DNA of 35,171 bases from positions 2,943-38,113 of the forward strand of contig PLMS01000070.1 in assembly GCA_003142575.1 (NCBI GenBank), read 5' to 3'. Shown in pieces: positions 1-35,171 of the stretch. Every line of letters begins with the position of its first letter. Position 1 is the first letter of the stretch. This DNA is from Ignavibacteriota bacterium. GTDB lineage: Bacteria; Bacteroidota; Ignavibacteria; UBA10030. The position numbers and the translations under genes were made by a program. The notes beneath the pieces are model-generated. The model made no database searches and was not told the DNA's origin. It saw only the letters and a list, made by a program, of their open reading frames with translations.

Positions 1-389
1 TTTATCTTGGGAGCAAGGAATGCTTTCTTGATCACTCCAGCATGCTGGGCCTTCTCGCCAAGTGCAGCACCATATCGAAACTGGTAATTGGCACTGTCCG
101 GTTTTAAGTCGACTGCCTTCTCTAATTCATCGACCGCTTTGTCCACATCCCGTTGCGGATTCGTTCTATTGAAATATACAAGGCCTAACCGGTAATGCGC
201 TTCGGCATTGTTATCGTCCTTCTCTATAATCTTTTCAAACACCGATTTCGCTTCTGCAAATTTCTTTTGCTGAAAAAGAGCAATGCCCTCATCAATCGTC
301 TGAGCTGTCAATTCTCCATGCATTTGCAGAATGAGTACCGCAAACACAAATCCACATATCCGCTTTATTTTCATCATCTGCAATTTCAT
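1..389 (-). CDS. TPR-repeat exported protein, 3' part missing (runs off the left edge)
   Basis: Reading the minus strand from an ATG at 389 gives an uninterrupted frame to the window edge, about 129 residues. It opens with basic residues and a hydrophobic stretch (GFVFAVLILQMHG) ending in LTAQT, a plausible signal peptide. Tetratricopeptide-like helices follow, such as GIALFQQKKFAEAKSVFEKI and AEAHYRLGLVYFNR, with the typical W/L/G/Y/A/P spacing. TPR proteins are protein-interaction scaffolds; the partner is not visible. It begins 48 bases after the stop of the HlyD-type adaptor on the same strand, so it is probably the third gene of the tolC-hlyD operon. Methionines at 377 and 374 are alternative starts; none has a strong ribosome site. 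The C-terminus lies outside the window. Confidence 0.75.
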   Translation of the reverse strand, partial: MKLQMMKIKRICGFVFAVLILQMHGELTAQTIDEGIALFQQKKFAEAKSVFEKIIEKDDNNAEAHYRLGLVYFNRTNPQRDVDKAVDELEKAVDLKPDSANYQFRYGAALGEKAQHAGVIKKAFLAPKI

Positions 390-437
390 TTTCAATTTTC
401 TGCTTTCATCCTTTACTCTTCTTCCTTCTTACTTTCT

Positions 438-1703
438 TCACTTCTTATCTTTGTCTGCACTTGCTCCTGTTTTACGTTCTGTCTTGTTATCAATCTTCAC
501 TTTTGAATCTACCTCTAGATCACGATTAATCGCTTTGAACGGCCCTGAAACAACATCCTGTCCTTCCAATCCACTTCCGTTCACTTCAACATAGGCATCA
601 TTGCTAATGCCGCGTTTGACAGAAACCGTTTTTGCCGCACCATCTTTCACAACAAAAACTACCTCCTCCAATTTCTCATTTTCTTTTTTCGCTGTAGTTT
701 CAAATTTCGCTTCACCTTCTTTCGGTTCTTCGGCTTTTTCTATCTTCGGCAATCGTACTGTAACAGATTGAATCGGGACTGTCAACGCGTTTTGTTTTGT
801 CTCTGTTTCAATATCGGCTGACATCGACATCCCGGGACGGAAGACCGCATCTTTCGGTGTATTGAGTAAAATGCGCACTTGGAAATTTGTCACCTGATCT
901 TGCGTTCCAAGACCTGTAGATGTTGCTGTGTTGGCAATTTGATACACTGAACCAATGAAGATACGATCAGGATAAGAATCGACACTTATACGGGCCGTAT
1001 CATTATTGCGTACCATTACTACATCATTTTCACCAACATCGACGCGAGCTTCCATTTTAGAAAGATCTGCAACCGTCATAATCTCTGTACCTTGCGTGAA
1101 CGTACTGCCGCTCACTCGTTCACCAAGTTCCCGTGGTAGATTGCTAATGGTGCCATCCATTGGAGAATAAATAGACGTCTTCAACAGCGATTGATATGAT
1201 TCTTTGGAACTTGCAACTGCTTGCACATAGCTTGCTTTTGCGCCTTGATAACCAGCTTTCGCAATATCCATATCTGCATCGGATATAAGTTTTTTTTCAA
1301 ATAGTCCCTGTGCACGTTTGTAGTCTGCTTCGGCCTTATCCAAGGCCGCTTTCACCATTTCAACATTTCCCTGAGCCCGGTCATAATCTGCCTGGTAAGC
1401 ATCCGGTTTGATACGGACGAGCAATTGTCCTCTGTGCACTGATTGTCCCTCACGGACCGGCAACTCGATTATTTCTCCACTAACCTCTGCATTAATCACC
1501 ACCTGGGTGACCGGTTGAATTTTACCTGTCGCAGTTACAATTTGAGTAATTGTCCGGCGTTGTACTTTCTCGGTTTGTACAGAAATAACCGGCACACGAC
1601 GGCTGCCAATAATCACCAGTACAACGAGAGCTATTACTACTACCGCAATAACCGAAATAATGATAATCTTCTTTTTTTTCTTCTTCCCGTTACCGTTTGC
1701 CAT
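438..1703 (-). CDS. HlyD/MacA-type periplasmic adaptor subunit of an efflux or export system
   Basis: This 421-residue membrane-fusion protein would bridge an inner-membrane pump and the TolC-like channel encoded just upstream. It has a poly-lysine start and a single membrane anchor (about residues 13-33). The first biotinyl-lipoyl half is VVINAEVSGEIIELPVREGQ (about 68-87), with the helical hairpin rich in Ala, Lys and Glu around 105-165. The second lipoyl half is YSPMDGTISNLPRELGERV, then a beta-barrel ending FRPGMSMSADIETE. This order is that of MacA/HlyD adaptors. A charged Lys/Glu-rich insertion (about residues 320-345) interrupts the membrane-proximal domain. The gene starts 48 bases after the tolC stop. 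No ABC or RND pump is in view, so the cargo is unknown; it may lie beyond the left edge. Confidence 0.92.
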   Translation of the reverse strand: MANGNGKKKKKKIIIISVIAVVVIALVVLVIIGSRRVPVISVQTEKVQRRTITQIVTATGKIQPVTQVVINAEVSGEIIELPVREGQSVHRGQLLVRIKPDAYQADYDRAQGNVEMVKAALDKAEADYKRAQGLFEKKLISDADMDIAKAGYQGAKASYVQAVASSKESYQSLLKTSIYSPMDGTISNLPRELGERVSGSTFTQGTEIMTVADLSKMEARVDVGENDVVMVRNNDTARISVDSYPDRIFIGSVYQIANTATSTGLGTQDQVTNFQVRILLNTPKDAVFRPGMSMSADIETETKQNALTVPIQSVTVRLPKIEKAEEPKEGEAKFETTAKKENEKLEEVVFVVKDGAAKTVSVKRGISNDAYVEVNGSGLEGQDVVSGPFKAINRDLEVDSKVKIDNKTERKTGASADKDKK

Positions 1704-1751
1704 TGCTTGCTCCTCTGTGTTGAGTATCCTAATAATCTTATGGTCTCTTAC

Positions 1752-3101
1752 TTAGTATGTTCGTTCACCAAGCACATATTCCAAATTACGTTTGGCTGTA
1801 ATGTAGTTGTATGTCGCGTTCACTTTATTCGCTTGAGCGTTTACATAATTTGCATTTGCCGTTTGAAGATCGATGATCGTACCGGCACCAAGATTGTACC
1901 GCTCTTCTGCTACTCTACGATCCTGCGAAGCAGAAGTTACACCTTTTACACTTGCTTCATACTGTCTTTGAGACGCCCCGAGGTCGAGAAGTGCTTTTTT
2001 CACATCGACACTGACGATCAGCTCTGTCTGTTGGAGCGATATTTCAGCATTTCGCTCTTGAACCTTTGCAATTTGGACACCCTCGTTCGTTAGAAATCCA
2101 TCAAACAATGTCCAATTCAATTTTAAACCCCACGTATAATCCTTATTACTTGATAATTGCGACACTTCAGGCGCAGTGAGATTGTACCCTGCATACGCGT
2201 TCACACCCGGTAAATAGCGTCCCCATGCTGAAACAACTGAATACGATGTACTTTTTAAGTTTTCCGATGCTACTTGATAATCGGGGCGAGCGTCAAGCGC
2301 TTGCTTGCGGAATTGTTCAAACTTTCCAAGGGTAGGCAGTTGGGAAAATTCCACCGAGTCCACTTCCGTTGGAACAGTAGTATCTGCAATTTGATAATCA
2401 TCCCGCACATCTAATCCGACAAGCGAAAGTAAATCCGCAATCGATTTATCATATGTATTTTGGGCAGTGATAAGATTAAACTCGTCTGTTGCCACAGCAG
2501 ATTGCTGGCGATACACATCACCAATTGCCAACGCCCCTACACGATTCGATTCCTGAATTCTTTCTAGCTCCTTCTGTTCACGCTTCAGATTTTCTTCATT
2601 GACCTTCACGAGTTGTTCATTGCGCAATACAGTGAGATAAGTTGCTTGCACCTGATATACGATCCCTTGTTTCGTTCGCAAAAAAGTTTGATCGGCAATA
2701 GCTTTGCCGGAAATGGATTTACTGAGATTCATTTCACGATTCAACCCATCGAAAATAGTGTAATTGAGATTTAACCCTGCAGTATAGCCGGTAGTTAATG
2801 AATTTCCACCGGTCGCAACATTCCCGTTGACGTATGGGCTATAGACTGAATCGACCGTATACTCTGTCTGTGATCTCCCCCAGCCGGCAGAAGCAGAAAG
2901 AGAAGGCAAATAAGAACCATAACCCGCCACTTCAGCGCTGCGGGCAGCATCTACATTATTCGCCGCCTGCACTACATTTAAATTTTGCTGCATAGCAACA
3001 GTAACAGCTTCGTTCAGTGTAAGTGTTTTTAGCGTTCCAACTGGCATTTGGGCACTGCAGAACGACACTGAGAGCAGGATAAACATAATCATTTTCTTCA
3101 T
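1752..3101 (-). CDS. TolC family outer-membrane channel protein
   Basis: An outer-membrane efflux protein of about 449 residues, normal for the family. It would form the exit duct for the adaptor encoded downstream. I place the start at the ATG at 3101 ([18 protein letters not shown]), because it opens a clean signal peptide and has GGAG about eight bases upstream; the open frame extends to 3260 but that extension is not signal-like and has no ribosome site. Two TolC-type repeats are visible: [20 protein letters not shown] near the N-terminus, and a second half with [20 protein letters not shown]. Both carry long heptad-rich helices and an amphipathic strand such as [14 protein letters not shown] or [13 protein letters not shown]. 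It is the first gene of the export operon, separated from the CCA-enzyme gene by about 155 bases. Confidence 0.93.
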
Positions 3102-3256
3102 TGAGACATCTCCAATAATTATAGTGTTGGCAGGGTATAAAACTATAGTTAATAAACGATTGTTTTTCCGTAAAGTTTCAAAAGAACTGAAGAAACTCAA
3201 GCTTTTTCCAGAGTTTAGACGCCCCCAGAAATGCGAATGTTTCATACTTTCGGCCG

Positions 3257-4675
3257 TCAACCTTTTTTTAATGGCGCTTGATTCATGATACTATTTTTCA
3301 TTGAAAGAAGATACTGCATGGCGGCATCATGTTCATTGGGAATTGTACCATCAAGAACTGCATCGGTAATCATATCTTTCAGTACACCTACCATTGGTCC
3401 TTCGGTCAATCCGCAAACTTGCATAATTTCTTCGCCGCGCAATGGCGGCTGCCAATTCCGAATACGATCTTTTTCCTCTACCTCTGCCATTTTCTTAATG
3501 ACGAGATCATAGTTTTGCTTCACTTGTTCGATAAGCTTTTGGTTCTTTGATGTAATATCTGCCCGGCATAATGCTATAAGATCATCAATATCATTGCCGG
3601 TTTCAAAGAGCAATCGGCGAACGGCGGAATCTGTCACGCCATCATCGACTAACGCCTGTGGACGGAGGTGAAGGCGAATAAGCTTTTCAATATAGGGAAC
3701 ATGTTCTAGCGGAAAACGCATCCGCTGGAATATCTTCTTCACCATTCGTGCACCGAGATCTTCATGTCCATGGAAAGTCCATCCCGTCCCTGGTACAAAC
3801 ACTTTGGTCCTCGGTTTGGCGATGTCATGCAGCAATGCCGCCATTCGCAACCAGAGGTTACCGGAAACATCTGCGACTTTATCGACAACTTGCAGTGTAT
3901 GTCGAAATACATCTTTATGGTGATAATCCTTTCGCTGATCAACCCCCGCCATCTGAGCGATTTCAGGAAAGACAATTTCCATAACGCCAGAATCATACAT
4001 TATCTGAAGTCCGACCGATGGTCTTGTGCTGGATAGTATTTTCAGAAACTCGTCTGAGATTCGTTCCTGTGAAACAATCGCCAATCTCTTCGCCATCTTT
4101 CCTGCGGCTTCAAGCACATGCGGCTCGATCGTAAATCCGAGCTGTGCAGAAAATCGCATAGCGCGCATAATGCGAAGCGGATCGTCGTCGAACGTAATTT
4201 CCGGATCGAGCGGTGTGCGTAGAATCCCTGCTCGCAAATCGCTTTGTCCTTCAAACGGATCAACCAACTGTCCAAATGTCTTTGCATTGAGACTTGCTGC
4301 CATCGCGTTCACAGTAAAATCCCGCCGCAATAAATCATCGTCTAATGTTCCACCTTCAACGTGCGGTTTGCGAGAATTCTTGCTGTAACTTTCTTTCCGC
4401 GCACCGACAAATTCTAACTTCCGATCATCTAATGGCAGCATTGCCGTGCCGAAGTTTTCAAAGAGAATCAAATTGGTTCTGCCAAAGTCCTTCGCAACTT
4501 TTTTTGCGAACTCCACACCGCTGCCGAGAACAACAATGTCGGTATCTTTGACTTGCTTACCGAGCAGATGATTGCGCACATAACCGCCAACAATATATGC
4601 GGCAATACTCTCACGATCGGCGACTATGCCAATACGTTTCAGAATATCGTCTCGGATTTCAATCCACTCAGCCAC
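3257..4675 (-). CDS. CCA tRNA nucleotidyltransferase / poly(A) polymerase family with HD domain
   Basis: A 472-residue class II nucleotidyltransferase that would add or repair the tRNA 3' CCA end. The head domain shows GGYVRN (30-35) and the metal-binding pair DTD (44-46). [11 protein letters not shown] follows at about 116-126, then [13 protein letters not shown], the usual polyA_pol RNA-binding entry. The C-terminal half is an HD phosphohydrolase domain with [22 protein letters not shown] (HD at 283-284) and HGHED. That head-plus-HD architecture occurs in bacterial CCA enzymes with repair activity. Some relatives only add A, or are poly(A) polymerases, so CCA specificity is an inference. 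The start is GTG, sharing one base with the TAG stop of the upstream oxidoreductase (TAGTG), which suggests translational coupling. Confidence 0.9.
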
Positions 4676-5670
4676 TATGCCACCGTCATCTTTTGTGACT
4701 TAATTTTCTGTAAAATTTCTTCAGCAACTTCTAACGCGTGTAAACCATCGCGGCCTGTAACCGGCGGTTCGACGTTCTTTTGTACAGATTCAACAAACCG
4801 TTCAAGCTCATATTTCAAAGCATTGACTTCCCTCACTTTTGGTTTTTCATAGGTGATGATTCGCTTGTGGTGCCCCTCTTCGATCTTGCCGAGCATTTTT
4901 GTCGATTTCGCACGAGGAGTATTTTCATCTGCTAAACGAAATACTTCCGACACACCGTCTGCAAAGTCAATGGAGATGTACGCATCATGCTGGAAAAGAC
5001 GCATCTTGCGCATTTTATTTTGAGAAATGCGGCTCGCGGTTACATTCGCCACACAGCCGTTCTCAAACTGCAGCCGCGCATTAGCTATATCCGGAGTATC
5101 CGAGATAACTGCAACACCATTCGCATCGATACGCGTCACCTTTGATTTTACCAAACTTAAAATCAGATCAATGTCATGAATCATCAGATCAAGCACGACC
5201 GCAACATCCGACCCACGTGGATTAAATTGTGCCATCCGATGGGACTCAATAAACAACGGCTTAATATCGTACGGTTCCAATGCGAGAATCGCCGGATTGA
5301 ACCGCTCGATGTGCCCGACTTGGAGTTTCAATCCCTTTGTCTCTGCCCGCTCTGTCAACGCACGTGCTTGTTCGATGGTTGCGGTAATCGGTTTTTCGAT
5401 CAGAAGATGTACACCGCGTTTGATCACTTGCATCGCTACATCGTAATGCGATTGCGTGACCGTAGCAATACTGACTGCTTCGACATTTGCCAAAAGATCA
5501 TCGAGCTGCGCAAACGTTTTTATTCCGAATTCCGCCGCAATTTTTTCTGCCCGTGTCGAATCAATATCAAACACACCAACCAAGTGAGCAGTTGGAATTT
5601 GTGCATACATTTTTGTATGGAGAGCACCCAAATGTCCCACACCAATAACACCAACACGCAATGGATTCAT
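4675..5670 (-). CDS. Gfo/Idh/MocA family NAD(P)-dependent oxidoreductase
   Basis: A sugar or UDP-sugar dehydrogenase-like protein of about 331 residues. The N-terminal Rossmann fold has GVIGVGHLGALH, followed by the family's EKP signature in LLIEKPITATIEQA; the lysine is the usual catalytic or cofactor-proximal residue. GHIERFNPAI follows. That GHxERFNP string is what I associate with the branch that includes GnnA-like UDP-GlcNAc 3-dehydrogenases of lipid A diamino-sugar synthesis, but no partner aminotransferase or lpx gene is visible, so this is only a hypothesis. I prefer the ATG at 5670 over 5676, because AAGGAAG lies six bases upstream of the former and directly abuts the latter. It follows the plug-protein gene by 12 bases and overlaps the CCA gene by one. 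Confidence 0.88.
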   Translation of the reverse strand: MNPLRVGVIGVGHLGALHTKMYAQIPTAHLVGVFDIDSTRAEKIAAEFGIKTFAQLDDLLANVEAVSIATVTQSHYDVAMQVIKRGVHLLIEKPITATIEQARALTERAETKGLKLQVGHIERFNPAILALEPYDIKPLFIESHRMAQFNPRGSDVAVVLDLMIHDIDLILSLVKSKVTRIDANGVAVISDTPDIANARLQFENGCVANVTASRISQNKMRKMRLFQHDAYISIDFADGVSEVFRLADENTPRAKSTKMLGKIEEGHHKRIITYEKPKVREVNALKYELERFVESVQKNVEPPVTGRDGLHALEVAEEILQKIKSQKMTVA

Positions 5671-5682
5671 AGCCATCTTCCT

Positions 5683-6972
5683 TTATTGTGAATTCGCTTC
5701 CAGTCCGCCCGGACTTTTTGCTTGAGCGGCAAGAAGAATCCGATCGAATCCACCGAAGCGTGGATCATGATAATACAGCAACGCAGTATAGACATTCACC
5801 GTTCGCCAATCGTTCCCTTCGAGCGTTATCCAATCATTTCCGTTGAGAACATATTGGTAATCGTACGTGCCGCGACGAAGCAACGCAAGAAGCCTGTAAA
5901 TCTTTGCCGCTTCATCATAGTGCAATCGCCATTGTTCGTCTACTTTCCAACCGTTAAAATCACCAACAACATAAATCTTCTCATCACTGTTTTCCTCAGG
6001 CCGGCCAAGTTCGAACTGAAACTGTATATAATCGGCATAGCGATTGCCAGCCACAAGCGTTGAAATTCCATCCTGATCTCCACCTCCTTGGAACATCCAA
6101 CGGCTGAGATCGGCGCCGTCTTTTTTGCGCAGCACATCAGCAAGCGAATAGAGATCGACCGTTTGCTCATCCAATCGACGATACTCATTCCCCGGTTGTA
6201 GATTATCGATCACAAACTTCAAATTGTTTGTCCCGTACCCATCAATAAATGTGTTCGAATTCCGATCATCTGCATCAATACGGTGCGGGAATTCGATTTC
6301 ACGATTTCGATATACATCGACGATTTTAATGGAAGTCGAGTATATTGGACTGGCATCATTGAGCAGCGGAGGAGGAACCGTGAACGCCAAGACTGCCTTG
6401 TGTACCTGATTTTGCGGTGAAGTCTCCGAAGGTAAATAACGATTATAGATAGTGAGCGCTGAGTCTTCCACTTTTTCTGCGGCAAAAAAATTTCCTTCGG
6501 CAACCAATTCGTTCTGATCATCATTCCACACTTCAAATTTATAGTTGCCTGATTGAGGTAACTTTTCAAAGTCATTCATCCCCGAAATATGCAACGATTG
6601 TGTATTATTTTTACCTCCACCTTCCGGTATCCGCAGCGTGTACGTCCACCGATAGGCTCGTACTCCCACGGGAGCTTCTTCAAATGGAATCTGGTTCTTG
6701 CTAAAATTTCTAAACTCGTCGTTAATAAATGATGACCGTGTGATATTCCAATCCTTGTCGCAATGAAATATCTTCACACGAAAGTTCTCAGGCTTTGTTC
6801 CATCAACATCGAACGAAATCGTTACCGGAAGCGAATCCAACAAAACAACAGGAAATTTCGCCTCTCCCATACCATTGATGCGCATACCTTTGATGCGTTG
6901 AGAGTGTATTGTTTGCGCAGGAAGCGAAACGACAAATGTAATAATGAATAAGAGAAGGATTCGCATAATCAT
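5683..6972 (-). CDS. DUF5103-type T9SS plug domain protein, secreted
   Basis: An exported protein of about 430 residues resembling the DUF5103 family, described as the type IX secretion system plug protein that binds the SprA translocon. I choose the start at 6972 (MIMRILLLFIITFVVSLPAQ), which gives a signal peptide; 6966 is almost as good, and the frame continues to 7032 only by overlapping the HAD gene. Family features seen: IFHCDKDWNITRSSFINDEF (the HC-DW motif), SGNYKFEVW, and a C-terminal fold with IYVVGDFNGWKVDEQWRLHY and GTYDYQYVLNG. These segments follow the family's usual order. It is consistent with the T9SS cargo found at the right of the window. Its neighbours (HAD phosphatase, oxidoreductase) are not T9SS genes, so its position looks solitary. 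Confidence 0.82.
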   Translation of the reverse strand: MIMRILLLFIITFVVSLPAQTIHSQRIKGMRINGMGEAKFPVVLLDSLPVTISFDVDGTKPENFRVKIFHCDKDWNITRSSFINDEFRNFSKNQIPFEEAPVGVRAYRWTYTLRIPEGGGKNNTQSLHISGMNDFEKLPQSGNYKFEVWNDDQNELVAEGNFFAAEKVEDSALTIYNRYLPSETSPQNQVHKAVLAFTVPPPLLNDASPIYSTSIKIVDVYRNREIEFPHRIDADDRNSNTFIDGYGTNNLKFVIDNLQPGNEYRRLDEQTVDLYSLADVLRKKDGADLSRWMFQGGGDQDGISTLVAGNRYADYIQFQFELGRPEENSDEKIYVVGDFNGWKVDEQWRLHYDEAAKIYRLLALLRRGTYDYQYVLNGNDWITLEGNDWRTVNVYTALLYYHDPRFGGFDRILLAAQAKSPGGLEANSQ

Positions 6973-6985
6973 TTTCTCGGAAGTG

Positions 6986-7639
6986 TCAACTGAACTGCTT
7001 TTTGAGCCAGTCGTGGAATTCCCCGACATCATGGAATATATAATCTGATTTCATTTGCATGACTATATCTTTTGCATACGAATCCCATACGACAACGGCT
7101 ATCTTCACACCGGCTTCATGCGCTGCCTTCACATCGGAAACTGCATCACCCACCATGAGAACTTCATTCGGTTGAAGTGCGAAATGTTCCATAATTTTCT
7201 GCAATCCCTCCGGTGACGGCTTACGGTTGACAACATCATTTCCCGTTACCACGAAGTCAAAATATTTATCGATGTGAAATTCCTGCAATGTAATCCTTGT
7301 GGTGTGCGTCCCCTTTCCGGTGAATAATGCCAAAGTTTTTCCGCATTCCTTTGTGTAGCGAAGGATATCTTCAATACCGGGAAACAGACGCGCCAATTGG
7401 CTATGATGCGTGCGATAGAACGCGAGATAATCCTTCATCACTTCATCCATTTGATCCGGTCGAACAATCTCAAGCAATGCTTCTTCTTCCGGCGGACCAA
7501 ACATTGCATGGATTTCAGGAATGGTGTATGTTCTTCCGGCGTACTTCTGTGCAATGTAGTTAAATGAATCATAGATCAGTTGGTTTGTTTGTGTCAACGT
7601 TCCGTCCATATCAAATACAATACATTTCAAGTGCTTCAC
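6986..7639 (-). CDS. HAD-superfamily phosphatase, phosphoglycolate phosphatase-like
   Basis: A haloacid-dehalogenase hydrolase of about 217 residues. Motif I is FDMDGTLTQTN (nucleophile and acid-base aspartates), motif II is LFTGKG, motif III is NRKPSPEGLQK, and motif IV is MVGDAVSDVKAAHEAG. A helical cap lies between motif I and II, with FGPPEEEALLEI and LFPGIEDILRY, as in Gph/PpaX-type enzymes. The substrate is a small phosphomonoester or pyrophosphate and cannot be read from sequence. The frame extends to a TTG at 7723, but the N-terminal 28 residues are not HAD-like. A GTG at 7639, beginning VKHLKCIVFDMDG, places the nucleophile at the normal distance, so I use that. It ends 13 bases before the plug-protein start, so the two are likely cotranscribed. 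Confidence 0.88.
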   Translation of the reverse strand: MKHLKCIVFDMDGTLTQTNQLIYDSFNYIAQKYAGRTYTIPEIHAMFGPPEEEALLEIVRPDQMDEVMKDYLAFYRTHHSQLARLFPGIEDILRYTKECGKTLALFTGKGTHTTRITLQEFHIDKYFDFVVTGNDVVNRKPSPEGLQKIMEHFALQPNEVLMVGDAVSDVKAAHEAGVKIAVVVWDSYAKDIVMQMKSDYIFHDVGEFHDWLKKQFS

Positions 7640-7775
7640 ATTTTTTTCTCTACCTTTAATATAAACACAAAAGGCATCAAGCGGAATACTTTTAACTTCA
7701 CTCAATTTCCTTATCTTCAGCAAACAACAAGCACATAAGCTTGCTTATCCCTCAAAAACTCTCTAATTTGCCTCT

Positions 7776-8942
7776 GTGAAAAAACAAATCATACTCAAAA
7801 AGAACGAAGAACATCGAATTGTTGCCGGGCACCAATGGGTGTTCAGCAACGAGATTGCTTCTCTTCGCGGTAACCCTGAAATAGGCGACGTTGTTGAATT
7901 GCTTCGGCATGACGAGAAGTTTCTCGGGCTCGGTTTTTATCATCCCCATTCGCTTATCACCTTTCGCTTTCTCACGACTGAACAGGAAGATATCTCAGCC
8001 AATTTTTTTGAACGTCGAATTCAGCAATCGCTAGCGTTGCGTCAGAAACTCTATCCCGGCGCGGAGACATTTCGTCTTGTGCATGGTGAAGGCGATTTTC
8101 TGCCAGGACTCGTCATTGATAAATATAACGAGTTCATCTCATTGCAAATTCTTTCTGCGGGAATGGAAAAACGGATAACACTGATCTGTGATGTCTTAGA
8201 ATCCATATTCCATCCAAAAGCCATTGTTGCCCGCAATGATGTGGCAATCCGTGCACTGGAAGAATTGCCGATAGAAAAGAAGATTTTACGGGGAAATCCG
8301 AGCATTACGATTATTGATGACGATGGAGTGAAGTTTGAGGTAGATATCCTTCAAGGGCAAAAGACCGGATTCTTCCTTGATCAACGTGAAAACCGGAAAG
8401 CAGTTCATCGTTATGCAATCGGTGCTACGGTATTGGATTGTTTCTGCAACGAAGGAGGGTTTGCGCTGCATGCCGCAGCTGCCCAAGCGGCATCGGTACG
8501 TGGAATAGATATTTCCGAATCTGCCGTTGCGAAAGCGAAGGTGAATGCCCGTTTAAATACCGCCGCTGTAGAATTTGTAATCGGAGACGTGCTCGACGCG
8601 CTCAAACAACTCGGCGAGGATAGGAAGAGGTTCGATGTGGTTATACTTGATCCGCCGTCCTTCACAAAAAGCAAAAAAAATATTCCAGCAGCACTTCGGG
8701 GCTATAAGGAAATCAATGCAGCAGCCCTGCGGATTCTTTCGCCAGGTGGATATCTCGTTTCATCCTCGTGTTCGCATCATATTACGGAAGATGGATTTCT
8801 TTCCACCATCGAACAAGCCGCAGTGAAAGCAAAACGGGACATACAGCTCCTTGAATTTACAGGCGCAGCTCCGGATCATCCGATTATCCCGGCGATGCCG
8901 GAGACAAAATACCTGAAATTTGGTATTTTTTCTGTTCGGTGA
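7776..8942 (+). CDS. Class I SAM-dependent rRNA methyltransferase, RlmI family (PUA + Rossmann)
   Basis: A 388-residue protein with the domain order of RlmI/YccW, which makes 5-methylcytosine in 23S rRNA. The N-terminal PUA-like part reads HRIVAGHQWVFSNEI. A middle segment contains LVHGEGDFLPGLVIDKY, then GQKTGFFLDQRENR leads into the methyltransferase core. SAM-binding motif I is VLDCFCNEGGFALHAA. Motif IV is VILDPPSFTKSKK, and SSSCSHH carries the conserved C-terminal cysteine region. Length matches the family (about 390-400). The start is GTG at 7776 with no strong ribosome site. It is divergent from the HAD gene, with 136 bases between the chosen starts. Exact target base is not deducible. 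Confidence 0.92.
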   Translation: MKKQIILKKNEEHRIVAGHQWVFSNEIASLRGNPEIGDVVELLRHDEKFLGLGFYHPHSLITFRFLTTEQEDISANFFERRIQQSLALRQKLYPGAETFRLVHGEGDFLPGLVIDKYNEFISLQILSAGMEKRITLICDVLESIFHPKAIVARNDVAIRALEELPIEKKILRGNPSITIIDDDGVKFEVDILQGQKTGFFLDQRENRKAVHRYAIGATVLDCFCNEGGFALHAAAAQAASVRGIDISESAVAKAKVNARLNTAAVEFVIGDVLDALKQLGEDRKRFDVVILDPPSFTKSKKNIPAALRGYKEINAAALRILSPGGYLVSSSCSHHITEDGFLSTIEQAAVKAKRDIQLLEFTGAAPDHPIIPAMPETKYLKFGIFSVR

Positions 8943-9009
8943 ATTCGTTGAGCAGATTTTCATCTGTGGAATCTTTTATGAAATTCATACGTTTGATATA
9001 TTGAACGCG

Positions 9010-9756
9010 ATGAAATACAAAATCAACAAATATTGTACTGTTCGATTCCTTCTCTTTACATTCCTCTTGTTCACATACGCATCGGCACAAACGCCGACGA
9101 CACCTGATACGACCATTATCTTTACACCATCCAATCCAAATCTTATACGTGAGCAAAGCTATAACCCAGCAGTGCACGCGTGGGGTCTCGACGTGCTCTT
9201 ATCCAATAATGGTTTCGGTATGGGTGCGTTCTATCGGTATGAAATGAACGATGAACTGTCATGGATGTTCAATTTCGCGGTCTCGGATGTAAAAGACGAT
9301 GCTGAGGTTGAACAGTACGATTACTATGGACAAAGCTATATTCCTAACAAGAAAAATCGTTTGCTTCTTCTCCCATTGACCGTCAGCGTACAGTACCGGT
9401 TGTTCAAAGATGATATCGTTGACAATCTCCGTCCGTTCATTACTGCCGGGATTGGGCCAACAATGGTGTTCGTCGCACCTTATGCATCAGGTCAAATATC
9501 TTATGATGTTTTTGGAAATCCCTACAGAGAAAAAATCGACTTCTTCACAAGTCTCAAGTACGGAACGTTGCGGTACACTCTTGGCGGTTTTATCGGAGCC
9601 GGTGTGTATTTCGGTATGGATAAGGGGACAATCACTGGTTTGAGTGTTAAATACTTCCTTGCACCGTTCCCAAGCGGCATCGAAGTAATGGAAGGCGGCT
9701 ATATGAAGAACTTCGGCGGGTTATTTATTACGCTGACGTTTGGCGGATTGTTCTAA
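9010..9756 (+). CDS. Small outer-membrane beta-barrel protein, function unknown
   Basis: About 248 residues. A signal peptide is visible (VRFLLFTFLLFTYASAQT). The rest alternates polar and aromatic residues in the manner of outer-membrane strands, for example GLDVLLSNNGFGMGAFYRYE, LLPLTVSVQYRLF, LRPFITAGIGPTMVFV and TLGGFIGAGVYFG. It ends in GGLFITLTFGGLF, a C-terminal aromatic strand as recognised by the BAM complex. I place the start at the ATG at 9010, because the longer frame from 8920 overlaps the methyltransferase and lacks a signal peptide. No strong ribosome site is visible. It follows the methyltransferase by 67 bases on the same strand and ends 7 bases before the convergent uvrA stop. 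Confidence 0.8.
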   Translation: MKYKINKYCTVRFLLFTFLLFTYASAQTPTTPDTTIIFTPSNPNLIREQSYNPAVHAWGLDVLLSNNGFGMGAFYRYEMNDELSWMFNFAVSDVKDDAEVEQYDYYGQSYIPNKKNRLLLLPLTVSVQYRLFKDDIVDNLRPFITAGIGPTMVFVAPYASGQISYDVFGNPYREKIDFFTSLKYGTLRYTLGGFIGAGVYFGMDKGTITGLSVKYFLAPFPSGIEVMEGGYMKNFGGLFITLTFGGLF

Positions 9757-9763
9757 AGATGCC

Positions 9764-12625
9764 TTAAAAGTAACGTTTGAGAAATCCACCGGTGTAGGAA
9801 CGAGAATTCTTCGCGATCTCTTCCGGTGTTCCAGTTGCAATAATTTCGCCGCCCCGTTCACCTGCTTCAGGCCCCAAATCAATGACAAAGTCGGCACATT
9901 TTACAACATCCATATTATGTTCGATGACAAGAATCGAGTGTCCTGCTTCGACAAGAGCATCGAAACATTTCAGAAGTTTCGCTATATCGTCAAAATGCAG
10001 TCCGGTGGTCGGTTCATCGAAGATGAAGAGCGCACTTCCTTCCTGCTCGGAAGTTGAAAGGTGATGTGCAAGTTTGATGCGCTGCGCCTCGCCGCCCGAG
10101 AGCGTGGTTGCCGGCTGACCAAGCCGAAGGTATCCAAGCCCGACATCATCCAAGACCTTCAGTCGTTTTGCTATCCGCCTGCCGTCCGCAGAAGCGGAAA
10201 AGAATTGTATCGCTTCTGTTACCGTCATATTCAAGATATCATCCACATTCTTGCCGCGGTACCGAACATCGAGCACTTCCTGCTTAAAACGCTTTCCTTT
10301 ACATGATTCACACGGAAGAAAAATATCTGCAAGAAATTGCATTTCGATCCTCTGCAAACCGTCTCCTTCGCATACTTCGCAGCGACCTCCGGGCACATTA
10401 AACGAAAAATGTCCCGGTGCATAACCATGTGTCTTTGCGGCGGGCGTGTGAGCAAGCAAGTCTCGGATAAGGTCGAATATTTTGATGTACGTAATAGGAT
10501 TGGAACGCGGGCTTCTTCCAATCGGTGATTGATCTACCAACTCAATATGGTTGATTGAATCAATTCCTTCGATATCTTTACATTTACCTGCAGTTCCATC
10601 ATACCCGCCCTTCCGCTTCATCATTCCTGCATACAGCACTTTGTGTACCAGCGTGCTCTTTCCCGAACCGCTTACACCGGTCACACAGACAAACATATTC
10701 AATGGAATCCGAATATCAATATTCTTCAGATTATTCTCCGAAGCACCGTGAATAAAGAGCGACTGTTCCTTGTCTACCCTCCTCGATTTCGGTGTTGGAA
10801 TGGTGAGTGTACCATTGAGATACTTCGCTGTGAGCGACGTTGGATGCTGCAGAAGTTGTTCCATCGTTCCATTGAACACAACTTCGCCACCATGCTCGCC
10901 TGCCCGCGGACCGATATCCACCACGATGTCGGCTTCGCGCATCATTTCGGCATCATGTTCAACAACTATGACAGTGTTACCGATATTGCGCAGCGACTTG
11001 AGCTGGTGTATTAACCGTCCGTTGTCGCGTGGATGCAGTCCAATGGTAGGTTCATCAAGAACATAGAGCGATCCCATCAATGAAGAACCGAGCGACGTCG
11101 CAAGATTAATGCGCTGTGATTCTCCGCCGGAGAGTGTCATCGTCAATCGGTCAAGTGTGATATACCCAAGTCCGATTCCATCAAGGAAGCGAAGCCGCTT
11201 TCGAATTTCTTCTAAGATACGCTTGGCAACTTCCTCTTCATACTTTGAAAGACGGATTTCCTGAAAGAACCTATTCGCTTCTTCAATGGTCATTCGGACA
11301 ATATCCTGGATATTTTTTCCACCCACGCGGACATTGAGTACTTCCTTCCGCAGACGCGATCCGCCGCATTCATCGCATGTCGTATAACCGCGAAAGCGGC
11401 TGAGAAAAACACGATAGTGCAGTTTGTACGATTTACGTTCGATGAATTTAAAATACTTGTGGATACCGTCAAACCCTTTACAGCCGTTCATGACGAACGC
11501 GCGTTGTTTTTTTGTCAACTCGCTGAATGGGATGTCCACCGGCAAACCGACATCCTTTGCAACACGGAGCAGATCGATAAGATTTTCGCGCCCCCGTGGA
11601 AATGTCCATGGTAAAATGGCTCCATCCCGAATCGTCTTGCTCGGATCCGGTACAACAAGATCCATGTCAATACCAACAATTCTTCCGAACCCCTGGCACG
11701 TTGGACAAGCTCCAACCGGATTGTTAAACGAGAAGAACCGCGGCTCCGGATCTTCATAGCGGATATTGTCTTCCATACATTCAAAATGCTGTGAGAACCG
11801 GAGAAGCTGCTTCGATTCCAAGATGACAGCCAAAGCATATCCGCTTCCTTCTTCGAATGCCGTTTGCACGGAATCAGCAAGCCGAGTCATGCTTTCTGTA
11901 TCATTCTTTCGAATTACGAGGCGATCAACAAGAATATTGATTCCTTTTTTCGATTTCGCTTTGAAAGCGCTTTCGTTCAAATCAATAAGCTCATCATTCA
12001 CCACAAGCCGGAAAAAACCACGCTTCTTGAGGACATCGACTTCCTCTTTCACCGTTCTTCCCGGATGATCATGCATTGGGAACATCACGTACACTTTTGC
12101 CCCTTCCGGTTCTTGTTGGAGTCGATCAACAACAGTAGTGACCGTATCGCGCTTCACCAATTTTCCGCACACGCGGCAATACGTCTGTCCGATGCGTCCA
12201 AAAAGCAAGCGAAGGTAATCGTAGATTTCAGAAGTGGTGGCAACAGTTGAGCGGGGATTGCGTGAAGTTGTCTTTTGCTCGATAGCAATTGCCGGACTGA
12301 TTCCCTGGATCAGATCGACATCCGGTTTTTCCATTCGCTCGAGAAATTGGCGGGCATAGGAAGAAAGACTTTCGACATACCGGCGCTGCCCTTCTGCATA
12401 GATCGTATCAAATGCGAGGCTTGATTTACCGGAGCCGCTGACACCAGTAAACACAATAAGTTTGTTACGCGGCAGTGTGAGGTTAATGTTTTTGAGGTTA
12501 TGAACCCGCGCACCGCGGATGATGATGTCGGAAGGTTTACGACGACCTGAACCCTTCGGAAGGTTGTTCATTTTTTTCTCAGAAATCTTCCGCAGGTTTT
12601 TCTGTCCAATTATTTTTTTTGTCAT
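9764..12625 (-). CDS. uvrA: Excinuclease ABC subunit A
   Basis: A 953-residue damage-recognition ATPase of nucleotide excision repair, which loads UvrB. Two ABC modules are complete: Walker [17 protein letters not shown] (about 61-76) and [13 protein letters not shown] (about 650-662). The two signature motifs are [15 protein letters not shown] (about 496) and [15 protein letters not shown], and the Walker B segments are [15 protein letters not shown] and [14 protein letters not shown]. Zinc-site cysteines appear as [14 protein letters not shown] and CDECGGSR, and as CEVCEGDG paired with CESCKGKRF in the second half. Length is typical. An internal ATG at 12571 (MNNLPKGSG) may be the real start, since the family normally begins closer to the [11 protein letters not shown] strand and neither site has a strong ribosome-binding sequence. 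It is convergent with the barrel gene. Confidence 0.97.
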
Positions 12626-12860
12626 ACGTGAAAGTAAGATACAGAAAAATGAGGAGACGGGAAAACGATGTTCTTCGCAACTTCAATCACAAAATAATAT
12701 TCATCAAGAAAAAAACATTCAAAGATTGTGGGAAAAGCTTAAAATCTCTCTAAATATAGTATATTCCAAAACGGGCGGACTTTAAATCAGACAATATCCT
12801 ATTGTATTTATAAAAGGAACTTTGTAGGTTAATATCATCATTACTATAGGAGTTCGTCTG

Positions 12861-13238
12861 ATGGGAAAAAAAATACTCGTGGTTGAAGATGATGATACTG
12901 TACGTTTATCCATATCCGTTGCCCTAAGATTGAAAGGCGGATTTGAAATACTCGAAGCCGAAGACGGACTCGTAGGACTTGAACTTGCAAAGCAGCACAT
13001 TCCTGATTTAATTATTAGCGATGTCGTTATGAATAATTTAAACGGCTTCCTTATGTTAGAAACGCTAAAGGAATTTCCGGAAACGGCTAACATCCCCGTG
13101 ATTATTATGACAAATCAAGCTCAATCAGATAAGGAATGGAAAACCGGTGCAGCAGTAGAATATTTAGCAAAGGGATTCACTCTTGAGGCGCTTCTCTCGA
13201 AAGTCAACTCAATTCTCAAAATCAAACCTACTTCATAA
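12861..13238 (+). CDS. Single-domain response regulator (CheY-like receiver)
   Basis: A 125-residue receiver domain without an output domain. The acidic pocket is in ILVVEDDDTVRLS, the phospho-acceptor is Asp54 in LIISDVVMNNLNGF, the Thr84 switch is in VIIMTNQA, and Lys104 is in YLAKGFTLEALLSKV. The usual Lys-Pro pair after strand 5 is Lys-Gly here, a minor departure. Such proteins relay phosphate to a partner protein; no sensor kinase is in the window, so the pathway is unknown. Start choice is supported by AGGAG nine bases upstream of the ATG. It stands alone between uvrA (divergent) and the EF-G-like gene (convergent). Confidence 0.92.
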   Translation: MGKKILVVEDDDTVRLSISVALRLKGGFEILEAEDGLVGLELAKQHIPDLIISDVVMNNLNGFLMLETLKEFPETANIPVIIMTNQAQSDKEWKTGAAVEYLAKGFTLEALLSKVNSILKIKPTS

Positions 13239-13304
13239 ATAACTCTCTAAGCCCATTCAGCTCTAAAATATCCGATTCGCCTGAGAACAAAAATAATAGG
13301 GAGG

Positions 13305-13348
13305 GGAGATCTCCAAGTTTCACATGGTTCCCTTGGAGCTTGATCTCC
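13305..13348. repeat. Imperfect 13-bp inverted repeat with a 4-base bulge
   Basis: GGAGATC (13305-13311) pairs with GATCTCC (13342-13348), and TCCAAG (13312-13317) pairs with CTTGGA (13332-13337). A GCTT bulge sits on one side and the loop is 14 bases. It lies 66 bases after the response-regulator stop. It lacks a T-run, so it is not a standard intrinsic terminator; it could stabilise the 3' end of that transcript. Confidence 0.55.
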
Positions 13349-13384
13349 GCTGATCCACAACAGCGACGGGAGGATAAATAAAAC

Positions 13385-13413
13385 GCCCCGCTGGTTCTTT
13401 ACCATAACGGGGC
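13385..13413 (-). terminator. Intrinsic terminator after the EF-G-like gene
   Basis: On the minus strand GCCCCG ... CGGGGC forms a 6-bp GC stem around a 17-base loop, followed by GTTTTATTTAT. It lies 51-79 bases beyond the stop of the EF-G2 gene and would end the sppA-to-EF-G2 transcription unit. The plus-strand side lacks a good T-run, so direction is inferred as minus. Confidence 0.7.
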
Positions 13414-13429
13414 ATTTCAACAATACATT

Positions 13430-13449
13430 GGATTCAATATATTGAATCC
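13430..13449. repeat. Perfect 20-bp palindrome between the EF-G stop and its terminator
   Basis: The sequence GGATTCAATA followed directly by TATTGAATCC is a perfect palindrome with no spacer. It sits 14 bases beyond the EF-G2 stop codon and before the terminator. Without a loop it makes a poor RNA hairpin but a good binding site for a dimeric DNA-binding protein. No regulator for it can be named. Confidence 0.6.
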
Positions 13450-13463
13450 CTACGTGAAAATTT

Positions 13464-15572
13464 CTATTCTTCTTCTACTTTCGCCTTCTCGCTTGCAGCG
13501 ATGACCTTCTCTGCTGCCTCGCGCGGCATCTCGTCATAATGTGAGAATCTCGTCTTATAGACTCCACGGCCTTGTGTCATCGAGCGAAGAATCGTAGAGT
13601 ACTTATGAATCTCCGACATCGGTACACTTGCTTTGATTTTCTGGAAATGCCCTTCAGCTTCCATACCTTGAATCTTCCCGCGGCGCCCGGAGAGATCACC
13701 CATCACGTCGCCCATGTATTCATCAGGCACTATTACTTCAATAATATTAATTGGCTCCAGAAGAACAGGCTTCGCTTCCATGATTCCTTTTCTAAACGCC
13801 ATCGCACCGGCAATCTTGAATGAATGCTCGTCAGAATCCACTGCGTGGTAGGAACCATCGAAGATTGTCACTTTCACGTCTACCACTTCATAGCCGGCAA
13901 GCACACCGCGCAGCATCGTTTCGATAACACCCTTTTCAACTGCCGGAACAAAACGACCAGGTACTACGCCTCCAACAATGGCATCTTCAAATTCAAATCC
14001 CGCACCCCGCGGTCTCGGTTCAATCTTAATGTGTACATGTCCGTACTGTCCCCGCCCGCCAGTTTGTTTCTTGTGTTTGTATTCCACATCCGGCGCCGTT
14101 GCACGAATAGCTTCCTTGTAAGGAATCTTTGGTTCTGTGAGATCAACTTCCACACTATATTTTAGTTTGAGACGTTTGGTGACAATGAGCAGATGGAGTT
14201 CTCCCTGACCAGCAATCACCGTCTGACTGAGCTGGCCATCTACCGAGATGATAAATGTCGGATCCTCTTCGTGCAAGGAATGCAATCCGTTCGCCATGCG
14301 ATCTTCATCTCCCTTCGACCTGGAATGAATCGCCATACGAATGACCGGATCCGGGAAATTAATCGGTGCATACAAAACCGGGAAGGCCCGGCTGCTGAGC
14401 GTATTGTTCGTGTGCGTGTCCTTCAACTTCACCGCAGCGCCAATATCACCGGCGACAAGTTTTGTAATTTCGGACCTCTCTTTTCCATTCATCACGAAGA
14501 GCTGTCCGAGGCGTTCACTTTTACCGTTGGATTGATTAACAAGATCCAATCCTGCAGTAATGGTGCCGGAGTACACGCGGAAGTACGACAATTCGCCAAC
14601 GTGCTCTTCCGAAACTGTTTTGAATACAAAGAACGATGGTTCTTTCGCTCCATCGGGTTCTACTTCAATCTCTTTTTTATCGTTCAGATTGGTTGCCTTA
14701 ACCTTACCCCGATCCTTCGGCGATGGTCCATACGTTGTTATGAAACTCATCAATGGACTCGTGCCGATGCCAAGTGAAGCGGCAATGCAGTAGATAGGGA
14801 ATATTTTTCTATTCAACAGTGCAAAGCGGAAGCCATTTTCGAGATCGGCATCTTTCAACGTGCCATCTTCAAAAAATTTGTTCATCAATGCTTCGTCGGT
14901 TTCTGCGATTTTCTCGATCAACTCTTCGTGGAGCTGTTCAGCTTTCTCCTTCAAGTCGGCAGGGATATCGCTTTCTGTGAATTTGCTGCTGCCTTCACGA
15001 TTAAACTTCAGCACCTTCATCTTTAAGACGTCCACGACGGTATCGAACAGAAGTCCTTGATTCACAGGGAATTGTACGATCACAGCATCATGACCAAATC
15101 GATCTTGCGCTGTTACGACCGCATGATCGAACTCAGCATTTTCATTATCAAGCTTATTCACAACAAGAAGGGCTGGTATATGTAAGGATTTGGCGTAGTT
15201 CCAAACAATTTCCGTACCAACTTCGACACCTTCCACTGCCTTCAACATCACCACAGCAAGGTCGGCGACATGGAGAGAACTGAGTACTTCGCCAGTGAAG
15301 TCTGAATATCCCGGTGTATCGAGAATATTAATTTTTGTTCCCTGCCAATCGGCGTGGAGCACTGCCGCATTAATGGAAATCTTGCGTTCAATTTCATCTG
15401 CATGATAATCGGAAATAGTCGAACCATCTTCGACGCGCCCTATTCGCGTAGCGGCTCCCGCCACAAACATCAACGACTCGGTCAACGTCGTTTTTCCAGA
15501 ACCACCATGACCGATGACTGCAATATTACGGATTTTATCAATGGTATATTCTTTACTTATCGCTTTTGACAC
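13464..15572 (-). CDS. Elongation factor G-like GTPase, EF-G2 type
   Basis: A translational GTPase of about 702 residues with the full five-domain EF-G length. The P-loop is GHGGSGKTT in place of the canonical GHVDAGKTT. The G3 motif is DTPGYSDF, so the catalytic histidine of EF-G (DTPGHVDF) is a tyrosine. G4 is NKLD. Switch I reads SDYHADEIERKISI. These changes mark the EF-G2 paralogue group, as in Thermus EF-G-2 and mycobacterial FusA2, rather than housekeeping EF-G. Domain IV has GGRGQYGHVHIKIEP, and domain V has RRGKIQGMEAEG. The start is GTG at 15572, with AAGGAG eight bases upstream; the frame opens at 15614 but without a ribosome site. Role: ribosome-associated GTPase whose exact step is unsettled. 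It ends the minus-strand unit that begins at sppA. Confidence 0.9.
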   Translation of the reverse strand: MSKAISKEYTIDKIRNIAVIGHGGSGKTTLTESLMFVAGAATRIGRVEDGSTISDYHADEIERKISINAAVLHADWQGTKINILDTPGYSDFTGEVLSSLHVADLAVVMLKAVEGVEVGTEIVWNYAKSLHIPALLVVNKLDNENAEFDHAVVTAQDRFGHDAVIVQFPVNQGLLFDTVVDVLKMKVLKFNREGSSKFTESDIPADLKEKAEQLHEELIEKIAETDEALMNKFFEDGTLKDADLENGFRFALLNRKIFPIYCIAASLGIGTSPLMSFITTYGPSPKDRGKVKATNLNDKKEIEVEPDGAKEPSFFVFKTVSEEHVGELSYFRVYSGTITAGLDLVNQSNGKSERLGQLFVMNGKERSEITKLVAGDIGAAVKLKDTHTNNTLSSRAFPVLYAPINFPDPVIRMAIHSRSKGDEDRMANGLHSLHEEDPTFIISVDGQLSQTVIAGQGELHLLIVTKRLKLKYSVEVDLTEPKIPYKEAIRATAPDVEYKHKKQTGGRGQYGHVHIKIEPRPRGAGFEFEDAIVGGVVPGRFVPAVEKGVIETMLRGVLAGYEVVDVKVTIFDGSYHAVDSDEHSFKIAGAMAFRKGIMEAKPVLLEPINIIEVIVPDEYMGDVMGDLSGRRGKIQGMEAEGHFQKIKASVPMSEIHKYSTILRSMTQGRGVYKTRFSHYDEMPREAAEKVIAASEKAKVEEE

Positions 15573-15602
15573 AATAGTATCTCCTTGACGTAAAATGACA
15601 CC

Positions 15603-15622
15603 GGCGGTGGGCATCCACCGTC
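15603..15622 (-). promoter_or_regulatory. Small hairpin upstream of the EF-G2 ribosome site
   Basis: CGGTGG (15605-15610) and CCACCG (15615-15620) form a 6-bp stem with a 4-base loop, extended by one wobble and one further GC pair. It lies about 16 bases upstream of the AAGGAG that serves the GTG start. It could influence translation or mRNA processing between the DUF948-like gene and the EF-G2 gene. Function is inferred only from position. Confidence 0.35.
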
Positions 15623-15664
15623 AGCACAGATTTTTTCTTCAGCGGTGCTCCAAAGAATATCCTG

Positions 15665-16045
15665 CTACTGCCGCATAAACAATGATGTAACACGGTTGAT
15701 GATATTGCCAAACAACGCGCCCACACGCATCAACGGTTCTTCCAAACGCTGTTGAAAGTGTTCTTCAAGCCGTGTAATGTTTTCGGTAATACGCCTAAAC
15801 GCAAGAAACACTCCATGGATTATATCGACCTGATCTTCCACTTTTGTGGTAATCAAACGCAGTTTGTCTGTTACCGTGTTGAGATTTTCGAGAATGGGCT
15901 TCAGATTCTTGTTGAGATCGATCAATTCAATCTGCAAAACTTGCAGGAATTCCTTGAAACGGACAAGCACTACAATAAGATAGATGCATACCGCGGAAGC
16001 GCTGCAGTACAACACTAATTTTAGTATTTCAGATAATGTTTCCAC
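15665..16045 (-). CDS. DUF948-like single-pass membrane protein
   Basis: A 126-residue protein with an N-terminal membrane helix (about residues 8-28, LKLVLYCSASAVCIYLIVVL). A long predicted coiled-coil follows, with the spaced hydrophobics of DUF948 proteins: LIDLNKNLKPILENLNTVTDKL and LEEHFQQRLEEPLMRVGALF. The family is small, membrane-anchored and of unknown function, often next to YtxH-like genes, as here: the YtxH gene is the next gene upstream. AAGGGG lies about ten bases ahead of the ATG. The gene is followed by EF-G2 after 92 bases. Confidence 0.75.
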   Translation of the reverse strand: METLSEILKLVLYCSASAVCIYLIVVLVRFKEFLQVLQIELIDLNKNLKPILENLNTVTDKLRLITTKVEDQVDIIHGVFLAFRRITENITRLEEHFQQRLEEPLMRVGALFGNIINRVTSLFMRQ

Positions 16046-16119
16046 TCGAGTTCCCCTTTTCTGGGTTCGATAAAATAGATTGTTTAGATTTTAACAGAGG
16101 CTTAGGTGTTCTTTGTGCC

Positions 16120-16434
16120 TTACGTCTTGCTGCGCGCATTGTTGATCACTCGATCGGCATCGCCCAGTATGGTGTTTGCCTTTCGGCGAGCATCATCCAC
16201 GAGCGTGCTCGCTTTCCGTTTTCCTTCGTTCATAATATCCACTGCGCTCGACTTCGCACGATCCACATATTCCTGTGCATCTTCCATTAAGTCGCCTGCT
16301 TTCTCTTTGATATCAGCGCGTAATTCTTTTCCCGCCTTGGGAGCATACAAGAGTGCAACTACCGCACCTACAATACTGCCTGCGATAAACCCTGCAACGA
16401 GTCCCTTCGCCATGCCGTCATTTTCCTGTGCCAT
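16120..16434 (-). CDS. YtxH-like (general stress) membrane-anchored protein
   Basis: A 104-residue protein with the YtxH pattern: a glycine/alanine-rich membrane helix KGLVAGFIAGSIVGAVVALL ending in YAPKAGKELRADIKEKAGDL, then an amphipathic, lysine- and alanine-rich helix to the C-terminus. YtxH proteins are linked to general stress in Firmicutes; their molecular role is unknown. GGAGG five bases before the ATG supports the start. It sits between the bL38 gene and the DUF948-like gene on the same strand. Confidence 0.85.
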   Translation of the reverse strand: MAQENDGMAKGLVAGFIAGSIVGAVVALLYAPKAGKELRADIKEKAGDLMEDAQEYVDRAKSSAVDIMNEGKRKASTLVDDARRKANTILGDADRVINNARSKT

Positions 16435-16541
16435 AACAACCTCCAGTTTGTTTATTCATTTATTTAAAAAATACAACTATACTCTGCTTCACTCAATTCT
16501 TAACTCACTGTAGAAACTCACCATGCGCCAATCCGTGCCCT

Positions 16542-16570
16542 GCCTGTCGCAGGACATACGAGCGACAGGC
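16542..16570. repeat. Perfect 9-bp hairpin between bL38 and YtxH genes
   Basis: GCCTGTCGC (16542-16550) and GCGACAGGC (16562-16570) are exact inverted copies around an 11-base loop. No T-run follows on either strand, so it is not a typical terminator. It may be a dispersed REP-like element or an RNA-stability hairpin in the operon. Confidence 0.6.
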
Positions 16571-16584
16571 AAAGGGGTTGATAC

Positions 16585-16680
16585 CTAACGGACCTTCTTC
16601 TTATGACGCTGCTTTCGCAGGCGCTTCTTGCGCTTGTGAGTCGCCATCTTATGGCGCTTTCGCTTACGACCACATGGCAT
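16585..16680 (-). CDS. Ribosomal protein bL38-like (AURKAIP1/COX24 domain), 31 residues
   Basis: A very short basic protein, ATG at 16680 to TAG at 16585, with AAAGGAT upstream. It contains the block HKMATHKRKKRLRK, flanked by MPCGRKRKR and QRHKKKVR. That lysine/arginine pattern is the AURKAIP1/COX24 (mS38-like) signature of Bacteroidota proteins of about 30-40 residues; a ribosome structure from Flavobacterium places this protein (bL38) in the large subunit. Position 3 is Cys where I expect Ser in many relatives. It lies 16 bases after the stop of the zinc-ribbon/TPR gene. It is easily missed by gene callers because of its size. I am confident in the family, less so in the functional name for this lineage. 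Confidence 0.85.
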   Translation of the reverse strand: MPCGRKRKRHKMATHKRKKRLRKQRHKKKVR

Positions 16681-16696
16681 ATGCGTATCCTTTCTG

Positions 16697-17470
16697 TTAG
16701 TTCGTCTTCGGTGTTTGTGAGTTGTGTTGAGTTAAAAGCTGCTGCGCTCGTTTCCCTACTTCACTTGTAGGATCTAATGCAACTGTCTTTCTAAACCACT
16801 CGTTCGCTTCATGGAGATTGCCTTCGCTCAAACAGACAATCCCAAGATTGAAATTTGCCTGGAGATGTTTGGGTACGTACTTCAACGCCTCCTTCATCTC
16901 CTTTTTTGCTTCTGAAAAATTGCCAAGTTCCTTGTAACAAATTCCCAAATCTACGCGAGCATTAGCATCATCTGGGTTTTTCGCAAGAAACATTTTGTAA
17001 TAAGGAATTGCCCTCTCATAGAATAATCCGTCGTGCAAAAGATTGGCAAGTTGCAGTGTTCGTGCCATATCGTTCGGATGAGAGGCAACGTCCATTTCCA
17101 ATGCCTGAATCTCTGCTTGCTTCTGAGCCATTTCTCCCGTCAGCGTCTTCGGTTGAGCAGGCACTTGCTGGGTTGATCCGGCGCTCGGGCCCTTTTCAAT
17201 AAAAAACTCATATCCAATAACAGCGAGTGCAGCTATGACAACAACGCCCAGGATTGACTTTAACAACCAAGAAGTTGATGCTTTTTTCGGCCATAGTTTT
17301 TTTTCGTGTAATTCAAGCTTTGCTGATTCCATTCGTAAATTCATTGGGGAACCAGAAGCGGTTTCCTCTGTCCAATCTACTGCCACACCACATGAAGAAC
17401 AGAACTGATTTCCCGGTTGAAGCGGCGCACTACAATGCGCACAGAGAATTCTGGGCTTCATTCCCGCCAC
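16697..17470 (-). CDS. Zinc-ribbon, membrane-anchored TPR protein
   Basis: A 257-residue protein. The N-terminus has a zinc ribbon with two CxxC pairs (ILCAHCSAPLQPGNQFCSSCG). A single membrane helix follows at about 69-89 (LLKSILGVVVIAALAVIGYEFF), then a Pro/Gln linker and at least three tetratricopeptide repeats: FYERAIPYYKMFLAKNPDDA, ARVDLGICYKELGNFSEAKK and QANFNLGIVCLSEGNLHEAN. The architecture suggests a cytosolic ribbon and an external TPR scaffold, but the client is unknown. The start is GTG at 17470, sharing a base with the HU stop (TAGTG) and with AAGGGG eight bases upstream, so translation is probably coupled to HU. Confidence 0.82.
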   Translation of the reverse strand: MAGMKPRILCAHCSAPLQPGNQFCSSCGVAVDWTEETASGSPMNLRMESAKLELHEKKLWPKKASTSWLLKSILGVVVIAALAVIGYEFFIEKGPSAGSTQQVPAQPKTLTGEMAQKQAEIQALEMDVASHPNDMARTLQLANLLHDGLFYERAIPYYKMFLAKNPDDANARVDLGICYKELGNFSEAKKEMKEALKYVPKHLQANFNLGIVCLSEGNLHEANEWFRKTVALDPTSEVGKRAQQLLTQHNSQTPKTN

Positions 17471-17766
17471 TAGGAAAGCCCCTTCTTGAGGTTCTCATTC
17501 ACAATTTGCTTCATTTCTTTCGATACCTTGAATGTCGGAACGAAATGCTCATCCACCATCACCTGAGCACCTGTACGCGGATTGCGGGCAACTCGGCCCT
17601 TACGTTTCTTCACTTTGAAGCTGCCGAAACCGCGAATTTCTATATTCCTTCCATCCCTCATCGCACCGATAACCGTTGTAATGAATCCATCCACCACGGC
17701 TTCGGTTTCTACTTTCGTCAACCCTGTTGCCGATGCAATGACATCTACGATATCTGCTTTGGTCAC
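17470..17766 (-). CDS. HU/IHF family nucleoid DNA-binding protein
   Basis: A 98-residue histone-like protein. It shows the family landmarks TKADIVDVIASATGLTK, RGFGSFKVKKRKGRVARNPRTG and FKVSKEMKQIVNE. The ARNPRTG loop at the tip of the beta arm carries the intercalating proline. It would bend and compact DNA. Start is GTG at 17766, with GAGGAGG five bases upstream. It sits 17 bases after sppA and overlaps the zinc-ribbon/TPR gene by one base. The sequence alone does not separate HU from IHF-like function. Confidence 0.93.
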   Translation of the reverse strand: MTKADIVDVIASATGLTKVETEAVVDGFITTVIGAMRDGRNIEIRGFGSFKVKKRKGRVARNPRTGAQVMVDEHFVPTFKVSKEMKQIVNENLKKGLS

Positions 17767-17783
17767 GAAGCCTCCTCAAAAAA

Positions 17784-18686
17784 TTAGTTGGGAGATGTGA
17801 ATCGGTACTGCAGCAACGGCTGCTGTAAAAATTCTTGCCGTATTTTTGTCACTTCAGTAGCCGCATCACCGATGAATTTTTCAAATAATGTTTTTCGTTT
17901 TTTCTCTTTTACTATATTCGGTTTACCATGAATGCCGCCTAATTCTGCCGCAATGCTCACTGCATCTTCCATGGTGCCAAGTGTATCGACAAATCCATAT
18001 TCGACGGCTTGTCGTCCGGTAAACACACGGCCATCGGCATACTTCAGTACTTCCTTCCGATCAAGCCCTCGCTCCTCAGCTACGACATCCACAAACTGGT
18101 CATAGACATCGCCGATGAGCAAGTTAAAATATTGCTTCTCTTCTTCAGTCGTTTTACGGAAAGGTGAACCGGAATCCTTGAACTTACCTGTCTTCATCGT
18201 CGTTTCATCAATGCCAATTTTATCCATCAACTGCTTGAAGTGCATGAATTGGAAAATGCTACCGATGCTTCCCGTTAGTGTTCCGGGATTTGCTACAATC
18301 CTTGTCGCGCCGCATGAGACATAATAACCGCCGCTTGCTGCTACCGAGCCCATCGAGACAACCACAGGTCTGCCGGCATCACGCGTCTTCTTCACTTCCT
18401 CATAAATTTCCTGACTTGCCGCCACGCCACCGCCTGGTGATTCGACCCGGAATACTATTGCTCGTATCGATTTGTTTTCACGGTACTTCTTGGACTGGCG
18501 TACTATTTCTTCCGAAGAGACAATCGGTTCTTTCAGCTCGACGACCGCAATCTTCTCCCCGCCGGTGGTGGTCGTCTCGTCGCTTTCATCGGAGAACATC
18601 CATGAAATCAACGTTAGAACAAACAGACCAAATAAAAATACGAGAACAGCAATAATACCGATGATCCATTTTGCAGTTTTAGACAT
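17784..18686 (-). CDS. sppA: Signal peptide peptidase SppA (protease IV, short form)
   Basis: A 300-residue membrane serine protease that degrades cleaved signal peptides. It has an N-terminal membrane anchor (WIIGIIAVLVFLFGLFVLTL), the S49 core FRVESPGGGVAASQEIYE, the nucleophile Ser118 in GSVAASGGYYVSCG, and the catalytic Lys170 in TGKFKDSGSPFR. Length matches the single-domain SppA of Gram-positives and many Bacteroidota, not the double-length E. coli enzyme. It is probably the first gene of the unit that continues through HU, the TPR protein, bL38, YtxH, DUF948 and EF-G2. The ATG at 18686 has no strong ribosome site. Confidence 0.93.
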   Translation of the reverse strand: MSKTAKWIIGIIAVLVFLFGLFVLTLISWMFSDESDETTTTGGEKIAVVELKEPIVSSEEIVRQSKKYRENKSIRAIVFRVESPGGGVAASQEIYEEVKKTRDAGRPVVVSMGSVAASGGYYVSCGATRIVANPGTLTGSIGSIFQFMHFKQLMDKIGIDETTMKTGKFKDSGSPFRKTTEEEKQYFNLLIGDVYDQFVDVVAEERGLDRKEVLKYADGRVFTGRQAVEYGFVDTLGTMEDAVSIAAELGGIHGKPNIVKEKKRKTLFEKFIGDAATEVTKIRQEFLQQPLLQYRFTSPN

Positions 18687-18924
18687 AGGTTTGTAGGAAA
18701 TTGATAAAGATCGAAGTTATTTCACTTCGCCAATCTCCGTTTTGCTCCTTATCCTTTTTTGAAGAGTACAAATTCCCAAGGATTACTCATGAGCTTTTCT
18801 TGCTATAAGCGTCCTCGTAGTATTTCGTGCTCTTCTCAGCCAGTTTATCCGCCATCTTTTAGGCGGAAGGCTGATGCGCTCGTCAGAGTGCGACGGAGTC
18901 TGTCGACCTTTGACGCAGTGTAAC

Positions 18925-18941
18925 TTGTTATAGTATAACAA
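18925..18941. promoter_or_regulatory. Perfect odd palindrome, possible operator
   Basis: TTGTTATA-G-TATAACAA has 8-bp arms around one base. It lies 239 bases upstream of the sppA start in the gap before the transposase. The form suits a dimeric repressor site, but no regulator is nearby and no promoter is clear, so the role is a guess. Confidence 0.35.
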
Positions 18942-19027
18942 ATTATGAAATAGAGGGCGGAAAGTCAATCAAAGAGACAGAATATTAGTCTGATACTAAT
19001 TTCACGAGTTTACCCATCATCCTAGTG

Positions 19028-19074
19028 CTGTCAGGAGGTTTTTACCCACCGTTGTTCGGAGGTCGTCCTGACAG
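19028..19074. repeat. 9-bp inverted repeat beside the RAYT element
   Basis: CTGTCAGGA and TCCTGACAG are exact inverted copies 29 bases apart, ending two bases before the left REPIN-like element. It has no T-run. It could be an outer end of the RAYT unit or a separate hairpin; no matching copy is seen on the right side. Confidence 0.5.
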
Positions 19075-19076
19075 TT

Positions 19077-19124
19077 AGATGGAGTCCATCTCCATTCGAA
19101 CCGCCAAGCAGATGGACTCCATCT
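19077..19124. repeat. Left REPIN-like double palindrome
   Basis: AGATGGAGTCCATCT (19077-19091) and AGATGGACTCCATCT (19110-19124) are exact reverse complements separated by 18 bases. Each 15-base arm is itself a palindrome of 7+1+7. The DNA can therefore fold as one long hairpin or as two small ones, the layout of a REPIN. A near-identical copy lies on the other side of the transposase gene. The transposase stop codon is the third to fifth base... directly after the element (19126-19128). Confidence 0.85.
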
Positions 19125-19125
19125 A

Positions 19126-19677
19126 TCAAGATATCCAGTATTTTGAATCCACTGTTAGAAGCAATTGTTCTGAAAATAGTTTGAATTCTTCAATTGTGCC
19201 GCACTGTTGTAGCAATGTCTCTTTGTTTATCATACCTGTGTTCTCCAAACCAACATAATCTCGATAGCTTGTGTATTTCCAATTTTCCAACTTGTTTGTT
19301 AATCCTGCCCGTATCGGGTTTTGATGAATATACGCCGCTAATGTCATAAGATAGTTATCCGAATCGACAGGTTTTGCTTTCGTATGAAGTTGAAAAAGAC
19401 TGCCGTGTCTTTTATGTCGGCTGTTTATAGCTTTCGTGTACGAGCTTAACAGTATTCCAAAATTATTCTTGATGATTGTTGTTTCGGCCGATTGTATGAA
19501 AACCAAAAAGTGAAAATGTGTAGGCATCAGGCAATAAGCCAATGTTTCAACTTTACCAGAGATATATTTCTGATACTTGCAAAGAAAGAAATCATAATTT
19601 TCTTCAGACTTAAACACAACCTCTGCATTGTTCGAGCGATTGTAAATATGATAATATTGTTGAGGATATATTTCCAT
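19126..19677 (-). CDS. REP-associated tyrosine transposase (RAYT; Y1_Tnp/IS200-like)
   Basis: A 183-residue HUH-type single-strand DNA transposase. It shows YYHIYNRSNNAEVVF at the N-terminus and LAYCLMPTHFHFLV with the metal-binding HxH (His54, His56). The catalytic tyrosine is probably Tyr116 in LAAYIHQNPIRAGL. RAYTs act on REP hairpins and are usually single-copy domesticated genes. I choose the ATG at 19677 (MEIYPQQYY), since the longer frame to 19743 would run through the repeat element. The ribosome site is weak. The gene lies exactly between two REPIN-like repeats: it starts 11 bases from the right one and stops one base from the left one. No frameshift or missing key residue is visible, so it may be active. 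Confidence 0.9.
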   Translation of the reverse strand: MEIYPQQYYHIYNRSNNAEVVFKSEENYDFFLCKYQKYISGKVETLAYCLMPTHFHFLVFIQSAETTIIKNNFGILLSSYTKAINSRHKRHGSLFQLHTKAKPVDSDNYLMTLAAYIHQNPIRAGLTNKLENWKYTSYRDYVGLENTGMINKETLLQQCGTIEEFKLFSEQLLLTVDSKYWIS

Positions 19678-19688
19678 GTCACTTAGGA

Positions 19689-19738
19689 AGATGGAGTCCA
19701 TCTCTCCATTCGAACCGTCAAGCAGATGGACTCCATCT
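19689..19738. repeat. Right REPIN-like double palindrome, with an extra half-site
   Basis: AGATGGAGTCCATCT (19689-19703) and AGATGGACTCCATCT (19724-19738) enclose a 20-base loop. Relative to the left copy it differs by a two-base insertion and one substitution in the loop only; the arms and the following ATCAAG are identical, and the orientation is direct. A third partial arm, TGGACTCCATCT, stands alone at 19759-19770, between this element and the trxB stop. Confidence 0.85.
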
Positions 19739-19785
19739 ATCAAGGCACTTGAGTTAAGTGGACTCCATCTATTTTCTAATTTTTA

Positions 19786-20733
19786 TTATTCTTGTTCCGC
19801 CAAAAACCGTTCCGCATCGATTGCTGCCATGCAACCGGTACCAGCCGCGCTGATGGCTTGCCGATATTTCGAGTCGGCGACATCTCCTGCAGCAAACACG
19901 CCAGGAATGTTCGTTGCTGTACCGTACGGTTTGGTCTTCAGATATCCAACGCTATCCATATCTAGAATTCCCTTAAAGAGTGCTGTATTTGGCTCGTGCC
20001 CGATTCCAAGGAACAATCCATCGCACTTGAATTCAGTAAGAGCACCAGTTTTTACATTTTTAAGTTTCAATCCTGTCATTTTCTTCGGTGTTGCATTTTT
20101 TATTCCAATCACCTCTTCTACAACAGAATCCCAAATGAAATCTATCTTCGGATTTTTCTTCACACGTTCCTGCATCGCTTTGGAGGCGCGAAGTTCATTC
20201 CGGCGATGAATGATCGTGACCTTGGAAGCATGATTGGTGAGGTAGGAAGCTTCTTCGAGCGCTGTATCTCCCCCGCCTACCACAGCGACATGTTGATTCC
20301 GGAAAAAGAATCCATCACACGTGGCGCAAGCAGAGACTCCATATCCCTTATATTCTTCTTCCGATGGAATATTCATCCACTTTGCAGAAGCTCCGGTTGC
20401 AATGATGAGTGCATCGGCAAAATATTCTTCGCCATCAGCAATCACTTTGAATGGACGGTTTGATAAACCAACCGACTCTACTGATTTAAATGCGGTCTCA
20501 GCATTGAACCGTTGCGCCTGTTTGCGCAAAATATCCATCAGTTCGGGACCTTGCACACCTTCAGGAAATCCGGGATAGTTTTCGACGTCTGTTGTAATTG
20601 TCAATTGCCCGCCGGGTTGTTGTCCTTCAAAAACGAGAGGAGCAAGATTAGCGCGTCCTGCATACAGAGCGGCAGTGAGTCCGGCAGGTCCGGATCCGAT
20701 GATGATAACTTTACGATGATTATGTATTGTCAT
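19786..20733 (-). CDS. trxB: Thioredoxin-disulfide reductase
   Basis: A 315-residue NADPH-dependent flavoprotein that reduces thioredoxin. The FAD fold is at IIGSGPAGLTAALYAGRA. The redox-active pair is Cys136/Cys139 in VSACATCDGFFF. The NADPH fold is VVGGGDTALEEASYL. The C-terminal FAD segment is GVFAAGDVADSKYRQ. Length is normal (about 315). The start ATG at 20733 lacks a clear ribosome site. It ends 16 bases from the stray REP half-site at 19759-19770. The gene is transcribed alone or after queG across a 125-base AT-rich gap. Confidence 0.96.
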   Translation of the reverse strand: MTIHNHRKVIIIGSGPAGLTAALYAGRANLAPLVFEGQQPGGQLTITTDVENYPGFPEGVQGPELMDILRKQAQRFNAETAFKSVESVGLSNRPFKVIADGEEYFADALIIATGASAKWMNIPSEEEYKGYGVSACATCDGFFFRNQHVAVVGGGDTALEEASYLTNHASKVTIIHRRNELRASKAMQERVKKNPKIDFIWDSVVEEVIGIKNATPKKMTGLKLKNVKTGALTEFKCDGLFLGIGHEPNTALFKGILDMDSVGYLKTKPYGTATNIPGVFAAGDVADSKYRQAISAAGTGCMAAIDAERFLAEQE

Positions 20734-20750
20734 ACCGAAGATATATTTTG

Positions 20751-20810
20751 TGATTGGATGATTTACGATTTAGTGATTTGGTAATTTAGCGAATTGGTCA
20801 TTGATAATTT
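20751..20810. repeat. Degenerate 8-bp tandem repeats (TGATTTGG-like)
   Basis: Units such as TGATTGGA, TGATTTAC, TGATTTGG, TAATTTAG and CGAATTGG follow one another at a spacing of 7-8 bases. They fill about half of the gap between queG and trxB, which may also contain the trxB promoter. It looks like slippage-derived low-complexity DNA. Confidence 0.5.
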
Positions 20811-20858
20811 ATTATATAAGATGCACCAAATTTCTACAAGATTCAGTTATATTAAAAT

Positions 20859-21806
20859 TTACTTTGGACTCTCCCCAGATTCAAGGAGACCTTTGGCATT
20901 CCGAACTAATCCCGTCCGCTTTGTACGCTTGATGGAACTTCGGCGAAACCGTTGGCTGAATTCTTCCTGACTCATTTCTGCAAGCTCGGTCAATTTTGGA
21001 GCAATATTCTCTTGCCGTGGATAAAACGCAGTTTCCTTGGTTTTTTTTTGAAATCGATTCCATGGACACACATCCTGACAAATATCGCAGCCATACACCC
21101 ACTGATGAAACTTGGGAAGAAGATTCTTCGGTAACGCGTCACGGTGCTCAATAGTCAGGTACGAAATGCATTTGTTTGAATCCACTCCATACGGTTGAAT
21201 GATAGCTTTTGTCGGACATGCATCTATACAAGCTGTGCACGTTCCACAGAGATCCATTATCGGTTCGTCATAGTCCAGTTCCACATCGAGAAAAATTTCC
21301 CCGAGGAAAACCCAAGAACTATATTCACGTGTAATAATGTTGGCATGCTTGCCCATCCATCCAATTCCTGACCGTACAGCCCAGACTTTATCCATCATCG
21401 GTCCGGTATCGACATAGAGCTTGCCTGTCACCTCAGAAATTTCTGATTTAATAAAACTGAGCAATTCTTCCAAGCGCTCTGTCATTATTATATGATAATC
21501 ATCTCCCCACGCGTAACGAGAAATCTTGCCTATCTCAGGATTATCAGAATGCTGTTCCGGGGAATAATAGTTCATCGCGACACAAACAACCGATTTTGCT
21601 TGAGGAAAAACAAGACAAGGATCGGCGCGTTTCTCCATCTCACGTTCCATCCATTGCATCGTACCATGATAACCCTTTGCAAGCCATTCTCGCAGTCGCA
21701 CTCCTTCTTCGGTCAATGACTCAGCTCGTGCAATTCCGACCTTGGAAAATCCAAGTTCAATTGCTCGTGATTTAATAAGGTTGGTATATGAGGACTCCAT
21801 AGACAT
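20859..21806 (-). CDS. queG: Epoxyqueuosine reductase QueG
   Basis: A 315-residue cobalamin and iron-sulfur enzyme that performs the last step of queuosine synthesis in tRNA. Seen: YVDTGPMMDKVWAVRSGIGW with the catalytic Asp133, and the twin 4Fe-4S cluster cysteines in CGTCTACIDACPTKAI (187-202), Cys213, and CDICQDVCPWN (240-250). The final helical region is shorter than in some relatives that carry HEAT repeats. The start ATG at 21806 lies 3 bases after the Rieske gene stop, so the two are almost certainly cotranscribed. An ATG two codons later is possible. No other queuosine gene is visible. Confidence 0.94.
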   Translation of the reverse strand: MSMESSYTNLIKSRAIELGFSKVGIARAESLTEEGVRLREWLAKGYHGTMQWMEREMEKRADPCLVFPQAKSVVCVAMNYYSPEQHSDNPEIGKISRYAWGDDYHIIMTERLEELLSFIKSEISEVTGKLYVDTGPMMDKVWAVRSGIGWMGKHANIITREYSSWVFLGEIFLDVELDYDEPIMDLCGTCTACIDACPTKAIIQPYGVDSNKCISYLTIEHRDALPKNLLPKFHQWVYGCDICQDVCPWNRFQKKTKETAFYPRQENIAPKLTELAEMSQEEFSQRFRRSSIKRTKRTGLVRNAKGLLESGESPK

Positions 21807-21809
21807 CCA

Positions 21810-22151
21810 TCAGAAGCCTGAAAACTTCTGTTCGTCTACTGAATTCTTTATCAATACTTCATTTCCAACAACACGAAGTTCAAATGTTTTTATTCGCCCG
21901 CTTCCCGTTACGGCTTTTCCACTCCGAATATCAAAGCTCCAAGTGTGCATCGGACACGTGATGGTGTAGCCATCCAGCACACCTTGATGAAACACAGAAA
22001 ATTGCTGATGGGAACAAAGATTTTCAACAGCGAAGATTTCATCTTCTACTCGAAAAAGCACTACCTCACATTCTCCTACCATCACACGTTTCGGGCATGC
22101 CGGAGTTACTTCATCTATTCTGGCAATTCGTTCAAATCCTTCGATTTTCAT
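21810..22151 (-). CDS. Rieske-type [2Fe-2S] ferredoxin-like protein
   Basis: A 113-residue soluble Rieske protein. The cluster ligands are Cys46/His48 in ENLCSHQQF and Cys66/His69 in TITCPMHTW, 18 residues apart. A Gly-rich segment (IRSGKAVTGSGRIKTFELRV) closes the fold. It resembles NirD or dioxygenase-type ferredoxins and lacks a membrane helix and the extra cysteines of cytochrome bc-type Rieske proteins. It would carry single electrons to a partner enzyme. The tight junction with queG (3 bases) makes QueG a candidate partner, but this is inference from position only. A strong terminator separates it from the upstream ferredoxin gene, so it needs its own promoter. Confidence 0.88.
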   Translation of the reverse strand: MKIEGFERIARIDEVTPACPKRVMVGECEVVLFRVEDEIFAVENLCSHQQFSVFHQGVLDGYTITCPMHTWSFDIRSGKAVTGSGRIKTFELRVVGNEVLIKNSVDEQKFSGF

Positions 22152-22189
22152 ATCTCCAAGAATACAATTCCCAATGCATGGAACACCAG

Positions 22190-22227
22190 AAAAAAAAAGT
22201 CGGTTCCTCCCTTAAGAAGAACCGACT
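22190..22227 (-). terminator. Strong intrinsic terminator after the ferredoxin gene
   Basis: On the minus strand AGTCGGTTC ... GAACCGACT makes a perfect 9-bp stem with a 12-base loop, followed by an uninterrupted run of eight T. It lies 21 bases beyond the ferredoxin stop and upstream of the Rieske gene. Confidence 0.92.
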
Positions 22228-22247
22228 CCATTGACCAGTATTCTGCT

Positions 22248-22586
22248 TTACTTCCGGAAGTGCGATGTTGCCGCGCTCAACTCGGCAAAAGTCTTCTCTG
22301 AATGAATCTTCTTTGCTTTTACAAGCAACTGATCTTCCGTTTCGGTATGATTCGGGTCCGGAACACAACAATCGACCGGACAAACCGCTGCACATTGCTC
22401 TTGATCAAAATGACCGACACATTCGGTGCACTTTTCCGGAACGATGTAGTAAAAATCTTTCGAAAGTGCATCAAAGGTTTTTCCACCCAATTCATAGGGC
22501 GTACCGCCGGAATAAATTGCCGTATTGGGGCATTCTGGCTCGCAAGCGCCGCAATTAATACATTCTTCAGTGATCTTTGTTGACAT
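22248..22586 (-). CDS. Two-[4Fe-4S] ferredoxin, YfhL/Allochromatium type
   Basis: A 112-residue ferredoxin. Cluster I is bound by CINCGACEPECP (Cys9, 12, 15, 19, with a later partner). Cluster II has the extended spacing CTECVGHFDQEQCAAVCPVDC (Cys53, 56, 65, 69, 73), typical of Allochromatium/Chlorobium-type low-potential ferredoxins. The C-terminal 35 residues are an extra helical tail. It would donate electrons to low-potential reductases; a specific partner is not shown. The ribosome site TTAAGGAGAT seven to ten bases before the ATG is the strongest in this window. It is a one-gene unit bounded by a terminator. Confidence 0.93.
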   Translation of the reverse strand: MSTKITEECINCGACEPECPNTAIYSGGTPYELGGKTFDALSKDFYYIVPEKCTECVGHFDQEQCAAVCPVDCCVPDPNHTETEDQLLVKAKKIHSEKTFAELSAATSHFRK

Positions 22587-22605
22587 AACATATCTCCTTA
22601 ATAAA

Positions 22606-22638
22606 TAAACCTATGTAATGAGTTGTCTCGTTCTCAAA
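22606..22638 (-). promoter_or_regulatory. Possible Bacteroidota-type promoter for the ferredoxin gene
   Basis: On the minus strand TTTG (22638-22635) is followed after 21 bases by TAGGTTTA (22613-22606), close to the -33 TTTG / -7 TAnnTTTG pattern of Bacteroidota sigma factors. It ends 19 bases before the ATG. One -7 position mismatches and spacing is at the edge of the accepted range. Confidence 0.3.
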
Positions 22639-22738
22639 GTGGGACACGGCAATTGCAACTCTCTATTTTGACGCATCGAATATGCGAAAGAGACAACCGA
22701 AATGCAAGCAGAAAGTCCGTCAAAAAAACGGCGATTTT

Positions 22739-23374
22739 TTACAAATATCGGTGCTCTGTGATGTTTCCTTTGTTATCGTATACATATAATAATGGAACAC
22801 CGGTGGGAATATTAAGTTCCAGCACTTGTTCCTTCGTTAGATTGTCAAGCTTCATGACGATCGAGCGCAGGCTATTACCATGCGCTGCAACGATTACATT
22901 CTTGCCGGCAAGTACGTCCGGCAGAATCTTCGCTTCAAAGTATGGAAGTGTCCGAGCAGCTGTATCCTTTAAGCTCTCGCTGATACCATCGGGATTCAAT
23001 TCCGTCACATCCTTTGGCGGCGGAACATCATAACTGCGACGCCAGATTTTCAATTGTTCTTCGCCATACTTTTTGCCAATGTCTGCCTTATTCAAGCCCT
23101 GCAGTGCTCCATAGTGGCGTTCATTCAATGCTTTGTCGCGCTCCAAAGGAAGCTTGGACTGGCCGGAAATGCTGAGGATAATATCCAGCGTCTTGATTGC
23201 GCGCTTGAGAACCGAGGTATATCCTTTGTCGAATTTATATCCTTTGAGTTTTTCTCCGGCTTGCTTCGCTTCCTGTTCGCCTTTTGGCGAAAGAGGAATA
23301 TCTACCCAACCGGTAAAACGATTTTCAAGATTCCATTGTGATTCACCATGTCTAATGAGAATAAGATTTGGCAT
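22739..23374 (-). CDS. gpmA: 2,3-bisphosphoglycerate-dependent phosphoglycerate mutase
   Basis: A 211-residue glycolytic enzyme that interconverts 3- and 2-phosphoglycerate. The phospho-histidine motif is [18 protein letters not shown] (His9), the acid residue is Glu85 in [12 protein letters not shown], and the second histidine is His165 in VAAHGNSLR. It is the compact version; E. coli GpmA is about 250 residues and carries extra loops. AAGGA seven bases before the ATG supports the start. The gene starts 120 bases downstream of the metH stop, with a single-ended copy of the GAGTTTCGAGT repeat in between. Confidence 0.95.
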
Positions 23375-23412
23375 TTTTTTTCCTTGTGTTCTTTGTAATG
23401 TTGATTGTTCTT

Positions 23413-23440
23413 GGTTACCTGTTTCGAGTCTTTCAGTATC
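23413..23440. repeat. Single-ended copy of the GAGT-type repeat near gpmA
   Basis: GGTTACC, then GTTTCGAGTCTTTCAGTATC, lies between the gpmA start and the metH stop. It shares GTTTCGAGTCTTT with the copy inside metH and CAGTATC with the copy beside the four-helix-bundle gene. It looks like half of the two-armed unit. Confidence 0.5.
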
Positions 23441-23494
23441 CGGTATTTAAGATAAATGTATTTACTCAAATACTGGCACCTCGATACGTATTAC

Positions 23495-26400
23495 TTATTT
23501 TATGTTAAAATATCTTGCTTCCGGATGATGAACAATAATCGCATCTGTCGATTGCTCGGGATTTAACATGAACTCGTCCGTCATAGTGACACCAATGCGT
23601 TCCGGCTTCAATAACTCAAAGAGTTTAACGTGGTCTTCCAGATTGGGACAAGCGGGATAACCGAAGCTGAACCGCGAACCTTGATATCCTTGACTGAACA
23701 ACCGTCTGATCTCCGGCGCATCTTTACCGGCAATTCCCAGCTCTTCACGAATCTTTTTGTGACACAGTTCTGCAAGCGCTTCCGCTGATTCAACACTCAA
23801 TCCGTGGAAATACAGGTAATCCTTATATTCATTTGAATCAAAAAGCTTCTTTGAGTATTCGGAAGCGGCTTTTCCCATTGTTACCATATGGAAAGCAACG
23901 ACATCGACCTTCCCGGAACTCGCCGGTGCAAAATAATCACTGATGCACAAGAAACGGTCGTCCTTCTGGCGCGGGAAAGTGAAACGCAGCCATTCTGTGA
24001 GAGGAAGAAGTTTTGAGTTTTGAGTTTCGAGTCTTTGAGTTTTATCAACTCGCAACTCTTTACTCGTAACTTCTTTTGGGTTATAAATGATGAGATCATT
24101 TCCATCCGACTGGCACGGGAAGTATCCATACACCATCTTCGGCTGAAGCAATTTATTATTTTTTATTTTTGACTTAAGCGCCTCATATTCAGGATATATT
24201 TTCTCTGAGAGCAATTTCCTGTATTCTTCCTCTGATGATTTACCGCGAACAACGCGCCACTGTCCACGAATCAGCGCTGTTTCATTGACGTACTTAAATA
24301 TTTCATCTAACGAAATATCTTCTGTAACCTTCGAACCCCAGAATGGCGGTTTTGGAATTTCAACGTCCGTCCGGATCTTTGATCGCTTTGGCGTCTTCTC
24401 GTCTTCCGCAAGCATGAGCGCAATCTTTGCTTCCGTTCCGATCAGAACTTCCTCTTGATCTACTTCCACCTCCTGTTTTCCATTTCCTATCTTTTCGCTT
24501 TTTATTGCTTCCATCTGGTGTAAGCCGTCGAAAGCATCATTCGCGTAGAAGACTTGTCCTTTGTACACCGATTTCAAATCTTGTTCGACATATCGTCGTG
24601 TCAGCGCCGCACCGCCAAGGATTACAGGAATCGTGAGGTTTTGTTCGTTCAGGACTTCCAGATTCTCTTTCATAACGAGTGTCGACTTCACTAATAATCC
24701 GCTCATTCCTATGGCGTCAGCATTGTGTTCCTGTACCGCGTGAATCATCGTCTCGATCGGACATTTAATGCCCAGATTAATCACCTTATAGCCATTGTTT
24801 GTAAGAATGATGTCCACGAGATTTTTACCAATATCGTGCACGTCTCCCTTCACCGTGGCAATCACCATCGTGCCCTTCTGACCCTGCTCCTTCTTTTCCA
24901 TCAGCGGCTCAAGGTGTGCCACTGCCGATTTCATCACTTCCGCAGAGAGAAGCACAAAGGGCAGCTGCATCTGTCCGGAACCAAAGAGATCGCCAACAAC
25001 TTTCATCCCATCCAGCAAAATGGTGTTAATGATTTCCAAAGGAGAAAATTTCTTGAGCGCTTCATCAAGATCGGAGTTCATTCCGACTTTGTTTCCGTCA
25101 ATGATTCGGTTCTTCAACCGTTCTTCAATAGTACCGCTAACAACTTTCGACTCTTTTTCTTCCTTTTTCTTACCGGCAAAATGCGCCATAAATTCCGTTA
25201 ACGGATCAAAGACAAGTCTCTTGTTTTCACCTTCACCTTCAAAACGCCGTTCATCAAACACGAGCTGCCGCGCTAGTTCGCGGCCCTTCTCATCAATTTT
25301 ATAAAGCGGAAGTATCTTTGAGGTGTGCACAATCGCCATATCAAGTCCGGCTTCAATGGCATAGTGCAAGAATACGCTGTTCAACACCTGACGTGATACC
25401 GGAGACAAACCAAATGAAACATTACTGACCCCTAAGGAAGTATGAACATCCGGAAATTCCTTTTTGATAAGTCGGAGTGACTTGATGGTCTCTATCGCCG
25501 AACGGCGGAATTCTTCATCGCCGGAACCCAGTGTGAACGTCAACGGGTCAAAAATGAGATCGTGCGGCTTCATCTTGTATTTGTTGACAACAAGATCATA
25601 GATGCGTTTGGCTATAGCAAGTTTAGATTCTGCTGTCTTCGCCATACCCTGTTCATCGATCGTAAGCGCGATAACAGCGGCGCCGTATTTTTTGCACAAC
25701 GGCACAATCTTGTTGATGCGCTCTTCGCCATCTTCCATATTGATGGAGTTGATGACCGCCTTGCCTGCAATATATTGCAGTGCTTCTTCGATGACGTTTG
25801 CTTCCGTGGAATCGATAACCAACGGAATGGTGATCTGCTTATTGAAGCGCGTAAGGATCTCACGCATATCTGCTGCTTCGTTTCGCCCAACATATGCTGC
25901 GCAGACATCGAGCATGTGCGCGCCTTCTTTCACCTGCTCGCGTCCCATCGCTACGATAGCTTCCCACTCTTCCTTTGCTAAGAGGTCGCGGAAGAGCTTA
26001 CTGCCGTTGGCATTGGTGCGTTCACCAATGAGCGTTGGCGGATTATCAACACGGAACGGAGCAGACTGGTACAAACTCGATGCGCCCGGAATAAATTCAT
26101 ACGTGCGCTTCTTCGGGGCAAGATTCCCTACCGCCTGCACCACTTGACGAATGTGCTCTGGCGTGGTGCCGCAACAGCCGCCGACAACACTGACACCAAG
26201 GTCTTTCACAAAGTGCGAAAGATATTGCGTCATCTCCTCCGGCGAAAGATGATATTGTGCATGCCCGCCAACATTTTCGGGTATCCCTGCGTTTGGCATC
26301 ACAAAGACCGGCTTTGGACTGCTCTCAACCAGCGTTCGCACGTGCTCAGACATTTCTTTTGGTCCGGTTGCACAATTGATCCCGATGACATCGATGTCAT

Positions 26401-27043
26401 AAGGTTCAAGACTTGTAAGTGCGGCAGAAATTTCTGTGCCGAGCAACATTGTCCCCATCGATTCGATTGTCACAGAAACAATGACCGGAACGCGACGATG
26501 TGCTTGCTCGAAATATTCGAAGATACCATAGAGCGCTGACTTTGCCTGGAGGACATCCTGACATGTCTCGACGCACAACAGATCGACACCGCCTTCAACC
26601 AAACCTTTTACTTGCTCGTGAAACGACGCTGCCATTTCTTTGAAGCTAATATGTCCAAGCGAAGGCAGTTTCGTCGTCGGTCCCAGCGAACCGGCAACAA
26701 ACCGTTGATGTCCATTGTTGGAATAATCCTGAGCAATCCGCTTTGCAATTTGTGCAGCTTTGAAGTTCAATTCGTATGCGCGGTCCTGCAAACCATACTC
26801 TGCCAGCACAATACTCGCACCGCCGAAAGAATTCGTCTCGATAACATCGCATCCGGTTTCTAAGTAATCACGATGCACCTTCTCAACCGCTGACGGCTGA
26901 GAGACAACAAGATACTCGTTACAACCATCGTAATGCTCGCCGCCGAAGTCGTCTGCGGTAAGATTTTGCCCTTGCAGGTGTGTTCCCGTCGCACCGTCAA
27001 AGACGATGATTTTTTGTTTTAATATGTTGAGGAAAGAATTCAA
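23495..27043 (-). CDS. metH: Cobalamin-dependent methionine synthase, with a repeat-encoded insertion
   Basis: An 1182-residue enzyme that methylates homocysteine from methyl-tetrahydrofolate. All modules are present. The homocysteine domain has zinc ligands Cys223 (GINCATGP) and Cys290-Cys291 (GGCCGTTP). The pterin domain contains LIGERTNANGSKLF. The B12 cap is followed by the cobalamin-binding DVHDIG, with axial ligand His736. The reactivation domain ends RFSFGYPACPNLEDH. The activation domain carries about 25 residues, roughly 991-1015 (VTSKELRVDKTQRLETQNS and following), that are encoded by a repeat found elsewhere as intergenic DNA; relatives pass almost directly from the IIYNP region to RFTFPRQ. 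Start is TTG at 27043, inside another repeat copy and without a ribosome site; no ATG or GTG precedes FDGATGT in frame. Confidence 0.95.
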   Translation of the reverse strand: MNSFLNILKQKIIVFDGATGTHLQGQNLTADDFGGEHYDGCNEYLVVSQPSAVEKVHRDYLETGCDVIETNSFGGASIVLAEYGLQDRAYELNFKAAQIAKRIAQDYSNNGHQRFVAGSLGPTTKLPSLGHISFKEMAASFHEQVKGLVEGGVDLLCVETCQDVLQAKSALYGIFEYFEQAHRRVPVIVSVTIESMGTMLLGTEISAALTSLEPYDIDVIGINCATGPKEMSEHVRTLVESSPKPVFVMPNAGIPENVGGHAQYHLSPEEMTQYLSHFVKDLGVSVVGGCCGTTPEHIRQVVQAVGNLAPKKRTYEFIPGASSLYQSAPFRVDNPPTLIGERTNANGSKLFRDLLAKEEWEAIVAMGREQVKEGAHMLDVCAAYVGRNEAADMREILTRFNKQITIPLVIDSTEANVIEEALQYIAGKAVINSINMEDGEERINKIVPLCKKYGAAVIALTIDEQGMAKTAESKLAIAKRIYDLVVNKYKMKPHDLIFDPLTFTLGSGDEEFRRSAIETIKSLRLIKKEFPDVHTSLGVSNVSFGLSPVSRQVLNSVFLHYAIEAGLDMAIVHTSKILPLYKIDEKGRELARQLVFDERRFEGEGENKRLVFDPLTEFMAHFAGKKKEEKESKVVSGTIEERLKNRIIDGNKVGMNSDLDEALKKFSPLEIINTILLDGMKVVGDLFGSGQMQLPFVLLSAEVMKSAVAHLEPLMEKKEQGQKGTMVIATVKGDVHDIGKNLVDIILTNNGYKVINLGIKCPIETMIHAVQEHNADAIGMSGLLVKSTLVMKENLEVLNEQNLTIPVILGGAALTRRYVEQDLKSVYKGQVFYANDAFDGLHQMEAIKSEKIGNGKQEVEVDQEEVLIGTEAKIALMLAEDEKTPKRSKIRTDVEIPKPPFWGSKVTEDISLDEIFKYVNETALIRGQWRVVRGKSSEEEYRKLLSEKIYPEYEALKSKIKNNKLLQPKMVYGYFPCQSDGNDLIIYNPKEVTSKELRVDKTQRLETQNSKLLPLTEWLRFTFPRQKDDRFLCISDYFAPASSGKVDVVAFHMVTMGKAASEYSKKLFDSNEYKDYLYFHGLSVESAEALAELCHKKIREELGIAGKDAPEIRRLFSQGYQGSRFSFGYPACPNLEDHVKLFELLKPERIGVTMTDEFMLNPEQSTDAIIVHHPEARYFNIK
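24015..24070. repeat. Two-armed repeat inserted in frame within metH
   Basis: Plus strand: the left arm includes GAGTTTCGAGTCTTTGAGTT (24022-24041); the right arm is AACTCGCAACTCTTTACTCG (24047-24066), then TAAC. The arms are imperfect inverted copies around TTATC. The building blocks GAGTTTCGAGT and ACTCGTAAC match the ends that flank the four-helix-bundle gene. The reading frame is kept and no stop is introduced. Confidence 0.75.
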
Positions 27044-27048
27044 AGTCG

Positions 27049-27074
27049 CGAGTTTCCAGTATCGAGTTACGAGT
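27049..27074. repeat. Left inverted end of the four-helix-bundle cassette
   Basis: Plus strand CGAGTTTCCAGT, then ATC, then GAGTTACGAGT. It is the inverted counterpart of 27468-27494, with one mismatch and a 3-versus-4-base centre. It overlaps the stop codon of the four-helix-bundle gene and ends 6 bases before the metH start on the other side. Confidence 0.7.
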
Positions 27075-27432
27075 CGGAATCACTACTGATTGTACGTTCG
27101 AGAGAAAGAAGCATTTTGCGAACTTCAATGAGTTGATTGTTCAACAATTCGTATTTTTCACTTTTCAAGTAGTCCAAATCCTTTGAGAGAACCAGAAAAT
27201 ATTCAACTTCATTTGTCGAGCCGAGCGACATCGTCAAGAAGCGGGCAAAATCTGGTTTTGTCTTTCTTCCGGCTCCTTCGACAATGTTTGCAGCAATAGA
27301 CACAGCAGCACGACGAAGTTGTGAAGTTACTCCATAAAGCTCATCCTTTGGAAAACCCTTCGTAATCACATATATGTCAATTACCAGTTTATGTGCTTTT
27401 TGCCAGACCAATAACTTTCGATAATCTTGCAT
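27067..27432 (-). CDS. Four-helix-bundle protein (S23/IVP family)
   Basis: A 121-residue protein of the family first found in intervening sequences of 23S rRNA genes. Landmarks are YRKLLVWQKAHKLVIDIY, FPKDELYGVTSQLRRAAVSI, AANIVEGAGRKT and the late FLVLSKDLDYL helix. Relatives include the Avd-like bundle of diversity-generating retroelements. Its activity is unknown; the fold binds nucleic acid in some members. GGAGGGG seven bases before the ATG supports the start. Its last residues (SDSDS) are partly encoded by the flanking repeat. No rRNA gene, reverse transcriptase or variable repeat is nearby, so the usual contexts are absent. Here the context is a pair of inverted repeats, which suggests a mobile or passenger gene. 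Confidence 0.88.
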   Translation of the reverse strand: MQDYRKLLVWQKAHKLVIDIYVITKGFPKDELYGVTSQLRRAAVSIAANIVEGAGRKTKPDFARFLTMSLGSTNEVEYFLVLSKDLDYLKSEKYELLNNQLIEVRKMLLSLERTISSDSDS

Positions 27433-27467
27433 AAGTTCCCCTCCAACTCAAGAACTTGTTACACTGA

Positions 27468-27494
27468 ACTCGTAACTCAACAACTGGTAACTCG
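27468..27494. repeat. Right inverted end of the four-helix-bundle cassette
   Basis: Plus strand ACTCGTAACTC, then AACA, then ACTGGTAACTCG. Reversed and complemented it reads CGAGTTACCAGT-TGTT-GAGTTACGAGT, which matches 27049-27074 at 22 of 23 positions outside the short centre. It lies 35 bases upstream of the gene's start codon. Confidence 0.7.
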
Positions 27495-27604
27495 AAACTG
27501 TATTAATTTACGAAAGAAAGAGATGGAGAGCAATGTTAGGTACGAAACTAATATTTCTTTGAAGTCAGACTACCATAGAACTCAGTCGGCAACAGCCGAT
27601 ATTT

Positions 27605-27744
27605 TGACCCCCTCTTCATCTCTCCCTTCAAGGTGGAGAGGTTTTCTTTTTTGTTTCTTCTCTTCCTAACTGTCCCCCTCATAGGGAGTCGGAGGCCTAT
27701 CATAACACGTGCGAATGCACGTTACTTTTTTTAATAGGGGGTCA
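27605..27744. repeat. 9-bp inverted repeat enclosing a hairpin with T-run
   Basis: TGACCCCCT (27605-27613) and AGGGGGTCA (27736-27744) are exact inverted copies. Between them is the ACGTGC/GCACGT hairpin. The outer pair may mark the ends of a small non-coding element. Confidence 0.5.
27707..27732 (+). terminator. Terminator-like hairpin on the plus strand
   Basis: ACGTGC-GAAT-GCACGT is a perfect 6-bp stem with a 4-base loop, followed by TAC and seven T. No plus-strand gene precedes it within the gap, so it may belong to a repeat element or an unseen transcript. Confidence 0.45.
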
Positions 27745-27778
27745 TCTTTGTGCTTGGCTATTTGATCCCCTCTTTCAC

Positions 27779-27793
27779 CCCGACAACGTCGGG
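27779..27793. repeat. Short palindrome CCCGAC-AAC-GTCGGG
   Basis: A perfect 6-bp stem with a 3-base loop, inside a pyrimidine-rich context (GATCCCCTCTTTCACC before, ATCTCCCTCTT after). It resembles the other CCCT-rich units in this gap. Confidence 0.55.
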
Positions 27794-28031
27794 ATAAATC
27801 TCCCTCTTATTTTTTTCTCTATTCGTAACTGCTTTACTTAATTTACAAAAGAAAGAAGTGGAAGTCGAGAACATATTGATCTACATCGTATTGACAGCGG
27901 ATCTTGTGTCCATCCACAAAATCATTTCGGCCTTTGACATAGAGTGTCGCAGTGCACGACGACGCCCCGTTTGAGATTTTTTATTATATGCTATAGTCAT
28001 CTTATTTCTGGAATTTTAACCACCCCTTTGT

Positions 28032-28052
28032 CCCCTCCTTAGCAAGGAGGGG
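28032..28052. repeat. Palindrome CCCCTCCTT-AGC-AAGGAGGGG
   Basis: A perfect 9-bp stem with a 3-base loop, preceded by CACCCCTTTGT. It is the best-formed member of the pyrimidine-rich palindrome cluster in this gap. No T-run follows on either strand. Confidence 0.7.
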
Positions 28053-28117
28053 ATTCAGTTGAAAACGAATGTCAGGACTTTTCAAATCCAGCATTTTTCC
28101 GAACCCCGAAAAAGAAA

Positions 28118-28150
28118 TAAAAAAAAGGGCAGACTTCAAATCTGCCCTTT
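28118..28150 (-). terminator. Second (distal) terminator of the giant T9SS gene
   Basis: On the minus strand AAAGGGCAGA and TCTGCCCTTT pair over 10 bp around a 7-base loop, followed by a long T-run. Its arms are nearly the same as those of the terminator at 28205-28231, so it acts as a back-up. Confidence 0.9.
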
Positions 28151-28197
28151 CGAAATAACATATCCTCGAGAAATCTAAACAACAACTACAATGAACA

Positions 28198-28231
28198 AGT
28201 AAAATAAGGGCAGACAGCGAATCTGCCCTTA
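28198..28231 (-). terminator. First (proximal) terminator of the giant T9SS gene
   Basis: On the minus strand TAAGGGCAGA and TCTGCCCTTA pair over 10 bp around a 7-base loop, followed by TTTTACTT. It begins 21 bases after the stop codon. The T-run is weaker than that of the distal copy. Confidence 0.88.
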
Positions 28232-28252
28232 TGATTTACATCTTCATTGCAA

Positions 28253-31200
28253 TTACTTCACCAACATTAACTTCTTGGTACTCGAAAACATTTTTTGGTC
28301 GCCGCTCAATGATTGCGAAGACATACGATAAATATACATACCACTTGCTAATTTGCTTGCATTAAATGGCACTGTATAATAGCCAGCCGTGTAGTTTGCA
28401 TCCACAAGTGTTGCAACTTCACGTCCAAGCATATCATAAATCGCGATCTTCACACTACTATTTTGCGGAACACCAAACATAATGTTTGTTGTTGGGTTAA
28501 ATGGATTTGGATAGTTCTGATTTAATGAAAATACCTTCGGCAATTCTACAGAAGGACCGACACTAGTAGAACGCGGGTTGACATTAAATGAGACTGTCAC
28601 AAAGTCATTGTTTATATCTGTAGCTCTAACAGTGATGATAACATTGCCATCGGAAATTGGAGTCACCTTCAATGTGTCACTTACAACTGCTACCGTAGCA
28701 ATAGCAAGATTAGTGCTAGAGGCTGTATATGTGTATATACCTACGCCGTTTGTAAATTTACCGGCAAGAGCCAGTTTATAAGGATTAGGAACATATACAC
28801 CGCCGACTTTGTTAATAATAACATCAGCAAAAGTAGCAGCAACTATATTCGTTTTCATACCATAAGTAAATACTGCACCGGGGGTTGTTCCTAAACCACC
28901 AACTGAATTTTTGTTGATAGCTGTGAAGCCGGTAACTGCATTTACTTGGTTATCATAACCTGTGTTAACGCCCTGTAATAACCAGTCGTTATTGGTATTA
29001 CTAACTGTGCCCCATCTTCTGATGATTCTAACGTTTGCCGGTGAATCATAATCTGTGAAGTTTCCAGCTGTTAGACCAAGATCAAATACTGTGCTTTGAC
29101 TAACAGTACCTATTGTATAAATGCTCCAATAGAATGATGGATACCTTGAAACAGCAATACCAGGAGCGACACCATCCGGAATAGGAAGGTTCTGAGAACC
29201 GCCTGGATTTGAATCAACGTGGCTGACAACAACTGTAGCATTAGGAGTTGTAGGAACACCGAATGCCGCATTAAATGTTAATGCTGCAGGTCTGTAAACA
29301 ACACCGTTACCTACAGGGAAGATACTTGTAGCTTCAGTTGAACCTGTAATAGTACCGTTGTTCACAAATAATTTTGCAACATTACCAACTACGTGACTTG
29401 TAGCAGAAGCATTAATGAAACCTTGACTTTGTGCACCACCAGCAACAGCACCGGTTGTAGGAGCAGAAAGATAAAGAATATTATCGCCGGTTTGGAGGAT
29501 ACCCAACGTAAATGTTACCGTACCTGATACTTTTAAGTTTCCACCAACAAGAATCATTGGCTTGGTCGAATTAAGCGTCAAGTTGGAAATTGTAGTATTG
29601 CCCGGTAAAGTGATTGTTTGTCGGATAGTACCATTCAGTGATAAGTTTAAGCCACCATCAACACCAGCACCGTCATCTGTGCCAAGGTTACCTAAGTTGC
29701 CGCCATTGACTGTTACTGGACCTTGAGCTACCAATGAACCAACGGCAGTTGTAGGAGCAGCTGTAGCGTCTTTTGTTGAAACAATACCATTATTTATGGT
29801 TGTTGAGCCGGTAACTGTAAGTGTATGTGTTGCTACATCAGTACCTAGTGCAAAATAAACACCAGCAGCACCTGCACCGGTTGGGCTCATTGTGAACGCA
29901 GCTACAGTTCTATCTGCACTTAGAACAACTCCATTTGCAGTCATTGAAACTGTAAGATTAGCTACAGCAGTTGTATTAGCAACAAACTCTACATCTGTAG
30001 TTATTGCTGCACCGCCGCCAGAATAGACTAATTGATAACTTGTAACTGTCGGAATATCTGTTGTAGGAGCAACAACACTAAAAGCACCACCAGACCTATT
30101 AATTGTAGCGCCTGCAGCAATTGTTAAAACTTTGCCACCGCAACCTAATGTACCACCAGCCAGGAATAAAGTACCATTTACGGTTGTATTAGCTTTCAAA
30201 GCTAAAAGCCCGCCTGCATTAATGGTCAAATTATTAAGAACAGCTGCACCTGTTGGTATTTCCACGTCTGCAGTTAATGCACCAGCTGGATTATACGTTA
30301 CATTTACCGTAGTGCCAAATGTCGGCACTTTATCAAATACACCATTTGATCTTGTAATTGTTGCACCAGCACCTAAAACTAAATAGGAGCTATTGCCAAT
30401 TGTAAAGGCAGTCCCTGCTGCCGCTAAAGTAAAGTTACTGCCAACTGTCAAAACTTTAGTATCCGTTTTTGTTGCCGCAACAGTTACTCTAACGTTTTGG
30501 ATTGAATAGTTAGCGGCTAATGTAAGATTACCGCCGCTAAATACGACTTCACCAATGTTTGCACCCGTTGCAACACCTGTTACAGTGCCTGCGTTAGTTG
30601 CAGTCGTATATGCTCCACCGGTAATTACTAAATCGTTAATATCAAGAGTAATATTTCCTAGTGTATGTGTAAATCCATTGGAAACAGTAAAATTGCGCGG
30701 TGTCGGAGTAGTAACATCACTCGTCATAAAGCTTGCTGTACCGGCTGTATTTACCTCGAGGTATGGAATTGTGGGATCTGTAGTAGCAGTAAATACTGGA
30801 GCTGTTCCTTGCAATGAAATTTCGCCAGTGGCAGCAGTTGCTGTTATAAATGCATTACCAATAGCAGTAGCGCTCCATGATATAACATTACCTGTGATTG
30901 TTAATTGGAATGTTACTAATGCAAGCGTACCCTTCGTCATTGTAAATTTATTAGAGACCGTGAAACCACTTGTAGCAAGAGTTATTGTATTTCCAGCAGC
31001 TGAAGCATTTACTGTAAAGTTAGGAATAGTAACAGTAGTAGTTGCAAATGTATAAGTTTTCGCTGCTGCTGTTGGTGCAGCAACAACAGCACCAGTCCCG
31101 GCAGTAAATGTACCAGCATTGTTGCTGTAATTGCCTACTATAGTCAAGTTATTATTGCCAAGAACTATTAGACCGGTGTTATGTGTAACATCAGCAGTAA

Positions 31201-34200
31201 CCGTAATTGCTGAACCCAATGTAAGAGTACCGCCTGTAACTGAAAGGTTAGTTCCAATTGTGCTTGTACCTGGGGCTGCTCCATTCATTGTTAATGTAAC
31301 GTTACCGGCTGCAACTGCATATGTACCTAATGCTGAAACTGCTGTAGAGTTCATGTTAAGAGTCGTTGTACCAGCAGTATTTGTGAACGCTGTAACTGTA
31401 GCAGTTGCTGAGTTCATGGTAATGGTTGAAGTTAAGGCTGTTTGGTTAATTGTAAGAGCACCAAAAAGCTTCATTCCTGTAGATGTAAACGTACCTCCGG
31501 TTGCAGGGTCAACTAATAATGTGCCTGCAATTGCAGAGGCATTACCAGTACCGACTCCACCGGTAAGTGTATCTCCGGTTCCGGTAATTTCAAATGTAGT
31601 ACCTGCACCTGCAATAGTGCCGTTCACTGTATGTGTAATACCATTACCAGAAGCTGTTAACGTACGAGCTGCTCCGTTAATTAAATTAAGTGTTTCGCCG
31701 TTATCAACATTCAAACTTCCAGTAATTGTTGCGTTACCGGCGAATATTTGCACTATCTTTGCAGCTGTTCCTGCTTGGATAGAGAAGTTGTTTACCCTGC
31801 CGCTAACAAAATCAGATGCACTCATCGTACCGCTAACGGCACCAGTGTATATTAAGTTATAAACAGTACCAGCTAAATTGAAAGCTAAAGGAATAGCACC
31901 ACCAGCACCACCATCTACAAAGAATGGTGATTCGTGGGTATTAACAGTATTTATCACTACTGTCGGCGTGACCAACGTATTGTCTAAAGTTAAAGAAGAA
32001 TTAGTAAAAGCATCGCCATAGGTTGCTGTTAGTTGATTCCAAGTAAGACCGCCCCCGTCAAATGTTATTGTGCCGGAAATACTTACATTTCCAAGACAAA
32101 AAACATTATTTGCAGGAACAGATAGTCTAATATAGATATTTGAATATGGTTTCGTACCGGCAAGAACAGCACCATCACCAACAGCAGCTGTAATAGAGCC
32201 ATCGCCTTCGAAAATAAGACCACCTATACCGGTAGCAGTATAACCTCTACCGCCGTTTGTAAATCGAGCACTTTTTACAGGAACGCCGGAATTAGCTTGT
32301 TCCATTCTGATATTCGATGTTCCTAATGCAACTTGACCGATATTAATTGCAAAATCTCTTAATACAAGCAATGAGCCATTAATTGTCACTATATCATTCG
32401 CAATGACATTGGCAAGATATGTACCTGTATTGTTCACAGTAACATTAAAAACATTCATTTGAACGCCGGGGATAAAACTTTGCGGAGAGGCACCGTTAAA
32501 ATTCAAAGTTCCCGTACCGGCTGCTGCAATATCTATTATACCACCTGTTCTGTTAAAGTTACCTTTCAAATTCAAGGTGTTGGCACCAAAGGAGAAAGTA
32601 CCCTGAGGAATATTAAACGTCCCTTCAATTGTAAGGTTCGCGCCTAATGTGATGTTACCTAAAGTCATGTTTACATCACCTTTTACACTAGAAGCACCGT
32701 TAATGAGTAAAGCTACAGTAGTAGCTTTGGTAACATTTAAATTTCCAAAAATTGTAGCGCCGGTTGTAATAGCAGGGCTGGTAGCGCAGTTAAATTCAAC
32801 GTTAGGAAGATTACCTGCACCGGTAATAGTTGGTGAAGCACCTGTAAATAGTAACAAACCCGAACCTGTTGTTGCAGTTGTAACAGAATAAATGTCGCCT
32901 GTATTAGCTAAGACACCTGCACCAGTACCCGAAAGAGTCAGTGTGTTAGCGCCTAAAACTATTTTTCCGGCATTTGTTAAAATACCCTTAATGGTTGCAC
33001 CTGTATTAAAGGTAACGAGTCCAAGTGCGGTATTGTTATTAAAAGCGCCGCCAAAAGTCGATGCAGCGTTGACAACCAATCTTGAAGCAGCATTACTTTG
33101 AACGACATCGTAATCCGTTGTAAAAATATCACCGGCTTGACCAAGTGTCATTATACCACCGGCATTATTTGTAACGCCGGGTGTAGCAGCAACGCCTCTT
33201 AAAGCAGTATTTCTAACACTAAAAGCGCCTGTGCTTGTATTTGATATTTGTACAAAAACAAAAGCATTATCATTACCACCCGTTGGGGCAGAAAAAACGA
33301 CCGCTGATAACGGGGTTGTAATGTTGCCATTAATTGCCAGAGTTCCCGTACCACTATTCGATAATACCACAGTATGTAAAACTGCGTTCTTTCCATCACT
33401 TGAGGCAACGTTTGTATTATTGAAAGTAAGATTCCCATTAACAGTCAAATTACTTGCTACTGAAACAGCAAACACGTTTCCAGGAGTAAGGCTAGCGCCA
33501 TCACCTACAGAGAGTGCAGTTCCAGCATTTGCAATATTTTCTGTAATGGCAGCATTAACAACAACAGTTCCACCTCCATTAACAATAATTTGACCAGCGC
33601 CAGCAGTAGATGACATTGTCAATATATTAGCAGAAGATGTTCCAATTGTTAGTGTGCCGGTACCAGAGTGAGTAATATCTCCATCCACACTTACTGTTAA
33701 ATTACCGGGGATAGTAACATTTGCAGCATTTTGTTTTACTAAAGAACCGACACTCAGCGCGATGTTGTCAATTGTAATATCGCCTGTAGCTTTGTTAACG
33801 GTCAGTGTACCTAACGGTCCAAGAGTAGATGGAAGGAATGCAGAAGTAGAAGTAACTGCATTAGCTCCATTGAAGAGTACGCTTAGGTTCGTGCCTTTTG
33901 TAGGTATTCCGTTTAATGTACCATCAGTAATGGTCAATAAACCTTGCTCAACCAAAATGACATTGGCAGGAACAGTAATATTCATAGTTCCCGCTGTCAA
34001 TGTAAGAGTTCGCGCACCGGGGGTGGTTACATCTCCAAAAGTAAAAGTTGCAGTACCAGAAGCGCCAAAATTTACAACAGCACTGGCTTGGTTTAATACA
34101 AAACCGTTCGTTAATGTGACTGTTGTGGCTAGACCTACTGCATTACCGACAAATGTTAAATTCTTATTTGCGTTTAATGTAATAGGGTTAAGCTCAGTAG

Positions 34201-34426
34201 GAATTACGGCACTATTGTATGTACCAGCTTCAACATATATTGTTTGACCGGTCGTAGCTACGGCAATACCTTTTGTAATTGATCGGTACGGATTAAGGGC
34301 AGTACCGGTACCGAATGCATCGTCACCGCCTGTGGCGACGTACACTTGAGCAAAGATTGCCGGACTTGCGAGGACTAAAAGTCCTACTAGAAGAACCAGC
34401 GAAATAAAAAGATTTCTTGCGTTCAT
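28253..34426 (-). CDS. Giant T9SS-exported beta-helix/adhesin-like protein
   Basis: About 2,057 residues. Start is the ATG at 34426, with GGAG six bases upstream; the open frame begins four codons earlier at a TTG. A signal peptide (NLFISLVLLVGLLVLASPAI) leads into VYVATGGDDAFGTGTALNPY and YRSITKGIAVATTGQTIYVEAGTY, the opening of right-handed beta-helix proteins. Some 1,700 residues of Thr/Asn/Ala/Gly-rich repeats follow, such as GNLTVSVDGDITHSGTGTLT, cysteine-poor and irregular. Near the C-terminus is an Ig-like segment (SNLAIATVAVVSDTLKVTPI). The last 95 residues are a T9SS type A sorting domain: FSLNQNYPNPFNPTT, VKIAIYDMLGREVATLVD, GYYTVPFNASKLASGMYIYR. It should reach the cell surface or medium; adhesion or matrix function is an inference. 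It is a single-gene unit. Confidence 0.92.
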   Translation of the reverse strand: MNARNLFISLVLLVGLLVLASPAIFAQVYVATGGDDAFGTGTALNPYRSITKGIAVATTGQTIYVEAGTYNSAVIPTELNPITLNANKNLTFVGNAVGLATTVTLTNGFVLNQASAVVNFGASGTATFTFGDVTTPGARTLTLTAGTMNITVPANVILVEQGLLTITDGTLNGIPTKGTNLSVLFNGANAVTSTSAFLPSTLGPLGTLTVNKATGDITIDNIALSVGSLVKQNAANVTIPGNLTVSVDGDITHSGTGTLTIGTSSANILTMSSTAGAGQIIVNGGGTVVVNAAITENIANAGTALSVGDGASLTPGNVFAVSVASNLTVNGNLTFNNTNVASSDGKNAVLHTVVLSNSGTGTLAINGNITTPLSAVVFSAPTGGNDNAFVFVQISNTSTGAFSVRNTALRGVAATPGVTNNAGGIMTLGQAGDIFTTDYDVVQSNAASRLVVNAASTFGGAFNNNTALGLVTFNTGATIKGILTNAGKIVLGANTLTLSGTGAGVLANTGDIYSVTTATTGSGLLLFTGASPTITGAGNLPNVEFNCATSPAITTGATIFGNLNVTKATTVALLINGASSVKGDVNMTLGNITLGANLTIEGTFNIPQGTFSFGANTLNLKGNFNRTGGIIDIAAAGTGTLNFNGASPQSFIPGVQMNVFNVTVNNTGTYLANVIANDIVTINGSLLVLRDFAINIGQVALGTSNIRMEQANSGVPVKSARFTNGGRGYTATGIGGLIFEGDGSITAAVGDGAVLAGTKPYSNIYIRLSVPANNVFCLGNVSISGTITFDGGGLTWNQLTATYGDAFTNSSLTLDNTLVTPTVVINTVNTHESPFFVDGGAGGAIPLAFNLAGTVYNLIYTGAVSGTMSASDFVSGRVNNFSIQAGTAAKIVQIFAGNATITGSLNVDNGETLNLINGAARTLTASGNGITHTVNGTIAGAGTTFEITGTGDTLTGGVGTGNASAIAGTLLVDPATGGTFTSTGMKLFGALTINQTALTSTITMNSATATVTAFTNTAGTTTLNMNSTAVSALGTYAVAAGNVTLTMNGAAPGTSTIGTNLSVTGGTLTLGSAITVTADVTHNTGLIVLGNNNLTIVGNYSNNAGTFTAGTGAVVAAPTAAAKTYTFATTTVTIPNFTVNASAAGNTITLATSGFTVSNKFTMTKGTLALVTFQLTITGNVISWSATAIGNAFITATAATGEISLQGTAPVFTATTDPTIPYLEVNTAGTASFMTSDVTTPTPRNFTVSNGFTHTLGNITLDINDLVITGGAYTTATNAGTVTGVATGANIGEVVFSGGNLTLAANYSIQNVRVTVAATKTDTKVLTVGSNFTLAAAGTAFTIGNSSYLVLGAGATITRSNGVFDKVPTFGTTVNVTYNPAGALTADVEIPTGAAVLNNLTINAGGLLALKANTTVNGTLFLAGGTLGCGGKVLTIAAGATINRSGGAFSVVAPTTDIPTVTSYQLVYSGGGAAITTDVEFVANTTAVANLTVSMTANGVVLSADRTVAAFTMSPTGAGAAGVYFALGTDVATHTLTVTGSTTINNGIVSTKDATAAPTTAVGSLVAQGPVTVNGGNLGNLGTDDGAGVDGGLNLSLNGTIRQTITLPGNTTISNLTLNSTKPMILVGGNLKVSGTVTFTLGILQTGDNILYLSAPTTGAVAGGAQSQGFINASATSHVVGNVAKLFVNNGTITGSTEATSIFPVGNGVVYRPAALTFNAAFGVPTTPNATVVVSHVDSNPGGSQNLPIPDGVAPGIAVSRYPSFYWSIYTIGTVSQSTVFDLGLTAGNFTDYDSPANVRIIRRWGTVSNTNNDWLLQGVNTGYDNQVNAVTGFTAINKNSVGGLGTTPGAVFTYGMKTNIVAATFADVIINKVGGVYVPNPYKLALAGKFTNGVGIYTYTASSTNLAIATVAVVSDTLKVTPISDGNVIITVRATDINNDFVTVSFNVNPRSTSVGPSVELPKVFSLNQNYPNPFNPTTNIMFGVPQNSSVKIAIYDMLGREVATLVDANYTAGYYTVPFNASKLASGMYIYRMSSQSLSGDQKMFSSTKKLMLVK

Positions 34427-34440
34427 GTTATACTCCAATA

Positions 34441-34473
34441 GATGAGTTAGAGATGAGTTAGAAATGAATTAAA
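34441..34473. repeat. 11-bp tandem repeat in the leader of the giant gene
   Basis: GATGAGTTAGA occurs twice in a row (34441-34462) and once more in degraded form (AATGAATTAAA). It lies 14 bases upstream of the start codon of the giant protein and ends close to its GGAG site. Copy number could vary by slippage and alter the leader. Confidence 0.6.
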
Positions 34474-34511
34474 ATTTGGAATACCATTCGAAAAAAGGAT
34501 AAAACTTTTCT

Positions 34512-34543
34512 CAAAAGTATTTCCCGTTACATGATCAGTGAAA
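34512..34543 (-). promoter_or_regulatory. Possible Bacteroidota-type promoter of the giant gene
   Basis: On the minus strand TTTC (34543-34540), a 20-base spacer and TACTTTTG (34519-34512) match the -33 TTTG / -7 TAnnTTTG pattern, with an exact -7 element and one mismatch at -33. It would give a leader of about 80 bases. Confidence 0.4.
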
Positions 34544-35171
34544 ATTAAGGCGGTAAATTTCCTAGCATACAATTTTCCCTTTCGTTTATTTGTATTCAAA
34601 TTTGACATTTAATTTCTTATAGTTTTGGCATTACGTAACATTTTCATTTTAGGCGAATTTTCTATAACTCTTGAATAATCCAACAATTACCGCAACCCCT
34701 TTCACCTATGACTATCAGAGAATAGGAATTATCCGTTGAAATGTCAATAGGTTTTTTATTATTTTTTAAAAAACCTCATTTCCGGTCGTTTACCGAGATA
34801 TGTGTATTTTATGAGCTGTTTTCCCATTCTATTATATACTACCGGTTCTGTATAGCTCAAACTTCGCTTTTCTTTGCCTAAGAAGCAACTCGTGTCTAAG
34901 GGAATTCTCATTATTACAAATAGTTAACACTATAGGTTTTGGACGAATAGAACCTGCATCCCGTTCCTGAGCTTCGATCATGTATCATCTTTACTGTTTT
35001 CAGCCTTGCCGCTCTATTATAGAAGGCGCCGATAAAAACTTCTTTGTCTCTACTCGTATTCGCTGTAAATATATTTATCGGTTTTACAAAAATCAAATTA
35101 TTTTTCATGTTTTTCATGTATGGATAGAGGTATAACAAAATAATGCAGCGCTGCATTTCAAATCAGTAGAC

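Follow-up and report, generated by a model that had tools for sequence, protein, structure and literature searches.

Selfish palindromes that lie in frame within protein-coding genes are best known from Rickettsia. The RPEs, as described in the available excerpts of PMC10969869, are palindromic sequences of ~150 bp, in ten sequence families, that are found in frame in unrelated genes, where they are translated and apparently tolerated. Repeats of the REP/MITE kind are short palindromes scattered between the genes of the chromosome and occasionally found inside genes (excerpts of PMC3733652 and PMC10969869), and a MITE has terminal inverted repeats and several near-identical copies per genome. 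Inverted repeats in protein-coding genes also occur in Nematomorpha, there in animal mitochondria, as perfect repeats of up to 284 bp for which no link with intergenic repeats is evident in the excerpts of PMC6649704. In 23S rRNA, an intervening sequence with an S23/IVP frame has a stem of inverted arms around a PF05635-type gene; that of Coxiella contains an IVP-type gene and is cleaved by RNase III (excerpts of PMC4990558). In the literature searched, seen in part and exclusive of bioRxiv and most subscription papers, we found no earlier account of in-frame phrase palindromes in Ignavibacteria or of free-standing IVP genes flanked by inverted phrase arms.

The window analysed here, i.e. the whole stretch of 35,171 nucleotides from contig PLMS01000070.1, belongs to a 3.28 Mb draft genome in 152 contigs (G000, contig C126) and contains a metH gene with a palindrome in its reading frame. 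The named relatives, whose MetH is identical to G004, G005 and G006 in the tree, place the genus in Ignavibacteriota. The features in and beside metH are the following:

23495–27043, minus strand: metH, cobalamin-dependent methionine synthase of 1182 aa with a TTG start (TIGR02082, 1368.1 bits)
Residues 939–1181 of MetH: Met_synt_B12 domain
24007–24073, no strand assigned: gene-less palindromic GAGT/ACTC phrase element in metH, corresponding to residues 991–1013
24047–24075, minus strand: first hairpin arm, 5' on the metH mRNA, from RNA and DNA folding
24005–24033, minus strand: second hairpin arm, 3' on the metH mRNA, from RNA and DNA folding
23413–23440, no strand assigned: borderline candidate for another phrase copy, downstream of metH (score reached by 2 of 300 shuffles)

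The metH element has the trait typical of RPEs, namely an in-frame palindrome in a coding gene that is absent from a close orthologue, that of the sister species G005. By analogy with the excerpted descriptions of RPEs, it may work in the same way, a likeness of manner that does not imply membership of an RPE sequence family. With 67 nt in metH and roughly 25–190 nt overall, the repeats described here differ in size from RPEs, and unlike these they comprise many unrelated phrase sequences of 7–8-nt words, return to the same loops and have similar arms around IVP genes.

The metH element and its place in the protein

GAGT/ACTC words make up the element, an imperfect palindrome of 67 nt located by exact match and predicted from both RNA and DNA folding to form a long, interrupted hairpin over 24005–24075, with eight paired bases at its outer ends and imperfect arms inside. 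The RNA fold reaches −24.2 kcal/mol, compared with −9.63 (SD 2.47) for 200 dinucleotide shuffles (z −5.90), none of which was as stable, and with DNA parameters the z-score is −5.97, again with 0/200 shuffles as good. The metH loop contains seven GAGT/ACTC words, against a mean of 1.92 under synonymous recoding (equalled in 7 of 20,000 recodings), and 21 self-similar 6-mer pairs, against 3.7 after synonymous recoding and 3.3 after base shuffling (p 0.0005 in both cases). Given their rarity under synonymous recoding, these words and this self-similarity are a structure of the DNA, not a by-product of the protein. The initial annotation, which had described an intergenic-type repeat translated in frame within metH, with two inverted arms and no gene, is borne out on each of these points, and its span of residues 991–1015 comes close to the one measured.

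The sister species G005, whose MetH is 92% identical to that of G000 and which groups with it in the tree (96/80), has a loop of 13 codons versus 31 in G000. The segment is missing from the nearest relative, the comparison by which the annotation had proposed to check it, and the flanks that it had called conserved align on both sides. The G005 loop itself differs from that of G000 and contains some phrase-like words (p 0.023 in the IVP-flank library test described below), so that an exact empty site and a target duplication cannot be read from it; that G005 is also singled out by this test argues against simple presence or absence.

In the protein, the segment links two strands, those of DLIIY and LRFTFPRQ. 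An AlphaFold2 model of the MetH piece (32-sequence alignment, mean pLDDT 81.5, pTM 0.80) aligns with the reactivation domain of Thermus (8sse; Z 33.5, rmsd 1.9, 273 residues) and with the Escherichia coli domain (1msk; Z 28.7, rmsd 2.2, 270 residues), and structure matches beyond MetH activation domains (Z ≤4.5) were set aside. Residues 146–160 of the modelled piece, between strands 132–136 and 166–171, have pLDDT <50. In the prediction, the segment is the unstructured tip of a beta-hairpin of the activation domain. Of the surface loop claimed by the annotation, the loop at a hairpin tip is recovered in the model aligned to 1msk, and its surface position is probable.

By eye, the TTG start of metH adjoins an IVP arm (window 27043–27075), with ATG at the matching place in G005, and in G004 and G008 GAGT phrases extend into the metH start codon. 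SAM_alpha riboswitches were detected upstream of metH in G008 (L018 1352–1427) and G004 (L019 1348–1423), and no Rfam match at the gathering threshold was found in the window or in the metH locus of G005 (L017).

Phrase repeats in the MetH and UvrC loops of relatives

A MetH match was present in 82 genomes, of which 57 were examined, yielding 52 parsed loops and five unparsed ones (L159, L160, L169, L179 and L187). Control segments of the same length from nearby coding DNA were obtained for 49 of the 52. By base shuffling at p<0.01, nine MetH loops were self-similar (G000, G008, G026, G029, G031, G034, G035, G036 and G045, from families f1, f2 and f4), compared with 0/49 control segments. All nine also reached p<0.01 under synonymous recoding, where about 0.5 of 52 would be expected by chance, and at a synonymous p<0.05 the counts were 11/52 loops and 2/49 controls. 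The G008 loop has TTTCGAATTTCGAATTT followed by an inverted counterpart; those of G031, G026 and G029 contain TTTCG/CGAAA phrases, G031 on the strand opposite to the other two; those of G035 and G036 contain AAATCC phrases and that of G045 AATCCGC phrases; and the G034 loop is a composite with two TCCGCC..GGCGGA palindromes. Loops that look alike by eye in G006, G015, G016, G025, G027 and G044 did not reach p<0.01, and GTGAGCGAAGTCGAACC, part of the G027 loop, was dropped as support, having a single match in that genome. Where repeats occur, their sequence and size vary between genomes and, judged by phrase and strand, at least five separate acquisitions would have taken place in the MetH loop. 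The annotation had held that the same segment with unrelated codons in many homologues would speak against an inserted element; this proved true in an unexpected form, several species holding other phrase repeats there.

Ordinary variation in loop length, with the repeat-like DNA arising by chance or from the amino acids encoded, would agree with a loop that spans 10 to 49 residues across the order and with the 43 of 52 loops that show no repeat signal at a base-shuffle p<0.01. It leaves unaccounted for the nine loops that beat their synonymous recodings and the contrast with the controls, and we regard it as highly improbable. We also considered that the hairpin is kept for a function in the metH mRNA, such as RNase III cleavage or slowed translation, being regulatory and only incidentally translated. 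The strong predicted RNA hairpin is in line with such a role, as is the RNase III cleavage of the IVP-type intervening sequence of Coxiella (excerpts of PMC4990558). Against it, the sister species lacks the hairpin, in families f5 and f6 all 13 parsed loops have 10 residues (by the ruler that gives 33 in G000) and hold no repeat, and neither sequence nor size is conserved among the repeat-bearing loops, which makes this function very unlikely.

A loop of UvrC is a second site with phrase repeats, and T9SS tails also carry a phrase. UvrC was matched in 10/10 genomes; nine of the ten loci were read using a motif (L249, in the own genome, was missed) and six were tested statistically, two of which, in G035 and G038, were self-similar. 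In the G035 loop, a palindromic TCCGCC..GGCGGA repeat lies between DGGKGQL and IPIIGLAK (p 0.001–0.002), and the G038 loop, of 62 residues, has GAGTTACGAGTTTCGAGTT and an inverted counterpart around another phrase (p 0.001). With its GAGT arms, the G038 loop scored 20 against the metH element on one strand, the best of 300 shuffles reaching 11. The loops of G034 and G042 are similar by eye, and shorter ones occur in G005, G008, G032, G033 and G036, the last four of which were tested for self-similarity and were not significant. Since G000 is a draft in 152 contigs and its relatives are drafts as well, a misjoin of an intergenic repeat into metH of a metagenome-assembled genome has to be weighed; with the frame maintained through the element, and comparable in-frame repeats in other genomes, from several genera and in two genes, an assembly artefact is barely conceivable.

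The loop phrases were also searched for elsewhere in the genomes. TTTCGNATTTCGNATTT had 95 matches, distributed over 56 places and 16 of the 32 family genomes; its reversed control had none in any. All 56 places were read, in two readings with slightly different length limits: 38 lie outside a long open frame and 18 inside, the latter comprising four MetH loops, four T9SS sorting tails, one tRNA-U5-methyltransferase-like gene (L119) and nine unclear cases. The Por_Secre_tail matches of the four tails were above the curated cut-off in two cases and below it in two. AATCCGCCTNNGGCGGA had 11 matches in G034, two in the MetH loop and the other nine at eight places, with no control match. In G008 and G031, the only exact match of the own phrase is the MetH loop itself.

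Several of these places showed further particulars. L135, one of the 38 non-frame places, appears by eye to be a fifth T9SS tail. TTTCG phrases are in frame in the T9SS C-terminal sorting tails (NPFNPTTNFEFRISNF...) of L124, L133, L134, L135 (by eye) and L216, followed in L124 and L133 by TCCGCC..GGCGGA palindromes. L204 (G014 C32:12807–12983) has six TTTCG phrase matches at a regular 32-nt spacing. At L233, a reading frame that we take to be GxxExxY-like overlaps a AATCCGCCT palindrome, and frames presumably of the same type lie near metH of G014 and G013 (L038 5197–5652 and L039 5216–5653).

These distributions bear on an origin in place, by which slippage would multiply a 7–8-nt word, template switching would invert it, and only unconstrained loops would keep the product, with no mobile DNA involved. 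The variation of the phrases by species and locus, the lack of near-identical copies, the lone exact phrases of G008 and G031 and the largely locus-specific arms of IVP genes (see below) all suit this account. It is harder to reconcile with one phrase at 56 places in 16 genomes and no control matches, with a 17-nt palindrome pattern that the G034 loop has in common with eight other places in its genome, and with GAGT words shared across two families by the G038 UvrC loop and the metH loop. We consider an origin in place possible but not probable; insertion is favoured over slippage, and the DNA would have arrived by insertion rather than arisen where it stands.

The IVP cassette and other GAGT copies

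Upstream of metH, a gene is bracketed by two further copies of the GAGT phrase:

27067–27432, minus strand: IVP/four-helix-bundle (23S rRNA IVP) gene, immediately upstream of metH and in the same orientation
27049–27075, no strand assigned: metH-facing GAGT phrase arm of the cassette, overlapping the last codons of the IVP gene
27453–27497, no strand assigned: second GAGT phrase arm, inverted, beyond the other end of the IVP gene

The IVP gene matches PF05635 (134.9 bits) and TIGR02436 (129.3 bits), and the Avd model with 32.6 bits, under its cut-off of 80. PF05635 resembles Avd of diversity-generating retroelements (excerpts of PMC10053308), a resemblance that makes an RNA route thinkable and nothing beyond that. 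The 23S rRNA intervening sequence in the excerpts of PMC4990558 likewise has inverted arms around a PF05635-type gene, but the cassette here adjoins the 5' end of metH, outside rRNA (the window gave no Rfam match at the gathering threshold), and the metH-internal element is gene-less.

PF05635 matches over the cut-off were found in all 32 family genomes searched. The inverted-arm test covered 25 of 33 IVP loci, short or N-containing ones having been dropped and L013, at a contig end, excluded, and was significant in 19 of the 25, with p 0.005 for the locus beside metH (L011). In 17/25, the same-locus arm score exceeded the 95th percentile of cross-locus pairings, compared with 0/25 for outer controls; the inverted arms of IVP genes are largely locus-specific. 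Among the sampled relatives of the metH-side IVP, the nearest is 57% identical, so that no recent copy of the cassette is seen. A tblastn search with this IVP gave no match beside metH in the loci of relatives that were searched, including G005, where both GAGT features, cassette and loop element, are missing; their joint absence fits local spread without proving it.

The annotation had named three further GAGTT/ACTCG sites, which came out weaker than described: the two IVP arms each outscored all 300 shuffles against the metH element on at least one strand (on one strand of one arm, 1/300 shuffles reached the score), and 23413–23440 stayed borderline. No near-identical second copy of the metH element was found in G000 (next-best blastn match E 0.54), which confirms, for near-identical copies, the lack of other genomic copies that the annotation had seen as counting against it. 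Its term 'MITE-like derivative' implies a defined family of such copies and is not upheld, there being none in G000 and no target-site duplication evident at the element in comparison with G005, whose loop offers no clean empty site. The element shares terminal inverted repeats with MITEs (its eight outer paired bases), and differs from the REP/MITE kind in lacking a single sequence consensus; rather than copying a defined repeat, it belongs to a looser class of short palindromes made of 7–8-nt phrases.

Two simpler patterns were dropped: the exact 11-mer GAGTTWCGAGT as evidence on its own (10 matches versus 7 for the reversed control) and ACTCN{2,5}ACTCN{2,5}ACTC as evidence of enrichment in the own genome (19 versus 41 for a reversed control able to match the same arrays). 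Nine GAGT-phrase places in G000 comprise seven that are intergenic by eye, one transposase gene (L097) and one probable chance match inside a long frame. The L097 gene (1467–3017, G000 C68) has a Mu-transposase C-terminal domain and an N-terminus coded by ACTC phrases, and is matched in 1/32 family genomes at E≤1e-20; a reading of this second in-frame GAGT case of G000 as XseA was rejected given the Pfam assignment.

A link between TTTCG phrases and IVP genes does not hold as a rule, an IVP gene being close to the phrase at only 2/58 loci, one of which (L193) is bracketed by inverted arms. A word test of the MetH loops against a library of IVP flanks gave p<0.05 in 3/52 (G000, G031 and G005), as many as with a control library, and fails as a general test. 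The G000 loop was the strongest (41 versus 13.7 expected, p 0.001; control library p 0.82), with a library that included the IVP flanks of this window. Open reading frames averaged 3.7 of 6 in 19 IVP arms and 4.8 of 6 in 11 coding elements, of unequal lengths, which is suggestive of a greater frame openness in the coding elements.

Origin of the loop repeats and significance

We consider it probable that intergenic hairpin phrase repeats have landed in frame, recurrently, in permissive enzyme loops. A short hairpin phrase repeat of the type found between genes and bracketing IVP genes would have come in frame into metH, and would have been kept because the tip of the beta-hairpin loop tolerates extra residues without harm and the frame used is free of stops. 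The MetH and UvrC loops may then be recurrent permissive acceptor sites that acquired differing phrase repeats on several occasions among related genera, with purifying selection presumably restricting the repeats to such loops. Recent transposition within G000, G008 and G031 is a poor fit, given that G000 has no near-identical copy and that the loop is the only exact phrase match in the other two.

IVP cassettes and solo palindromes probably form one class. In a more far-reaching form of this idea, the IVP (Avd-like) cassettes would be a gene-bearing hairpin class whose arms are rewritten at each site, the MetH and UvrC palindromes would be their gene-less offspring, possibly spread through RNA, with fixed protein loops serving repeatedly as landing sites, and the cassette 3 kb away would be the source of the metH element; we hold this to be rather unlikely.

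For this uncultured environmental lineage, the palindromes found at the same MetH and UvrC loops in different genera amount to a replicated comparative experiment on whether an intergenic hairpin can become protein, and the largely locus-specific inverted arms provide a handle on the role of the IVP protein and on the spread of intervening sequences.
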